DNA from: Rhodohalobacter sp. 614A
GTDB taxonomy: Bacteria > Bacteroidota > Rhodothermia > Balneolales > Balneolaceae
Direction of reading: 5' to 3'
Length of the DNA stretch: 64,000 bases
Assembly: GCF_021462415.1 (NCBI RefSeq)
Contig: NZ_JAKEDS010000002.1
Coordinates: 930,001-994,000, forward strand
In this document: positions 1 through 64,000 of the stretch, one piece after another
How the letters are laid out: each line of letters begins with the position of its first letter
Position numbering within the stretch: the first letter of the stretch is position 1
Translations under genes and position numbers: made by a program
The notes under the pieces: model-generated
The model's input: only the letters and a program-made list of their open reading frames with translations
Told to the model about the DNA's origin: nothing
Database searches by the model: none

Positions 1-333
1 TTTCTCTATATCACCGGATGCTTCATAAGAATCTGCAAGATTGGTTAACGATGGTATATGTTCAGGATCAATCTCCAGAGCATCCAGGTAATACTTAATT
101 GCCAATGGATATTCTTCTAACTGCGAATATGCGTTGGCGAGGTTGAAAAGATAAGTCGCATTCTTTTCATCAGACTCCACAGCAGATCTCAAATTTTCCA
201 CTGCTTTTCTATATTTTCCAATCAGATAATAACCAACTCCAAGATCATGAAGCAAAGAAGCATCACTTGGATTTTTAGCTAATTGTTTTTTTATCTGATT
301 TATTTGATTGTTGATATACTCTTCACTACTCAA
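1..333 (-). CDS. TPR repeat protein, N-terminal part (runs off the window)
   Basis: The minus strand from 333 to the window edge is open for 111 codons and reads as tetratricopeptide repeats, with the typical helix pairs around LLHDLGVGYYLIGKYRKA, then a second unit with NLANAYSQLEEYPLAI and a third with LTNLADSYEASG. The start is inferred: a TTG at 331-333 shares the four bases TTGA with the stop of the patatin gene upstream, an arrangement that implies translational coupling. No signal peptide is seen. TPR proteins act as protein-protein scaffolds, and the partner cannot be told from this fragment. The 3' end lies outside the window, so length and any further domain are unknown. Confidence 0.75.
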   Translation of the reverse strand, partial: MSSEEYINNQINQIKKQLAKNPSDASLLHDLGVGYYLIGKYRKAVENLRSAVESDEKNATYLFNLANAYSQLEEYPLAIKYYLDALEIDPEHIPSLTNLADSYEASGDIEK

Positions 334-2537
334 AACTGATATCCAATTTGTAAATCTGCACGCAAGTTATTTAAAGTATTTCCTGAAAAAATCAGTTTGG
401 CAGGGCCTAAAATGGTTAAAGCTCCTACCGAAAGAGAGAGTCCGTATTCCGTATCATCAGAGAGAAAATCGAAACTCCAGTTTTTTTCAAACTGACCTGC
501 ATATAATTCGAGCTCTATAAACCGATGGTAGAAGGGCTCAATCTGAATTCCCAGAGAAACCATTTGGGCATTTCGTGTTGATATTTCATATGGTTCGGCT
601 CCACCAAACTGTATAAAATCGTAAATGGGATCGTACCGATTTGGAGACTTCCAATACTCCCAAGGGAGATTGCGCCCGGTTGTGTATCCCATCCAAACTG
701 AATTTGTGAGTGACACATCATCATTAAGCTGATAATATGCATTGTAGTACAGAGTGGAGGAGCTGAAATTTATTTCACTTAAAAAAAGTTCGTCACTATA
801 ATGTCCCTCGAGAATCAAATGATGGCCTGCCGTTGGATAAGCTTTGCGATTTAACGTATCTCTTATATATCGAATAAATACCGAATGATAGTTTCTATCT
901 GAAACCTTAATATCTGAAAAATTAATTCGATTCGATATGGTGTTAAAATCCCTTCGTAATCCAAGAGAAACAAGGTTTTGTGCACTGAAGTAGTTCCCTC
1001 CTGATATTTCCGCTCTCACAATTTCATTTTTAAACTGAGAAACTCTGGTATCTCCGGAATACCAGTTAACCTGTTCAGAATTGTATTGAATGCTTGAAAG
1101 CAGTGCCAGGTTAGAACCTAAAGCTCCGTAGTAAACATGGTCCGCCTGAAAGTTGATACGATCTCCTAATCGTGTTTCAAACCGGGTTAATGATCCATCG
1201 TGCAGCAGATTCTGGAAAATTCCTTCCAGCAAAATAGACGCTTGTGAACCCGTTTCATACCGCAGTCCAACTTTAAACTCATCCGAATTGTTTTCCTGCA
1301 CATTTATCTGAAGTGTGTAAAAATTATCAGAACTGGGAAGAAGGCGATAAGTAACGTTTTCTATATATTGAGAGCTGTATAATTGCGTTACTTTCTCTTC
1401 TATTGTCTCCGGGTCCAGTGTAGATCCCGGAATGAAATTCAGTTGATTTAGCACAAAATTGTCATCATAAAATGTGTTGCCTTCAACGATGATTTGATCA
1501 ATCGGAAACGACCCGGTATTCTCAAGACCTTTTCTTTCATAGGGAGCGGCTTTTTGTAGAGCCGCAATTTTTCTAAAATCATCCAAGTGCCGTTTACCTG
1601 CTTCCTGGCCTATTTTGAGAAACCTTTCTGCAAGGTCGAAATCGGCAGCAGAATAGGGTTTCAGTTCGTCAATAGTTACCACATAATCGGCCATTTCCCT
1701 CTGAACATCTGCATAATCATGAATTCTGAAATTAATACTCTGATTCAATACTTTCGCGAAGGTGTTTAAACTATCCTTGGCCATTAATGGAGAACTTACA
1801 TCCACAGCTATGGTATAATCTGCCCCCATTTCAATAACATCCTGAACGGGAATATTTCGAATAAGCCCGCCATCTACGTAAACTTTTCCATCAATGGTAT
1901 GAGGACTGAAAAAAGAAGGTATTGAAATACTTGCACGAAGTGCATCGGGCAAATAACCGGACCTGAAAACTTTTGCAGAGCCCGTTTCAAGATCTGTAGC
2001 AATTGTGGCGAAGGGGATCGGAAAGTCATCAAATTTTTCGATGCCGTGAACACTCTGAGTTAGCCGTGCCAAATATGTGTAAACATTCTGGCCAGATATA
2101 ATTCCAACAGGCAAATCGATCCTTTTTTCACTGATGGGAAAAGTGGCTATTGTTCGGTCGTCCGTTATTTTCTCGTAATTGGAAATAAATCTTCTGTCCG
2201 GTTTTTCCGAAAAAAGTTCAATAAAGTTACTTGATGTAGCCATTTCAGCCAATTGATCGCTTGTATATCCTATGGCATACAGTCCTCCAACTAGACTCCC
2301 CATGCTGGTGCCTGTTATATAGTCAATTCGAATCCCGGCTTCTTCAATGGCTTGTATAACACCGATATGGGCAATACCAAGAGCACCGCCACCACTTAAA
2401 GCCAAACCAACCCTAAGCGTATCATCATCCTGCTCATGAGGAATGGGGATATTCAAATCACCGGCATCAACATCAGAAATGATGAATGAAAAAAATAATA
2501 GAAAAAAAAGGGGAAGTACCCGATGCGGAAAAGCCAT
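330..2537 (-). CDS. Patatin-like phospholipase with POTRA and outer membrane barrel
   Basis: A 735-residue secreted protein. Residues 1-25 form a signal peptide. A patatin domain covers about 41-330, with the oxyanion glycine loop GGGALG at 49-54, the nucleophile elbow GTSMG with Ser78, and the DGG motif with Asp222, so the Ser-Asp dyad is complete. About 343-415 resembles a single POTRA domain, and about 420-735 is rich in alternating beta strands ending in an aromatic residue (YQF), as in BamA/surface-antigen barrels. This order matches type Vd (PlpD-like) autotransporters and RssA-type proteins of Bacteroidota. The likely role is a lipase displayed at or released through the outer membrane; the substrate is not known. 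It is followed, with a four-base overlap, by the TPR gene. Confidence 0.88.
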   Translation of the reverse strand: MAFPHRVLPLFFLLFFSFIISDVDAGDLNIPIPHEQDDDTLRVGLALSGGGALGIAHIGVIQAIEEAGIRIDYITGTSMGSLVGGLYAIGYTSDQLAEMATSSNFIELFSEKPDRRFISNYEKITDDRTIATFPISEKRIDLPVGIISGQNVYTYLARLTQSVHGIEKFDDFPIPFATIATDLETGSAKVFRSGYLPDALRASISIPSFFSPHTIDGKVYVDGGLIRNIPVQDVIEMGADYTIAVDVSSPLMAKDSLNTFAKVLNQSINFRIHDYADVQREMADYVVTIDELKPYSAADFDLAERFLKIGQEAGKRHLDDFRKIAALQKAAPYERKGLENTGSFPIDQIIVEGNTFYDDNFVLNQLNFIPGSTLDPETIEEKVTQLYSSQYIENVTYRLLPSSDNFYTLQINVQENNSDEFKVGLRYETGSQASILLEGIFQNLLHDGSLTRFETRLGDRINFQADHVYYGALGSNLALLSSIQYNSEQVNWYSGDTRVSQFKNEIVRAEISGGNYFSAQNLVSLGLRRDFNTISNRINFSDIKVSDRNYHSVFIRYIRDTLNRKAYPTAGHHLILEGHYSDELFLSEINFSSSTLYYNAYYQLNDDVSLTNSVWMGYTTGRNLPWEYWKSPNRYDPIYDFIQFGGAEPYEISTRNAQMVSLGIQIEPFYHRFIELELYAGQFEKNWSFDFLSDDTEYGLSLSVGALTILGPAKLIFSGNTLNNLRADLQIGYQF

Positions 2538-2652
2538 GATAAATGAGAATAACTGATTCAGAGCTTTTTAATAAAACGTTAGTTATACACCCGTTTGTAT
2601 ATTTTTATTTCATTATGAGGATAATACCAACACGAAATTAGGTTCGTATTTG

Positions 2653-2883
2653 TTACTTCACATTTACATCAAATCCTTCTTTTTGAAGAATTTTTTTAAC
2701 TTTATCCGTATGAGATCCCTGAATAGCAATTGATTTTCCCTCCACATGGCCTCCGGCTCCACACGAACTTTTCAATTTGGACGCCAATTTCTCAATAACC
2801 TGGGGATTATGCTTGATGTTTGACACAACCGTCATTTGATTTCCGGTTCGTGGATTGCGTTCTTCATGTATTTTTAAGGTCAA
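2653..2883 (-). CDS. Short SUI1/eIF1-type translation factor (YciH-like)
   Basis: A 76-residue protein matching the SUI1 fold: the basic segment around VVSNIKHNP, the conserved SSCGAGGHVEGKSIAIQG core and a C-terminal KILQKEGF helix. YciH/eIF1 relatives bind the ribosome and affect start-codon selection. The start is a TTG at 2881-2883 with an AGAGG Shine-Dalgarno seven bases upstream. Bacterial relatives are usually about 105-115 residues with an extra N-terminal strand region; I see no in-frame continuation upstream, so this is a core-only version. It is divergent from the BFN/UVR operon. Family assignment is firm; the cellular role in bacteria is poorly defined. Confidence 0.85.
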   Translation of the reverse strand: MTLKIHEERNPRTGNQMTVVSNIKHNPQVIEKLASKLKSSCGAGGHVEGKSIAIQGSHTDKVKKILQKEGFDVNVK

Positions 2884-2991
2884 TGGTGTACCTCTAAATT
2901 TATTCTGGATTTTACAGAGTTTGATAGAATCAATACTAAAAAAGATGATATCATTCCACTCTTTTGGGAATTAGATTCAAACAATACAACG

Positions 2992-3022
2992 TTTGTCAAT
3001 TCGTATAAACTCTTTAAGTTTG
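2992..3022 (+). promoter_or_regulatory. Candidate Bacteroidota-type sigma-A promoter
   Basis: TTTG at 2992-2995 is followed after 19 bases by TAAGTTTG at 3015-3022. This fits the Bacteroidota -33 TTTG / -7 TAnnTTTG promoter form. It lies about 75 bases ahead of the TTG start of the BFN/UVR gene and would serve the operon through tmk. Inferred from motif and spacing only. Confidence 0.45.
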
Positions 3023-3098
3023 CTGACTGTTTAAGAGACATAAAAATAGTTAAATTTAGAGCTTTAGGTAAGTTTCCAAAAAAGAAAAGGAGATAACA

Positions 3099-3671
3099 TT
3101 GCAAATTATTAGAATGGAAATATTAGGGCTCTCAACGAGTCCAAGCAGCGGTGGCGCTTATGCTTTGATACTCTCGGAGTCGGAAGGCAACAGGCGTCTT
3201 CCAATTATTATCGGAACATTTGAAGCACAGGCAATTGCACTTGAGTTGGAAAGTATAAAACCGCCGCGGCCAATGACACACGATTTGCTAAAAAATCTCG
3301 TACTCAGTTTTAATTCAGATATTCAAAAAGTTGTAATCAATGATTTGAGTGAGGGCACATTTTTTGCTCAGATTCATTACAACAGGGAAGATGACAAAAT
3401 AAAATTAGATGCACGCCCAAGTGACGCAATTGCATTAGCCATCCGTTTTGGCGCTCCAATATTTGTAAGTGAAAATGTTTTAGAAGAGGCAGGTATTGTT
3501 ACTGAGGAATCTTCGGAAGGAGAAAAAGGTTCTGCCCCTGAAACAAACGAAGCGGAAAAAGAGCTCACCCAAATGGAAAAACTTGAGCATGAACTCAAAA
3601 CCGCTGTTGATACCGAGAACTACGAAAAAGCGGCGAAAATCCGCGATCAGATAAAAAAGTTAAAAGGATAA
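3099..3671 (+). CDS. Bifunctional nuclease (BFN/DUF151) domain protein with C-terminal UVR motif
   Basis: A 190-residue protein. Residues 1-135 form the BFN (DUF151) domain, recognisable from the LPIIIGTFEAQAIA segment and from DARPSDAIALAIRFGAPIFV. After an acidic linker, about 155-190 forms a UVR motif (EKLEHELKTAV, YEKAAKIRDQIKKL), the short helical hairpin that in UvrB and McsA binds partners. BFN proteins in plants have nuclease activity; bacterial function is largely unassigned, so nuclease activity here is only a family inference. The start is a TTG at 3099 with a strong AAGGAGA at 3086-3092. It is one base from bshC and opens the operon. Confidence 0.87.
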   Translation: MQIIRMEILGLSTSPSSGGAYALILSESEGNRRLPIIIGTFEAQAIALELESIKPPRPMTHDLLKNLVLSFNSDIQKVVINDLSEGTFFAQIHYNREDDKIKLDARPSDAIALAIRFGAPIFVSENVLEEAGIVTEESSEGEKGSAPETNEAEKELTQMEKLEHELKTAVDTENYEKAAKIRDQIKKLKG

Positions 3672-3672
3672 A

Positions 3673-5292
3673 GTGAACCTGTCTCAAATCTCATTTCTCG
3701 ATCTGCCATTTAATAAATTATTTCAGGATTACATTTCTAATTTTCAAAAGCTCAACTCATTCTACGAGGTAAATCCAAACTCGGATGAAGAAATTGAGTC
3801 GGCTCTACAGGCTTTCAATTTTCAGGGTGACAGGAATAAGACTGTTGAACTTCTGAAAAAATTCAACAAGCAATTTGGAGCCGGTAAAAAAACGATCACC
3901 TCGATCGAGAAATTGGCAGAAGAAAATGCCATCGCCGTAGTTACCGGCCAACAGCTCACAATGCTTGGCGGACCTCTTTTTACAGTCTATAAGATTTTAA
4001 CCGCTATTCATTTTGCCCAAAAGTGGCAAGAGCAATACAATATTCCGGCTGTTCCGGTTTTTTGGTTGGCTGATGAAGATCATGATTATGATGAAATTGC
4101 CGGTCTTGGGTTCCCCTGGAAGGATGATTATAAATCCGTGCAACTTGACAAAGGTTCTGAAGTTGGCCAAAGAGTTTCAGAAATCGAGTTGGATACGAAC
4201 TTTGCAACGTTTAAAAAGCAAGTTATCGAGAGCCAGTATGATACTGATTTCACGGACCCGCTTTGGCGTATTCTGGATAAATGTTATTCAGAGGGAGAAA
4301 CAATTGGAATGGCATTTGGAAAACTCATTCTCTCACTCTTTGAGGAGTATGGAGTTGTACTTGCGGGTACAGCTCATACTGAAATAAAAGAACATCTCGT
4401 ATCAACAATGATTCAATCTGTTGAGAAGGTTGAAGAGCAATTCCAGGCTCTGAAAAATCAAACAGATAAATTAGTTTCAAACGGATATCACGGGCAGGTC
4501 CATCTTCAGCCATCCAATCTTTTCTGGATTGATGATGACAAGAAACGAATAAAACTTTCTTATGAAAATAATACCTGGACGGTAGACGATGGGGATAAAT
4601 CCTGGACATCCGCGGAACTAATTGAAGAGATTTCAGAACAGCCAGAGCGCTTTTCTCCAAACGTATTTTTGCGTCCCGTTCTTCAAAATGAGCTTCTGCC
4701 TGATTTTGCCTACATCGCAGGGCCCGGAGAAATTTCTTATTACGCCCAAACAAAAGAGTTTTATTCTGGCTTCAATCAAAAAATGCCGGTTATCATGCCG
4801 CGTTTTAGCGCCACACTTGTGGAATCCGGAATTGACAGAATATTTGAAAAGCTACCTTTTGAATTTGCCGATTATAATGACCGGATTGAGGATTTGGAAT
4901 CTAAATTCATTGAGAAATCCGATTCCCCCGATATTGAATCTATTTTTGATGAATGGAAAAAAAGTATTGAAAATGTGAGTGAAGAAAGGGTAGGAGAGAT
5001 CAAAGAGGTGGATCCGACACTGGAAGGTAGCTCAGAAAAAGCAATCGCTGCTTTCTTCACCGAATTGGATAAATTAAAAGGCAAAGTATATCGATCCGTA
5101 AAAGATCAGGAAAAAACTCAACTGAACAGAATTCGGAAAATTAAAGCCAACTTATTTCCCAATGCAAATTTGCAGGAAAGAGAGATCGCTTCAATTTATT
5201 TTTTGAATAAATATGGACTCGATATATGGGACGAACTTTTGGAGATTTTTAAAAACGAGCGTCCGGATTCGCATAAAATCATCCGCTTATAA
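3673..5292 (+). CDS. bshC: Bacillithiol synthase, cysteine-adding enzyme BshC
   Basis: A 539-residue cytosolic protein of normal BshC length. It performs the last step of bacillithiol synthesis, joining cysteine to glucosaminyl-malate. Family marks are VVTGQQLTMLGGPLFTVYK near residue 90-108, the signature WLADEDHDYDEI near 131-142, LRPVLQNELLPD and AYIAGPGEISYY in the middle, and a C-terminal coiled-coil region (about 450-500). The start is GTG at 3673, one base after the BFN/UVR stop, and the stop overlaps the next ATG, so it is co-translated within the operon. bshA and bshB are not in the window. Bacillithiol is the low-molecular-weight thiol of Firmicutes and many Bacteroidota. Confidence 0.93.
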   Translation: MNLSQISFLDLPFNKLFQDYISNFQKLNSFYEVNPNSDEEIESALQAFNFQGDRNKTVELLKKFNKQFGAGKKTITSIEKLAEENAIAVVTGQQLTMLGGPLFTVYKILTAIHFAQKWQEQYNIPAVPVFWLADEDHDYDEIAGLGFPWKDDYKSVQLDKGSEVGQRVSEIELDTNFATFKKQVIESQYDTDFTDPLWRILDKCYSEGETIGMAFGKLILSLFEEYGVVLAGTAHTEIKEHLVSTMIQSVEKVEEQFQALKNQTDKLVSNGYHGQVHLQPSNLFWIDDDKKRIKLSYENNTWTVDDGDKSWTSAELIEEISEQPERFSPNVFLRPVLQNELLPDFAYIAGPGEISYYAQTKEFYSGFNQKMPVIMPRFSATLVESGIDRIFEKLPFEFADYNDRIEDLESKFIEKSDSPDIESIFDEWKKSIENVSEERVGEIKEVDPTLEGSSEKAIAAFFTELDKLKGKVYRSVKDQEKTQLNRIRKIKANLFPNANLQEREIASIYFLNKYGLDIWDELLEIFKNERPDSHKIIRL

Positions 5293-5864
5293 TGTCTGCT
5301 CCTTCCATCTCAAAGAAAAAGCTTCGCAGATTCTTTTTGGTTGAGAGGATGAAGCTTTCAGAGGTGGAAGTGGAAACCAAAAGTGAGAGCATTATAAATC
5401 GTGTGTTGGAATCCGATGAATTCAAAAAAGCTCAAACCGTTCATACCTACATTTCAATTAAAGAAAAAAACGAAGTCCGTACCTTTCCATTTATCGAAGC
5501 TTGTTTTAAGGAACAGAAAAGAGTTGTGGTCCCAAAAATTGTAGGCGACGGAACCCTGGAACACATTGAACTTAATTCTTTGGATGATCTAACCATAAAT
5601 AATTGGGGTGTCCCGGAACCTCCTACGAAGAAACAAGTTCCGATTGATACGCTCGATTTGATTATTGTACCTATGGTGGCGGGGGATCGTTCTAAAAACA
5701 GGTTGGGTTATGGAAAAGGTTTTTATGACAGATTCCTTGAAATATCGGAAGCTGTAAAAATAGGATTGTTATTTGATTGTCAACTTTATAACAACAAATT
5801 ACCGGTTGAATCCTTTGATATTCCTTTAGACATTTTGATAACGGAATCTCAACGAATTGAATAA
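5292..5864 (+). CDS. 5-formyltetrahydrofolate cyclo-ligase
   Basis: A 190-residue enzyme of the MTHFS/YgfA family, which converts 5-formyl-THF to 5,10-methenyl-THF using ATP and so returns folate to the one-carbon pool. The C-terminal signature is clear: IIVPMVAGDRSKNRLGYGKG followed by FYDRFL at about 124-148, which carries the nucleotide/folate loop. The basic N-terminal helix (KKKLRRFFLVERMKL) is also typical. The ATG shares its A with the bshC stop (TAATG), indicating coupling. In E. coli this gene is ygfA, but nothing here links it to 6S RNA. Confidence 0.92.
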   Translation: MSAPSISKKKLRRFFLVERMKLSEVEVETKSESIINRVLESDEFKKAQTVHTYISIKEKNEVRTFPFIEACFKEQKRVVVPKIVGDGTLEHIELNSLDDLTINNWGVPEPPTKKQVPIDTLDLIIVPMVAGDRSKNRLGYGKGFYDRFLEISEAVKIGLLFDCQLYNNKLPVESFDIPLDILITESQRIE

Positions 5865-5929
5865 AGGTTCGAAACAGACAGAGCAAACATCCGTAGAGTT
5901 TAAAAACAATTAATCAAATATCAGTTGCG

Positions 5930-6601
5930 ATGGTTAGCCAAATGGAAAGAACGTTAAATATTTCGGATCAGGATTTGCACACAACCCTGAACGAATTTCT
6001 GGAGGAAAAAGAAAAGAAACCCAAAGAGAGTATTTGGAATTTTTCCACAATTACGGGTTTGGTTCTCGTGTTGATTTCCGCTGCATTTGTTGGCAATGTA
6101 GTCAGCACGCAGCTGTTGGGAATTGCGACTTTACCATTTCTCAGTACGCTTATGTCTGTCACGCCCTATATTGGCGGGGCCATTCTGGGATTGCTTCTGA
6201 TAGGGATGTTTTCGAGGAATAAGAGCGAAAAAATTGAAGCAAAAGAAGAAAAAGAGAAAGTGAGGGAAACCTACGATAAACTGGATAAATTCTTATATAG
6301 CGAAGAAGAAACAAAGACTTACCGACAAAAAACGAAGACTAAGACCTCAAGTGCTTCCAAATTCGAACGTTTTAAAGTCAGCACTTCAAACCGCTTGATG
6401 AAATCAAGAACGGATAAGAAAATTGCCGGGGTTTGCGGCGGACTTGCCAAACATCTGGGCATTAGTGCGACCATTATTCGCCTTCTTTTTGTAGCTGCAA
6501 TTATTTTGGGTTGGGGATCATTTATTTTGGTTTATATTGCATTGGCTTTTGTAATGCCAAAAGAGCCGATCTATGAAATGGATGATTTTAAATCTTTTTA
6601 A
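5930..6601 (+). CDS. PspC-domain inner membrane protein
   Basis: A 223-residue membrane protein. Two hydrophobic segments lie at about 43-65 and 77-97, then a charged Lys/Glu-rich stretch, then a PspC domain at about 155-213, seen as RTDKKIAGVCGGLAKHLGI followed by a membrane segment (about 185-208). PspC proteins take part in envelope-stress responses in some bacteria; here no pspA, pspB or regulator is adjacent, so the role is unassigned. An alternative start is the ATG at 5941, four residues from it, and neither has a strong Shine-Dalgarno. It sits between the folate enzyme and tmk. Confidence 0.82.
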   Translation: MVSQMERTLNISDQDLHTTLNEFLEEKEKKPKESIWNFSTITGLVLVLISAAFVGNVVSTQLLGIATLPFLSTLMSVTPYIGGAILGLLLIGMFSRNKSEKIEAKEEKEKVRETYDKLDKFLYSEEETKTYRQKTKTKTSSASKFERFKVSTSNRLMKSRTDKKIAGVCGGLAKHLGISATIIRLLFVAAIILGWGSFILVYIALAFVMPKEPIYEMDDFKSF

Positions 6602-6611
6602 TTAACTCGAC

Positions 6612-7214
6612 GTGCTCATATCATTTGAAGGGATTGACGGTTGTGGAAAATCAACCCAAATAAAACTTCTGAAAGAATATTTCGATCAAAAAGGAATAAA
6701 ATACTCGGTTTTTCGTGAACCGGGCGGAACGGAAATTTCGGAAAGAATTCGTTCTCTTTTATTGCACGAAACGGATGAAATGCATCCCATTACGGAACTT
6801 CTTCTGTTTTCTGCCGCCAGATCTCAACTTATACAGGAAAAAGTATTACCCCTTCTTCAAAAAAACGAGATTGTGATTCTTGACCGATTCTATGATTCAA
6901 CTACGGCTTATCAGGGATATGGAAGGAAATCGGCTGAACTTAAAAGTATCCACGTCCTAAACCAACTCGCTACGCATCATACAAAACCTGATCTTACCTT
7001 TTATTTGAAAATCGATCCGAAAGAAGCTGAGAGAAGAACAAGTGGAAACAGAAAAGACCGGATGGAAAATGCAGGATATCAGTTCTTCGTTGATGTCAGC
7101 AAAGGTTATGATGAGTTGGCCAACAATGAAGAACGGATTCATTCAATTGATGCCATGCAGTCTGAAGTTGAAGTTCACGCCCAAATTGTCTCAATCATTG
7201 AGAAGAATCACTGA
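6612..7214 (+). CDS. tmk: Thymidylate kinase
   Basis: A 200-residue kinase that phosphorylates dTMP to dTDP. The P-loop EGIDGCGKST lies at residues 6-15, the DRFYDSTTAYQGYGR motif near 93-107 and an Arg-rich lid (RTSGNRKDRME) near 142-152. The start is GTG at 6612, eleven bases after the PspC gene; ISFEGIDG at once fits the family N-terminus, so no further upstream start is needed. It is the last gene of the operon and its 3' end overlaps the convergent RND gene by 20 bases. Confidence 0.95.
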   Translation: MLISFEGIDGCGKSTQIKLLKEYFDQKGIKYSVFREPGGTEISERIRSLLLHETDEMHPITELLLFSAARSQLIQEKVLPLLQKNEIVILDRFYDSTTAYQGYGRKSAELKSIHVLNQLATHHTKPDLTFYLKIDPKEAERRTSGNRKDRMENAGYQFFVDVSKGYDELANNEERIHSIDAMQSEVEVHAQIVSIIEKNH

Positions 7215-9489
7215 TTTTTTGAACAGGATTTAACCAATAGAAAAGGGAAGGAAGCAGAAATAAATCAGCCAAAAGAGCAGCAAAAATGGTTGTGCAGACC
7301 AGTGCTCCCATTAAGGTTGTGGATGTAAATGTACTTGTGATCAGTGTTCCAAAGCCTGACAAAAGAATCAAGCTGGTAATGATAATTGCACGTCCGGTTC
7401 GAATGGTGGTTGTTGTCAAAGAGGGTAGAAATGTCCCACTTCTTCTGTACTCAACTCTGAAACGAGCGAGAAAGTGAATACTGTCATCTACGGCAATACC
7501 TAATGCAATTGTAAAAATCACAGCAGTCGAGGGCTTTATATCCAGATTAAGATATCCCATCAAACCTCCAACCATCAACAGGGGTAATATATTCGGAACA
7601 AGAGCAATTATGAGTAACCGAAAATCTTTAAACATATAAACCATAATCGCTGTTATTGCCGTAATTGCCAGTAAAATACTCCATGCAAGAGAATAAACAA
7701 TCTTATCTGTAAGGTCGGCATTCAGAATTGTAGTTCCGGTAATGATGACTTCCTGATCCGGAAAAATCCGAGCAATCTCAGTAGCAATTCCCTGTCTGAT
7801 TTGGTTGATTCGTTTCGAACCGGCATCCTCGGTAAAAGCTGTGATTCTTAACTTGCTATAGTCAAAGTTTACATACCGGGACAATGCTTCAGAATTATTG
7901 ATCTCAAGCAGTAAAATATATTGAGCAATGGCATTATCAGAAACGGGTAATTGATTTTGAGTAGATACAGAATCCGGATTCATGACCTTGTGAATTTCTT
8001 CCACCAATGTTTGTAATCCAACAACCCTGTGTATTTCCGGGTACGACTGTATTACTTCTTCAAGCTGTAAGGCTTTATTCATAATTGTGGCTGAAATAGC
8101 CGAATCAGGAAAGTTTGTATTGATAACAAATTCCATTGGAAATGGGGGCGAGATATTGTTCGTAAAGAAACGACTATCTCTCATTAATTTTGTGTCTTCA
8201 CTAATATCATCAAACACCCGGCCGTTTACGTCCAGGTTTCGAATTCCAACGCTAAAAATGATTGTGATAAGTAGAAAAACCAGGATAATCCTGCGATAAT
8301 GAAGTCTGTTAAAAGCGGACAGTTTTATAAGCCATTTGTGAACGGCCGGATAAAATGCGCTCGTTTTTTCATTTACCACTTTTTTTTTCCTTACAACTTT
8401 TAGTATCGCCGGTAAGAAAGTGATGGTAATCACATAAGCAATCAAAACACCAACGGCGGTATAAATTCCAAAGCGTTTCATCGGGACAACAGAACTGCTG
8501 ACCAGCGATGCAAACCCAATCGCAGTTGTTATACTGGTAAGAAATGTTGCGCTTCCCAGCGTTTTTAACATTTCAATAATAGATTTTTTCTTGCCTGAAC
8601 CTGACTCTCTCGAATCATCATATTTTGAAATCATATGTACTGCATCTGCAATACCCACGCACAACAAAATAGGCGCTATTGTTGTACTCATAATTTCAAG
8701 ATAACCGCCCGATAACTGGATGATGGCTACAGCCAGTAGCAGGGTGGTCCAGACGATCACCATGGGAAACAAAATGCCCCAAAGTGTTCTGTACATATAC
8801 CAAAGAAGCAACATGATTAAGACGGATGAAATCACGATGTACATCACAATTTCATCGTTCAGCATATTTACATATTGATTTCGAAAATAGGGGATACCGG
8901 ATATATGAAACTCATAATCCTGACGATGATCTGACAAAATCTCATTGACCTGATGGATGATTTTGTTTTTGACTTCGTACGTATTGCTCTCTTTTTCAAT
9001 GATCAAAACTACAGATGTGGCATTGCCCTCATGATTCACCAAATATCCTGAGAGAAGGGGATCTGAAGTTATTTCTTTCTTTACTTCATCCGAATTTAAA
9101 CGCTCCAAAGAATTTGCTTGCAGGTAAGGTGTAAAGCGAAGAGAGTTTTCTTCTGATATGATCTGTTGAGCATCCCAAAGCGATAGGACATTCTCAATGT
9201 TTTCAATCTTCTTAAAATCATCGACTATCGTCAGCAGATCATTTAGAACCTTTTCAGAGAATAAAGAATCGTCTTTGAAGCCGACAAGAATTGCATTGTC
9301 ATCTCTACCAAATTCCTCCTCAAGCTGCTCATATTCTTTGATAACCGGATCATCTTCAGGATAAAATCCTTCGAGATCAAAATCCGTTCTGATATTGCTT
9401 GCCGGATAAATCGCCAGAAAAGCCAATATTGTTATTGCTGCAATAATCAGCTTTGGATACGTAATTATAAAATTTCCAAATCGCTCCAC
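7195..9489 (-). CDS. RND/MMPL-superfamily exporter
   Basis: A 764-residue membrane protein with the RND plan: one N-terminal membrane segment, a periplasmic loop (about 35-205), a five-helix block (about 210-370), a second short helix near 400, a second periplasmic loop (about 425-600) and a final five-helix block ending near 755. The motif GIADAVHMISKY in the first block and GIAVDDSIHFLARF in the second are the paired Asp/His motifs of sterol-sensing-type RND exporters (COG1033/MMPL). The start is GTG at 9487-9489. The downstream-oriented partner at 9560 encodes a beta-barrel, so the pair probably moves a hydrophobic compound to the outer membrane. Substrate not known. Confidence 0.87.
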   Translation of the reverse strand: MERFGNFIITYPKLIIAAITILAFLAIYPASNIRTDFDLEGFYPEDDPVIKEYEQLEEEFGRDDNAILVGFKDDSLFSEKVLNDLLTIVDDFKKIENIENVLSLWDAQQIISEENSLRFTPYLQANSLERLNSDEVKKEITSDPLLSGYLVNHEGNATSVVLIIEKESNTYEVKNKIIHQVNEILSDHRQDYEFHISGIPYFRNQYVNMLNDEIVMYIVISSVLIMLLLWYMYRTLWGILFPMVIVWTTLLLAVAIIQLSGGYLEIMSTTIAPILLCVGIADAVHMISKYDDSRESGSGKKKSIIEMLKTLGSATFLTSITTAIGFASLVSSSVVPMKRFGIYTAVGVLIAYVITITFLPAILKVVRKKKVVNEKTSAFYPAVHKWLIKLSAFNRLHYRRIILVFLLITIIFSVGIRNLDVNGRVFDDISEDTKLMRDSRFFTNNISPPFPMEFVINTNFPDSAISATIMNKALQLEEVIQSYPEIHRVVGLQTLVEEIHKVMNPDSVSTQNQLPVSDNAIAQYILLLEINNSEALSRYVNFDYSKLRITAFTEDAGSKRINQIRQGIATEIARIFPDQEVIITGTTILNADLTDKIVYSLAWSILLAITAITAIMVYMFKDFRLLIIALVPNILPLLMVGGLMGYLNLDIKPSTAVIFTIALGIAVDDSIHFLARFRVEYRRSGTFLPSLTTTTIRTGRAIIITSLILLSGFGTLITSTFTSTTLMGALVCTTIFAALLADLFLLPSLFYWLNPVQKISDSSQ

Positions 9490-9559
9490 GTACGATCAAT
9501 GTCCTGAAAGATTGTTCAGGAAATGCAACTCAAAGTATTTGAAATGAATTCCCTTTTGA

Positions 9560-10939
9560 CTAAAAAAAGAGAGCAAGCCTGGAAAAAATAAAACTATTCT
9601 CTCGATACTCGCTAAAGGAGAGATGACCCGATAATCCGTTTGAACTTTCACCGCCAAAGAGATTGGTTCCAAGGGTAAGTCGAAGGCTATCCGTGAGATC
9701 ATACTGCCCCTGCAATTGTACCCAAAAATCATTTGTGTCGATATTATATCGTGAGAGAGTCAGCATGTGCAGGCGTTCTCTCAGAAAAGAACGGGCAGCA
9801 AGCAATGAGGTGTATTTATACACTTTCTGGTGTAGTATTTCTTCATCGTAATCAAAAATTCCTTCCACAAAAAACTGGGCATCAATTGTTGTTTTGAAGA
9901 ATTCTGTCCGGATGCCGGCCATGGAATGTATCCATGGTTTCGTAACCAATAAATTATCATCAAATTCAATGTTTTCAGGTATCGTTAATGGATCTGGGAA
10001 ATCACCCGGTTGGAAATCATCGGGAAATGGAAATCGTGTAAATAATTTATCTCTTACAAAGAGCGATTCCATCAAAACAATCAATTTTGAATGAATTTTA
10101 ATTGATGAAGAAATCCCGGCCATCAAAGAGTTCTGAGAATTTTCTTCAAAATTAATGGATGGAAAATCCGGTAAATCTGCCAGATCAAAAGTAAGATTAT
10201 ATGCAGGAGTTGGATGAGTCCAACGCATTAAAAACAGGTCCAAGTCCAGATTCTGTGGTGAATATAAACTGTACCGCAAAGCCAGTTGTATATCTTTTAT
10301 TGAATAAGGCTCTTCGTTAACATTACTTGTTACCGGGGTTATCGAAAAAATTTCTAAAAACTCCTGTGCAGGGAACCATCTGGAATCAATTGCCGGCAAC
10401 AAATCATGTTGAGGAAAGGGTGAAAAAACGAACTGAAGGGAATTGGCTCCAAAATATCGGATGGCATTAAAAGAGGTGACACCAAATCGAATGTCTTCGG
10501 CTGAAATAGTCAAAAACTCTCGTAAATCAACCGGAGTTATAATGTCGGTTACAAATGCCCCATTTGCACGTCCCCAGATAATTTTTTGATGTCCAATTCT
10601 GAGATCGTATTTGTCGAGATACCAATCCAGGTAAGCTTCTTTTAATAGGAATTGAAGATCTTGGGTTTTATTAAACGTGTGAATAAGGTCAAGTTCTGCA
10701 GTAAGTCCGCCAAAATCCGTTGATTTATCAAATTGAAACCGCAGGCGATTTCGGGCAGCTATAAATTCCTGATCCCCTGAAGTTTGGGCAGCAAGGTAGT
10801 TTTGAAGCACGCCATTTAATGTAGATTGTCCCATCGCCCAATCCACTTGGAAAATAATCGTGAAAAAAATCGACAAAAATAGATGAAAAATGGCTCTAAT
10901 GTGAATACTCTTAGATTTATTTTGAACCTTTATTCCCAA
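9560..10939 (-). CDS. Outer membrane beta-barrel protein, DUF1302-like
   Basis: A 459-residue protein with an N-terminal signal segment (hydrophobic about 17-36, cleavage near GQS) followed by many amphipathic beta strands and a final aromatic SRLALFF, as in outer membrane barrels. The segment YDLRIGHQKIIWGRANGAF, with VTDIITPVDLREF just after it, resembles the conserved part of DUF1302/alginate-type porins. It lies 70 bases upstream of the RND exporter on the same strand. In proteobacteria DUF1302 proteins also neighbour RND exporters of this class, which supports a joint export function. The family call is from pattern memory and less certain than the barrel fold. Confidence 0.68.
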   Translation of the reverse strand: MGIKVQNKSKSIHIRAIFHLFLSIFFTIIFQVDWAMGQSTLNGVLQNYLAAQTSGDQEFIAARNRLRFQFDKSTDFGGLTAELDLIHTFNKTQDLQFLLKEAYLDWYLDKYDLRIGHQKIIWGRANGAFVTDIITPVDLREFLTISAEDIRFGVTSFNAIRYFGANSLQFVFSPFPQHDLLPAIDSRWFPAQEFLEIFSITPVTSNVNEEPYSIKDIQLALRYSLYSPQNLDLDLFLMRWTHPTPAYNLTFDLADLPDFPSINFEENSQNSLMAGISSSIKIHSKLIVLMESLFVRDKLFTRFPFPDDFQPGDFPDPLTIPENIEFDDNLLVTKPWIHSMAGIRTEFFKTTIDAQFFVEGIFDYDEEILHQKVYKYTSLLAARSFLRERLHMLTLSRYNIDTNDFWVQLQGQYDLTDSLRLTLGTNLFGGESSNGLSGHLSFSEYRENSFIFSRLALFF

Positions 10940-11049
10940 AATGATTGATGCTTAATCAAAATATGCGTAAATTTATTGCATTGTGGATGTATAGTATCTG
11001 CAATCTTTTCATTTCAACTCCGAATTAAAACCTTTCATTTCCGAAGTAA

Positions 11050-11535
11050 ATGACACTTATGGCGCACGAAAGAATTGAAGTAGACTTACCTTTAGCCAAA
11101 GTTTACGAATTATTATGCAATCCTGTTCATTTTCCAAAGTTTCTCGATCGTATCGATAATGTTGAGAAAGTTAATTCCCAAACTTTCAATTACACAACTA
11201 CTATTGGTGGCGAAGAGTTTCAATGGACAACCAATATAATCGATAATTTGAGAAATACCCGATTTGCCTGGATTACAATTAATGGCAATTTAAATCAAAC
11301 TGGAACAATCCGTTTCACACCACTTGATAATGGAGAGAGAACCCGGGTTGATTTTTCTTTGGATTACCGAACATTTTTTGGTGAAGCAGAAGAAGACTTG
11401 GCTAATTTTATTGATGGTTTACCAGATCAACTCGCTAAAGATCTGCAAAAATTCAAAAAACTTGCAGAAACGGATACGTTTAAAGACGCAACTGTAGGAG
11501 AGTCTGAAAAAACGGAAAGCGAAGTTACTGCTTAA
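11050..11535 (+). CDS. SRPBCC (START-like) family protein
   Basis: A 161-residue cytosolic protein with the helix-grip pattern of polyketide cyclase/SRPBCC proteins: ERIEVDLPLAKVYELLCNPVHFPKFL at the start (given in parts: the ligand-entry helix is residues 11-31), central strands with EFQWTTNII and TGTIRFTPL, and a long C-terminal helix (about 118-143). These proteins bind hydrophobic ligands or act in membrane/quinone processes, and no ligand can be inferred. ATG at 11050 or 11059 could be the start. It is monocistronic, closed by the hairpin at 11558. Confidence 0.72.
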   Translation: MTLMAHERIEVDLPLAKVYELLCNPVHFPKFLDRIDNVEKVNSQTFNYTTTIGGEEFQWTTNIIDNLRNTRFAWITINGNLNQTGTIRFTPLDNGERTRVDFSLDYRTFFGEAEEDLANFIDGLPDQLAKDLQKFKKLAETDTFKDATVGESEKTESEVTA

Positions 11536-11557
11536 ATCCATTCATCAAAAATATAAT

Positions 11558-11591
11558 ATGCGACCTGGAAATTCCGGGTCGCATTTTTTTT
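11558..11591 (+). terminator. Rho-independent terminator
   Basis: ATGCGACC at 11558-11565 pairs with GGTCGCAT at 11577-11584, with a further short pairing in the loop, and is followed by a run of T. It closes the SRPBCC gene. An in-frame ATG for aroE lies inside the stem and is therefore unlikely to be used. Confidence 0.88.
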
Positions 11592-11617
11592 ATCCTCATT
11601 TCTTAGTTTGCTCAAAA

Positions 11618-12490
11618 ATGGTTGTTTCATTTGATGATTTCAAAACATCCACCGTTCCAAATAATAAAATTTATGCGGTTATTGGCCATCCTATCAGCCA
11701 TTCTCTTTCGCCAATTATGCATCAAACGGCATTAGACCATTATGGGATTGATGCTGCATACATCGCCCTGGATTTGTCTCAATCGCAGCTTCATGAGTTT
11801 ATCTCATGGTGTAACCACGACAATTTTCTGGGATGCAACATCACCATTCCGCATAAAGAAGCGTTTAATGAAATTGTGGATGAGATTGATCCTTTTGCTA
11901 AAGAAGTGGGAGTTGTAAATACTCTTGTGAAAAAAAATTATAAACTAATCGGTTATAACACAGATGTTTATGGTTTTTTACAACCCCTGAAACCATTTCT
12001 TCATGAAACAACTTATTCACGTGCTATTATATTCGGAACCGGTGGAGCCAGCAGGGCAGTGAAAACCGCGCTTGAATCAGAAGGATTTGAAGAGCTTATT
12101 TTTGTATCGCGAAAACCTCACAGACGGAATATTTACAGTGAACAAACTTCTATAAAAATTGTTGACTATAACCAATGGCAATCTTTTGCGAGTGAAGCGG
12201 AGCTTTTTGTAAATACAACTCCCGTTGGGATGTATCCGAATTCAAATAAAACATTTCTCAGAGATGACGAGGCCAAATTTTTGGAAGGTAAAATTTGCTA
12301 TGATCTCGTTTATAATCCTCTCAAAACGAAATTCCTACAGTTAGCAGAAGCACATGGAGCAAACTGTATTAATGGATTAGATATGTTGATATACCAGGGT
12401 AGCAAATCATTTGAACTATGGACCGGAAACGAGTTTCCCGTGGATAAAATCAGGAACAAACTGACGGATTCTTTAAAAGTTACTCAATGA
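11618..12490 (+). CDS. aroE: Shikimate dehydrogenase
   Basis: A 290-residue enzyme that reduces 3-dehydroshikimate to shikimate with NADPH in aromatic amino acid synthesis. The shikimate-binding SHSLS lies at 27-31, the catalytic Lys80 in NITIPHKE, and the dinucleotide loop GTGGASRA starts at 140. I chose the ATG at 11618 rather than the in-frame ATG at 11558: the latter sits in the terminator stem, and the extra 20 residues do not resemble the family, whereas NKIYAVIGHPISHSLSP begins where AroE proteins usually do. The stop overlaps the pgeF start (ATGA), so it heads a coupled operon. Confidence 0.93.
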   Translation: MVVSFDDFKTSTVPNNKIYAVIGHPISHSLSPIMHQTALDHYGIDAAYIALDLSQSQLHEFISWCNHDNFLGCNITIPHKEAFNEIVDEIDPFAKEVGVVNTLVKKNYKLIGYNTDVYGFLQPLKPFLHETTYSRAIIFGTGGASRAVKTALESEGFEELIFVSRKPHRRNIYSEQTSIKIVDYNQWQSFASEAELFVNTTPVGMYPNSNKTFLRDDEAKFLEGKICYDLVYNPLKTKFLQLAEAHGANCINGLDMLIYQGSKSFELWTGNEFPVDKIRNKLTDSLKVTQ

Positions 12491-13227
12491 ACATCATCAG
12501 GCCATCCATTTTTTCTGATTGCCCGAAGATTACGGCCGCTTTTACAGAAGCGAATCGTTCACTTTATCATCATCGTCCAATTTCTGGTCTCGATTTAGGA
12601 ATCAATACAATCACAGAAACAACTGATCTCGACGAAAACTATAAAAATCTTCTGCAATTTTTAGGGTTACAAGAGAATTCCATAGCCCTGGCAAACCAGG
12701 TTCATGGGACAAATATTGAGATTGTTGACCAACCCGGTATCTACGAAAATACAGACGGGTTAATCACGAAAATCCCGGATCTACCAATTGGAATACAAGT
12801 TGCCGATTGTGCTGCCGTTTTAATAGCCGATGATATTTGTGGCGTGATCGGAGCATTTCATGCAGGATGGCGCGGTGCAATTTCAAATATTATTCCGAAG
12901 GGATTGGAAATGATGAAATCCATTGGCGGACAATTGGTTAACTATAAAATCTATATTAGTCCTTGCATATCAGAAGCCAGGTTTGAAGTGGGAGAGGAGG
13001 TTGCCGAGCAATTCCCGGATTTCTTTGTTGACAGATCCACTTATTCTAAACCACATGTAGATTTAAAAAGTTTTTTGACACATCAACTAATTGATGCAGG
13101 TATAAAAATGGACCAAATTGAAATCTCCACGGCATGTACTATGCAGGATGAACGATATTTTTCATATCGCAGAGAACGAGAAAAGGCGGGCCGAATGTTA
13201 GGCTTAATAAATTTGAATAAGAATTGA
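12487..13227 (+). CDS. pgeF: Multi-copper polyphenol oxidase/YfiH-family purine nucleoside phosphorylase
   Basis: A 246-residue protein of the YfiH/LACC1 family. Conserved metal-site segments are present: ANQVHGTNIE near 74-83, VADCAAVLIAD near 102-112, GAFHAGWRGA near 121-130 and YISPCISEARFEVGEEV near 157-173, giving the His-Cys-His triad. Family members act as purine nucleosides phosphorylases/adenosine deaminases, and E. coli YfiH also removes misplaced residues from peptidoglycan precursors. It overlaps aroE by four bases. Confidence 0.9.
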   Translation: MNIIRPSIFSDCPKITAAFTEANRSLYHHRPISGLDLGINTITETTDLDENYKNLLQFLGLQENSIALANQVHGTNIEIVDQPGIYENTDGLITKIPDLPIGIQVADCAAVLIADDICGVIGAFHAGWRGAISNIIPKGLEMMKSIGGQLVNYKIYISPCISEARFEVGEEVAEQFPDFFVDRSTYSKPHVDLKSFLTHQLIDAGIKMDQIEISTACTMQDERYFSYRREREKAGRMLGLINLNKN

Positions 13228-13233
13228 ACTGCA

Positions 13234-14145
13234 TTGCGTGTTAGTTATACTCCGGAGTATGTAGCTCCATTGCCGGACGGACATATCTTCCCGATGAAAA
13301 AGTTTTCAGGTTTGTATGAACACCTGATTGCAAAAGGAATTATTACCGATTCAAATGTTGTAGAACCAAGTCTCGTAGATTTTGTGAATCTCAATTTGGT
13401 TCATACAACTCGCTATTCCAATGGATTATGGTCAGGCGAATTGTCTGCAAAAGAGATCCGAAAACTTGGTTTGCCGTGGTCTAAAGAGTTGGCTGTTCGC
13501 TCCAGACTTGCTGTTCAGGGTACCATTAACGCTGCTGTTATGGCCTTACAGGATGGGATTTCCGGAAACCTTGCCGGTGGAACTCACCATGCCATGCCTG
13601 ACGGCGGAGAAGGTTTTTGCGTTTTTAATGATGTTGCCGTTGCCATAAAAGTTTTAAAACAGGCAAAATGGATGAAGAATGTTTTAGTGATTGATTGTGA
13701 CGTTCACCAGGGAAACGGAACTGCCGAAATTTTCAAAAATGATGATGATGTTTATACATTTTCGATCCACGGAGAAAAGAATTATCCATTTGTTAAACCA
13801 CCGTCCACTTACGATATTGGCATGCCAGACGGCACTGGAGATCAACTGTATATAAATACTTTAACAGACGCGTTGAGCAAAATATTTGAAGATTTTACTC
13901 CTGATCTGGTTTTCTATCTTGCAGGAATTGATCCGCTGGAAAGCGATCATTTTGGAAGATTATCGTTGAGCCTGAATGGATTACTGGAACGTGAGAGGCT
14001 TGTAATAGAAACGGTAACTCAAAAAGAGGTTCCATTGGTTCTCCTGTTATCCGGTGGATATGCGCCAACACTCCAGCAAACCGTTGAGGCACATTCAATT
14101 ATGTATCAAGAAGCAAAGGAAATTTCGAAGCCTTACTTTCACTAA
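13234..14145 (+). CDS. Histone deacetylase-family (acetoin/acetylpolyamine-type) hydrolase
   Basis: A 303-residue zinc hydrolase of the arginase/deacetylase fold. The marks are AGGTHHAMPDGGEGFCVFND near 112-131 (active-site His pair), the metal-binding DCDVHQGNGTAEIF near 151-164 and the second metal site AGIDPLESDHFGRL near 231-244. Bacterial members deacetylate acetylpolyamines, acetoin-related or other small amides; the substrate is open. The start is TTG at 13234, six bases after pgeF, with no strong Shine-Dalgarno, and the protein starts with RVSYTPEY as in relatives (usual length about 300). It sits oddly between pgeF and dxr. Confidence 0.87.
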   Translation: MRVSYTPEYVAPLPDGHIFPMKKFSGLYEHLIAKGIITDSNVVEPSLVDFVNLNLVHTTRYSNGLWSGELSAKEIRKLGLPWSKELAVRSRLAVQGTINAAVMALQDGISGNLAGGTHHAMPDGGEGFCVFNDVAVAIKVLKQAKWMKNVLVIDCDVHQGNGTAEIFKNDDDVYTFSIHGEKNYPFVKPPSTYDIGMPDGTGDQLYINTLTDALSKIFEDFTPDLVFYLAGIDPLESDHFGRLSLSLNGLLERERLVIETVTQKEVPLVLLLSGGYAPTLQQTVEAHSIMYQEAKEISKPYFH

Positions 14146-14187
14146 ACATTTTCTATTTTACTACATAAAGAAATACGACAGGATAGT

Positions 14188-15342
14188 TTGCCCGAAAAAA
14201 AAATTGCCATATTTGGAGCTACCGGTTCAATTGGAACCCAGGCTCTCGACATTCTCAAAAAAAAACCGAACCTCTACCAGGTTGATGTCCTGACGGCCAA
14301 TAACAATTATCAAAGTCTCGCTGAACAGGCAAATCTATTTCAGCCGTCTTGTGTGATTCTTGCGAATGAAGCTCATAAAGATGAATTCAGGAAATATCTA
14401 AACTACTCTCCCCAACATCTTGAATTCGGCCAGTCCGCACTTGAAGAAGTCGCTGCAAATTATGAGTATGATTTACTTCTGAACAGCCTCGTTGGATTTG
14501 CTGGTTTTATGTCTACATACATCGCCCTGAAGCGGAAAAAGAGAGTTGCTCTGGCCAATAAAGAATCACTTGTTGTGGGAGGGGAGATCATCACAAAATT
14601 ACCTGCCTTCAACGAAGGTTTTTTAGTTCCGGTTGATTCCGAACATTCTGCCATGATGCAATGTATTGAAGGCGAGAGTATGGAATCGATCCAAAAAATT
14701 ATCATCACAGCAAGCGGCGGACCATTTTGGGAATACTCTGCTGAACAGATGAAAGAAATTACAGTCGAAGATGCTCTAAAACATCCGAACTGGGATATGG
14801 GATCGAAGATCACGATTGATTCTTCAACCATGATGAATAAGGGGCTGGAAATCATTGAGGCTCATTGGCTTTTTACAATTCCGGTTGAGAAAATTGAACC
14901 GGTTATCCATCCCCAAAGTATTATTCATTCTATCGTAGAGTTTGTGGATGGATCATCCAAAGCACAATTGGGCCCGCCCGATATGAAAGTTCCGATTATT
15001 TATGCACTTACATATCCTGATCGCGAACCATATCCCAATAAAACCCTGGACTATTCCAACAATTTAGAATTGGAATTCAGGCCTGTTGATTTCGAAAAGT
15101 TTCCCTGCCTTCGGCTTGCTATGGAATCGGCAGAGGAGGGAGGCTTTGCACCGGCCGTATTAAACGCCGCAAATGAAATTGCTATCGAACGATTTTTAAG
15201 CAAGGAAATTCACTATATTGATATCCCGAAAATCATAGAAAAATCACTTGAAAAAATTACCTCAAACAAGGAATTAACGCCAGCCTCGTTAATGATCATT
15301 GATAAAGAAACGCGTAATTATGCAAACTCGTTACTAAGATAA
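14188..15342 (+). CDS. dxr: 1-deoxy-D-xylulose 5-phosphate reductoisomerase
   Basis: A 384-residue enzyme of the MEP isoprenoid pathway that converts DXP to MEP with NADPH. The NADPH loop GATGSIGTQALDIL is at 8-21, the ALANKESLVVGG motif near 126-137, the metal and substrate motif VDSEHSAMMQ near 147-156, and the hinge region with HPNWDMGSKITIDSSTMMNK near 198-217. The start is TTG at 14188, with AGGATAG just upstream, immediately ahead of the NADPH loop. Its length is slightly short of the E. coli enzyme (398) but complete. It is followed one base later by rseP, the order seen in many bacteria. Confidence 0.95.
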   Translation: MPEKKIAIFGATGSIGTQALDILKKKPNLYQVDVLTANNNYQSLAEQANLFQPSCVILANEAHKDEFRKYLNYSPQHLEFGQSALEEVAANYEYDLLLNSLVGFAGFMSTYIALKRKKRVALANKESLVVGGEIITKLPAFNEGFLVPVDSEHSAMMQCIEGESMESIQKIIITASGGPFWEYSAEQMKEITVEDALKHPNWDMGSKITIDSSTMMNKGLEIIEAHWLFTIPVEKIEPVIHPQSIIHSIVEFVDGSSKAQLGPPDMKVPIIYALTYPDREPYPNKTLDYSNNLELEFRPVDFEKFPCLRLAMESAEEGGFAPAVLNAANEIAIERFLSKEIHYIDIPKIIEKSLEKITSNKELTPASLMIIDKETRNYANSLLR

Positions 15343-15343
15343 G

Positions 15344-16690
15344 ATGGATTGGATTGTAAATATATCTTCTACAATTCTCATTTTTATAGCTGCAATATTT
15401 ATTCTTGTCACCTTTCACGAATTGGGACATTTTCTTGCGGCTAAGTTTTTCAAAATGAGAGTGAATAAATTTTCTATTGGATTTCCTCCTAAAATTTTTG
15501 GCTTCCGAAAAGGAGAGACCGAATACGTAGTTGGTGCTACACCTCTTGGCGGTTATGTACAGATTGCCGGTATGATTGATGAATCCATGGACGATTCTTT
15601 TCTTGAGGAGGAAGTAAAACCCGATGAATTTCGTAGCCGTCCTGTCTGGCAGCGAATTATTGTAATTCTTGCCGGTGTAATTTTTAATATGATTCTGGCA
15701 GTGCTGATTTACACAGGAATGACCTGGAGCTATGGTGAAACAATGCTGCCTGTTTCATCTGTAGAAAGTGTCTATATCGAAGAAAGCTCGTTGGCTTATG
15801 AAATCGGCTTTCGTACAGGCGACCAGCTCATTGGGATAAATGGCGAACGTGTAGAACATTTCAATGATCTTTTTAACCCTGCTGCTTTAACTGACAGGGA
15901 TTTGAGTTTTATGGTAAATCGTAGTGGAGAAACTGTTAATATCACTCCACCTCCCAATTTTTTGGATAGGATTAATCAAGAAGGCCGATTTATTCATGAA
16001 ACGCTCAGTTTGCCAAGTTCCATTTCCAATGTAATGGAAGACAGTCCTGCTGAAGGTGCGGGTTTGCAGGCAGGAGATAAGATTGTCTCAGTAAATAGAG
16101 AACCTGTAAACTACTGGGTTCAATTGGTTGACCATATCCAGGAGGCTGAAGGAAGTTTACAACTCGAAATTGATCGAAATGGAGAGTTGATTCAAACGGA
16201 GGTTACTCCGGATCCGGAGACAAATCAAATTGGTATTCAATCTCCAAATCCTTTGGAATTTTTCGAATACGAGCGAAAAACCTACAACATTGCTCAATCA
16301 TTTGTAATTGGCCTGGACAACACAAATGATACATTTTTTGGAATTATTCAGGGCTTGGGCAGAATGTTCTCGGGCGATATTTCCGTTAGGGAAAATTTAG
16401 GCGGACCTGTGGCTATTGCCAGCATCACAAGAGAAGCAACGGATGCTGCCGGTTGGCGCGGATTCTGGAACATTACTGCCTTTTTGAGCGTGACGCTCGC
16501 TATTATGAATATGCTGCCCATTCCGGCTTTGGATGGTGGACATTTTATGTTCCTGGCTTACGAGGGCATTACGCGCAGAGAACCCTCACCCAAAGTACGA
16601 ATGGCACTACAACAGCTTGGATTTATTCTTTTGATAGGTCTCTTCATCCTGATAACCTTCAACGATATACTTCGCACATTCGGGGGTTAA
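15344..16690 (+). CDS. rseP: Site-2 intramembrane metalloprotease RseP
   Basis: A 448-residue inner-membrane protease. The first membrane helix carries the zinc motif HELGH at residues 25-29, a second helix lies near 103-125, two PDZ-like domains span about 130-190 and 215-300 (the second contains DSPAEGAGLQAGDKIVSV), and the C-terminal helices carry NMLPIPALDGGHF near 388-400, the third zinc ligand region. RseP cleaves anti-sigma factors or leftover signal peptides within the membrane. No anti-sigma factor gene is adjacent. It follows dxr by one base and precedes psd by three. Confidence 0.93.
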   Translation: MDWIVNISSTILIFIAAIFILVTFHELGHFLAAKFFKMRVNKFSIGFPPKIFGFRKGETEYVVGATPLGGYVQIAGMIDESMDDSFLEEEVKPDEFRSRPVWQRIIVILAGVIFNMILAVLIYTGMTWSYGETMLPVSSVESVYIEESSLAYEIGFRTGDQLIGINGERVEHFNDLFNPAALTDRDLSFMVNRSGETVNITPPPNFLDRINQEGRFIHETLSLPSSISNVMEDSPAEGAGLQAGDKIVSVNREPVNYWVQLVDHIQEAEGSLQLEIDRNGELIQTEVTPDPETNQIGIQSPNPLEFFEYERKTYNIAQSFVIGLDNTNDTFFGIIQGLGRMFSGDISVRENLGGPVAIASITREATDAAGWRGFWNITAFLSVTLAIMNMLPIPALDGGHFMFLAYEGITRREPSPKVRMALQQLGFILLIGLFILITFNDILRTFGG

Positions 16691-16693
16691 TGG

Positions 16694-17341
16694 ATGTTCG
16701 CTAAAGAAGGTTACAGCACCATTTTTGTTGTTTTTCTATTTAGCATTTCAGTGGCGGTTGCCGTTTCGTTTGGTCCGCCCTGGCTTGGATATATTTTTTA
16801 TCCATTGCTAATTATTCTTTGTGGGCTCATTCTTTATTTTTTCAGAGATCCGAAGCGAAATCCACCAACCGATGACAGTCTTATCATTTCTCCGGCAGAC
16901 GGCCGGGTGGTTCTTATTCAGGAAACGGAAGAACATGAATATATGGGCGGACCTGCTACCCAAATCAGCATTTTTCTTTCGCCTCTTGATGTGCATGTAA
17001 ATCGCGTTCCTATAAGTGGTGATCTGGAATACGTTAAATATTATCCCGGAAAATACCTGATGGCTTGGGAAGATCATGCCTCCGAAATGAATGAGAGAGC
17101 CCATTTTGGAGTTAAACATGCCAGTGGGATGAAAATTCTATTTAAACAAATAACCGGATTTATGGCGCGTCGAATTGTTTATCACCTGGAAGAGGGGGAT
17201 CAAATAAAAGTCGGTCAGCGGTTTGGTATTATGAAATTTGGTTCCAGGATGGATGTATTACTTCCCAAACACATAAAAATTAAAGTTAAAAAAGGGGACA
17301 GAACTGTAGCCGGTGAATCTGTTCTGGCTGTGGTTGAATAG
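16694..17341 (+). CDS. psd: Phosphatidylserine decarboxylase, short form
   Basis: A 215-residue proenzyme that makes phosphatidylethanolamine. Two hydrophobic segments lie in the first 55 residues, followed by SPADGRVVLI and the His motif LDVHVNRVPISG. The self-cleavage site is FGS at 182-184, where Ser184 would become the pyruvoyl group. The small size and FGS in place of LGST match the short PSD type found in Bacteroidota. It lies directly before pssA, which makes its substrate, so the two form a PE-synthesis pair. Confidence 0.93.
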   Translation: MFAKEGYSTIFVVFLFSISVAVAVSFGPPWLGYIFYPLLIILCGLILYFFRDPKRNPPTDDSLIISPADGRVVLIQETEEHEYMGGPATQISIFLSPLDVHVNRVPISGDLEYVKYYPGKYLMAWEDHASEMNERAHFGVKHASGMKILFKQITGFMARRIVYHLEEGDQIKVGQRFGIMKFGSRMDVLLPKHIKIKVKKGDRTVAGESVLAVVE

Positions 17342-17407
17342 ATTTTTCACTATTAAATAATTAACAATACTTTTCGTGAATCAAACTTCTTTGTGAAGAC
17401 CTGTTAG

Positions 17408-18217
17408 ATGAAATACCCTATCCAAAAAAAACGATTCAGAAACCGATTCAAGAAGCGGAAAATAAAACCTCTTCCCAAAATTGTTGTCCCCAGTTTTTTT
17501 ACTTTAATGAATCTCTTTTGTGGATTTCTCTCCATTCTTTTGGTTCATGAGGGAAATTTCGTGACAGGTGCCTGGCTGATTGTTTTAGCCGGCATGTTTG
17601 ATGTACTTGACGGTTTCATGGCCCGTCTCACAAACTCAACCAGCGAATTCGGGATGGAACTTGATTCGGTAAGCGATGTCATTTCTTTTGCTGCCGCCCC
17701 GGGTTTCTTCGTCTATAATTTTGCATTTCATGAACTTGGAATCATTGGGATCTTATTGAGTGCGCTTGCGCCGCTATGTGGAGCCATCAGGCTGGCCAGG
17801 TTTAATGTAGAGTCCAAAATAAGTGAAATTGACTATTTCCGTGGATTGCCCACTCCGGCATTTGCCATCATGATTTCTGCGTTCTATCTCACATTCAGAA
17901 ACAGGTTAGACTGGTTTTCAGGATTTGAGCATGGAATCATTTCTGTGCTAATCCCGGTTGTTATCGTTCTCGCTTTTTTGATGGTCAGCACGGTACCATT
18001 CGATAAAATTCCGCGGTTTGACAGAGCTTCAATCAAAAAATACAAAAACCGACTCATCCTGCTCGTCGTTTATTTCATCCTCATAATTGTCTTACAGGAT
18101 ATTGGCCTGATGATTGTCTTTTCCTTCTTCATTTTAAAAGGACTGGCCCTAGGCGCTTATATATTTTGGAAACAGGCCTTTACGGACGATCCTAATCCCC
18201 TTGAAGACGGCATTTAA
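17408..18217 (+). CDS. pssA: CDP-diacylglycerol-serine O-phosphatidyltransferase
   Basis: A 269-residue membrane enzyme joining serine to CDP-diacylglycerol. The full CDP-alcohol phosphotransferase motif is present: D68-G69, A72-R73, G82, D86, D90. About seven to eight hydrophobic segments follow a very basic N-terminus (KKRFRNRFKKRKIK), which may touch the membrane surface. It ends the aroE-to-pssA run and its stop overlaps the convergent gene at 18214 by four bases. Start ATG at 17408, 66 bases after psd. Confidence 0.93.
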   Translation: MKYPIQKKRFRNRFKKRKIKPLPKIVVPSFFTLMNLFCGFLSILLVHEGNFVTGAWLIVLAGMFDVLDGFMARLTNSTSEFGMELDSVSDVISFAAAPGFFVYNFAFHELGIIGILLSALAPLCGAIRLARFNVESKISEIDYFRGLPTPAFAIMISAFYLTFRNRLDWFSGFEHGIISVLIPVVIVLAFLMVSTVPFDKIPRFDRASIKKYKNRLILLVVYFILIIVLQDIGLMIVFSFFILKGLALGAYIFWKQAFTDDPNPLEDGI

Positions 18218-18714
18218 GCTTCTGAATACATCTTCAGAAAATCCCTAAGTGTATTGGCATTTTCTTCACTAAGCGGAATAACCCGGCTCTCAATTTCATT
18301 AAAGTAATACCAGGCATTCTCGTCTTTTTTCTGAAAGCGAACACACTTATCGTTCATCATGAAATCATTATAAATACTCTTGTTTGGGAGTTGATCGGTT
18401 TTTATTTGATGAAAATCTGACCGGGGTTGTTCTGACTCGAAAATGATTTCATTACGAACCTTGTATGTGGACTTAAAAAATTCCTCATCTACAAGAACTG
18501 TTAATTCAACTTGTCCATCATAAACCTTAAAAAAACTGAGAAGCGCCACTGCAAAAAATGCAAATGCAGCTAACCTTAAATAGCCGATCCAAAGTACATT
18601 ATCAATAAAGTGATACGAGACAAATATAACGAGCGACAAAATGAGGCTTAAAACAGCAACGGTTGGCCAATACTTCGAATATTTTTCTTTGATAACAAGC
18701 TTCTCGTCCTTCAT
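18214..18714 (-). CDS. Two-TM membrane protein of unknown function
   Basis: A 166-residue protein that I do not recognise. Residues 1-14 are charged, two hydrophobic segments follow at about 15-35 and 40-62, and the rest is a soluble domain of mixed strands (VELTVLVDEEFFKSTYKV) ending in an Asn/Glu-rich helix. The arrangement recalls small membrane proteins with a PH-like C-terminal domain, but no motif supports that firmly. It overlaps the D-serine dehydratase-like gene upstream by four bases, so the two are co-translated, and it converges on pssA. Confidence 0.6.
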   Translation of the reverse strand: MKDEKLVIKEKYSKYWPTVAVLSLILSLVIFVSYHFIDNVLWIGYLRLAAFAFFAVALLSFFKVYDGQVELTVLVDEEFFKSTYKVRNEIIFESEQPRSDFHQIKTDQLPNKSIYNDFMMNDKCVRFQKKDENAWYYFNEIESRVIPLSEENANTLRDFLKMYSEA

Positions 18715-19790
18715 GATAAAACTCTCTTAGAAATGGTTTGGCCTTCAGGAGTGAAGTAATTTCTATGCAAATTTGCGGTCAGACAAGAGTGAATAGGGCA
18801 GAGCCATACAGAGTCCCTCTCAACCGGAGGAAGGCCGTTTAATGTGCCGTGTTCTTGTGAGAGAGCTTTTAAAAATAATCCATTGACTTCTTTAACATCT
18901 GCATCCAAAGAATAGTCAACAATCTGTCCAAAATTCTTTTGTTCGTTGGTAATAATAAATTCTTTTGACAAATGGACAGCGCCACCGTGAAGAATTGACC
19001 TGTCTGATTTTGGAAATGTTTGTCCCACAGGAAGAACAGCAAATAAGGCGACGTCATCAAGATTACAACTACCAATTTGTACCTGCATGTAATCGTAAAA
19101 AACTAAGTTTCCCGGAGTCATTTCATCCATCTCATGGAGACGATCAGATACACTGGCTGAAGGCGTATCTCCCAATGAAATTTTGGCTTCAGGAAATTGC
19201 TTTTTCAGATTAAGCAAAATATCAATTGTAGGGTTGATGGCATTTTTGATTTCATCGATTCCTCGCGAACCGTATGTTCGGCCATCATGGATATAAAAGC
19301 CATGGAAACTCGCATTTTCAAACCTTTCTGATGATTGAATCAATTTTTTAATCAGATCAACATTTTTGTAGTGGATACCGCTTCTTCCATAGTCTGGATC
19401 AATTTCTATAAAGAATTGAAAAGGGTTTTTAAGCTCCCGATTAAGAAGCTCGAGATGTTCAGTGGAGTTAACAAAAAGTCTCAATTTGGCTTTTAATTCC
19501 AACTGCCGGAGTCCGTCGATTTGCTTCGGAAAGAATGGAAATGCAATGGTAATATCATCCCAACCGTCTTCAGCAAAATATTGAGCCATGGATACCGACG
19601 AAACTGTAATTCCCGATACACCGACATCCCTGAACCAACGTCCGACCGTTTGGGATTGATGGGTTTTAAAATGTGGCCGAAAAACGCAATTTGCCTCCTT
19701 TGCGCGTTCTGCCATTCGGGCGATATTTCGTTTACAACGCTTTGTATCGAGGATGAGGATTGGCTGTTGTTGACGGTTGATAAAACTCAT
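18711..19790 (-). CDS. D-serine dehydratase-like/D-threonine aldolase-family PLP enzyme
   Basis: A 359-residue fold-type III PLP enzyme. The N-terminal alanine-racemase-like barrel carries PHFKTHQ with the PLP lysine Lys42; the C-terminal D-serine-dehydratase-like domain ends in CPIHSCLTAN with the zinc pair His334 and Cys336 typical of eukaryotic-type DSD1/D-threonine aldolase proteins. The reaction is therefore elimination or retro-aldol cleavage of a D-beta-hydroxy amino acid; D-Ser and D-Thr cannot be told apart here. It is divergent from the rim-type cluster and coupled to the small membrane protein downstream. Confidence 0.85.
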   Translation of the reverse strand: MSFINRQQQPILILDTKRCKRNIARMAERAKEANCVFRPHFKTHQSQTVGRWFRDVGVSGITVSSVSMAQYFAEDGWDDITIAFPFFPKQIDGLRQLELKAKLRLFVNSTEHLELLNRELKNPFQFFIEIDPDYGRSGIHYKNVDLIKKLIQSSERFENASFHGFYIHDGRTYGSRGIDEIKNAINPTIDILLNLKKQFPEAKISLGDTPSASVSDRLHEMDEMTPGNLVFYDYMQVQIGSCNLDDVALFAVLPVGQTFPKSDRSILHGGAVHLSKEFIITNEQKNFGQIVDYSLDADVKEVNGLFLKALSQEHGTLNGLPPVERDSVWLCPIHSCLTANLHRNYFTPEGQTISKRVLS

Positions 19791-19820
19791 AGTTTAACAT
19801 CTATTTAAATGATGACTCAT

Positions 19821-19835
19821 GAAGAAATGTTCTTC
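19821..19835. promoter_or_regulatory. Short perfect inverted repeat in the divergent intergenic region
   Basis: GAAGAA and TTCTTC flank ATG at 19821-19835, between the D-serine dehydratase-like gene and the protease gene. It may be an operator or chance. Confidence 0.25.
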
Positions 19836-19884
19836 AATTGGGATTTCTGCTAAAATAGGAAATGCTTGGAAACCATAAACAACG

Positions 19885-19905
19885 TATTTTCAAAACTTGA
19901 AAATA
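19885..19905. promoter_or_regulatory. Nine-base perfect inverted repeat next to the protease-gene ribosome-binding site
   Basis: TATTTTCAA (19885-19893), spacer AAC, TTGAAAATA (19897-19905). The right arm runs into the AAGGA Shine-Dalgarno of the TTG-started gene at 19916. The symmetry and position suggest an operator or an RNA hairpin controlling translation. Confidence 0.45.
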
Positions 19906-19915
19906 AGGAACAGGA

Positions 19916-20350
19916 TTGCAGGAAAACGATAAGAAAATAACAATTGGCCGGATCGAAAAGATAGACTTGCCCAATCTGTCTTTGTTCAACCTTGATGCCA
20001 AGATAGACACTGGAGCTTATACCTCAAGCCTTCATTGCCATCATATAGAACCGTTTAAAAAAGACGGTAAAGATTGGGTCAGATTTTACGTATTGGATCC
20101 GGATCATCCGGAATATGAAGAGACACAATACGAATGTCCGATTTTTAAAATAAAGCCGGTTAAAAGTTCAAATGCTCAGGTTGAAGAACGCGTGGTAATC
20201 AAGCAGAAAACCAAATTCTCACGATATCACAGAACAATTGAGTTATCCCTTACGAACCGGTCGGAGATGAAATATCCTGTACTTATAGGACGTAAGTTTT
20301 TAACAGGACATTTTATTGTAGATGTATCTAAAAAATTTTTATTAAAATAG
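19916..20350 (+). CDS. Retropepsin-like (ATP-dependent zinc protease, COG4067/RimB-type) protein
   Basis: A 144-residue protein with the aspartic-protease-like signature LDAKIDTGAYTSSLH, in which Asp31 sits in the DTGA motif, and a late VLIGRKFL strand matching the hydrophobic-Ile/Leu-Gly motif of retropepsins. This family is annotated as putative ATP-dependent zinc protease and is often next to rimK; in Pseudomonas the corresponding RimB acts on polyglutamylated RpsF. The start is TTG at 19916 with AAGGA six bases upstream. It is followed 9 bases later by the RimK gene, so a shared modification-and-processing role is likely. Confidence 0.83.
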   Translation: MQENDKKITIGRIEKIDLPNLSLFNLDAKIDTGAYTSSLHCHHIEPFKKDGKDWVRFYVLDPDHPEYEETQYECPIFKIKPVKSSNAQVEERVVIKQKTKFSRYHRTIELSLTNRSEMKYPVLIGRKFLTGHFIVDVSKKFLLK

Positions 20351-20359
20351 TATAATTTA

Positions 20360-21295
20360 ATGTCAGACAGTCAATTAACCATAGTCATACTATCAAGAAA
20401 CAAGAATCTTTATTCATCGAAACGCCTCATTGAAAGTATTGAAATGAGAGGGCATAAAGCTCTCGTTTTAGATCATCTGAAGTGTGACATTGTTATTGAA
20501 CAGGACAAACCGGCCATCTATTACAATGGAGAAAAAATTAAGGATGTTGCGGCTGTAATTCCCAGAATAGGTGCATCTGTAACTTTTTACGGCGCATCCG
20601 TTGTTCGTCAGTTTGAAATGATGAACGTGCCTTCAGCGGTTGAATCACAAGCTTTGGTCCGATCAAGAGATAAGCTCAGAAGCCTTCAGATTTTAGCCAG
20701 GTCAAATGTGGGAATGCCTAAAACGGTTTTCACAAACTACAGTAAGGAAGTCACAAAAATTATTGATAGTGTTGGCGGAGCTCCTTTAATCGTCAAATTA
20801 CTTGAAGGAACGCAAGGTTATGGAGTTGTGCTCGCACCAACCAAAAAAGCTGCAGAATCGATGATTGAGGCTTTTCACAGCATGAAAGCCCGCGTGATTG
20901 TTCAGGAATTCATTTCAGAAGCAAAAGGTGCCGATATACGTGCGTTTGTGATTGGAAATAAGGTTGTCGGGGCGATGAAACGCCAGGGCAAAGAAGGAGA
21001 ATTTCGATCAAATTTGCACCAGGGGGGAAGCGGCACTCTCATAAAATTAAGTAAAGAAGAAAAAGAACTCGCACTAACGGCTGCCAAAGCGATGAATTTG
21101 TCCATCGCAGGAGTTGACATGCTTCAATCAGACCGTGGCCCTTTAATTTTGGAAGTGAATTCATCACCAGGGCTTGAAGGCATCGAAAAAGCGACGGGGA
21201 AAGATATTGCCATTGAAGTGATCAAATATGTTGAGAAATTGATTGAACGTTCCAAAAAGAACAATGGACGCCGTAGATTGAAAAGCGATGCCTGA
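20360..21295 (+). CDS. rimK: RimK-family ATP-grasp alpha-L-glutamate ligase
   Basis: A 311-residue ATP-grasp enzyme. It has the RimK N-terminal domain ([16 protein letters not shown]), the [11 protein letters not shown] motif near 97, the ATP-binding [15 protein letters not shown] near 143-157, and the metal-binding [13 protein letters not shown] near 265-277. RimK in E. coli adds glutamate residues to the C-terminus of ribosomal protein S6. Here it lies between a retropepsin-like protease and an aspartoacylase-like protein, and overlaps the latter by eight bases. An alternative reading is a ligase for another C-terminal Glu-tailed substrate. Confidence 0.9.
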
Positions 21296-22238
21296 TATTA
21301 TCGAAATTAACGGGGAAAAAATTGGCAGGGGTGAAAAGAAGGAGTTAGATCTTAAAATTGCCCGGTTACCAACTTATACAAATATCGATCTGCCGGTGAG
21401 AGTCATCAGGGCAAAAGAGCCCGGACCTGTAGTATTATTGACCGGCGGGCTTCACGGAGATGAAATAAATGGTATTGAAATTGTTCGTAGCCTATTGGCT
21501 AACAAATACTTAAACCTTGAGAAAGGATCGATTATTGCGATTCCGTTAATGAATGTTTATGGTTTTATACAGAATGCGAGGGGCGTTCCGGATGGGAAAG
21601 ATATTAACCGAAGTTTTCCCGGTAGTAAATCCGGATCTTTAGCAAAATTAGTGGCTTACACCATCATGAATCAGATCATTCCAAAAATAGATTTTGGGAT
21701 TGATTTCCATACGGGCGGAAGCAGCCGATCTAATTATCCCCAGATTCGTTGTGTTCTGGATATAGAAAAGAATCTTGAGCTGGCCAAAGCATTTGCACCG
21801 CCGATTATTCTTCATTCCCCGTTAATCGATAAATCATTCCGAAAAGCAGCTTATAAAAAGCGTAAGCACATTCTGGTTTATGAAACCGGTGAATCCATGA
21901 GATTTGACGAAAATGGAATTCAGGAAGGAATAAACGGTACTCTAAGGCTCTTAAAACATTTGGGAATGATAGATGAAGCCCCCGAACCGCATCATCCTGA
22001 AATCTACGAGAAATCAGACTGGGCGAGAGCTTCGTTTGCCGGTTTGTATCATGCTAAAGTAAAACTGGGTGATTACGTTGAGAAAGGAATGATTTTGGGA
22101 TTTATTACTGATCCGTATGGAAATGAAAAGAAAAAAGTTAAAAGTCGTTTTGATGGACGGATTATCGGAATTAATAATTGCCCGGTCGTTCATAAAGGCG
22201 ATGCCATTCTACACATAGCAACACAAAGAAGACAATAA
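21288..22238 (+). CDS. Succinylglutamate desuccinylase/aspartoacylase-family zinc deacylase
   Basis: A 316-residue M14-like enzyme. The zinc ligands are visible as LHGDE with His56 and Glu59 and as DFHTGG with His141; the C-terminal part (about 235-310) forms a small beta domain with [15 protein letters not shown], resembling a lipoyl/biotinyl-like fold common in this group. Members cleave N-acyl amino acids or glutamyl-type amides. Its fixed place after rimK suggests a role on the glutamylated product, but that is inference. It overlaps rimK by eight bases. Confidence 0.85.
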
Positions 22239-22248
22239 AATAAATTAT

Positions 22249-22587
22249 ATGAGCTCAAATCTAATTTTTCATGTAGTATCGAAGCGACAGTGGCAGGAAT
22301 TTAACCAGGGCGGTTATTTCAGGCCTGAAGGAAGCAGATATGAAGACGGCATTGCCTGCGTAAAAGCAAATAAATTGAAAGAGTATATTAATGAACATTT
22401 CAAAGGCAGGCGGCAGGTACTTTTGTTGGTAATTGACAAAGCCAGACTGGTGAGTAAAACGGAGTACAATCAGGAAAAAGAGTACATTTTAGTCCAGGAC
22501 AAGATTAATATGGATTCTGTGCTTGACAAAATTTTTGTCAAACCAAATAAAGAGGGAATATTTGACGTGGATGTTACCGAGGATTAA
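22249..22587 (+). CDS. DUF952-like protein
   Basis: A 112-residue protein beginning LIFHVVSKRQWQEF, the His...Trp pattern of DUF952, followed by FRPEGSRYEDGIACVK, in place of the usual GFIHCS segment, and LLLVIDKARL. DUF952 proteins are small, resemble ADP-ribosyltransferase folds and have no settled function. Located 10 bases after the AstE-like gene and last in the cluster. Confidence 0.58.
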   Translation: MSSNLIFHVVSKRQWQEFNQGGYFRPEGSRYEDGIACVKANKLKEYINEHFKGRRQVLLLVIDKARLVSKTEYNQEKEYILVQDKINMDSVLDKIFVKPNKEGIFDVDVTED

Positions 22588-22700
22588 CCATCAATAAAAA
22601 AGACGAACCCATTCTGAGTATTATATATTTGTCGTATAATATATATTATGTAAAGTAAAGATGAGGTTATATTATTAAATCTTGGCTATCCTCTTCCCTT

Positions 22701-23162
22701 TTACTTATCTAATGCTTTCTGAATGGCTTTAAAATCAGGCAGATTGCCATCGTCTTCCAACACTTCGGCGTATTCAATCATCCCCTCATGATTGACAACA
22801 AAGGCTGAACGCATAGAAACTCCTTTCATTCCGAAGTAATCTTCATCCAAAACACCAAATTTCCCGGAGACTTCTTTATTAAAATCACTAAGTAACGGAT
22901 ATGATAAATTATTGGCTTTTTTGAATTCCCTAAGGCTATAAAGGCTATCAACACTTATTCCTATAATATTGGCATTCAGGGAGTTATATAGCTTCATGTT
23001 ATCACGAACTGTACAAAGTTCTTTCGTACAAACGCTGCTAAATGCCAGCGGAAAGAAAAGAATGACAACTTTGCGGCCGTCATTTAGTAAATCAGATAGA
23101 GATACGAATTCCTTTTGTGTGTTTTGTAGTGAGAAGTCCTGAACCTTATCTCCTTTTTTCAT
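22701..23162 (-). CDS. Peroxiredoxin, BCP/AhpE type
   Basis: A 153-residue thiol peroxidase that reduces hydroperoxides. The peroxidatic Cys45 lies in FPLAFSSVCTKELC, and Cys50 sits five residues on, the same spacing as the atypical 2-Cys pair of E. coli BCP. The motif has SSVC in place of TPVC, with Ser replacing the usual Thr. It overlaps the membrane protein gene upstream by four bases. In a bacillithiol-producing cell the low-molecular-weight thiol might also recycle it, which is inference. Confidence 0.88.
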   Translation of the reverse strand: MKKGDKVQDFSLQNTQKEFVSLSDLLNDGRKVVILFFPLAFSSVCTKELCTVRDNMKLYNSLNANIIGISVDSLYSLREFKKANNLSYPLLSDFNKEVSGKFGVLDEDYFGMKGVSMRSAFVVNHEGMIEYAEVLEDDGNLPDFKAIQKALDK

Positions 23163-23764
23163 GAATCAATGGATTGGTTTTCGTTAAATAGCAGTAAGTC
23201 GGAAAAAGAATACATACAGGCAATCATTCCCAATGAGTTGGTAATTCCCCAGGCCCATTCAAAAACGATGTAATAATTCTGCAGAATCCAGTAAAAAGTA
23301 AATCCCCATAGTAAAAGTATCACTCCCAGTATTGTAAGAAGTTTATGCTGAAGTTCTTTCACATATCCAACAGTCAACAGAATAAATACAAGAATGGATA
23401 CGCCGTGAAGCGACATTAAAATAATTTCCTTCATTATTTCTGTCTGCATTACAATCAACTCCGCAATGGGTATTAACAACGGAATAAACACGATGTAATA
23501 TGGATACCGAAAGATGACTGGCTTTCTTTGGCGGATAAAAATAAGGTAAATAATCAGCAGTAAAGACAAAGCAAACGATTGCAAAAAGATATGAAGATTT
23601 GCCTGGTACGGAATATTGGTTGCCACCGAGATATCCCCTATCAGCCATCCAAACAAAGCGGTTAAGCTGAGATATTTAATGTCACGGGTTGTGGAAGGAA
23701 ATTTCTTGTAGACAATCGCAAGCGAAACGACTACCGTAATAATTGAGAAAAGTTGCGTCCACAA
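23159..23764 (-). CDS. Six-TM membrane protein of unknown function
   Basis: A 201-residue integral membrane protein with about six hydrophobic segments (near 3-20, 30-48, 58-78, 86-106, 112-134 and 145-190). I see no catalytic motif. The size and spacing resemble YhhN-like or 7TM-type small membrane proteins but the match is not secure. It is embedded between the DinB-like gene (10 bases upstream) and the peroxiredoxin (4-base overlap). Confidence 0.6.
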   Translation of the reverse strand: MWTQLFSIITVVVSLAIVYKKFPSTTRDIKYLSLTALFGWLIGDISVATNIPYQANLHIFLQSFALSLLLIIYLIFIRQRKPVIFRYPYYIVFIPLLIPIAELIVMQTEIMKEIILMSLHGVSILVFILLTVGYVKELQHKLLTILGVILLLWGFTFYWILQNYYIVFEWAWGITNSLGMIACMYSFSDLLLFNENQSIDS

Positions 23765-23774
23765 AATAGTCAGC

Positions 23775-24329
23775 TTAAGAGGATTTCTGTTGAGAGGCTT
23801 TTTTTTCGATCTCTCGTTGATGTTGCCGTTCGTTTTGGTATATCAATACAAGGTCGGCAATTTCTTTCAATGTTTTACGCTCATCCCGAATCATTTTGCT
23901 TGCCAAATCAAAAAGGCATAACAACTCTCCTCTATCCCCTCTTAATTCTTTTTCCCAATCTATAAGAGAAATTCGTTTAAAAACATTAATGAGTGCGGCC
24001 CGATGTTTGATGATTTTACTGAGCGTTTTCTGAATATTGATCTCCTCTTCATCGGTTATTTCCTCAAAAGTATCTTTATAATGTTCGAAATCAGAAAGCC
24101 TGACCAATCTGTTTTCAGAAATCACCCTTTCGGTGATGGGCCTGTAATAGTTCGCCTGGGCATGATCAATCAGCTTGAGCATATTGTAAATAGACAATCC
24201 CTCGGGCGGGGTTTCGGAATATGGAACAGCGTCTATTACATATTTAAGAGCTTCGGCTTCATCCAGAAGGTATTCTGCATCGCTGAGTAACTCGTTTACT
24301 TTTTCTTGCGTAATTTCCTGGTTAGTCAT
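23775..24329 (-). CDS. DinB-like four-helix protein, putative
   Basis: A 184-residue helical protein. The segment LSIYNMLKLIDHAQANYYRP looks like the first helix and conserved loop of DinB/YfiT folds (LLAHIDHA-type), but the usual later His pair is not clear, so metal binding is doubtful. Its C-terminus is charged and basic (QREIEKKASQQ). Located between nuoI (17 bases upstream) and a membrane protein. The fold call is tentative. Confidence 0.5.
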   Translation of the reverse strand: MTNQEITQEKVNELLSDAEYLLDEAEALKYVIDAVPYSETPPEGLSIYNMLKLIDHAQANYYRPITERVISENRLVRLSDFEHYKDTFEEITDEEEINIQKTLSKIIKHRAALINVFKRISLIDWEKELRGDRGELLCLFDLASKMIRDERKTLKEIADLVLIYQNERQHQREIEKKASQQKSS

Positions 24330-24346
24330 TCTATATATGATCTATC

Positions 24347-25039
24347 TTACACAGACCAATTTGATGACGCCTCGGAAGCATCGTTTTTCTTCTGTTGTTC
24401 AAGCATATCAACAAGCGAAAGTCCCGTATTCCATTTCTGATCTCTGTCTCGCACGGAATGGATGTTGTTTTCTTCCTGGAAGTCCCAAAATTGGCCAAAC
24501 TGGTTATTTTTATATTTTTTCAAAAAATCGAGCCGTTCTTTCAGGTCTTCTTTCGGCACCAAAAGGCGGCTTTTGTCATACACTGCATCCTCTCTTGATT
24601 CAAAAACAATGTCGTAATCCTTACTCATCACAATCGCTTCTTCGGGGCACACTTCTTCACAATATCCGCAGTAAATACATCGCAGCATATTAATCTCGAA
24701 TACATTTGGATATCGCTCTTTTGGATCATCAGCTTTCTCATCGGCCTGCATACTGATTGCCAACGGTGGACAAGCACGTGCACAAAGGCCACAAGCCACA
24801 CATCTCTCCTGTCCGTCATCTTCCACCAAAACCGGACGCCCACGAAATATATCCGGCGGACTCCATTTCTCTTCAGGATAATTCAAAGTAAATGATGGTG
24901 CAAACATCTGTTTAAAAGAATACCAAAGTGCTTTTAGGATTTCCGGGATGTAAAGCTTTTCAAGAAATGATAATGTGCGCTCCCGTTGGTAATCTTCACT
25001 TAGAGCATTTGCTACCGGCTGATCAAGATTATTCTGCAT
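24347..25039 (-). CDS. nuoI: NADH-quinone oxidoreductase subunit I (TYKY)
   Basis: A 230-residue ferredoxin-like subunit of complex I carrying clusters N6a and N6b. The two four-cysteine motifs are [12 protein letters not shown] (from Cys80) and [12 protein letters not shown] (from about Cys121), and the segment after RGRPVL precedes them as in NuoI. An extended C-terminal tail (about 165-230) with coil-rich sequence is longer than in E. coli NuoI (180). No other nuo gene is in the window: it lies between der and a DinB-like gene. The full motif pair argues for function rather than decay. Confidence 0.9.
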
Positions 25040-25136
25040 GCTATAATTTAATTATAAGTATGCCTTGGGATTAACAACTCAGGTAAAATAACCCTTTGGA
25101 CAATTCTGTTCAAAGATTATTATGCGATTTTAATTG

Positions 25137-26444
25137 CTATTTCTGCCGGAATACCATGGTGATTGGCACTCCTTCGAAACCAAAATATTCTCGCAACTTG
25201 TTTTCTAAAAAACGTCTATAGTTGGGTGGGAGTTCCTGAGGATTATTCATAAAAAATTTGAACACCGGCGGATTCGATTTCACTTGCACCGCATACTGAA
25301 TTTTTAATTGTCTTCCCCTTTTGACGGGCAGCGGGCGTTCTTTCAAAATTTTTGCAATGGAATCATTCAGCTGTGGAGTGGAAATTTTCTTTCTGCGCTG
25401 TTCAATCACTTTTTTCGAAAAGTCGAGTACTTTCTCAATCCGAAGCCCCGTCTTGGCCGAAATGGAAATAATTGGAATGTAGTCCAGTGTTCGAACTTTT
25501 CCGTAGATATATTGCTCGAATTCTTTCAGAAGATTGGTATCCTTATCGGGTACGGTATCCCATTTGTTGAGTACAATGATTATCCCCTTGTTAAAGTTTT
25601 CGGCCTCGCGCAGAATTCGTTTATCCTGTTCGTCGAAGCCCTGCATGGCATCGAGCAATAGCACCACAACGTCGGCTTCTTTAATGGCCCGGTCGGTACG
25701 AACCGTACTGTAAAACTCAATATTCTCTTTTACTTTGGCTTTTTTCCTCAGTCCAGCCGTATCCACAATAATGTACGTCTCCCCTTCATACTCCAGCCTG
25801 CTGTTGATTGCATCGCGCGTAGTACCCGGAATTTCGGTTACAATACACCGATCACTTTTCAGCAGTGCATTCATCAGGCTGCTTTTGCCAACATTGGGCC
25901 GGCCCACAAATGCAATTTTAGGATATTTTTCCTCTTCTTCCCCATCTTTATCCGGAAGTTGTTCAACAACCTTATCGAGAAGATCCCCTGTACCGGTTCC
26001 GCTGATTGATGAAACGGGGTACATTTCTTCAAAGCCAAGTCCATAAAATTCAACGGCTTCTAACCGTTTTTCTTCATTATCGCATTTGTTCACAACCAAG
26101 AGAACTGGTTTTTCCTGCTTTCGAAGAATTTCTGCCACGGCCTGGTCAAGCGGATGCATGCCGGTTTCCGTATCAACCACGAAAAGAATCACATCTGATT
26201 CATCAATAGCCAGATGAATTTGTTCGCGAATACCTGAAGTGATGGCATCCGATTCGTCCGGCAGATACCCGCCTGTGTCAATCACAGAGAAATTTTGTCC
26301 ATTCCAGAAACTCTCGCCGTAATGGCGATCTCGTGTCACACCGTACTCGTCGTGCACGATGGCTTTCCTCCGGCCGATTAAACGGTTAAAGAGTGTTGAT
26401 TTTCCTACGTTTGGACGGCCTACTATAGAAACCGTTGCTGGCAT
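25137..26444 (-). CDS. der: Ribosome assembly GTPase Der (EngA)
   Basis: A 435-residue protein with two GTPase domains in tandem. The first has GRPNVGKSTLFNRL near 8-21, DTGG near 57-60 and NKCD near 119-122; the second has GRPNVGKSSLMNAL near 181-194, DTAG and NKWD. A KH-like domain fills the C-terminus (about 355-435). Der supports assembly of the large ribosomal subunit. It heads the likely run der-nuoI-downstream on the minus strand. Confidence 0.96.
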   Translation of the reverse strand: MPATVSIVGRPNVGKSTLFNRLIGRRKAIVHDEYGVTRDRHYGESFWNGQNFSVIDTGGYLPDESDAITSGIREQIHLAIDESDVILFVVDTETGMHPLDQAVAEILRKQEKPVLLVVNKCDNEEKRLEAVEFYGLGFEEMYPVSSISGTGTGDLLDKVVEQLPDKDGEEEEKYPKIAFVGRPNVGKSSLMNALLKSDRCIVTEIPGTTRDAINSRLEYEGETYIIVDTAGLRKKAKVKENIEFYSTVRTDRAIKEADVVVLLLDAMQGFDEQDKRILREAENFNKGIIIVLNKWDTVPDKDTNLLKEFEQYIYGKVRTLDYIPIISISAKTGLRIEKVLDFSKKVIEQRRKKISTPQLNDSIAKILKERPLPVKRGRQLKIQYAVQVKSNPPVFKFFMNNPQELPPNYRRFLENKLREYFGFEGVPITMVFRQK

Positions 26445-26521
26445 GATACTGTATATTTAAAAAATGAATTCCAACTCAAAAAAATGTACCGAACTTTATA
26501 GATAATGTTGCGATAACCCAT

Positions 26522-26529
26522 TATGTTTG
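26522..26529 (+). promoter_or_regulatory. Candidate -7 element (TAnnTTTG type)
   Basis: TATGTTTG stands 49 bases before the small membrane protein at 26578. The matching upstream TTTG is imperfect, so this is a weak call. Confidence 0.25.
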
Positions 26530-26577
26530 AGAGGAGATGAATGTCTCGTAAAGTTAAGAATTTTTTAAACAAAGCAT

Positions 26578-26811
26578 ATGCTTGAAACACTGCATGGATT
26601 TTTTGGATTTGCCGGGTCGTTAATCGTCTCTTTTTTGATTTTTATGTTCTTTGTTTTCTGGATGGCAGGAGTTGCCGGAATCGTAGAAGGTGACCGAAAA
26701 ACATCCAGACAGATGTTATTTTATGCTCTGGCCATTTTTATCCCTGTCTATCCTGTTATCTGGCTTGTCTCGGATATGATTCGCCAGAGAAAACAGTTAC
26801 GGAAATTGTAG
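26578..26811 (+). CDS. Small two-TM membrane protein
   Basis: A 77-residue protein. Hydrophobic segments lie at about 9-35 and 46-66, joined by a short charged loop (EGDRKTSRQ), with a basic end RQRKQLRKL. It has no known motif that I recognise. ATG start at 26578. It is isolated between der (divergent) and the region of the Gfo/Idh relic. Confidence 0.55.
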   Translation: MLETLHGFFGFAGSLIVSFLIFMFFVFWMAGVAGIVEGDRKTSRQMLFYALAIFIPVYPVIWLVSDMIRQRKQLRKL

Positions 26812-26855
26812 AATAGTACATAGCTAATTGAGCATTGAGGTTAACAAAGGTGTTC

Positions 26856-26924
26856 TCATTCAAAATACAATTCTGGCAGGTTTTTAACCTCTCTACCATT
26901 CATAGATAATTTGTGTGCCAACAG
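26856..26924 (-). pseudogene. Relic of a second Gfo/Idh/MocA C-terminus
   Basis: On the minus strand 26924-26856 reads LLAHKLSMNGREVKNLPELYF-E then a stop. The intact gene at 27056-28183 ends LLAHESSMSGGEIKKLPEFTLG then a stop, so 13 of 22 residues agree and the register of the stop is kept to within one codon. Immediately upstream of the relic there is an in-frame TGA where the intact copy has GGA, and no homology beyond that point. This is most simply the tail of a lost tandem copy. Confidence 0.75.
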
Positions 26925-26964
26925 TCATTTTTTGATAACCTAATCACAATTTTTTAAATATATA

Positions 26965-26992
26965 ATCCCGAACAACTTTCATTGTCCGGGAT
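26965..26992 (-). terminator. Hairpin after the Gfo/Idh gene
   Basis: ATCCCGAACAA (26965-26975) and TTGTCCGGGAT (26982-26992) pair over 11 positions including one G-U pair, with a six-base loop. On the minus strand it is followed by a T/A-rich but not pure T stretch. It lies about 65 bases beyond the stop of the Gfo/Idh gene. Confidence 0.55.
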
Positions 26993-27055
26993 AAGGTGTT
27001 GTTAAACATCAATTAAAGTAACATGTGCCGGTTTTTCCAGTTATGGAAAATGATG

Positions 27056-28183
27056 TTATCCCAATGTAAATTCTGGCAGTTTTTTGATCTCTCCACCACT
27101 CATGGATGATTCGTGTGCCAACAGTCCTACACAGGTCCAGTTAGCAGACTGAACTGCATTGGGATACGGATCTCGATCTTCAATAATCGCACTGACAAAT
27201 TCATGAGCCAAGTGCGGGTGAGAGCCTCCGTGTCCGCCTCCCTGGATAAAGGACAGATGTGCTGAGTCTTCTGCATCATACACGCCGGCTTGGGTGAATG
27301 CCTGGATTTCTTCCGGCAGACGATGTCCATAATCAGGAACTTCCACTCGTTCAGCAATTTCGGGTTCAGGCTTCTTTGCTGTGTGAATAACTGGTTTCTC
27401 TCCCTCAATCAATGGCCATTCATACGATTTCTTCGATCCGTACGCATCAAAACTTTCGCGGTATTGGCGGGCCGTATCAAACAAACTTCGGTAAATGTGG
27501 GCGGATACATCAGAACCTTTCAGCTTGATGTGAGCCGATTGTACCGCAAATGAACAACCGGATTTCTCAGCTAATTCCTCGCTGATTTTTCCCGACCCGA
27601 AGCAGGATACATATTCTGCGGGTTTGTTCATCAGCCCAAGTACCGGACTTACCACGTGTGTGGCATAGTGCATCGGTTTCATGCGCTCCCAGTATTCCGG
27701 CCATCCTTCCATATCTTGTGGATGGCTGGCTTGAAGGTATTGAATCTCACCCAGCTCTCCTTTTTCATACAACTCCTTCACAAACAAAAATTCACGGCTA
27801 TAAACCACCGTTTCTGCCATCGTATATTTTAACCCGGTTAGTTTGACTGTATCTACGATCTCTTCACACTCTTCAATAGTGGTGGCCATGGGAACAGTGC
27901 AGGAAACATGTTTGCCGGCCCTCAGAGCCATCAGCGAGTGTTTGGCGTGTAACTGAATGGGCGTGTTGATATGAACGGCGTCAATCTCCGGATCTTCCAG
28001 CATCTGCTCGTAGGAAGTGTATCGATTCTCAATGCCAAATTGATCCCCAATTTTATGGAGTTGTGATTCCGTACGCTGACTGATAGCGTACATATTTGCA
28101 TTTGGGTGGCGTTGATAAATCGGGATAAATTCAGCTCCAAATCCTAAACCTACAATAGCTATGTTTACTTGTTTATCAGTCAT
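27056..28183 (-). CDS. Gfo/Idh/MocA-family NAD(P)-dependent oxidoreductase
   Basis: A 375-residue oxidoreductase. The Rossmann domain starts with IAIVGLGFGAEFIPIY at about 8-23, followed by INTPIQLHAKHSLMALRAGKH around 92-112 and the CTVPMATT loop that replaces the EKP triplet common in the family; the C-terminal domain is the MocA-type beta sheet. The substitution of the usual Lys in EKP is worth noting, since that Lys is often catalytic. It is co-directional with the TIM-barrel isomerase upstream (38 bases), as in inositol or rare-sugar catabolic sets. Substrate unknown. Confidence 0.87.
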   Translation of the reverse strand: MTDKQVNIAIVGLGFGAEFIPIYQRHPNANMYAISQRTESQLHKIGDQFGIENRYTSYEQMLEDPEIDAVHINTPIQLHAKHSLMALRAGKHVSCTVPMATTIEECEEIVDTVKLTGLKYTMAETVVYSREFLFVKELYEKGELGEIQYLQASHPQDMEGWPEYWERMKPMHYATHVVSPVLGLMNKPAEYVSCFGSGKISEELAEKSGCSFAVQSAHIKLKGSDVSAHIYRSLFDTARQYRESFDAYGSKKSYEWPLIEGEKPVIHTAKKPEPEIAERVEVPDYGHRLPEEIQAFTQAGVYDAEDSAHLSFIQGGGHGGSHPHLAHEFVSAIIEDRDPYPNAVQSANWTCVGLLAHESSMSGGEIKKLPEFTLG

Positions 28184-28221
28184 GGTCAGATAGTTTTTAT
28201 TTTTGTTTTTTAAGGGAATTG

Positions 28222-29070
28222 TTACGCTAAAAGGTTTTTTAGAAATGAAAGTCCGTCTTTAGCCAGTTGATCCGGACTTTCTGCAAGTGGACGCCAAATT
28301 GCAGCGGCTTTTGCCAGTAGTTCATTATCTGGCGTAAACGTTTCGATGATAATATGCTGATCGTACCCGATCTCATTCAGTGCAACGGCAATTTCATCCC
28401 AGTTGAACTGCCCGGTTCCCGGAGTCCCGCGGTCATTTTCAGCCACCTGAAAATGATACAGGTTATCCCCTGCTGTTCGTATAGCATCACCAAGATTTTT
28501 TTCTTCAATTCCGGCATGAAAAAGATCAATCATTACCTTACAGTTTGGGTGATTTACCTGATCAATTACATCACAGACCTGGCTGGTTAAATTCAAAAAA
28601 CTTGTTTCAAATCGATTCAACGCTTCCAGGCAAATCGTAATGTTTTTTGATGCGGCATAATTAGCCACCTCCTGAAGTTGAGAAACCAAAAGTTTTGTTT
28701 CCATTTCTCGCTGAGCATCACTAGCGTCCCAAAGACGCCCCACTTCTGATGCCAGTGGTCCCACAAAAAGTTCAGAACCCAGTTCTTCGGCCGCATTAAG
28801 AGAATCCTTCATATATTTCATTCCTGCATCTCGTACCGACTTGTCTGGATGAATCAGATCTCTCCCCCCTCCCATAGCCGCACAAGTAGTAAGCGTTAAC
28901 CCGTTATCTTCAACAACTTTTCGTGCTCTTTCGCAATCCAGTTCTTCGGGAGCTTCCAAAGGAATTTCTACGGTATTAAATCCTAAATCGGCAATTCGTG
29001 GAGCATATTCCTCGATTACTTTGTTATTTACAGGGGCTGTCCAAAGCCAAAGGCTGACACCAAATTTCAT
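28222..29070 (-). CDS. Sugar phosphate isomerase/epimerase (AP endonuclease-2-like TIM barrel)
   Basis: A 282-residue TIM-barrel enzyme of the xylose-isomerase-like group. The first strand FGVSLWLWTAP and segments ICLEALNRFET (about 146-156), VMIDLFHAGIEE (about 184-195) and IIIETFTPDN (about 243-252) place the metal-binding Glu, Asp and His/Glu residues. This matches D-psicose/D-tagatose 3-epimerase-like and hydroxypyruvate-isomerase-like proteins. With the Gfo/Idh gene it forms a sugar epimerisation/oxidation pair. Confidence 0.85.
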   Translation of the reverse strand: MKFGVSLWLWTAPVNNKVIEEYAPRIADLGFNTVEIPLEAPEELDCERARKVVEDNGLTLTTCAAMGGGRDLIHPDKSVRDAGMKYMKDSLNAAEELGSELFVGPLASEVGRLWDASDAQREMETKLLVSQLQEVANYAASKNITICLEALNRFETSFLNLTSQVCDVIDQVNHPNCKVMIDLFHAGIEEKNLGDAIRTAGDNLYHFQVAENDRGTPGTGQFNWDEIAVALNEIGYDQHIIIETFTPDNELLAKAAAIWRPLAESPDQLAKDGLSFLKNLLA

Positions 29071-29082
29071 AGATTCTGGGGT

Positions 29083-29586
29083 TTATTCTGAAATTAAATC
29101 GCCTTGCATCATCGTAAAATGACCAGCATACGTACAAATATATGGATAGGTGCCTGGAGGCGGAACCGTAAACGTTACATACACTGTTTCACCTGGTTTT
29201 GACAAGGACGTATTGGCAATAATACGTTGCTGCATCGCTTCATCTTGAGGGATGTACTCCGTTTGTGAAGCCTGTAGTGCAGCCACACCTACCGGGTTAA
29301 TATCCGAGCGCTGTTTCACGATTACAACGTTATGAGGTAAATCCCCGCGATTGATATATTTAATGGTGAGCGTGGAACCTGCTTTTGCTCGGATCTCCGT
29401 TACATCATAACTCAGATTAGCCCCCACTGATCCCACAACAACTGTATCTCCATCTGCTGTGTTTAGAGAGGGCTTCTTCAATTTGACGGCATAAGCATCC
29501 AATGAAATCAAATGGGTAATGAGACATATAAAAACGCAAACAGTGATCGTTTTTAATGTTGGGTAAAGATAACTTCTGCTAATCAT
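29083..29586 (-). CDS. Azurin-like secreted cupredoxin
   Basis: A 167-residue periplasmic blue copper protein. An N-terminal signal-like segment (about 11-34) is followed by one cupredoxin domain. Type 1 copper ligands are visible: His85 in DLPHNVVIV and Cys151, His156, Met160 in CTYAGHFTMM, with azurin spacing. It could carry electrons from the large dehydrogenase-like protein upstream (50 bases) to a terminal oxidase. ATG at 29586. Confidence 0.87.
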   Translation of the reverse strand: MISRSYLYPTLKTITVCVFICLITHLISLDAYAVKLKKPSLNTADGDTVVVGSVGANLSYDVTEIRAKAGSTLTIKYINRGDLPHNVVIVKQRSDINPVGVAALQASQTEYIPQDEAMQQRIIANTSLSKPGETVYVTFTVPPPGTYPYICTYAGHFTMMQGDLISE

Positions 29587-29635
29587 GTAAATCGTTTCTA
29601 ATCATTAATGAATGAATCATTTCATATCAAAAGAT

Positions 29636-32578
29636 TTAGGGGGTCCCAAATAAGTTCGGATTTCCCCAAGTTTCTGCAAGAGTATTTAAATGTTCATGAA
29701 CATCTTCAGGTAGAACATCTCTTAAACCGCTAAGCTGGCTGGAAACTTCAGCGCTAAATTCCGGGACAGAATCGTCCGGCCATTCCGCAGCAAGTCCAGT
29801 AACAAAAGCCGAAGCGATTGCAGAATCAGCTGATGTAAGTTGAACGAGAAAATCAGACACCGAATTGCCTGGTGAGTCACCCAAGGCATAATGCGATGCA
29901 ATATTTTCTACGACAAATCCAACATTTGCTTTGTATGTGCTGTCGGCATTTTCAGGCAGCTGTTTTTGCAAAATCTGATCCAGAAAGCTGATCTCATTAT
30001 TTGCAGCCGCCGCCATCGAAGCATGTTGAATCGCTTTGTCTTTGGCACTTCGCTCAAGAACTATAAGTTCCGCAACAGATTTTCCAACTTGATCGGAAGC
30101 AGGCATTTCTGCTACAGCTAAAAGCGCGGCAAGGCGAACTTGAATATTTGATGCTAACATCTGTTCTACCGGGAGAGTGTAATTCATCTCTCCGGGTACA
30201 ACACTCAAGTTTGGTAAAAAGTCGGCCGCTAAAATAGCCTGAAGAGATTCTTCCGTTCTGGGAAGTGTCATCAGTGCGGCTCGGCGAACAGAAGGTGCAG
30301 GATGATAAAGAGCTGAAATTACAGCGTCAGTAACGTCCGAGTTTGAGCCATCAAGCGCTCCTAATCCTTTTAGTGTCCAAATGGAATGCAGTGCGCCAGG
30401 GTTTAATTCTAATTCATCAATGCTTTCATTTTCAATGAGTGAAATGAGATGTGGGACAACATCCAGATCTCCCCGTTCAACAAGTAATCGCTGCGCGGTA
30501 AGCCGCCAGAACATATTATCGTTTGTTAGTGCATTAGCCAGTTCTTCGGCGGAAGCATCCTTCAGATTTATATTCTGTGTGTGATCTGCATTTTTATTGA
30601 CAATTCTGTAAATCCGGGCATGATCCTGGTCGCGTAAGTCATTGACATAGGCATTTCCTTCACCCGTTTCTCTGCCTTCTGGTGTTGGATTATGTTGAAT
30701 CACCAAGTTATACCAATCGACTACCCAAAGAGCACCATCAGGTCCTACCCGGGATTGAATCGGTGAAAACCATTCGTCTTGGCTGGCAAGCATGCTTCCC
30801 AAGTTTTTAGCTTTAAAACTGCTGCCATCCTCTTCTATGAGAAATTCTCCTAGCAAATGCCCTGTAGGTTCAGCTATAAATGCATGCTTATTCCAGTACT
30901 CTTTTGGAAAATCGCGTGCTGTGTACATCTCAAAGCCAGAACCCGAAGTATAGCGTCCGTGCTGATCCACTTGGCGAACTTCGTCCAAAAGTGGATAAAT
31001 TCGGTTTGAATTGGCAATCATTTGAAGTCGTGGTGTTTGCCCGAAACCTCGAATGTTATTATAAAATCGGTTCGGTATTGCACTGTGCAGAGGAACATCC
31101 CTATTTGCGGTTGATCCAAAAATCACTCCCTCTTCATTGAACCCGATTCCCCAGGTATTATTTGTTGTATTTGATATGTATTCTAAATCGGACCCATCAG
31201 GCTGAAAGCGATAAAAACCACTGCTAAACCGGTATTCTTTTCCTCCAACAGTCCCTTCAAAAGCAGAATAACCAACGGTTCCCCAGATTTGATTATCAAA
31301 ACCATACCGTAAGTTGCTTGGGCCGGCATGGGTATCAAATGTGCCCCATCCGGTAAATAAAACTTCTCGCTCGTCGGCTTTGTCGTCGCCATTTGTGTCT
31401 TTAAAATAGATAAAATCGGGTGACTGAGAAACAATCACTCCGTCTTTATATAAAGCAAGACTTGTTGGAATATTCAATCCCTCAGCAAAAACGGTAACCT
31501 TGTCGGCTTTGCCGTCTCCATTTGTATCTTCCAGAATTTTAATTCGGTCATTACCTTCTCTGTTCTCCGTGAATTTGTTCGGATAATCCACCGTTTCCGT
31601 CACCCATAATCGTCCTTGTTCATCCCATGTCAAATCAATAGGATTAATAACCTGATCTTCGGAAGCAAACAGTTGAACTTCAAAATCAGGATCAACCAAA
31701 ATATGTTTTTGGGACTCTTCGGGAGTTAAAGGATTTTGAATTTTAGTAATCGGATCGCCCACGGTTCCCCAAGGCTCTCCGGGCGGATAATAAGGAAGTT
31801 CGCCTTCCCCAAATGTAAAAGACGGCATATCTAATTCGGCCTCTAATGCCCAATCACCAACGGTCCATTTAACGCCCTGCTCTATTAATTGCTTAAATTC
31901 TTCTTTTCCCCAGGTTCGTTGATCGTGTCCCCATGCTGTATAAAACACACGGCCATCTCCCTGCTCACGAACCCATGTCCATGGCTCTTCATGCTGACCT
32001 TCAACTCTAACTGAAAGAACCTCTTTGTCGGGGTTATGTTTCATGTGAACATACGTTTCGTCCCAACTTTCAAAACTTGATACCCCCTGAATTGCCGGAT
32101 GGTCTGGTAAAAGCCGTTTAGTTGAAAATGTACCCGTTCCATGAGCTTTAAAAGCACCACCAATCAAATTGATATAAGCATCAGATTCGGGAAACATTGC
32201 AGACGCCGAATGAATTGCTACAAGCCCTCCACCATTATTGACGAAATTCAAAAGTGCAGATTCCTGTTTTCCAGATAGCCCGGTTTGATTCCCGTAAAAA
32301 ATTAATCCATCAAACTGATTAAGACGGTCCGGATTCAAATCTTCCATCCGATGAGTGTAATGAATGTAAATCCCACGACTTGCTAAATACGGGATAAGCT
32401 GCTGTGATCTTTCCATCGGTTGATGGTGCCCGTCGCCACCTAAAAACAAAATTTCTATCTTTGAAGCAACTTCAGAGGATTCTTGAAACGCAAGCCCTTG
32501 TTGAACTGTAGACAATAGAATGCATAACATTAGGAAAGGAAAAACTTTTTTTCTGACTGTGATGTTACATACTATCAT
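29636..32578 (-). CDS. ThuA domain - propeller dehydrogenase-like - HEAT repeat protein
   Basis: A large secreted protein, 980 residues from the ATG at 32578, which I prefer because it opens a signal peptide (VRKKVFPFLMLCILLST, cleavage near AFQ); an upstream in-frame ATG at 32671 would give an unlikely 31-residue extension. A ThuA domain (about 20-245) includes the ILFLGGDGHHQPMERSQQL start and NGGGLVAIHSAS. A six-bladed propeller of the planctomycete membrane-bound dehydrogenase/sorbosone dehydrogenase type follows (about 285-650), with repeated DTNGDGKAD. The end (about 665-960) is HEAT-like. The CxxCH domain often found in these proteins is missing, and the adjoining cupredoxin may take its electron-transfer role. 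Substrate is likely a sugar. Confidence 0.82.
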   Translation of the reverse strand: MIVCNITVRKKVFPFLMLCILLSTVQQGLAFQESSEVASKIEILFLGGDGHHQPMERSQQLIPYLASRGIYIHYTHRMEDLNPDRLNQFDGLIFYGNQTGLSGKQESALLNFVNNGGGLVAIHSASAMFPESDAYINLIGGAFKAHGTGTFSTKRLLPDHPAIQGVSSFESWDETYVHMKHNPDKEVLSVRVEGQHEEPWTWVREQGDGRVFYTAWGHDQRTWGKEEFKQLIEQGVKWTVGDWALEAELDMPSFTFGEGELPYYPPGEPWGTVGDPITKIQNPLTPEESQKHILVDPDFEVQLFASEDQVINPIDLTWDEQGRLWVTETVDYPNKFTENREGNDRIKILEDTNGDGKADKVTVFAEGLNIPTSLALYKDGVIVSQSPDFIYFKDTNGDDKADEREVLFTGWGTFDTHAGPSNLRYGFDNQIWGTVGYSAFEGTVGGKEYRFSSGFYRFQPDGSDLEYISNTTNNTWGIGFNEEGVIFGSTANRDVPLHSAIPNRFYNNIRGFGQTPRLQMIANSNRIYPLLDEVRQVDQHGRYTSGSGFEMYTARDFPKEYWNKHAFIAEPTGHLLGEFLIEEDGSSFKAKNLGSMLASQDEWFSPIQSRVGPDGALWVVDWYNLVIQHNPTPEGRETGEGNAYVNDLRDQDHARIYRIVNKNADHTQNINLKDASAEELANALTNDNMFWRLTAQRLLVERGDLDVVPHLISLIENESIDELELNPGALHSIWTLKGLGALDGSNSDVTDAVISALYHPAPSVRRAALMTLPRTEESLQAILAADFLPNLSVVPGEMNYTLPVEQMLASNIQVRLAALLAVAEMPASDQVGKSVAELIVLERSAKDKAIQHASMAAAANNEISFLDQILQKQLPENADSTYKANVGFVVENIASHYALGDSPGNSVSDFLVQLTSADSAIASAFVTGLAAEWPDDSVPEFSAEVSSQLSGLRDVLPEDVHEHLNTLAETWGNPNLFGTP

Positions 32579-33069
32579 ATTTTTGACCAGTATTGAATTA
32601 TAGATTGAGTTCATAAAACCATATTTAAACATCATCATCAAAAGATGATAATATTTTTGCGTTGATTTCATGACGTATTTTAGGAAACTAGTTATTGGTA
32701 AACCGAGCTTTAAAAAGAGTTATTTTTTTCTTTAAAGCATGATTGCACTCATTTTATTACTACCGAGTGTTTAAATACTGCTTCTTAATGTAGTAGGTAA
32801 ATTTAAAGTGTGCAAATAACACTTTTAAAAAACTTTGTAAAAATTATAAAAAACCGCTTCTATTCCTATATAGGACATTAATTTTTTATTACTAACTCCT
32901 CAAAAGTCAGGTGCTATATGGTATCGGTTACTTAATAAATTCAAGAATGAAATGCTTTAAAATTCACTTTCGCAGATAAAACGTGATTTAATAATCAGAT
33001 TTCTATTTCTGCAAAATCATAGAAACTTCTTCGATCAACATACCTTTACCATAACACAAAGTAGTTTTA
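32579..33069. other. AT-rich intergenic region
   Basis: About 490 bases between the ThuA-type gene start and the helicase stop. No open frame of note and no RNA gene seen. It must hold the promoter of the minus-strand sugar operon. The one small palindrome is AAAGTGT/ACACTTT at 32805-32825 with a seven-base loop; no consensus promoter was identified. Confidence 0.5.
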
Positions 33070-35061
33070 TTACTTTGCCTTCTGCACGCTTTCACTCTCC
33101 TCCACCAATAGCCACGGCTCTAAATAGTCTTTCTCGATATCCTCGATGAACCGTGACGGATTGGTAAAATAATCTCCATAGCGACTTTGAAAAAGCGCGG
33201 GATAGGTTATAAAAAGCTGTTCTTTGGCACGGGTGACGGCCACATACAAAAGCCGAATTTCTTCATCCATCTGTTCTTCATCTTCGATGGCGTAACCAGA
33301 TGGCAAAATTCCATCCAGACATTGGATGAGAAATACGGTGTGCCACTCCAATCCTTTGGATGAGTGAATGGTACTGAGAATCAGCGGGGATTCATCTTTT
33401 TCAGTCGCTTCAGTATCAATGGCGGTGGCTTCAATCGGATCGAGGGCGATCTCTTCGATCATTTTTTCGAGTGATTTATACGTTCCGGAAATATCCACAA
33501 ACGTCTCCAGATCTTTCATGCGTTTGGGATGATCATCAAACCGTTTCTTGCAGAATTTTTCGTAATAATCGACAACAGCCTGTAATTGTTCGGGTACAGA
33601 ACCATCCAGTTTTTTGAGCTGTGAAAAGAGATCGCCCAACGCTTTCAATTGTTTTAGATAACGGTCGCTGATATTTGGTGCCTGATCCGGTCGATACGGA
33701 TTCCCTCCTGTCTGAGCCCAGGAAAACAGATCTTCAGCCGTTTTCGGACCGATCCCATCAATCAGCATCAACACCCGGTTCCACGCAATGGTGTCTTTCG
33801 GATTGATCATCACCCGCAAATGTGCCAGCACGTCTTTAACATGAGCAGCTTCCGTGAATTTTTGTCCGCCATATTTGATGTATGGAATATTCTTTTTGTT
33901 GAGCATCACTTCCAGGTCAAACGAATCTCGTCCGTTTCGAAACAGGCAAGCGATGTCGTTCAGTTCATATCCTTGCTCCCGCAAATTCAGAATCATCTGT
34001 GTGATAAACCGGCTTTGATCATTCATATTTGCCGCTTTCACCAGTCCGGGCAGATCTCCCTCTTCGTTGATCGTATACAGTTCTTTTTCAAACTTCTCGC
34101 CGGCTTGTTTCAATACACGATTCGCCACATCCAAAATTCGCTGCGTAGAGCGATAATTCTCTTCCAGTTTGATGATTTTCGTATCCTCAAAAAGATCGGG
34201 ATATCGCATCATATTTTTATGATCGGCACCGCGAAACGAGTAGATACTTTGGGCGTCATCCCCGACAGCCATCACATTATTATGAACGCTGCTGAAGAGT
34301 TGCGTGAGTTCGGCCTGGAGAGCATTTGTATCCTGGTATTCGTCTACCAAAACGTGTTTGTGCTGTGCCGCCACTTTCTTCCGAACCTCCGGCTGGTCAC
34401 GCAGTAGATCCCGTGTTTTGACCAACAGGTCGTCGAAATCCATCACGAAATTTTGTTCTTTGTAGGCAGCATATTTATCAGCAAGCAGTTCGATGGTTTC
34501 AGTATAATTCACAAACTGCGGGTACTGCTCTTCAATTACATCGCGGACAGTCATCTGCTTGTTGACCGATGTACTGAAAATATTATAGAGCGTAGATTTC
34601 TTGGGAAACCTTTTTTTCTTCGTGGGAATATCCATCTGGCTTCGGACCAGGTTCACGGTGTCCATCGCATCACCGGCATCGATAATGGTAAACTGCTCTG
34701 GATAGCCGATTTTCTCTGCATAGCGATGAAGAATCTTGCTGCAGTAATGGTGAAACGTCCCTCCTTCCACACGCTGACACCGTTCGTCCAAAATCTGGCT
34801 GGCACGACGAAGCATCTCGCTGGCGGCACGACGTGTAAAAGTGAGAAGCAAAATCTGTGTCGGGTCCACCCCGCTTTCCACAAGACGTGCCACCCGGTAG
34901 ACCAGCGTTCGGGTCTTTCCGGTTCCCGCCCCGGCCACAATGAGCGCCGAACCCTCATCAAACATGACCGCCTCCAATTGCGCCTCGTTGAGAAGGTCCC
35001 CATACTGAATGGAATACTCCGCGGGGGTGATATCTTCTTGGGACAGGACAAATTTCTTCAT
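33070..35061 (-). CDS. UvrD/Rep-type superfamily 1 DNA helicase
   Basis: A 663-residue helicase. Motif Q/I region: LNEAQLEAV and the Walker A AGAGTGKTRTLVYR at about 44-57; Walker B is LVDEYQDTNALQ near 231-242; motif III is DDAQSIYSFRGAD; motif IV is EENYRST; C-terminal motifs V and VI are STIHSSKGLEWHTVFL near 566-581 and LLYVAVTRAKEQL near 607-619. The size fits a compact UvrD/PcrA without a long C-terminal tail. The role is likely DNA repair/replication restart. Monocistronic, divergent from the channel gene. Confidence 0.92.
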   Translation of the reverse strand: MKKFVLSQEDITPAEYSIQYGDLLNEAQLEAVMFDEGSALIVAGAGTGKTRTLVYRVARLVESGVDPTQILLLTFTRRAASEMLRRASQILDERCQRVEGGTFHHYCSKILHRYAEKIGYPEQFTIIDAGDAMDTVNLVRSQMDIPTKKKRFPKKSTLYNIFSTSVNKQMTVRDVIEEQYPQFVNYTETIELLADKYAAYKEQNFVMDFDDLLVKTRDLLRDQPEVRKKVAAQHKHVLVDEYQDTNALQAELTQLFSSVHNNVMAVGDDAQSIYSFRGADHKNMMRYPDLFEDTKIIKLEENYRSTQRILDVANRVLKQAGEKFEKELYTINEEGDLPGLVKAANMNDQSRFITQMILNLREQGYELNDIACLFRNGRDSFDLEVMLNKKNIPYIKYGGQKFTEAAHVKDVLAHLRVMINPKDTIAWNRVLMLIDGIGPKTAEDLFSWAQTGGNPYRPDQAPNISDRYLKQLKALGDLFSQLKKLDGSVPEQLQAVVDYYEKFCKKRFDDHPKRMKDLETFVDISGTYKSLEKMIEEIALDPIEATAIDTEATEKDESPLILSTIHSSKGLEWHTVFLIQCLDGILPSGYAIEDEEQMDEEIRLLYVAVTRAKEQLFITYPALFQSRYGDYFTNPSRFIEDIEKDYLEPWLLVEESESVQKAK

Positions 35062-35201
35062 GCCTTAAACTACAGAATTTTGTATATATGTAAAAAGTAT
35101 GGAAGATCTATTTTATTACCTCATTCAATAGTACTTGAATTACAGTATCATTCATTTCATTATGAAATTTCTAAATTCATTCATTTTTAATATTTAAAAG
35201 T

Positions 35202-36437
35202 ATGGTCGACAAAAAATCTAGTATTTCATATGAAGATTTTATTTATAAAAAAAACAGACTATATCGTTTTTTAAAAAATGGTTCAAAGGAAGTGGAGTAT
35301 CTTAAATCGCAAGCAAATGATTTACTTGAAGAAGTTCGTTACATATATAAAGATGAGGGAATTTCAGATCTACAATGGGTTGTCAATGTTTCTGAATTTA
35401 GAGAGTTTTACAACGGTTTAGAGTTCAACTATGATCGTGCTAAAACGGGAGGTTATCGTATTCATGACAAACGTATTCCATATAGGAATCATATTTATAA
35501 GATGGATTATAAGTTATGGGATAGACTTTATAGAAATGGAGTTTATTCAATTTATGACTGTGAGTTAGAAATCGATGACTATCATCTAAGAAACATAGCT
35601 TACTATAATTTTTTATATCATTATTCAAACACCGGTTTATTCCAACTTAGACCGCTGGGAATATTAAGCTATCACTTTGAAAATACCTCTCAAGTTAAAT
35701 CATACGATGACTGTATTAGTTTAGCCTCACGCTATTTGAATGCATACCATACACTCAAAAAGTATGAATATGATTTAAAGCATAGTAAATATTCAGATAA
35801 ACTAAAGATTCGAAGAGAGCTTATTGAAGGTGCAATAAAAACATACAAATATGCATATGACCGTGCTTTTGAAGCTAAAGACAATAGACTTCAGAGTATT
35901 TTTTACTTTCATATTATGAAATCAAAAGAGTTACTCAAAAAAGAGAATATCCATTATTATATAAGCAAATCAGGTAATTATGCCCGGATTAAGAATAGAT
36001 ATGATTCTAAGTTTTCACAATATTTATCCGAATATATATTTGGACAAACTGATTATTTTATAAATATCTTAAAATATCTGGGTCTTAAATTATTAAGATT
36101 ATTGTGTGGATATGGAGAGCGCCCTCAAAACGTAATTATTTCAGGGGCTTTAACTGTCCTTTTCTTTTCACCATTGTTTATGATTAATGGTATCAGAGTT
36201 AATGAAAAAGTTATTGATTACACTTTAGATGTTACTTCCTTTCCTACAATCAACTACGAATATCTTTCAGATATAGGTAATTCATTATATTTCAGCATGA
36301 TTACTTTTACTACTCTAGGTTACGGTGACGCAAGTCCTATTGGATTAAGTAAACTATTTGCATCGTTAGAATCTTTTTTTGGGGCTATCTTTATTTCATT
36401 GTTCATTTTTACTCTTGCGAGACAAGTACAACGATAG
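35202..36437 (+). CDS. Two-TM potassium-channel-like protein with a large N-terminal domain
   Basis: A 411-residue protein. The C-terminal end is an ion-channel module: a first membrane helix near 308-330, a pore helix and the potassium selectivity filter TLGYGD at 371-376, and a second helix near 388-407. The remaining 300 N-terminal residues are unusual: highly charged, Tyr/Lys-rich, with helical repeats (AYDRAFEAKDNRLQSIFYFHI) that may form a cytosolic sensor. Unlike most channels the cytosolic part lies before, not after, the pore. Codons are markedly more AT-rich than in the neighbours, suggesting transfer from another genome. Ion and stimulus are inferred only from the filter. Confidence 0.75.
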   Translation: MVDKKSSISYEDFIYKKNRLYRFLKNGSKEVEYLKSQANDLLEEVRYIYKDEGISDLQWVVNVSEFREFYNGLEFNYDRAKTGGYRIHDKRIPYRNHIYKMDYKLWDRLYRNGVYSIYDCELEIDDYHLRNIAYYNFLYHYSNTGLFQLRPLGILSYHFENTSQVKSYDDCISLASRYLNAYHTLKKYEYDLKHSKYSDKLKIRRELIEGAIKTYKYAYDRAFEAKDNRLQSIFYFHIMKSKELLKKENIHYYISKSGNYARIKNRYDSKFSQYLSEYIFGQTDYFINILKYLGLKLLRLLCGYGERPQNVIISGALTVLFFSPLFMINGIRVNEKVIDYTLDVTSFPTINYEYLSDIGNSLYFSMITFTTLGYGDASPIGLSKLFASLESFFGAIFISLFIFTLARQVQR

Positions 36438-36479
36438 TTTCACTAAAAATTAGTTTACTAAATAACTGCTACGATTAAA

Positions 36480-36989
36480 TTGCTAACTCTCCTCAAACAA
36501 AGTCTCTGGAATCAATTTGGTGCAAGTATCGATATGGTTGAAAATGCCATTTCACATTACCCGGAAGAACTTTTAGAATCTAATAAACGGCTCTTCTACA
36601 ACATCTATCATACCCTGATCTTCCTGGATTACTACATGACGATTCCGTCAAAAGACTTTACGTCTCCTCTTCCTTTCACACTAAAGGAACCGGAGGAGAT
36701 TCCCGAAGAAGCATTGGATGATGTCATTCCTGACCGGTTCTACACCAAGACGGAATTACTGGATTATTTGCAGGTCAGCCGGGAAAAAGGCTACGAAATC
36801 ATTTCGAATCTGACCGAGAAAAAAATGTCTGAACGATTCATAGAAGAGGAAGAAGGCGGCAAGGATTATCCCTTCATAGAAATCCTGATGTACAACATGA
36901 GGCATGTTCAGCATCATGCGGCGCAATTAAATCTGATCCTAAGAAATGAAATTAATGATGCTCCAAAATGGGTTCGGCGGGCAAAGTAG
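36480..36989 (+). CDS. DinB-family protein
   Basis: A 169-residue four-helix protein. The typical marks are FYNIYHTLIFLDYYM (first His ligand) near 40-54 and NMRHVQHHAAQLNLILR near 139-155 (second His pair), giving a three-His metal site. DinB/YfiT relatives act as metal-dependent thiol transferases, some specific for bacillithiol; since bshC is present here such a role is possible but not shown. Start TTG at 36480; little Shine-Dalgarno evidence. Confidence 0.83.
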   Translation: MLTLLKQSLWNQFGASIDMVENAISHYPEELLESNKRLFYNIYHTLIFLDYYMTIPSKDFTSPLPFTLKEPEEIPEEALDDVIPDRFYTKTELLDYLQVSREKGYEIISNLTEKKMSERFIEEEEGGKDYPFIEILMYNMRHVQHHAAQLNLILRNEINDAPKWVRRAK

Positions 36990-37069
36990 GTGACGAAAAT
37001 CTTTTTTTTAATTACATTACTTCTTGAGAAGTTTGTTAAGGTTAAAATTATTCATCAACTCAAACTACC

Positions 37070-37612
37070 ATGAAACGAGTAATTATCCCGCTGGTTTTAC
37101 TTCTGCTGGTTTCGTGTTCAACCGTGGATAACGATACAAAAGAAGTGATCACAACAAAAAACCTGGTTTTTCAAACGGATCAATCATCGTACACCGCAGA
37201 AGTTTTAGAAAACTTTCCTCCGGCTTTCTACGGTTTTACACTGATTGCCCGATTCGAGAATAAGACAAATCAAACACTCTATCTCAATCGTTGCGATGTG
37301 GATTCGTCTCATCCAAGATATGTTTTCAAACTCCATCTAACTGAAAATCCGCAGTCGCCTGCTCACAATATCATTTTTGCATGTGCCGGCCATAATAACC
37401 CGATTACGGTCAAGTCCGGATCAGTACGAATTGATACGCTGGATGTTCGAAGTCCCCAAATGTGGGATCATGCGACAAAAGAGCCGATTGGCATTTTCGA
37501 GGGAACTTTCCAACTGGTTTACGATGTGTGGACGTGTAAAACCGGTGACAGATGTGATTTGCCAGATTCGCTATCGACCTCGAATGAATTTGAAGTGCAA
37601 CTGGCTGATTGA
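37070..37612 (+). CDS. Lipoprotein of unknown function
   Basis: A 180-residue lipoprotein: a lysine-hydrophobic signal peptide with lipobox LVSC and lipidated Cys16. The rest is a beta-rich domain (YTAEVLENFPPAFYGFTLIARF) with four further cysteines that could form two disulfides. It resembles no family that I can name. It is preceded by 80 bases from DinB and is likely transcribed alone. Confidence 0.65.
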   Translation: MKRVIIPLVLLLLVSCSTVDNDTKEVITTKNLVFQTDQSSYTAEVLENFPPAFYGFTLIARFENKTNQTLYLNRCDVDSSHPRYVFKLHLTENPQSPAHNIIFACAGHNNPITVKSGSVRIDTLDVRSPQMWDHATKEPIGIFEGTFQLVYDVWTCKTGDRCDLPDSLSTSNEFEVQLAD

Positions 37613-37715
37613 AACATACTTTTGAGTATCAATCAAGAATTACTTCTCCCAAAAGCCAGGATTGTCTAAGGCAACTCATTGGCGTACTCTTTTATTTATC
37701 CAATATCAAAAAAGG

Positions 37716-38855
37716 CTATTCAACTGGTGAATCTGATGAAGAACTCACTTCTTCTTCCTTCGAATCACCATTCTCAGCTTTCAAATCCAGTTCAAACTTT
37801 TGTCCGTTTTCGTTTCTTACATAGATGGTTCGGGTTGGGAAGGCAATGTCAACGCCCATCTTTTCGAATCTTTCGTAAATCTGAAAATTGTAATCCTGCT
37901 GGATATCCATATACGTATTGAAATCCGCACTGTTGATGTAATAGCAAATCTCGAAATTCAGACTGGAATCGCCGAACGTTTTGAAGTGAGCCCGGTCAAA
38001 ATCAACAATATCCTGGGTTTCTACAATTTCTTTCAGCACGCCGGGAATCTGGCGGAGTTTGTCAGCAGGTGTTTCATACGTCACCCCAACCGAAAACACA
38101 ATACGGCGGCGTTGCATTTTCTTGTAATTATGGATGCGGGAATTCGTCAAGTCGGCATTGGCAAAAACCAACTGTTCTCCGGAAAGTGTCCGAATGCGCG
38201 TGGTTTTAATGCCGATCTTATCCACAATTCCGTTCTTATCATCAATGATTAAGAAATCTCCGATTTCAAAAGGTCGGTCAAAAAAGATCACAAAGTAGTT
38301 GAACAAATCGCCCAGAATATTCTGCGCAGCAAGGGCGATGGCAATACCTCCAATTCCAAGACCGGTGATAATGGCGGTGACATCGTACCCCAAATTATCA
38401 AACAGGAAAACAAAGCCGAGAGCCCAAATGATGATGTTGATGATCAGCATTACTCCGCCTAATTGTTTCACCTTTTCCTCTCCATTCTCCTGTCGTCTCA
38501 CATACTTTCGAAGAGCCAGAAGTACGATGCTGGAAACCAGTCTCACAGAGAAGTAGGTGAGAATTACGATGTAAGCCGCTTGTATGGCATTACTCACATA
38601 ATTACTCAAACTCAGCGTCATAACTGCAGCATAGATGATGCTGAAGTAAATAATCGGGATCACAAATCTATCAAAACTCTCAAAAACGTAATCGTCAATG
38701 TCATTTTCAGTTTCACCAATCCATTTCTCTATTCTCTTGAGTACAAATCGTTTGAAAACTTTCACAATAAAAATTCCAAGAATAATTGCTCCCAGAACCA
38801 GCAAATATTCCTGAACGGTGTTTCCGATAAAATTCTGACTTAAAAATGATTCCAT
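37716..38855 (-). CDS. MscS-family mechanosensitive channel
   Basis: A 379-residue membrane protein. Four hydrophobic helices (about 12-30, 58-78, 90-112, 133-155) lead to the pore helix with GLGIGGIAIALAAQNILGD near 165-183, then the MscS beta domain with FFDRPFEIGDFLII near 190-203 and the C-terminal alpha/beta vestibule domain with VSFSVGVTYETP (approximate) near 250-262. The Ser/Glu-rich tail is last. Such channels release solutes on hypo-osmotic shock. Confidence 0.93.
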   Translation of the reverse strand: MESFLSQNFIGNTVQEYLLVLGAIILGIFIVKVFKRFVLKRIEKWIGETENDIDDYVFESFDRFVIPIIYFSIIYAAVMTLSLSNYVSNAIQAAYIVILTYFSVRLVSSIVLLALRKYVRRQENGEEKVKQLGGVMLIINIIIWALGFVFLFDNLGYDVTAIITGLGIGGIAIALAAQNILGDLFNYFVIFFDRPFEIGDFLIIDDKNGIVDKIGIKTTRIRTLSGEQLVFANADLTNSRIHNYKKMQRRRIVFSVGVTYETPADKLRQIPGVLKEIVETQDIVDFDRAHFKTFGDSSLNFEICYYINSADFNTYMDIQQDYNFQIYERFEKMGVDIAFPTRTIYVRNENGQKFELDLKAENGDSKEEEVSSSSDSPVE

Positions 38856-39127
38856 TAAACTCTTATTTTATTTTGAAAAAGACTTTATGTTTTGTGATGA
38901 CGCAATTATCACTAACGCCAAACCGTAATTTATTACCGTAAAATTTAAAAACTTCTGGCTTTTGTATCTAATGATATCTCGATCCCTATTTTGACAACTC
39001 TTTCAGGCATTTCAAAAATGATTCTTCCTATTCTTTTGTTTGAGATTAAAAATTTCATTTTGCCAGTTTATACTTGCCGGAAAAAACGAGATTTTGTGAA
39101 CGAAAATAAACGTATTGATTTAATTTT

Positions 39128-40129
39128 ATGATTTTTATTGAAAATGAAGGGATTACAGATCCCCGGCTGAATCTTGCCTTAGAAGAGTATGCACTTCGAA
39201 ATTTTGGAGAAAACGAAGATTATCTTCTTTTCTACATAAATGAACCTTCCATCATTATTGGCCGCAATCAAAACACCCTGGAAGAGATTAATGATGAATA
39301 TGTGAGGGCGAATGGTATTTATGTTGTTCGAAGAATTTCCGGAGGCGGAGCTGTTTATCACGATCTGGGAAATCTGAATTTTAGTTTTATCACAAATTAT
39401 AAAAAGGAGAACCTCCATAATTTTAAAAAGTTTACGGAGCCGGTTGTGCATGTACTGCGAAAAATGGGCGTTCAGGCAGAGATGAGCGGACGAAATGATC
39501 TTCTTGTTGATAACCGGAAAATTTCCGGAAATGCCCAGTTTTCAACTACAAAACGGATGTTTAGCCATGGCACCCTCCTTTTCGATAGTGACCTTGATGA
39601 AGTGACCCGGGCTTTGGATGTAAAAATGAGTAAGATAGAATCAAAAGGGCATAAATCAGTTCGGAGCCGGGTAGCCAACATCTCCGAATTTATGGATGAG
39701 AAAATGGATGTTTATGAATTTAGATCACGCATTTTACATGGGCTTTATGAAGAGCGCCCTTCTTTTGAGCGCTACCATTTAACAGAAAATGAATGGGAAA
39801 AAGTCAGACAGCTTAAAGACGAGAAATATGGAAATTGGGACTGGAATTTTGGGCGATCACCGAAGTTCAATATTCAGAGAAATCGTAGATTCCCAATTGG
39901 AGAGATCGATTTACGCCTGAATGTGGAGCAAGGTCATATCAAGAATTTAAAAATCTATGGAGACTTTTTTGGCGTAGAACCGGTTCAAAAAATTGAAGAT
40001 CATTTGCAAGGTGTGAGATACGATCCGGCTGCATTGCAGACTGAGGTAAAAAAACTGAACCTGGAATCCTTTTTTGGAAAGATAGAACAGGATGATTTTC
40101 TGCAACTGGTGTATGGAGAAGACGAATAG
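39128..40129 (+). CDS. lplA: Lipoate-protein ligase A
   Basis: A 333-residue enzyme that activates free lipoate and attaches it to E2/H proteins. Domain marks are IIIGRNQNTLEEIN near 41-54, the RRISGGGAVYHDLGNLNFSF motif near 69-88, GRNDLLVDNRKISGNAQ near 121-137 with the catalytic Lys in NRKISG, and the C-terminal LplA accessory domain (about 255-333). ATG start at 39128. It is followed by a sulfotransferase remnant on the other strand. Confidence 0.93.
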   Translation: MIFIENEGITDPRLNLALEEYALRNFGENEDYLLFYINEPSIIIGRNQNTLEEINDEYVRANGIYVVRRISGGGAVYHDLGNLNFSFITNYKKENLHNFKKFTEPVVHVLRKMGVQAEMSGRNDLLVDNRKISGNAQFSTTKRMFSHGTLLFDSDLDEVTRALDVKMSKIESKGHKSVRSRVANISEFMDEKMDVYEFRSRILHGLYEERPSFERYHLTENEWEKVRQLKDEKYGNWDWNFGRSPKFNIQRNRRFPIGEIDLRLNVEQGHIKNLKIYGDFFGVEPVQKIEDHLQGVRYDPAALQTEVKKLNLESFFGKIEQDDFLQLVYGEDE

Positions 40130-40140
40130 ATTTGGATACG

Positions 40141-40329
40141 TCAAATGGCAAGCTCTTTTAATACTTGATAAACCGGCTGACACTCCTTCAGCAATGGTTT
40201 TAAGTGATCCGGAAATGGTGTTGTTTTGGGCTGATACGGTTTAAAGCCAGTTGAATTATGAACGGACTGATACCAGTATTTAGCCCAGATTCCATCTTCT
40301 GGCCTTGCCCCTTTCTCCCGGCACAACAT
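40141..40329 (-). pseudogene. Sulfotransferase C-terminal remnant
   Basis: A 62-codon stretch on the minus strand with WAKYWYQSVHNSTGF and PFPDHLKPLLKECQPVYQVL, which reads like the C-terminal end of bacterial Sulfotransfer-family proteins (the Trp-Tyr-Ser/His loop and the final helix). The upstream catalytic and PAPS-binding parts are missing. Its ATG follows just 18 bases after the terminator hairpin of susD, so no real promoter is present. Probably a truncated gene that is no longer expressed. The family identification is from pattern memory. Confidence 0.6.
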
Positions 40330-40335
40330 CTTTTT

Positions 40336-40392
40336 TAGAAAATAACCCTCCTCTATATACTCAGTAAGTACAAGTATAAAGAGGAGGTTTTT
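40336..40392. terminator. Bidirectional terminator between lplA/sulfotransferase remnant and susD
   Basis: A 15-pair stem with one A-A mismatch: CCTCCTCT-A-TATACT at 40347-40361 pairs with AGTATA-A-AGAGGAGG at 40373-40387, loop 11 bases. On the plus side it is followed by TTTTT, on the minus side by a TTATTTTC stretch. It ends the minus-strand susC-susD transcript. Confidence 0.85.
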
Positions 40393-40434
40393 GGGTGATA
40401 CATATGCTCTTAATCTTCCCTATAAATGTTTCAC

Positions 40435-42054
40435 TTACTCATAACCAGGATTTTGCTGTAAATTCGAATTCACATTTAGCACATCATTATGAAGTGGAAA
40501 GATTGTCAAATGATCGGAATGTGTTGCCCGATGTTTAAACCAACTTTTCGCTGTAAAAACAGATTCTCCGGATGTTGTTTTAAACCGGATGATCTGTCTT
40601 CTGCGGAAAGATTCAGCCGCAAACTCATATCCGATTTCATCCAAGAATCCGCCAAATACAATATCTTCGCCTCCTTCAAAATCAACAATTTCACCAGCTT
40701 CCGTAAAGCCGTATTGATATTTGCTGCCCCCGGTTAAATCGGCTGCAGTCACAATTTTATCTTCAGAATATGGATCAAAATTCCGTTCTCTTACTTGATT
40801 TACAATCACGGCTGCTTCACCGCTTCTTCCAGTATGAAGGAGAGCTTCTGCTTTCGCCATCAGTGTTTCGGCAAAACGGAAAATGGGATAATCTGTGGAA
40901 ATATCAACTTGCGCTCCGGGTCGAGGGACCTCATACTTAGCGGGAGAATATCCCCAGTCGAATGGTTGCGGTACACCAGACTCCGTTGTTTCCATATAGT
41001 TAATAAAATTGGCTAAAACTTCGCCGGTTTCCGGATCTTCAACTTCTCCCATTAACCAGGTATCGTCTAACCTGCCGTCATCTTCATCATATGTATCAAT
41101 AAATTGAGGTAAGGCTGCATTGCCGCCCCATGGCTGAGCTTCCATTCCATATGCTCTTTGCATAATAGGTGGAAAACTTTTCATATGATATTGGTTTCCG
41201 GTTCCCAGGAGTTCATCATAAGGAACAGCCCATATAAATTCCTGAGAATTGTGATTATTTAACGAGAAGTTGTCTTTGTAGACAGGTTCCAGCATAAAAG
41301 GACCATTATTGATAATATAGTCCGCTTCTGTAATCACCTGCTCCCATTGAGGGGTTCCCGTGTACACTTCTGCATTCAGATACGTTCGTACCAAAAGAGA
41401 CCTAGCCGCCCAAGCCGTAAATCGTCCATACGTGGCTTGATTCACTTCATCGGTCAAATTTGGGATTACAGCATTCAGTTCACTTACTACAAAGTCGTAA
41501 ACTTCCTGCCTTGTATTTTGCTCGGGAACAGACTCGTCAGAGAAATCGGTAACGATGGGTACATTTCCAAAGTTATCGAGCAAAATCCAGTAGTAATAGG
41601 CTCTAAGCCCGCGTAGTTCGGCAAGAATTGCTTCTTGCCCCGTCTCCAAGGGTACAACTCCGGATTCTATTTGATAGATCACCCGATTTGCCGTATTGAT
41701 TCCACTAAAGCTCTGACCATATGTGCTGTTAGGCTGCCCCTGAAATCTATCCCATTCATGTTTGTGCATCCGAATGTACGTACCACCATCATACCATCCA
41801 TTGGGACGTACAGGAGTTACCATTACATCGGATGATTCTTCCTGAAGGTCAAAAAAAGAATACCAGCCTAATTTCATTCCTCTCAATACAGAATAGGCAG
41901 GTGCGATCAAAGCGGAAATATCATCCTCAGTCGGGTTAAAGTTCTCCTCGGTTATTTGATCGTGAACCGTTTCCGTCAGATCTGTACATGCAGTCATCAC
42001 TACAAGAGTACTTATAATGACAATCGTTAAATAGGTTTTTAGTTTTAACATCAT
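40435..42054 (-). CDS. SusD/RagB-family outer membrane lipoprotein
   Basis: A 539-residue surface lipoprotein that works as the lid of a SusC-type channel. The signal peptide ends with lipobox at MTAC, lipidated Cys23. The helical SusD fold is seen in ARSLLVRTYLNAEVYTG, AIGGLRGYYYWILLDNFGNVPIVTD-like segments around 145-175 and the C-terminal WFKHRATHSDHLTIFPL, with the end typical of the family (LQQNPGYE). It follows susC by 60 bases. The cargo is not set by the sequence; see the locus finding for the peptide hypothesis. Confidence 0.93.
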   Translation of the reverse strand: MMLKLKTYLTIVIISTLVVMTACTDLTETVHDQITEENFNPTEDDISALIAPAYSVLRGMKLGWYSFFDLQEESSDVMVTPVRPNGWYDGGTYIRMHKHEWDRFQGQPNSTYGQSFSGINTANRVIYQIESGVVPLETGQEAILAELRGLRAYYYWILLDNFGNVPIVTDFSDESVPEQNTRQEVYDFVVSELNAVIPNLTDEVNQATYGRFTAWAARSLLVRTYLNAEVYTGTPQWEQVITEADYIINNGPFMLEPVYKDNFSLNNHNSQEFIWAVPYDELLGTGNQYHMKSFPPIMQRAYGMEAQPWGGNAALPQFIDTYDEDDGRLDDTWLMGEVEDPETGEVLANFINYMETTESGVPQPFDWGYSPAKYEVPRPGAQVDISTDYPIFRFAETLMAKAEALLHTGRSGEAAVIVNQVRERNFDPYSEDKIVTAADLTGGSKYQYGFTEAGEIVDFEGGEDIVFGGFLDEIGYEFAAESFRRRQIIRFKTTSGESVFTAKSWFKHRATHSDHLTIFPLHNDVLNVNSNLQQNPGYE

Positions 42055-42114
42055 AGTTTTTGATTTAAATTTTTTTGATCAAATACTGTCTGTTTTAAAC
42101 ACGAACAGATTTTT

Positions 42115-45072
42115 TTAAAAAGTTAGATTCACACCCAGTGTAAATGTACGAGTAGTCGGAAATTTATCTCTGTGGTCTGTACCGGGATCGAGGCCATTGA
42201 TTCCCACCTCGGGATCCATTCCTTTATAACCGGTAATGGTTAAAAGATTGCCACCCGATACGTATACTCTGGATTGGGTAATTCCAAGGTTATTTAAGTC
42301 GAAGGAATATCCCAGAGTTACATTATCCAGTTTCCAATAATCTCCATCTTCAATGTAGTAGCTAACATATGCCAGATCCTGGTTCAAGCGGGCTTTTCCA
42401 TATACATCATCAAATGCAGTTTCCAGCATGTTGTATTGAATCACCCTGGGGTTTTCATAATACAAGCGTTGGAAATTGAGAATCTGATGACCGAAGGCAC
42501 CATACATTGTGACATTTAAATCAAAGTTTTTGAACCTGAAGTTATTATTCCATGATAAGAAGTGATCCGGAATACCATTACCAAGAATAGTTCTGTCTCC
42601 TGGGCCTGCTTCACTAGCGGGAATACGTTCTCCCTCATTATTCTGAATAATCCATTCTCCCTCTTCAGTAATATCCACCGAATCCCATCCATAAAAATTA
42701 CCAACAGGGCCACCGATTTCCACACGGTGTGTAGTTACCTGAATGGGTTCTCCGGTATGGCCTGGATAAAAATAATCACTTCCAAGATCGAAGAGCTCAT
42801 TGGATAAACTAATCAGACGGTTAGAGTTTGTTGAATAGTTTACACTTGTATTCCAAGAGAAGTCTTGCTTTTGAACAGCAGCAGCCTTCAGTGAAGCTTC
42901 CATTCCGTAGTTACGAATGTGTCCCACATTTGCAAGAATATTGTTATATAGATATGGAGGTACTGGTACCGAATAATTCCAAAGCATATCTCTCGTATCT
43001 CTGCGGTAAATATCGTATGTACCACTAAGCCGGTCATCAAAAAGCGAAAAATCTACCCCAACATTTATCTCTTCTTTTTGTTCCCAACGAAGATCAGGAT
43101 TCGGATTTCTCGCAGGAGAAATTCCCTGAATCCATTGACCATTATTAAAGAACCTGCTGCCATAAGAAAAGCTTGTTAAAGATAAATAAGGGTCATCCGG
43201 AGCAACACCTGTAACCCCAAATCCAGCACGAACTTTCAGGTCTGATATTATATCTACTTCATCCATAAAGGATTCTTCACTAATTCTCCAACCTGCGGAA
43301 ATCGCTGGAAATAATCCCCATTTATGGTTTTCACCAAACTTGGAATTACCCTCATATCGAAGACTTCCCATAAGAAGATATTTCCGATTCCATATGTAGT
43401 TTAAGCGGCCAAAAAACCCAATCAGTTTGGAAGAGTTTTTATAACTGCCCATTCCAGCTTCCCCCTCAGATAGGCCATTACCAATACCAAGGTTATTGTA
43501 ACTGAAAAGATCTGTCGCAAATCTTCTATTGTTTGCACCAAATCCATCATAGATGGTTTCCTGCCAGCTATAACCACCAAGAATGCTAAAATCATGAGCA
43601 TCAATCTGATTCTCGTAAGTAGCTGTAAATTCAACAAGATTTTCTGAGGACGAATCTAAACTTCTACTTGCATAACCTCCTTCTCCACCTGTTACATTTG
43701 CCGTATGCTCAAATGTTCTTGAATATCCAATATCCCGATTAAAAAGAGTCGTTGACCCCAATAAAGAGAGGCTTAAATTTTCAATTGGATTGAGTGTAAG
43801 GGTTCCGTTTAAACGGAGTTCTCTTTCTTCCACATCACTATTAGTTTCTTCAATCCGAGCAACCGGGTTATCATAATTAAATCCATCCCGTTCTATCCAT
43901 GTGCCATTTTCATCAGTTACGATATCTGTCGGATTCCGAATGAGTGCTTGTCGATAATCATAATTACCAAAAGAATCATCATATGTTCTTCTGTTGGCAA
44001 TTAAGTTTACATTTGCATCTAACTTTCCTTCAAGCATCGAGTGATTGATATTAATCCGACCGATAAGATTATTATCGTTAGATGTTAAAAAGATACCTTC
44101 CCAGTTTTTGTAATTAAGAGAGGCCGTATAACTGGTTTGCGCAGATCCTCCCATAAGAGTCAGATTATGAGTCTGACCAAATGGTGTCTGCATAATTTCA
44201 TCTTGCCAATCTGTGCTTGATCCGTAATCAGTAAAGTTTACGCCCTCGTCAATTAACCGACGATAATCATTGGCATCAAGCATATCAGGTTTGTTATAAA
44301 TTGTTTGAGTATTAACATAACCACTATACTGTAATGTTGGAGGCTGCCCCTTAGTGGATTTTCTGGTGGAAATTAATATTACCCCATTCTGTCCTCTTGA
44401 GCCGTATATAGCCGCTGCTGAACCATCTTTGAGTATATCTACAGATTCGATGTCTTCCGGAGCAATTGTATTCAAAGAGCCCGGAACTCCATCAATGAGT
44501 ATTAATGGTTCGGAACTAGAGTTTATAGTTGTAATTCCCCGAAGGCTAATATCCCCATTATCTCTGGGATTTCCACTGGATGTGGTCACAATCAGACCGG
44601 CTGTTTGTCCCTGAATCATTTCCGCAGCACTTCTTGCAGAGGCCTGTACAAATTCGTCTGTTGAAACGGTAGAAACAGAACTTGTTAAATCTTCTCTTCT
44701 CTGAGTTCCATACCCAACCACAACTACTTCATCGCCAACTACAGCCTGGCTAACCATGTGAACATCTATTTCAGAGCGGCCTTGTATGGCTATTTCCTGA
44801 CGTTCATAACCAATAAAAGTAAAAATTAAAACCGCATCTTCTGATGGAACCTCAAGACTATATCGTCCATCCAGATCCGTTGCAGTTCCCTGATTGGTCC
44901 CCTGGATAAGGATACTTACACCCGGAAGCGGTTCCATGTTTGATTCATCTAAAACAGTACCAGTCACCATCTGCTGTGCCAGCAAATTGGTGTGTAAACC
45001 AATGAGCAACATCAGCACACATAACACTTTTTTAACTGTTACAAACTGTATTTTTTTTATCATTTGAATCAT
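42115..45072 (-). CDS. SusC/RagA-family TonB-dependent receptor
   Basis: A 985-residue outer-membrane transporter. A signal peptide (about 1-32, ending LLAQ) is followed by a carboxypeptidase-regulatory-like domain (34-110), then the TonB box region DEVVVVGYGTQRREDLTSSVS near 113-133, a plug domain with the SusC signature DGVPGSLNTIAPEDIESVDILKDGSAA near 190-217 (longer than quoted safely; key residues are the AAIYGSRG end), and a 22-strand barrel to the end. RagA-type SusC proteins move oligopeptides or glycans. Upstream lies a minus-strand promoter region without a clear consensus. Confidence 0.93.
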   Translation of the reverse strand: MIQMIKKIQFVTVKKVLCVLMLLIGLHTNLLAQQMVTGTVLDESNMEPLPGVSILIQGTNQGTATDLDGRYSLEVPSEDAVLIFTFIGYERQEIAIQGRSEIDVHMVSQAVVGDEVVVVGYGTQRREDLTSSVSTVSTDEFVQASARSAAEMIQGQTAGLIVTTSSGNPRDNGDISLRGITTINSSSEPLILIDGVPGSLNTIAPEDIESVDILKDGSAAAIYGSRGQNGVILISTRKSTKGQPPTLQYSGYVNTQTIYNKPDMLDANDYRRLIDEGVNFTDYGSSTDWQDEIMQTPFGQTHNLTLMGGSAQTSYTASLNYKNWEGIFLTSNDNNLIGRININHSMLEGKLDANVNLIANRRTYDDSFGNYDYRQALIRNPTDIVTDENGTWIERDGFNYDNPVARIEETNSDVEERELRLNGTLTLNPIENLSLSLLGSTTLFNRDIGYSRTFEHTANVTGGEGGYASRSLDSSSENLVEFTATYENQIDAHDFSILGGYSWQETIYDGFGANNRRFATDLFSYNNLGIGNGLSEGEAGMGSYKNSSKLIGFFGRLNYIWNRKYLLMGSLRYEGNSKFGENHKWGLFPAISAGWRISEESFMDEVDIISDLKVRAGFGVTGVAPDDPYLSLTSFSYGSRFFNNGQWIQGISPARNPNPDLRWEQKEEINVGVDFSLFDDRLSGTYDIYRRDTRDMLWNYSVPVPPYLYNNILANVGHIRNYGMEASLKAAAVQKQDFSWNTSVNYSTNSNRLISLSNELFDLGSDYFYPGHTGEPIQVTTHRVEIGGPVGNFYGWDSVDITEEGEWIIQNNEGERIPASEAGPGDRTILGNGIPDHFLSWNNNFRFKNFDLNVTMYGAFGHQILNFQRLYYENPRVIQYNMLETAFDDVYGKARLNQDLAYVSYYIEDGDYWKLDNVTLGYSFDLNNLGITQSRVYVSGGNLLTITGYKGMDPEVGINGLDPGTDHRDKFPTTRTFTLGVNLTF

Positions 45073-45411
45073 ATTAGGTTTGATTTTTTAACTCCTCAGC
45101 ACAGAATTTTTCAGTACATATACATGACTCAAAAAACTCTTTTATTAAAAAAGCAAAACAGAAATGCCTAAACTAATACTATCTTACAGCTTATTTATTC
45201 AATTTTTTTAAATGCACTTCTTTAGATGGCTTATTTGGATGAACAATTGAAAGGAAGTACTAAATTTCTAAGCCATTCGCAGACTAGAATCCTTGAGTTA
45301 TTACCATGGATTATTAACCCAGAAACATTTCCAGGTATTCAATCTGAAATTCGTTCTGAAGTTCTGAACCTTAATGATGAAAAGTGATTCTATGTTTAGC
45401 TCAAACTCACT
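45073..45411. other. Intergenic region ahead of susC
   Basis: A 339-base, AT-rich stretch between the VCBS gene stop and the susC start. It must hold the susC promoter on the minus strand, but no TTTG/TAnnTTTG pair was found. A 53-codon plus-strand reading frame at 45226-45387 lies within it (MAYLDEQLKGSTKFLSH at the N-terminus); it has no recognisable relative and may be chance. Confidence 0.4.
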
Positions 45412-47019
45412 TTATTTATAAAAATGATTTTCCAGGATGAGAATATGTGGACTCTTGATTAATATGGATTCAACTTGGGGCAACACTTTTGTAGGTCCGA
45501 GAGATAGGTTTGCTAAAACTATATCTTCAAACCCATTGCCGGTTAAATCACCGGTATCCATGGTAATCCATCTTCCGTAAGAAGCTCTTTGCGGATGATA
45601 GGGTTGAAATGAAAAATCCCCGCTATTTTTAAATATTATGAATCCCTCCTGAGGTTTTTTAGGATAATCAGCAAAGTAAGAAATGGCGGCGATATCAAGA
45701 TTTCCATCCTGATCAAAATCTACAGCTTTTGCAGTGTAAGCTCCATTAACCGGATAAAACCATTTTTCTGAAAAAGTGTTATCACCATTATTTAAGAAAA
45801 TATATACCCCATGATAGGGTTTGTAGATGAGCGAATAATCGGCATTGTCTCCGCTGGTGTAGAGAATATCCAGAAGTCCGTCATCATTAAAATCAACCAA
45901 TTCAAATGAACTGGAACCGGCAGTTATTGGAAATTCCAGAAGTGTTGATTGCTCAAAAGAACCTTTTCCATCATTTGTGAACAGATAGATTGCCTGATCG
46001 ACTTGTGAACACAGAGCCAGGACATCAGGATAGCCATCCCCGGTAACATCTTTGACTTCTGATTGCAAACACCCGGGAGTGGCAATTAATACGCGTTTAT
46101 TCAAGTCGTATTGATCTCCCTCATTTTTCAACCAAAATAAACTTCCCCTCCTGTGGCCAAATTCACTGATTAAAAGATCATCGAATCCATCTTCATCTAA
46201 ATCACGTTCCAATGTTTCGACGGGTCGTGCGATATCGTCAATAATTATTGAGTCAAAATCCCCTTCACCCGTTTCCGTATCAAACCAGCCCTTTATGATG
46301 GCCCCTTCCCGGGCGTCTGATGGGGCCAGACTCCCGATATGTGTAAGAAATACTTCACGAATGGATGATGCACCAGATGATTTTGCAATCTGGATATCCG
46401 AAACGGGAGAAGGAACGTTAAAATCAGCGAGAACTTCTAAGTGTCGATTGAAGATGAAAAGCTTTTCCGATGCAGCATCTGCCATATAAATCAACTGGCT
46501 TTCAGGATCGATGCGAACTGCACTTGTCATGGGATTGGAAGGCAGTGCTAATGAAGAAGGATGAGATTGAAAGAAGAGATTGTCTGTGATGATTTCAGTT
46601 TCAATATTCTCAGGCTGAAGTCGATCAGGGGCTGTTTGTTCATAGTAATGAAGAATTTTTTTCCATTCCGATTCCTGAATCACTGCATTTTCGGGATAAA
46701 AATTTTCAGGTAATTCCGGAGTTTTATCTAACGGGTAGACTTCTCCATTGTATTCCTTAATTCCCAGAAATGGCCCCATTGTGGGTAAGGTTTGCGTTCG
46801 CCACGTTTTTTTATCCAGCAATTCAGGTTTTGGAAAACTATGGCAACGGCTGCAATAATTTTTCGCTAAGGTCTCTCCTTCCCGGGTGATTAAAGCAATG
46901 GCTCTTTCTCTCTCAGTTCCAGAGGTGATAGAATTCTTATTCCAAATGAATAGAAAGACTAAACATATGATGAAAGCAATGGCAAAGAACAGTAGAAATT
47001 TAGCTTTTTTCGATACCAT
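45412..47019 (-). CDS. VCBS/FG-GAP repeat protein with a c-type haem motif
   Basis: A 535-residue protein anchored by an N-terminal membrane segment (about 8-26). The periplasmic part starts with a small haem-binding segment NYCSRCHSFPKP, with CxxCH at 56-60, followed by at least five VCBS/FG-GAP blades (DVTGDGYPDVLAL, DFNDDGLLDILYT, DFDQDGNLDIAAI, DLTGNGFEDIVLAN) forming a calcium-binding propeller. It might be an electron-transfer or surface-recognition partner for the flanking peptidases. Its place in the hydroxyproline block between SusC and the S9 peptidase is fixed in direction with them. Confidence 0.82.
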   Translation of the reverse strand: MVSKKAKFLLFFAIAFIICLVFLFIWNKNSITSGTERERAIALITREGETLAKNYCSRCHSFPKPELLDKKTWRTQTLPTMGPFLGIKEYNGEVYPLDKTPELPENFYPENAVIQESEWKKILHYYEQTAPDRLQPENIETEIITDNLFFQSHPSSLALPSNPMTSAVRIDPESQLIYMADAASEKLFIFNRHLEVLADFNVPSPVSDIQIAKSSGASSIREVFLTHIGSLAPSDAREGAIIKGWFDTETGEGDFDSIIIDDIARPVETLERDLDEDGFDDLLISEFGHRRGSLFWLKNEGDQYDLNKRVLIATPGCLQSEVKDVTGDGYPDVLALCSQVDQAIYLFTNDGKGSFEQSTLLEFPITAGSSSFELVDFNDDGLLDILYTSGDNADYSLIYKPYHGVYIFLNNGDNTFSEKWFYPVNGAYTAKAVDFDQDGNLDIAAISYFADYPKKPQEGFIIFKNSGDFSFQPYHPQRASYGRWITMDTGDLTGNGFEDIVLANLSLGPTKVLPQVESILIKSPHILILENHFYK

Positions 47020-47157
47020 TGCAGATGATTTTGCAGAATTTATTTTTATTCAAGAGAATCTATTTCACCTAAACGCAGGGAATTGATGCTTTGAATTCAT
47101 AAGCATTTTATACCCCTAGAGCTGTTTCAATTAAGAAATACAGATTTTATCCGGAAA

Positions 47158-49437
47158 CTACATTTCGGAATGCTGATTCCAATTGGGAGTGTCAACATCC
47201 TTCAAGTGCTGCAAAAAATAATCGAATCTTTTGCGTTCTTCATACTCTCCAACGCTGCCGTGTCCTGCTCCCGGAATGGCAAGAAAATCGAAATCTTTAT
47301 TCGCTTTAATAAGCGCATCGGCTACCTGGTATGTTGATGAGGGATCCACATTTGTGTCGAGTTCACCCACAATCAGTAACACATTCCCCTGTAATTTGTG
47401 TGCATTTTCAACATTTGAAGAGGCTGCATAATGCGGACCGATCGGCCAGCCCATCCATTGTTCATTCCACCAGATTTTATCCATTCTGTTATCATGGCAT
47501 CCTACGGACGAAACCGCAACGTGATAATATTCAGGATGGAATAACAACGCTCCTAAAGAACTTTGTCCGCCTGCAGAGCGTCCGTAGATTCCAACTTTAC
47601 TATTATCATACCAGGAATACTCTTCAGCAACGGCTTCGTGCCATAAAATCCTGTCGGGGAAACCGGCATCTTTAAGATTACGCCATGCAACATCGTGAAA
47701 TGCTTTTGAGCGGTTTGATGTACCCATGCCATCAATTTGAACAACAATAAAACCCATTTCCGCCAATCTCATCATATGGCTAAAGGGAAGAAAACTCTTG
47801 GGTACGAAGTTATCGTGCGGACCGGCATAAATATATTCGATCACCGGATATTCTTTATTTGGATCAAAAGCGGTCGGTTTTATGATGATTCCGTAAATAT
47901 CGGTTTCACCATCTCTGCCCTTTGCAACAAACTGTTCTGGTGCTTGCCAGCCCGCTTCAACAAGTGGGCTGATGTCTGCCTCTTCCAGCTTCATAACCAG
48001 TGACTGGTCACTCGTCTTTCGAAGTTCGGAAATGGGTGCTTTATCTACCTGAGACCAGGTATCAACGTAATATTCCCGGTCGGATGAGAATACCACGTCG
48101 TGGTTACCATTTGCTTTTGTAAATCGAGTTAAATTTGAACCGTCGAAGTTTACTCTGAAATAATGGATGTAGTATGGATCCTGATCCTCGTCCATACCAC
48201 TTGCCTGGAACCAAATCTGCCGGTTTTCTTCATCCACATATTCAACTTCCCGAACGACCCACTCTCCTTCAGTAATTTGGGTTTTTACTTCTCCGGTGGC
48301 CGTATCATACAAATAAAGATGTCGCCAGCCGTCTCTCTCAGACATCCAGATAATTTCCTCACCATCTTCTGTATAATGTCTGAAAAGAGAGGTAGCATAG
48401 CTGAAAAACGTCTCAGGTTCCTCATTTATAATTGCACGTGCCTCGCCATTCCCGGCATCTACTTCAATGATTCTATATCGCTGATGTCCTCTCTCATTGT
48501 ATTCAAATGTAAAAGCTTCACCGTCTTCCCGCCATCGTAATCCGGTTTGAGAAAAAGCATTTGGAAACAACGAGGAATCAATATGCAACTGTTTGCCCTG
48601 TTCCACATTAAAAAGTACAGGTTGTTCTTTATCCAACACATCGCCGGGTTTTACATATGTTCGGCTTAGATGTTTGGGCTGAAGCTGACTTTCAGGTGAA
48701 GATTCTACATAATGCACTTTTCTAACGTACCCCGGAATGACCCGATAAACAGCTAATTTTTCAGAATCAGGAGACCAAGAGATAGAATTAAAATTGTAAT
48801 AATTATTTTCGGAACCATCCTGGCTGAGATGGAGAACTTCATCAGAATCCGTTCGCTTAACAACCAGGTTATAGTTTTGAATATATGCTTCCCATTTTTT
48901 ATTCGGCGATGTTATGGAAGAGTCACTTGCACTTAAATCAACCTCTTCACGTTCATGGTCCCAAACTCCCCACTGCCAATTGGGCCTTTCAGAAGTATCT
49001 TCCCGCCCCTCACATTCATACTGATCTAACGTGCAGGTAAAGATCGTATCATCAAAAGAGACTTCTATAGATTGTCCATTATTTTTGTATTCAAATGAGT
49101 TAAAAGGAAGTTCTTTCGCTGTGTATGATTCTTCTGTGATTTCAGAAAGTGAGCTGGCTAATCTGGCATGATCAAATGCAGGTCTTTTTTCCGATTCTTC
49201 TGCATTTACACGAATAAATTCATGTCCTCCTTCAATAGTTTTTCGATACCAAAAGATAGGTTCATCTTCCAGCCATTCGGGGTTCCCGGTAATGTTATTT
49301 ATAACTTTTCCATCAAATTTCTCCCAAAGTTCCTGAGCATTCTTATAATCTTCTACGGTTGCTTGCGCAAAAAGAGTATGAGTGAAAGGCGTAGCTAAAA
49401 AAAGAATTAATAAAAATCGTAGATAATTGCTATTCAT
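47158..49437 (-). CDS. Dipeptidyl-peptidase IV-type S9 serine peptidase
   Basis: A 759-residue secreted peptidase from the ATG at 49437, chosen because it begins a signal peptide (NYLRFLLILFLATPF, ending near LFAQ); the in-frame ATG at 49470 adds 11 residues without function. An eight-bladed DPPIV N-terminal propeller (about 80-510) with YRVIPGYVRKVHYVES leads into an alpha/beta hydrolase domain. Catalytic triad: Ser621 in YGRSAGGQSS, Asp694 in GELDTNVDP and His726 in PGAGHGSVG. DPPIV-like S9B enzymes release X-Pro/X-Ala dipeptides, which fits the hydroxyproline context. Confidence 0.9.
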   Translation of the reverse strand: MNSNYLRFLLILFLATPFTHTLFAQATVEDYKNAQELWEKFDGKVINNITGNPEWLEDEPIFWYRKTIEGGHEFIRVNAEESEKRPAFDHARLASSLSEITEESYTAKELPFNSFEYKNNGQSIEVSFDDTIFTCTLDQYECEGREDTSERPNWQWGVWDHEREEVDLSASDSSITSPNKKWEAYIQNYNLVVKRTDSDEVLHLSQDGSENNYYNFNSISWSPDSEKLAVYRVIPGYVRKVHYVESSPESQLQPKHLSRTYVKPGDVLDKEQPVLFNVEQGKQLHIDSSLFPNAFSQTGLRWREDGEAFTFEYNERGHQRYRIIEVDAGNGEARAIINEEPETFFSYATSLFRHYTEDGEEIIWMSERDGWRHLYLYDTATGEVKTQITEGEWVVREVEYVDEENRQIWFQASGMDEDQDPYYIHYFRVNFDGSNLTRFTKANGNHDVVFSSDREYYVDTWSQVDKAPISELRKTSDQSLVMKLEEADISPLVEAGWQAPEQFVAKGRDGETDIYGIIIKPTAFDPNKEYPVIEYIYAGPHDNFVPKSFLPFSHMMRLAEMGFIVVQIDGMGTSNRSKAFHDVAWRNLKDAGFPDRILWHEAVAEEYSWYDNSKVGIYGRSAGGQSSLGALLFHPEYYHVAVSSVGCHDNRMDKIWWNEQWMGWPIGPHYAASSNVENAHKLQGNVLLIVGELDTNVDPSSTYQVADALIKANKDFDFLAIPGAGHGSVGEYEERKRFDYFLQHLKDVDTPNWNQHSEM

Positions 49438-49699
49438 GCACTTATAATTTTTAATGTGAGTAATAATCAATGAACCGGTGTAATTTGGAATGAGGATTCG
49501 TTCATCAAAGGGATTTCAAATTTTAATTTAAAAGACGAATAAAAGCCTTAATGATATTTAATAAAGCTTGATCATACAGGCTTATAATATCTTATTCTAT
49601 ATTTGATGATTTATGTCATTTACATTCTTTATCACATAACCGACAGAATCTGCTGATATCACTTTTTGATAATGATTCAGAACATGTCGGATCGCTATT

Positions 49700-52600
49700 T
49701 TAATCGATATCAGGATGAACGATTCGGTATTCCATCTGCCCTTCGATAACCTCTACCATCTGTTGATTTCCATCGTGCCATTGTACTTCAATTGCTTGAG
49801 GCCATTCTTCATAACCAAGTACCTGAGCAGAACTATTTTGTGACCAATAACCCGAACCCGCATAAATACCCCGCAGCGGACCATATTTTTGATCTGAATA
49901 TTTCAGACGAATACTTGAGCCAATTCCATCAGTATTTCCGGGAGGACCTGCTAATTTTATCTGAAATCCAGCCTTTTTATTCTCGTTTAGGAAAACACGG
50001 GTATCTGCATAATTCTGAGAAACGATGAGATCCATTTTACCATCCTGGTTGTAATCACCTAATGTAGCACCTCGCTGTTCTCCATAAAGTTTTACTCCTG
50101 AAATCTGCCCCGGAATGGACTCAAAATTACCCGTTCCATCTCCCCTCAACCACAACCCTCTTCCGGCATCCAGTCTTGGTTTACTTTGGGGATCAGACAC
50201 AGCAAAAAAGTTTTGCGAGAGAAATATGTCTTCAAAGCCATCATTATCAAAATCGGAAACAACGGTAGAAAATCCGGCTGAAAATTGTGCTTCTGCAGAC
50301 AAAGGTTTCGCAGAAAATGATGTACCTCCCTCGTTGATAAATACCGTACTCAATACCGTATTCACCTCTTTATAAGGAATTTTAGTGATGTCTTTTTGCA
50401 GCATTTCTGCTACTGTCATGGTTGAAAATTCTTTGTGTGATTGGATGTGCCCTAAAATGTTTCCCAACTGTTCATATTCATCCAGTTTTCTGCGGGGCAC
50501 GTAGCCTCCTATGTCATCATCATAATAGGATTCAACCATATCGATTCTGCGATCCAGGTTAAAATCACCATAAAAAATTCGCAATGGATGATCTTTTGAT
50601 TTTACCTGGTTGGGACTGTTTTTACCAATATTCGCAACGACCAGATCCGGATAACCATCATTGTTAAAATCTCCGGCAGAAATTCCCTGCCATAATCCTT
50701 TGTACTGATGTAAACCCAAATCGCTTGTTTTTTCTGTGAAAATACCTTGCTGATTTTGGAAAACTTTCAGTGTCCCCCATTCCGTAGATATTATCAAATC
50801 TTGTTGGCCATCCAGGTTATAATCCATAAAGATGGCACCGGTCACAAGCCCAATGTTTTTTAAGATGTCTGAATTGGCTGAATCCTCTTTTAATTGCCCA
50901 TTTTGCATGGTAAAAAGTCGCGAGGTAGCATCTGAGGGGTATTGACCCGGTAAAAACCTTCCGCCAATAAAAAGGTCAGGAGAACCATCACCGCTATAAT
51001 CTGCCGCAGCCAATGGTCCCGATGTAGATAAAATTCCCGGAATACTATCAACTCGAACAGTTTGATTTTTATCTATTTGAATGTGAAGCGCAGACGGAGC
51101 ACGTGAAGTACCAATCTCGTAATTGGCTATTCCGATAATCAGATGTGAGCGATCTTCTTCATTCCAGCCAATAATTCCGGTTTGATCCCCCTCAGCCCCA
51201 ATTTTTAAAAAATCATTGGAGACCGGTTGAAATTGTCCCTCATTCAGATCATAATTAAAAATTCCTGTTTCTCCACCCTTTCCAGACCCAACGATCAATT
51301 CTTCCACACCATCAAAATCAATATCCACCCAGGCGAGCCCCGGTCCATATTGACTAAGTTTTTGTGGAAGTAAAGGTTGAACCCGGAAATCATCATATTC
51401 ATCTTCATGATGACGATGCTTCAACGATTCACTTTCATCTCTAAAGTATGTAGTTGAATCTTGGTTATTTTGAGCATCATCCGTAAAAATAGGTGTTTCG
51501 GTTTTCACTATTGTTTTTTGATCGATCTCGTAAATTTTATTTGCGGAAAGCGTGTCTAACTTACTCTGAGTTCCATCCGGCCAGGTAATTGTTAATTGAT
51601 GCTTACTCTCAGGAGTTGCGGCAAAGACCATCATTGGATCTGAACCAGAGAGATAATCCCCGCCACTCATAATTTCACTTGTCTGATCACCGCCGGGTCC
51701 GCCTGAAAGTTTAACTTTTGCGCCGATAGCTTGTGTATTCGGTGATTCCCCCCTCAGTCGAATAGCAATTCGGGAGTTTATTGTTTTATTCTTAAAGATC
51801 GCCGGTTCATCATTTAACCGACTTATAATCACATCAAGAACTCCATCATTATTTAAGTCTGCCGTAGCCATCCCCATGGAGATATCTTGCTCATTGAACC
51901 CCCAATCGCTGCTTACATCCGTAAATGTAAGATCTCCGTTATTTCTAAAAATCTTGTTGTTTTGCCGCAAGCGTGGAAATTGATCGATATAAGGAATCGT
52001 AATTTGACCCTGGGTCTCAATCAACCGGTTTAATCTTTCTTCCTGGGCATCCAGGTTTTGAAAATCATGGGCAAAACCATTCGCTATGAGGAGATCTTCA
52101 TGGCCGTCCAGATCCAGATCCAAAAACCGGATCGCCCACGACCAATCACTTGCTTCCAGTCCACTGTAGTAAGAAATTTCAGCATATGTATTATCTCCTC
52201 TGTTCAGATACATCGAGTTGCGATTATACCTGGGGCGTAATTTATTCACACCATTTTGTAAAGGATAAGGTTCAATTGGAAGACGAGTGATGAGACGTTC
52301 GCTGTGATTACTATTCAGCATTTCCACCGTAAAAATATCCGTATGGCTGTCTTTATTGATATCAGAAAAATCCACAGTCATAGAATAGAAACTGGAATTT
52401 CGGATGGCTAGGCTGTCAATTGCTTTAAAAATTCCGTCTCCCTGATTTATCCAAATTCTGTCGGGGGTCCAAAAATCATTGTTTACATATAAATCCGGCA
52501 GGGAATTTCCATCCAGATCCTGGAATTTTGCACTTAATCCCCAATCAGGAGAAAGCCCCAAAGGAGTTCCGTCAGATGCAAGAAATCTATTTTCTAAATC

Positions 52601-53479
52601 GTCCACCTTTTTAAAGGTTCCATCTCCATTATTTAAATAAAGTTCATCCTGTCTGCCAATTTCGTGCCTCTCGGGATGATGCCCTTCTCCCCTGTCGATA
52701 ATTGTAAAATAATCATCGTAGGGAGGAATGAGCTGACCATTCTTGATCGTATTTTCCCATGTAATCTCCTGGGCCTCAAAAACATCCAAAACATTCGTTT
52801 CCCTGTAATTGGTGATATACAGATCTAAAAATCCATCCCTATCAACATCTGCCAATGCCATGGTCATGCTTCCTTTGGCGGATTCCAATCCACTATTTTC
52901 CTGCAAAGTAAATTTCCCGGTTCCATCATTCAGATAAAGCGCATTCGCTGTGTTTACCGTTGTTATCAGCAGATCTAAATCCTCATCCCCATCCACATCT
53001 GCAAAGACGGCGCCGCTGGAGAGATGTTCTTCATGGGCTACACCGGCTTCATCGGTAACATCTGTAAACAGAAATCCTCCCACATTCAAATAAAGTCGAT
53101 TAGGTCCGTCGATTCGGGTAAAATACAAATCCACGTGTCCGTCACCGTTTACATCTCCTGCGGCCACTCCGGATCCATTCATCAAAATTCGGTTCTCAGA
53201 CATGCGATTATCAGCCAAATCATTTCGAAAGGTTATTCCGGTTATATTTGATGGAATTTGTTCAAGCCCAACGGGCGAAGATTGATCCATTTCCAGTTCA
53301 GCCCATCGATACCCTTTTTCCTGATTCCATGAAAATTCACGAATTGGTTCGGATTTTCTGCAACTGGCTAATAAAAGCAAGAGCAGAGCAAAACAGAAAA
53401 GATTTAAATGGTTTGGTTGTATTGAGAACAATTTTTGACTCGATAGAGAGTGGCACTGGTTTATTTCTTCATGCATCAC
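49700..53479 (-). CDS. FG-GAP/VCBS and UnbV-ASPIC repeat lipoprotein
   Basis: A 1259-residue exported lipoprotein: lipobox LASC with Cys40, an unusually long N-region; a TTG at codon 17 (53431) could shorten it. It holds two propellers of FG-GAP/VCBS blades (for example DVNGDGHVDLYFT, DVDGDEDLDLLIT and DFNNDGYPDLVVAN), each carrying calcium-type DxDxDG loops, and ASPIC/UnbV segments (RLRGESPNTQAIGAKV and LAGPPGNTDGIGSSIRL-type). Proteins of this class are common beside SusCD in Bacteroidota and probably bind the polymer or anchor the complex. Ligand unknown. Confidence 0.82.
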   Translation of the reverse strand: MMHEEINQCHSLSSQKLFSIQPNHLNLFCFALLLLLLASCRKSEPIREFSWNQEKGYRWAELEMDQSSPVGLEQIPSNITGITFRNDLADNRMSENRILMNGSGVAAGDVNGDGHVDLYFTRIDGPNRLYLNVGGFLFTDVTDEAGVAHEEHLSSGAVFADVDGDEDLDLLITTVNTANALYLNDGTGKFTLQENSGLESAKGSMTMALADVDRDGFLDLYITNYRETNVLDVFEAQEITWENTIKNGQLIPPYDDYFTIIDRGEGHHPERHEIGRQDELYLNNGDGTFKKVDDLENRFLASDGTPLGLSPDWGLSAKFQDLDGNSLPDLYVNNDFWTPDRIWINQGDGIFKAIDSLAIRNSSFYSMTVDFSDINKDSHTDIFTVEMLNSNHSERLITRLPIEPYPLQNGVNKLRPRYNRNSMYLNRGDNTYAEISYYSGLEASDWSWAIRFLDLDLDGHEDLLIANGFAHDFQNLDAQEERLNRLIETQGQITIPYIDQFPRLRQNNKIFRNNGDLTFTDVSSDWGFNEQDISMGMATADLNNDGVLDVIISRLNDEPAIFKNKTINSRIAIRLRGESPNTQAIGAKVKLSGGPGGDQTSEIMSGGDYLSGSDPMMVFAATPESKHQLTITWPDGTQSKLDTLSANKIYEIDQKTIVKTETPIFTDDAQNNQDSTTYFRDESESLKHRHHEDEYDDFRVQPLLPQKLSQYGPGLAWVDIDFDGVEELIVGSGKGGETGIFNYDLNEGQFQPVSNDFLKIGAEGDQTGIIGWNEEDRSHLIIGIANYEIGTSRAPSALHIQIDKNQTVRVDSIPGILSTSGPLAAADYSGDGSPDLFIGGRFLPGQYPSDATSRLFTMQNGQLKEDSANSDILKNIGLVTGAIFMDYNLDGQQDLIISTEWGTLKVFQNQQGIFTEKTSDLGLHQYKGLWQGISAGDFNNDGYPDLVVANIGKNSPNQVKSKDHPLRIFYGDFNLDRRIDMVESYYDDDIGGYVPRRKLDEYEQLGNILGHIQSHKEFSTMTVAEMLQKDITKIPYKEVNTVLSTVFINEGGTSFSAKPLSAEAQFSAGFSTVVSDFDNDGFEDIFLSQNFFAVSDPQSKPRLDAGRGLWLRGDGTGNFESIPGQISGVKLYGEQRGATLGDYNQDGKMDLIVSQNYADTRVFLNENKKAGFQIKLAGPPGNTDGIGSSIRLKYSDQKYGPLRGIYAGSGYWSQNSSAQVLGYEEWPQAIEVQWHDGNQQMVEVIEGQMEYRIVHPDID

Positions 53480-53540
53480 AATGGTTTAAAGAAGACAGGT
53501 GAGGAACATTCATTCAGATCACCCGATACTTTTTAGTATA

Positions 53541-54443
53541 TCAGGCCCAGCTCATGCTTTGTTTTTCATATTTCTTAACATAATCGCTGGGGCAAAGACC
53601 CGTTATTTTTTTGAACTGACGGTTAAAATTCGACACATTATTAAAACCGCATTCGTAGCAAATCTGGGAGATATTAAAATCTGAATTGCGGAGCATTTTG
53701 CAGGCATTCGATACACGAAGTTCAATTAAGAACTGAACAAATGTTTTTTGAGTATGTTGTTTAAAGAAATGGCAAAATGCCGCCTGGCTATAATTTGCAA
53801 CTTTAGCTACATCTTCGAGCTTGATGTCTTTATGGAAGTTATCGAGGATATAATTGATAACTCTATTAACTTTTTTGTTTTTCTGGTCGCTGGCGGGAAC
53901 CTGATTGCTGATCGTTGCGAGGTATTCAAAATCTTTACTTGCAGACAAATCATTTAGGATGGACAAAATCTCAAGTAAGCGGGCAAGTCCGTTCAGGTCT
54001 AATAAATCAAAAATTCTGTCACTAACCGATTCAACTACATGAGGATTAAACTGAATACCTCGTCCGGATCTTTCAAGCAGAGATCTGATTTCAGATGTTT
54101 CTTCAATGCTAAAAAAGCCCTTTCCTAAAGACTTCTCATGAAAGAATATGGAAATTGTTTTACATTCAAGTTGTTTTGCACTATCAAAATACATGGGATC
54201 GCTTTTAAAAACGTGCGATTGGTTGGGGCCAATCAAAAATAAATTTCCTGGTTGATAGGAAACAAAAGAATCCCCGGCAAACAAATCCCCAGTACCTTCT
54301 ACGATATAAATGAGTTGCATTTCGGGATGATAATGTAGTTTATCATACATATGAGGACGTTCTTCAAATTCAACAATAAAGCCCTCTTTTCCAGTTTTAG
54401 GCAATCGGAAGAAAATTGATTTGTCTTGCATAGTTAACTCCAT
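53541..54443 (-). CDS. AraC-family transcriptional regulator
   Basis: A 300-residue regulator. The N-terminal cupin-like domain (about 10-165) contains HPEMQLIYIVEGTGDLFAGD and QPGNLFLIGPNQSHVF; the C-terminal double HTH (about 195-295) has IKLEDVAKVANYSQAAFCHFFKQ and ISQICYECGFNNVSNFNRQFKKITGLCPSDY, the AraC signature. It stands at the head of the minus arm, divergent from the plus arm across a 362-base region, the place expected for the locus regulator. Effector likely a product of the pathway, not shown. Confidence 0.9.
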   Translation of the reverse strand: MELTMQDKSIFFRLPKTGKEGFIVEFEERPHMYDKLHYHPEMQLIYIVEGTGDLFAGDSFVSYQPGNLFLIGPNQSHVFKSDPMYFDSAKQLECKTISIFFHEKSLGKGFFSIEETSEIRSLLERSGRGIQFNPHVVESVSDRIFDLLDLNGLARLLEILSILNDLSASKDFEYLATISNQVPASDQKNKKVNRVINYILDNFHKDIKLEDVAKVANYSQAAFCHFFKQHTQKTFVQFLIELRVSNACKMLRNSDFNISQICYECGFNNVSNFNRQFKKITGLCPSDYVKKYEKQSMSWA

Positions 54444-54805
54444 TTGTAAAATTTCTACACATATCTTATCTCAAAGAATCGATTTTTCAGCAGATTTGCA
54501 TAAAATTGTATCAATATTGTAAAATAGTAATAGAATTCATGAAGATTGTACAACCTTCGGCCATTGAGATTTGATCAGCTATTTGATGTTTATCATTCTC
54601 AATTTGGAAAGCTTTGCAAAATTTTTTGTTGATTTAGAGAATATTGTCTGAATAAGTTAAAATCGTATAAGATTTAAATGTTTTTATTCATTTCTTTTCA
54701 AAAGCTTTTAATTCTTTCTAATAGGAAAACATCAAAAGACGAAATTTTACAGTACAACAAGAATTTCAAGATTCTTGAATTTTTTAAACCAAATCAGATA
54801 TATAA
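54444..54805. promoter_or_regulatory. Divergent regulatory region between the AraC gene and the hydroxyproline genes
   Basis: A 362-base, very AT-rich region that must hold both promoters. Three copies of ATTGTA occur at 54505-54510, 54516-54521 and 54545-54550, the first two 11 bases apart, about one helical turn; AraC proteins often bind such direct repeats. No consensus promoter and no other gene seen. Confidence 0.4.
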
Positions 54806-55744
54806 ATGAAAGTAAACTGGAAAGGAGTCTATCCCGCAATTACCACAAAATTCTTTAAAGACGGTTCGATAGATATAGACACATTTAAAAAAAATATTAA
54901 TACTCAAGTTAAAGCAGGCGTACATGGAATTATTCTGGGTGGCTCATTAGGAGAAGCCAGTACATTAAGAAAGGAAGAAAAATTTGACCTGGTTGATAAA
55001 ACACTGGAAATTGTTGATGAAAAAATTCCGGTGATTATGAATATAGCTGAGAAATCAACACCGGAAGCTGTAACTGCAGCGAAAGGCGCAGAAAAGCTTG
55101 GAGCCTCAGGGCTTATGCTACTCCCCCCTATGCAGTATAAAGCTGATGACCGGGAAACTGTAGAGTTCTTTAAATCCGTCGCCTCATCAACGGATTTACC
55201 CATTATGATTTATAATAACCCTGTTGATTACGGTATTGAAGTTACGCTCGACATGTTTGAAGAACTTATTGAGTTTGATAACATTCAGGCTGTAAAAGAA
55301 TCTACCCGTGATACAACGAACATCACACGATTTATCAATCGATTCGGAGATAGAATTAAGGTACTCTCCGGTGTGGATACGATTGCCCTGGAATCTATGG
55401 TATTAGGCGCTTCCGGATGGGTAGCAGGACTTGTCTGTGCATTTCCAAGAGAAACGGTTGCTATCTACCAACTTGTTAAAGAGAATAAAATTGAAGAAGC
55501 ATTGAAAATTTACCGATGGTTTATGCCGCTTCTGGAACTGGACATCCATCCAAAGCTTGTACAGTATATTAAACTTGCTGAAGTTGCTACAGGAATTGGT
55601 ACTGAATACGTCAGACAGCCACGTCTTCCACTTGTGGGCGAAGAGCGGGATCGGGTACAAAATATTATCCAAACTTCTCTCGAGAAAAGATCCTCTATTG
55701 AGGAACTGGTTTATAATAATTCAGAGCTAATTGGCCAAAGCTAA
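54806..55744 (+). CDS. DapA-family enzyme, likely pyrroline-4-hydroxy-2-carboxylate deaminase
   Basis: A 312-residue (beta/alpha)8 Schiff-base enzyme. Catalytic Lys164 in VKESTRDT and Tyr136 in IYNNP are present. The loop that is GTTGE in lysine-pathway dihydrodipicolinate synthase is GSLGE here (46-50), so the Thr relay is lost and DapA activity is unlikely. In hydroxyproline catabolism a DapA-type enzyme deaminates delta1-pyrroline-4-hydroxy-2-carboxylate to 2-oxoglutarate semialdehyde; the neighbours (epimerase and FAD oxidase) supply exactly its substrate. Other members of the superfamily (keto-sugar acid aldolases or dehydratases) remain possible. First gene of the plus arm. Confidence 0.83.
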   Translation: MKVNWKGVYPAITTKFFKDGSIDIDTFKKNINTQVKAGVHGIILGGSLGEASTLRKEEKFDLVDKTLEIVDEKIPVIMNIAEKSTPEAVTAAKGAEKLGASGLMLLPPMQYKADDRETVEFFKSVASSTDLPIMIYNNPVDYGIEVTLDMFEELIEFDNIQAVKESTRDTTNITRFINRFGDRIKVLSGVDTIALESMVLGASGWVAGLVCAFPRETVAIYQLVKENKIEEALKIYRWFMPLLELDIHPKLVQYIKLAEVATGIGTEYVRQPRLPLVGEERDRVQNIIQTSLEKRSSIEELVYNNSELIGQS

Positions 55745-55828
55745 TCTTAAAATGTTCTCGAAGAGTTATTTCATGAAAAAATCTTTTGAACATTTTGTAT
55801 TTAATAGAATGAATTTATAAAAAACAGC

Positions 55829-56836
55829 ATGATGGCAGATATAAAGCGTTTTTTCTGTATTGATGCGCATACTTGTGGCAACCCGGTTAGGCTTGTGGCA
55901 GGCGGCGGACCTATCTTGCAAGGGAACTCGATGAGTGAAAAACGCCAGCATTTTCTCGCTGAATTTGATTGGATCCGAAAAGGATTGATGTTTGAGCCCA
56001 GAGGGCATGATATGATGTCCGGCAGTATTCTTTATCCACCTGTGGATCCCGCAAATGATATCGGCATTCTGTTCATAGAAACCAGCGGATGCTTACCGAT
56101 GTGTGGCCATGGAACGATTGGAACAGTTACCATTATGCTTCAGGAAGGACTGGTACATCCAAAAACTCCCGGAGAAGTAAGACTGGAAACTCCCGCGGGA
56201 CTTGTTCAGGCAACCTATCAAAAAGACGGCGATAAAGTTACCTCAGTCAGATTAACGAATGTAACCAGTTTTTTGGAAGCTGTTGATCTGGAGGTAGATT
56301 GCCCGGATTTGGGAAAACTTCATGTAGATGTAGCTTATGGTGGTAACTTTTATGCGATTGTAGATCCCCAGGATAATTTTAGGGGCATACAAGATTACAA
56401 GGCTGATCAACTCATTAGCTGGAGCCGCGAATTACGTAAACAACTCAACCAAAAGTATGAGTTCGTCCATCCCGAAGATGCCACAATAAATGGTTTAAGT
56501 CACCTTCTTTGGACCGGTGAAACATTAGACAAAGATTCAACAGCCCGAAATGCTGTTTTTTATGGAGATAAAGCTATTGACCGTTCTCCCTGCGGAACCG
56601 GAACTTCAGCCCGCATGGCTCAATGGTATTCCAAAGATAAACTGAAAAAAGGAGATGAGTTTATTCACGAAAGTTATATCGGAAGTAAATTCACAGGCCG
56701 CATTGAAAAGGAGATCAATTTTTTCGGAAAGAAAGCGATTATCCCCAGTATTGAAGGATGGGCTAAAATTACAGGTTATAACACCATCACTATTGATGAT
56801 GACGATCCTTATGCTCATGGATTTCAGGTTATTTGA
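55829..56836 (+). CDS. 4-hydroxyproline epimerase / proline racemase-family protein
   Basis: A 335-residue enzyme that interconverts trans-4-hydroxy-L-proline and cis-4-hydroxy-D-proline. The opening DAHTCGNPVRLVAGG, the first catalytic site SGCLPMCGHGTIG with Cys92 and the second DRSPCGTGTSARMA with Cys255 are seen. Having Cys at both positions marks the racemase/epimerase type, unlike the trans-3-hydroxyproline dehydratase, which has Thr at one. ATG at 55829 or the next codon (55832). It lies 84 bases after the DapA-type gene and 76 ahead of the oxidase. Confidence 0.92.
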   Translation: MMADIKRFFCIDAHTCGNPVRLVAGGGPILQGNSMSEKRQHFLAEFDWIRKGLMFEPRGHDMMSGSILYPPVDPANDIGILFIETSGCLPMCGHGTIGTVTIMLQEGLVHPKTPGEVRLETPAGLVQATYQKDGDKVTSVRLTNVTSFLEAVDLEVDCPDLGKLHVDVAYGGNFYAIVDPQDNFRGIQDYKADQLISWSRELRKQLNQKYEFVHPEDATINGLSHLLWTGETLDKDSTARNAVFYGDKAIDRSPCGTGTSARMAQWYSKDKLKKGDEFIHESYIGSKFTGRIEKEINFFGKKAIIPSIEGWAKITGYNTITIDDDDPYAHGFQVI

Positions 56837-56912
56837 AAAATCTCTGCACCTGAAGTGAAGAACTCTATGGTGTGGTATCAAAAAAATCATGGATTATTTT
56901 CACTTATAATAA

Positions 56913-58169
56913 ATGAATAACCAACGGGTCATTATTATCGGTGCAGGAATTGCCGGGCTTTTTTCAGCCTATTATCTCAATAAAATGGGAGCAGAAGTTA
57001 CTGTAATTGATAAAGAATCCGGTAAGGATAATTGCTCCTACGGAAATGCCGGCATGATCGTACCCAGCCATATTATACCTCTCTCCTCTCCCGGAGTTAT
57101 CAGTAAAGGCTTAAAATGGATGCTCGATGCTGAAAGTCCCTTTTATATCCGGCCACGCCTCAGCCTGGAACTTTTGTCTTGGTTATGGACCTTTAAAAAG
57201 TTCTCAACAGCTCAGCATGTAAAAAATTCAGGTCCGGTGCTGAGAGATCTTCTTCTGGAAAGCAGGCAATTGCTCATTGACCTTGAATCCAATGAAAAGC
57301 TCAACTTTGGCTTTGAAAAAAAGGGTCTTTTTATGTTTTGTAATACGGAGTACGGGCTCAAAAAAGAGATTGAAGCAGCTCAAAAAGCTCAGGAATTAGG
57401 CGTTCCCGCAAAAATACTTTCCGCTGAAGAAGTACGCAAAATGGAGCCAAATATAAAACTCGATATAATCGGAGCTACATATTATCCAAAAGATGCTCAC
57501 CTGCACCCTGGAAGCCTGATGAATGAACTAAAGGCCTTATTGATCAATAATGGGGTAAAATTGGAGTTTGATACGGAAGTGGTAAGTGCTTCATCCGATC
57601 ATAAGAAAGTTGCCTCTGTAAAAAGCAAAGATGGAAGAGAATGGCCTGGAGATTCTTTTTTGATTTGTAGTGGAGCTTATTCTGCAGAAACAGCACAAAT
57701 ATTTGGGAAAAATTTAAAGCTACTTGCAGGTAAAGGCTACAGCATCACTTTAAAAAAGCCAAAGAAAAGTCCACAAAATTGTGGAATCCTGTCAGAGAAA
57801 AAAGTCACTATAACACCTATGTTTAATTTGCTTCGTTTTGCAGGTACAATGGAACTGACAGGTACGGATAAATCAATAAACCCTAAAAGAATTAATGGAT
57901 TAAAGAAATCCGTTTGTGAATACCTGCCGGATTTTACAATGAATGATTTCGCTGGCAAAGAAGTGTGGACAGGATTACGCCCCTGCTCGCCCGATGGATT
58001 ACCATATGTAGGAGCATTTGATGGATATTCAAACCTTTTTGCCTCAACCGGCCATGCAATGATGGGTATGAGCCTTGCCCCCTCCTGTGGTAAAATGGTA
58101 ACGGATTTAATCCTTCACGGAAAATCTGAATTTGACACTCCATTGATCAATCCAAACAGGTTTGGGTGA
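56913..58169 (+). CDS. DadA-like FAD-dependent D-amino acid oxidase, likely D-hydroxyproline dehydrogenase
   Basis: A 418-residue flavoprotein of the DAO family. The FAD loop GAGIAGLFSAYYL is at 8-20, the NCSYGNAGMIVPSHIIPLSSPG segment typical of DadA is at about 41-62, and the C-terminal FAD motif GLRPCSPDGLPYVGAF near 353-368 is followed by ATGHAMMGMSLAP. In the Pseudomonas hydroxyproline pathway a DadA-like enzyme oxidises cis-4-hydroxy-D-proline to the pyrroline that the DapA-type enzyme uses. A general D-amino acid dehydrogenase is the alternative; the operon argues for the former. Confidence 0.87.
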   Translation: MNNQRVIIIGAGIAGLFSAYYLNKMGAEVTVIDKESGKDNCSYGNAGMIVPSHIIPLSSPGVISKGLKWMLDAESPFYIRPRLSLELLSWLWTFKKFSTAQHVKNSGPVLRDLLLESRQLLIDLESNEKLNFGFEKKGLFMFCNTEYGLKKEIEAAQKAQELGVPAKILSAEEVRKMEPNIKLDIIGATYYPKDAHLHPGSLMNELKALLINNGVKLEFDTEVVSASSDHKKVASVKSKDGREWPGDSFLICSGAYSAETAQIFGKNLKLLAGKGYSITLKKPKKSPQNCGILSEKKVTITPMFNLLRFAGTMELTGTDKSINPKRINGLKKSVCEYLPDFTMNDFAGKEVWTGLRPCSPDGLPYVGAFDGYSNLFASTGHAMMGMSLAPSCGKMVTDLILHGKSEFDTPLINPNRFG

Positions 58170-58235
58170 TAGATAAAATTCATTTTCAAAAAACTTATCT
58201 CCTAGTGTAAACCATAACTAAATTCATCGATTATA

Positions 58236-59975
58236 ATGTCTTTATTGATCTCAAATAAACATCTCGTCTATTTTCTACTTCTTTCATCTTTTTGTTTGAT
58301 TCTCCCTAGTCAATCATTTGCCTTTTCAGATGATGAAAGCATTGAAAACCTCATTCGAATATTTGATCAGGATGAGGATGTATTAAATAGAAAATATTCT
58401 GTCAGACATTCAGACGAGTATTTTAATCGCTTTGAAAAATTTTATAACGACTGGCAGAATCGGCTGGATGAATTAAATTATGAGGAGCTTTCCCAACCCG
58501 GCAAAGTCGACTATCATCTACTCGTGAGTCATATCAACCGGAGAGTTTATTTTCTGAACAGAGACAAAGAACAGTTTGAGAATGTGAAACAATGGCTTCC
58601 CGATTTGAATGGAATCATGCAGTATATCAATACAAGAAGAGTTGGTACAAAACCGGATGCCCAAAATTTGGCAAACGAGATGAATCAATGGGCAATTGAA
58701 GTTGAAACGTTACAAAGCAAGCTTCAGGAATCTCCGATGCTCTTGAAAAAGGATGCCAATGCTGCGCATGATGCTTTGGAAGATATCCGTAATGCCCTGG
58801 AAGATGCATTTCTATTCTACAATGGTTATGATCCTGATTTTACCTGGTGGATGGAGGAACCTTATCGAAAGTTAGATGAAGTTTTAAAAACGTATTCTGA
58901 GTTCATCAATGAATATTTTGATGCTGAAAAAGAGCAAATGGATAACAGCGGTATTGTCGGAAATCCTATTGGAGAGGAAGAGATTCTTAAACGTTTAGAG
59001 TTTGAAATGATCTCATACACTCCGGAAGAACTAATTGAAATTGCTGAGTATCAGTTTGCGAAATCGGAAGAAGAAATGCTGAAAGCCTCCCGGGAATTAG
59101 GGTATGGTGATGATTGGCACGCAGCTTTAGAGCATGTAAAAGAAGCTTATGTTGAACCTGGCAGAAAGCCGGAACTTATCATGAGGTTATACAACGAGTC
59201 TATTGATTTTATTGAAGACCGCGACCTGATCACCATCCCGGATCTGGCCAAAGAAGTCTGGCGCATGCAAATGATGAGTCCTGAACGGCAACTTATAAAT
59301 CCCTTTTTTACAGGTGGTGAGGTTATTAGTATTTCATATCCAACGAATACTATGGGGCATGAGCAAAAAATGATGAGTTTACGGGGAAATAATCCTCATT
59401 TTAATCGTGCTACTGTTCAGCATGAGTTGATTCCTGGACATCATCTACAAGGGTTTATGAATCGCCGTTACAACACGTATCGTTATCCGTTCCGCACTTC
59501 ATTCTGGGGAGAAGGTTGGGCGCTATACTGGGAGCTTCTGCTTTGGGATCTTGATTTCCCGAAGAGCCCTGAAGACCGGATTGGAATGCTTTTTTGGAGA
59601 ACTCACCGGTATGCCAGAATTATCTTTTCACTTAATTACCACTTGGGAAATTGGACACCCCAGCAGTGTATTGACTATCTGGTAGAGCGTGTGGGCCATG
59701 AATATGCAAATGCTGAAGCGGAGGTACGACGTTCATTTACCGGGAATTACGGGCCCCTTTACCAAATTGCTTATATGATTGGAGGTATGGAAATTTACTC
59801 TCTTTATAAAGATTTGGTGGACACTGACCAGATGAGTCCGATAGAGTTTCATGATACTATTTTAAAAGGAGGAAGTATCCCCATTCGCATGGTAAAAGCA
59901 CTTTTAACCGATGAAGAATTAGAGAAAAATCAAACTTTGAATTGGAATTTTGCTGACTATATTTATGATGAATAA
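58236..59975 (+). CDS. DUF885-family secreted metallopeptidase
   Basis: A 579-residue protein with a signal peptide (about 1-28). The helical DUF885 domain carries the metal motif HELIPGHH (His396, Glu397, His402, His403) in VQHELIPGHHLQGFMN, then the Glu-containing GEGWALYWE near 425-433, which gives the third ligand, and GPLYQIAYMIGGMEIYSLY near 505-523. Members are thought to be zinc peptidases of unknown specificity. Its inclusion with a DPPIV-type enzyme and hydroxyproline genes suggests cleavage of imino-acid-containing peptides in the periplasm. Confidence 0.87.
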   Translation: MSLLISNKHLVYFLLLSSFCLILPSQSFAFSDDESIENLIRIFDQDEDVLNRKYSVRHSDEYFNRFEKFYNDWQNRLDELNYEELSQPGKVDYHLLVSHINRRVYFLNRDKEQFENVKQWLPDLNGIMQYINTRRVGTKPDAQNLANEMNQWAIEVETLQSKLQESPMLLKKDANAAHDALEDIRNALEDAFLFYNGYDPDFTWWMEEPYRKLDEVLKTYSEFINEYFDAEKEQMDNSGIVGNPIGEEEILKRLEFEMISYTPEELIEIAEYQFAKSEEEMLKASRELGYGDDWHAALEHVKEAYVEPGRKPELIMRLYNESIDFIEDRDLITIPDLAKEVWRMQMMSPERQLINPFFTGGEVISISYPTNTMGHEQKMMSLRGNNPHFNRATVQHELIPGHHLQGFMNRRYNTYRYPFRTSFWGEGWALYWELLLWDLDFPKSPEDRIGMLFWRTHRYARIIFSLNYHLGNWTPQQCIDYLVERVGHEYANAEAEVRRSFTGNYGPLYQIAYMIGGMEIYSLYKDLVDTDQMSPIEFHDTILKGGSIPIRMVKALLTDEELEKNQTLNWNFADYIYDE

Positions 59976-60009
59976 TTTTTCTAACTAACTAACCAGAAAT
60001 AAAAGCACC

Positions 60010-61587
60010 ATGGAAAACACAAATCAACTACAAAATATTAATCGAAAAAAAATCTTCAGGGGGATTTGTCTCGCCCTTTTCCCTACGGGTTTTTCCTTTG
60101 TTCTTGTCAGCAACATTCTCTTTCAACTTAAAAGTGAATTTATTCTTACAAATGCCCAGGTTGGGTATATTGGTGGAGCAGCTTTATGGGGAATGGCCGC
60201 TTCACTGTTAATTATTGGCCCATTTCTTGAAAAATTTGGTTTAAAAAAGGCCACTATCGGAGCTTTTGTTTGCCATCTTTCAGGTGTTACATTTTTCTTA
60301 TTCGGGGCATTCTTTGCCGGCGATCCAAATGCTTTCTGGATTTTGTTTTTGGGTGCCATTGGCTTTGGAGCTGGCAATGGTTTTATCGAAGTAGCTGGAA
60401 ATCCACTTACAGCAGCGCTTTTTCCTGATAATAAAACCACGAAGCTAAACCATTTTCATGCCTTCTTTCCCGGGTCTATGGTTATCGGTGGTTTATTAGG
60501 TTGGTTAATGACTCAGGCTGGGTACATTGGCTCTATTAATATTGCTCATTGGACCTGGCAAATAGGGATTATTTATATACCAGTTATCGTCTATGGTTTT
60601 TTACTATTACCCGAAAAATTTCCAAAAACCGAAACTGCAGAAGCTGGTATTTCCATGAGCGAACTGTTTAAATATACATTTACTCATCCGTTGGTTTTGG
60701 GGCTCATCTTCCTCAAAATGATTACACTTTCTCTTGAAATGGGACCGAGCCGCTGGATTCCTGAAGTGCTGAAATCTGCCGGAGTTCACGGAATGCTTGT
60801 TTTTGTGTGGATCAGTGGATTAATGGCTGTTTTGAGGCTTTCTGCAGGCAAATTTGTGGAAACGCTTTCACCAACGGGAATGCTTTTAGGATCTTCCGTT
60901 CTTACCGGAATAGGGCTTTTAATGTTTGCGTTTATTGAAACCGGATTGTTTGCACTTATGATTGCTGCAACAATTTTTGCCTGTGGCGTGGCTTTTTATT
61001 TCCCAACCATGGTTGGATTGATGAGTGAACGGTTTCCTAAAGCCGGTTCTTTAGGGCTTCTTCTAATGATTGGAATGGGATTTTTTGCTGCAGGTGGAGC
61101 AAATGCTATTATGGGAGGAATTTCCGATCAATATCTTCCAGATGCTCTGGACGAACAACAAACTATAGCCATTCTCCAGCAAGTTGAAGAACAATATCCG
61201 GAATATATTCAACGTGCAGAAGAAGCTTCAGGAAATACTGACAGGCTCGCAGAGCTCGGATATCGCGAAGTTGACGTTCGAAATGTCTTATTCCATACAG
61301 AAGAAGCATTGGCATATTACAGAGATAATGGGGAACTCAGTGGTAATTTAACCGGAAATGCTTTAAGAGCCATCTCAGATTCCAGTATTCCAGGAGAAGA
61401 AGAATTGGTTCAACAGGCACTCGGTATCTTACGGCCAGCGGATAATTACGGTGGCAGAATGTCATTTCTTTGGGTAGGTCCAATTGCATTTCTGGTAGCT
61501 TTGGTATTTCTGATATTATATATTAATGACAAAAAGAAAGGCGGATATCAGGTTGTGAAACTGGAAAAAAGAGATCTTACGGCCTAA
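60010..61587 (+). CDS. FucP-like MFS transporter with a large late insertion
   Basis: A 525-residue inner-membrane protein of the MFS, close in pattern to L-fucose permease-type transporters (GFGAGNGFIEVAGNPLTAALFPD near 117-139 read in parts). Eleven to twelve membrane segments are present, but about 376-478 form a soluble, charged insertion rich in Glu/Gln (DALDEQQTIAILQQVEEQ) before the final helix at about 480-508. This insertion is unusual in the family. It is the last gene of the plus arm and probably brings in hydroxyproline or its peptides. Ends before the terminator at 61614. Confidence 0.86.
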   Translation: MENTNQLQNINRKKIFRGICLALFPTGFSFVLVSNILFQLKSEFILTNAQVGYIGGAALWGMAASLLIIGPFLEKFGLKKATIGAFVCHLSGVTFFLFGAFFAGDPNAFWILFLGAIGFGAGNGFIEVAGNPLTAALFPDNKTTKLNHFHAFFPGSMVIGGLLGWLMTQAGYIGSINIAHWTWQIGIIYIPVIVYGFLLLPEKFPKTETAEAGISMSELFKYTFTHPLVLGLIFLKMITLSLEMGPSRWIPEVLKSAGVHGMLVFVWISGLMAVLRLSAGKFVETLSPTGMLLGSSVLTGIGLLMFAFIETGLFALMIAATIFACGVAFYFPTMVGLMSERFPKAGSLGLLLMIGMGFFAAGGANAIMGGISDQYLPDALDEQQTIAILQQVEEQYPEYIQRAEEASGNTDRLAELGYREVDVRNVLFHTEEALAYYRDNGELSGNLTGNALRAISDSSIPGEEELVQQALGILRPADNYGGRMSFLWVGPIAFLVALVFLILYINDKKKGGYQVVKLEKRDLTA

Positions 61588-61613
61588 AAAACTCCTGACC
61601 AAAAATTTTCTTT

Positions 61614-61654
61614 TAAAAAAAGCGTCATATTTTCATTATATATGACGCTTTTTT
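61614..61654. terminator. Bidirectional Rho-independent terminator
   Basis: GCGTCATAT at 61622-61630 and ATATGACGC at 61640-61648 form a perfect nine-pair stem, flanked by A-run before and T-run after, so both directions can use it. It ends the plus arm and may also end the minus gene at 61778. Confidence 0.9.
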
Positions 61655-61777
61655 ATTTAAGACGAATCTTTTCTTATTCTACCATAAACTCCAGTAATAC
61701 CATAAATTCGCAAATCAGATATGATTGCTCTCTAATATTTGAACAGATTAAAATAGAATATTCAATCATTCGATCTA

Positions 61778-62119
61778 TCATCCAGAAATAACAGACCAGA
61801 ACTCCAGCGCAAACAGAAATAAGTACAAACCAAGAGCCACAAAACCAGCAATATTCCAATATCTTTGAACGGATTTGAAATGCTCAATACTTTCCCACTC
61901 TTTATTTTTCCAGGCCATTTTATTGCCTTTGAAACCCAAAACAAACATCATAACAACATTAATGACCGGCACAAATGCAAGTAGCGCGATGTATGTTTTG
62001 TTCCCAATACCCCAAATGCCGTTAAGGAAAAAAGCTCCCCAATTCCACTGATTGATTTCGGAAGGTACGCTGTCTGAAATGTCCTGATTTGATTTACTTT
62101 CCATCAATTTGTCACCCAA
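61778..62119 (-). CDS. Small two- to three-TM protein, DUF2628-like
   Basis: A 113-residue membrane protein. After a polar N-terminus it has INQWNWGAFFLNGIWGIGNK, a pattern seen in DUF2628-type proteins, two hydrophobic segments (about 43-62 and 89-110) and a basic loop with NKEWESIEHFKSVQRYW. Function unknown. Alternative start at ATG of residue 6. Confidence 0.65.
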   Translation of the reverse strand: MGDKLMESKSNQDISDSVPSEINQWNWGAFFLNGIWGIGNKTYIALLAFVPVINVVMMFVLGFKGNKMAWKNKEWESIEHFKSVQRYWNIAGFVALGLYLFLFALEFWSVISG

Positions 62120-62198
62120 TGATTGTTTTTATTGTAGATATCTAAAAATTTCTTTCAATTAAACAAATGAGGTCGTTAAAGTAAATGCTCTGAATATT

Positions 62199-63059
62199 TT
62201 ATTTATGTGAAGGATTTAACAAGTCGTATCCAAATAGTTCTAATTGAGATGCGGCAATCCGATTGTAAGAATCTATCTGGGATGATGTCAACCGCCCAAT
62301 CTGTTTTTGATTTATCTGTAAATCCAGCATTTTGGTAATCGCATTCCTGTCAAACCAATATTTCTGGTTAACTTCTCCAAAACTGGGTTTTTCGTTCGCC
62401 TTCTCATTTATAATCATTTTTGATTTAAAACGAAGTTTCTGGATTTTAACCGGTTCCACTTCCGTAAACTTATAAAGCTGTTCAGAAACCGAAAACGGAT
62501 TTTTTAATACCTCCTCAAAACTGACGTAAATAGTGCGGGGATGGACCTGATGTATCTGGCGCATTTTTTGCCCTACTTCTGAATAGAGAGTTGCAGACTT
62601 TTCGATATCCATTCCTCTTCTCATGTGCCCGTTTGCTACTGCATAGCCGTTTCGGATTAAAAAAATAATGTAGATGCCGGGATATATTTTACGCAGAAAA
62701 TTTGCTTCATCAATATCATAATCAACAGATTTCAGGCATAGCGCCGATTGAGAAACTTCTTTACGGGTATAAAGTTCGGTTTCAGTTTTATACTTGTTAT
62801 CGGACATTTTCAGTGTATCCATTTTGTATCTATAAAGCTGAAGATCAATAATGGAATAACTAAGAGAAGTTTCCAAAACCCCTAACCTTCTGGCAATTGA
62901 GATGTACCGATTAAACTTCAGATGCTTATTTTTTTTAAAAATTGTACCCGTCTCATATTTCGGGGAGCATATTGCCGGGTGAGATTGTAAAATATTCCAG
63001 AGAATATTCGTGCCTCCCCGGCTGTATCCACATATAAGAATTACCTTTTTATTTAACAT
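62199..63059 (-). CDS. Sulfotransferase-family protein
   Basis: A 286-residue sulfotransferase. The 5'-phosphosulfate loop is ICGYSRGGTNILWNIL at about 8-23 and the 3'-phosphate region is FLIRNGYAVANGHMRRG near 132-148, with RN in place of the more usual RDP. These enzymes move sulfate from PAPS to a sugar, lipid or peptide. The complete copy here contrasts with the remnant at 40141. Its ATG start at 63059 lies 148 bases from the cstA relic. Acceptor unknown. Confidence 0.8.
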   Translation of the reverse strand: MLNKKVILICGYSRGGTNILWNILQSHPAICSPKYETGTIFKKNKHLKFNRYISIARRLGVLETSLSYSIIDLQLYRYKMDTLKMSDNKYKTETELYTRKEVSQSALCLKSVDYDIDEANFLRKIYPGIYIIFLIRNGYAVANGHMRRGMDIEKSATLYSEVGQKMRQIHQVHPRTIYVSFEEVLKNPFSVSEQLYKFTEVEPVKIQKLRFKSKMIINEKANEKPSFGEVNQKYWFDRNAITKMLDLQINQKQIGRLTSSQIDSYNRIAASQLELFGYDLLNPSHK

Positions 63060-63207
63060 TGCCGTTTTTTGTAGACAAATTTTTCTTAAAAGGATTCAGA
63101 TCTGAGTCCAACATCTGTGCAAATAATTGAGGTTAAATCACCTATTCAGCTAAAGCAGACGAATTCTTGAGTGACTTTTAAAGGAGAAAAGTAGCTTCCA
63201 ATATAAT

Positions 63208-63466
63208 TCAGAGTGCAAATGATAATATGATTGCTCCAAAAACAAATAGTAACACATTTCCACTATCATCTCCAAAACCTGACCAGTTAAAAATCACTTG
63301 ATCAATCATGGCCCAAAGTGTCATAAACAACAGAAAAATGAGTGGAACCAATGTATATATATAATTTTTTCCTTTTTGTTTCAGACAGGAATTACGAGTA
63401 ATATCGATACCCGACAAAAAAGAGAACCAGAGAAATAGCTGCAACAATACTTCCTGACATTAACAT
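63208..63466 (-). pseudogene. cstA: Decayed cstA (carbon starvation protein A), internal deletion
   Basis: From ATG at 63464-63466 the minus strand reads MLMSGSIVAAISLVLFFVG then YRYYS and a TAA; this matches the N-terminal helix of CstA proteins (the VLFxxGYRYY hallmark). Shortly after, in another frame, LKQKGKNYIYTLVPLIF, LLFMTLWAMIDQ and a last hydrophobic segment match the C-terminal end of CstA. The roughly 450 middle residues, with the transport core, are missing. So the gene has suffered a large internal deletion with a frameshift. The 79-codon frame 63208-63447 should not be taken as a real gene. Confidence 0.72.
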
Positions 63467-63534
63467 AACTCCTTAAATTCATTGATCAACGGAATATCGA
63501 ACAAGGAATCCAGAATACCGAATTTTCTTTTTGG

Positions 63535-63954
63535 CTACTTCCCTACTATCTGAACCACAACATGTCGTTTCCGGGATCGGTTATCATGATCTATAACAAC
63601 AATTTGTTGCCAGGTTCCAACAATACATTTTCCATCTCTGATTGGAACCGTGATTCCCGGCCCCATAAACGTTGCACGAATATGAGAAAAGCCGTTATCA
63701 TCTCCCCAGGTTTCTGAGTGATGGGATTTCATATTCTTCGAAGCAAAATCCTCAAGCTTTTCTTTGATGTCTTTCACCAGGGCCGGTTCAAATTCCATCG
63801 TTGAAATGGACGCCGTAGAACCAACAGCAAAAATGTGGCAAAATCCATCAGAAAAGCCTGTTTCACTGACGATTGAATCTATTTTTGGGGTAAGATTGAT
63901 GATGTCTGAAAAGCCATTTGTTTGCAAATGTATGTCTTTTGTGATGATGTCCAT
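63535..63954 (-). CDS. YjbQ/UPF0047-family protein
   Basis: A 139-residue protein of the secondary thiamine-phosphate synthase/YjbQ family. Marks are HIFAVGSTASISTMEFEP (usually HTTASI; here the first His of the motif is displaced), SHHSETWGDDNGFSHIRATFMGP with the conserved HxRA, and GTWQQIVVIDHDNRSRKRHVVVQIVG (read in parts). E. coli YjbQ has weak thiamine-phosphate synthase activity; the true role is open. ATG at 63954. The remaining bases to the window end hold its promoter region only. Confidence 0.88.
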   Translation of the reverse strand: MDIITKDIHLQTNGFSDIINLTPKIDSIVSETGFSDGFCHIFAVGSTASISTMEFEPALVKDIKEKLEDFASKNMKSHHSETWGDDNGFSHIRATFMGPGITVPIRDGKCIVGTWQQIVVIDHDNRSRKRHVVVQIVGK

Positions 63955-64000
63955 GTGGATAGAATTACACTTAATATTTCTGTTGAGCCGGTTTAAATAA

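Follow-up and report, generated by a model that had tools for sequence, protein, structure and literature searches.

The stretch of DNA analyzed here (the window) comprises 64,000 nucleotides of the genome of Rhodohalobacter sp. 614A. An open reading frame on its forward strand, at 35202–36437, begins with ATG and encodes 411 residues, as the original prediction had stated; its Pfam match and composition point to an AT-rich gene for a two-helix K+ channel with a large N-terminal region. One flank is a conserved uvrD-family helicase gene (33070–35061, reverse strand), identified by Pfam and by a search of the genus. Downstream are a DinB-like gene (36480–36989, forward strand), which has a TTG start, a Pfam score below the cut-off and a match in none of the 27 other genomes of the genus, and, as the other flank, an mscS-type channel gene (37716–38855, reverse strand; Pfam and locus comparison) that is shared with the sister genome G421. 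A 180-residue protein with no Pfam match completes the neighborhood.

The 411-residue frame is a real gene; the longest chance frame in 500 first-order Markov sequences derived from the same region was 142 residues. Its GC content is 0.297, and its third-position GC of 0.229 is below that of every other gene among the 24 compared in the window, the next lowest being 0.313. Codon choice differs from that of the pool (chi-square per codon, z 8.0), which bears out the earlier description of an AT-rich gene with atypical codon use; the departure is at least as strong in susC (z 8.2) and uvrD (z 12.3), and a one-sided likelihood test of codon use did not flag the channel gene (z −0.3). GC is 0.298 in the part encoding residues 1–205, 0.267 in that for residues 206–295 and 0.319 in that for residues 296–411, and third-position GC is low in all three (0.239, 0.211 and 0.224). 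Since the AT bias is alike in all parts, composition does not divide the N-terminal from the channel half. Promoter-like and terminator-like sites near the gene showed no telling excess over shuffled sequences (7 vs 9.5 and 2 vs 0.6, respectively). Low GC can also arise without transfer; the gene was probably acquired.

The channel module and the N-terminal region

The only Pfam domain of the protein is Ion_trans_2 (residues 355–410, 7.1e-13, 48.7 bits against a cut-off of 22.5), and the two-helix pore as a whole occupies residues about 296–411. Alignment, the AlphaFold2 model and hydropathy agree on the Ion_trans_2 layout of TM1, pore helix, TxGYG filter and TM2. Within the module (36108–36434, forward strand) a GYGERP motif at residues 303–308 leads into TM1 (308–329), followed by the pore helix (352–369), the filter (370–376) and TM2 (383–410), which in the model ends at residue 410/411. 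The predicted C-terminal TLGYGD pore is thus confirmed as a TTLGYGD filter, from which K+ conduction and selectivity may be expected. Segments of 19 residues with a mean hydropathy of at least 1.6 start only at residues 310–391, and the highest value ahead of residue 273 is 0.42.

The AlphaFold2 input was a 45-sequence alignment with the relatives trimmed to their last 175 residues, so that the N-terminus had no partner, and the model has an overall pLDDT of 64.8 and a pTM of 0.45. From residue 291 on, block means are 72–96 and TM1, pore helix, filter and TM2 are all present. Residues 1–160 gave block means of 31–61 and residues 161–260 of 58–76 (31–69 over residues 1–200), and a single-sequence fold of residues 1–300 was unusable (mean pLDDT 38.9). 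Structure prediction, which had been proposed as a check, therefore delivered the pore but no usable model of the N-terminal part. Pore-confined matches to chains of SthK, KirBac and KcsA superpose on the model at 1.8–3.3 A over 83–89 residues; the NaK matches superpose at about 12 A over 102–103 residues. At the level of sequence, whole-protein matches to the PDB all begin at residue 347 or later among the best 60 of 109.

The N-terminal region (residues 1–205, 35202–35816, forward strand; its end is uncertain, between residues 205 and 245) appears from the searches and the model to be an orphan with helices predicted at low confidence. As described earlier, residues 1–300 are rich in Tyr (13.0%) and Lys (10.3%). 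The linker that follows (residues about 206–302, 35817–36107, forward strand) is predicted to be helical and partly resembles the linker of pentapeptide-repeat channels, as judged from a phage-protein profile, phrog_15350, the relative in genome G053 and hhalign; the segment ahead of TM1 aligns differently in the phrog_15350 match, in hhalign and in the family alignment. The claim that 300 residues were of unknown kind therefore holds for residue 1 to about 205–245 but not beyond, where the phrog_15350 profile covers the protein from residue 244.

The orphan character of the N-terminal region was upheld in every collection searched. Residues 1 to about 205 have no Pfam or PADLOC match and no NCBIfam match over the cut-off, and residues 1–300 match no PDB sequence up to E 10 and nothing in 72,556 plasmid records; among the 243 other genomes of the class they have no credible match. 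They also gave none in 271 genomes of the order of G371 and 279 of the family of G053, searches that had no positive control and whose emptiness is uninformative. In the libraries searched this part did not match a known metabolic sensor; such a match would, according to the original prediction, have counted against it. When the full-length protein was searched against 394 genomes of the phylum, scoring at most four candidates per genome, 46 had a match (own genome included); apart from that of G053 (232–406), none of the other matches begins before residue 290. Eight plasmid records match the whole protein, all from residue 306 or later.

Several weak candidates were rejected. Matches to the N-terminal part in nine other genomes of the class, four of them genus-mates (10 places, E 0.0085–0.091), were judged to be chance, with stops in 6 of the 10. 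Also taken as chance were NCBIfam PRK06762 at residues 207–293 (E 0.16), phrog_19681 at residues 160–193 (E 0.24) and phrog_32132 at residues 97–135 (E 4.7). An internal repeat in residues 1–300 was dismissed (off-diagonal score 39, equalled by 149 of 200 shuffles), and the first-ranked VIA-align hit, a designed protein over residues 165–257 with Z 12.1, is at the level of chance helical matches. Phage origin was discarded after tblastn of the whole protein found no match in 50,697 phage records, and two scans of viral contigs (1 and 61 pattern matches) confirmed none.

A single occurrence among the genomes searched and a low GC are what a decaying or non-functional gene might show. We regard this as very improbable, given the 411-residue open frame, the intact filter and GYG..P motif, and a third-position GC that is low throughout the gene.

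Relation to pentapeptide-repeat channels

The channel half of the protein belongs to a family whose other members nearly all carry pentapeptide repeats. The phrog_15350 profile matches residues 244–410 (1.9e-25) and also matches two pentapeptide channels, L065 (residues 122–303, 2.2e-37) and L031 (146–320, 2.3e-28). Its last third corresponds to the linker and channel of L065, L031 and L082, and its earlier part matches pentapeptide arrays. When genome contigs were scanned with the query aligned to three relatives, there were at least 596 pattern matches and at least 421 confirmed relatives, from several phyla; the best 80 were kept by likeness to the pore of the query, so that the range of N-termini is undersampled. 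The nearest relative, L068, is 43–45% identical over the pore. Across 45 aligned sequences 17 columns are invariant, including Y304, G305, Y363, T368–D376, P379, E390 and G394, and the CGYGExP..TTLGYGD..R half is aligned when the profile is compared by hhalign with that of 53 relatives. In a tree of 62 sequences the query groups with L082, L002 and L003 on long branches, a placement flagged as unreliable.

Like these channels (phrog_15350 type; PF00805/PF13599/PF13576 with PF07885), the query has CGYGExP before TM1, TTLGYGD and a C-terminal TM2, but it does not have their N-terminal pentapeptide domain. By a loose pattern, 79 of the 80 relatives have a run of at least three pentapeptide-like units ahead of the pore; the longest run is one in the query and one in L103, whose frame is short. 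Of six family members tested, two of which (L031 and L002) are not among the 80, five have Pfam Pentapeptide domains and the sixth, L002, has the channel alone; the query has no such match up to E 1. The N-terminus of the query scored a probability of 0.45% against the pentapeptide-family profile in hhalign, and on this and the run of one a pentapeptide N-terminus was rejected.

Many of the relatives are chromosomal, and neighboring gene clusters recur around them, the largest in 27, 24, 22, 21 and 21 of the 80 loci, counts that are inflated by near copies since many of the loci are from Pseudoalteromonas. Such recurrence speaks for vertical inheritance of the family in those groups. Vertically inherited housekeeping homologues had been named as evidence against a defence effector; the chromosomal setting and recurrent neighbors seen in many loci provide part of such evidence for the channel half, not for the N-terminal half. 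The same observations, with the mscS gene nearby, would suit a family member serving in osmotic or K+ homeostasis whose N-terminus had diverged beyond recognition and had not been replaced. We consider this unlikely, as the query retains no pentapeptide trace and genus-mates have no credible match. Among the matches listed in the open-licence literature there was no functional study of the pentapeptide-repeat K+ channel family, which does not prove that none exists.

Two further proteins deserve mention. L014 (G371:C10, same phylum) is a second unusual architecture in which, as in the query, a long N-terminus precedes the pore; in L014 about 330 residues, helical-looking by eye and without pentapeptides, come before a similar channel with SYG and TLGYGD. 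The two N-termini align with a score of 60 against a shuffled mean of 50, and 26 of 200 shuffles score as high; a TPR-like kinship was rejected on this count. In G195 a pentapeptide protein (L041:139–1689) has a similar linker and KYGE..P, with the TxGYG filter absent by eye from its hydrophobic C-terminal portion, and is a possible filterless cousin of the pentapeptide channels.

The site between uvrD and mscS

UvrD-family matches occur in all 28 genomes of the genus, with an orthologue or part of one in 23 (own included) at 66–100% identity. No credible match to the channel gene was found in the genus-mates, in keeping with the orphan status first proposed. We compared positions 25001–46000 of the window with 11 relative loci (L162–L172). 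Similarity upstream of uvrD stops at 35072–35117 in all comparable loci (the contig of L169 ends there), and within the stretches compared it resumes only in L162, at mscS (37698). The edge of the conserved sequence lies at about 35088–35102, where the window shares the last conserved bases, ATGTAAAAARYATG (35088–35101), with 10 of the 11 loci, L172 being the exception. This pattern, chosen after the fact, occurs once in the window, where 0.06 occurrences would be expected. It is partly palindromic, and its sequence raises the question of an operator, a promoter or a recombination site.

In L162, from the sister genome G421, the uvrD–mscS interval encodes a nucleotidyltransferase and a HepT-like protein, both over the Pfam cut-off, and then contains a second copy of the start of uvrD, 161 bases long and 90.7% identical to the first. 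The MNT/HepT pair thus sits between the uvrD start and its second copy (L162:8974–10245), an arrangement such as an element might leave by inserting at the 5' end of uvrD and bringing or duplicating that end. Within the window no second copy like that of L162 was found, only chance matches of 10–11 bases. This toxin-antitoxin-like pair and the partial uvrD copy in the sister genome indicate that gene content turns over at the site. By eye, the neighbors in more distant relatives resemble ordinary genes of metabolism or translation, and plain rearrangement therefore accounts for some of the variation. The DinB-like gene perhaps belongs to the same variable segment as the channel gene. In G199, another sister genome, the same site (L163:9396–11367) encodes two proteins that match nothing in Pfam and, by eye, contain hydrophobic stretches.

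Proposed gating and a possible role in defence

Our best explanation, to which we give a probability of about 70%, is a horizontally acquired K+ channel that combines a channel half of the pentapeptide family with a different N-terminal region that senses a stimulus and gates the pore. The protein would be a tetrameric, K+-selective two-helix channel. Its gene would have been gained horizontally where gene content turns over between uvrD and mscS; the channel half would have been joined to its present N-terminus by domain replacement. A C-terminal sensor domain is impossible because the predicted TM2 ends at residue 410/411, and gating from the N-terminus is proposed because the only extra mass is that of the N-terminal 300 residues. 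Hydropathy gives these residues no membrane span, and by analogy with two-helix channels they are expected to be cytosolic. The large N-terminal region, a sensor by its position, would respond to a ligand, a protein or a state, and its conformational change would be coupled to TM1 through the segment ahead of it, thereby opening or closing the pore.

In the well-studied ligand-gated prokaryotic K+ channels (MthK, KirBac and SthK) the sensor follows TM2. The query shares the two-helix pore fold and filter with NaK, KcsA, SthK and KirBac but, unlike these comparison pores, has nothing after TM2 and carries its extra mass at the N-terminus; the C-terminal RCK, CNBD or Kir domains of comparison channels are absent from it. 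The query and its pentapeptide relatives, with their extra mass ahead of TM1 and their end at TM2, thus contrast with MthK, KirBac and SthK.

The original prediction proposed a check for defence-island neighbors, and the matches listed did not support their presence. PADLOC matched 62 families over 51 window frames but gave nothing for the channel protein, and the best 25 families comprise a mads_8 model with two members and, with a single member apiece, one RTasHel (DRT) model and models of GajB "UvrD helicase". The RTasHel and GajB matches, given without the name of the matched member, are taken to be the conserved uvrD.

In Hailong the HalA ion channel is said to be blocked by poly-dA adducts of HalB (PMC13275509), and oligonucleotides modulating ion channels in defence are mentioned in another report (PMC12483538). 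In Foldseek HalA (9nyi_A) ranked sixth with a probability of 0.99, an E of 0.054 and an rmsd of 18.3 A, against a model that is poor in its N-terminal part; no match in the list reaches 0.001, and most are ordinary K+ channels. HalA was not among the best 60 of 109, the best 60 of 283 or the best 60 of 172 solved-structure sequence matches, which is no proof either way. The HalB nucleotidyltransferase adjoins the channel gene in Hailong, whereas by Pfam no HalB-like nucleotidyltransferase is among the immediate neighbors of the query. The likeness to HalA, an ion channel like the query, may serve as a lead and is no test of Hailong membership.

A stand-alone phage-defence effector comparable to HalA, whose N-terminal region would sense infection and open the pore so that the membrane potential collapses, would be compatible with our best explanation and would add a role to it. 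An AT-rich gene with no credible match in genus-mates, a turnover site with an MNT/HepT pair in the sister genome, the HalA fold match and the reported blocking of HalA would all suit such an effector. We nevertheless hold it to be rather unlikely, as PADLOC has no match, no nucleotidyltransferase lies next door, HalA is absent from those best 60 sequence matches and Foldseek gives similar scores to many ordinary K+ channels. With no nucleotidyltransferase next door and a weak HalA match, we have classed the protein not among defence systems but as a putative K+ channel with a pentapeptide-family channel half and a different N-terminus.

More speculative still, and quite improbable in our estimate, is a single-gene K+ channel triggered by phage or damage, in which residues 1 to ~205 would form a new kind of sensor domain and the GYGExP module would be a portable effector on varied N-termini: that of the query, the long one of L014 and pentapeptide repeats. 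A family member with a different N-terminus is a means to ask what the channel module responds to.
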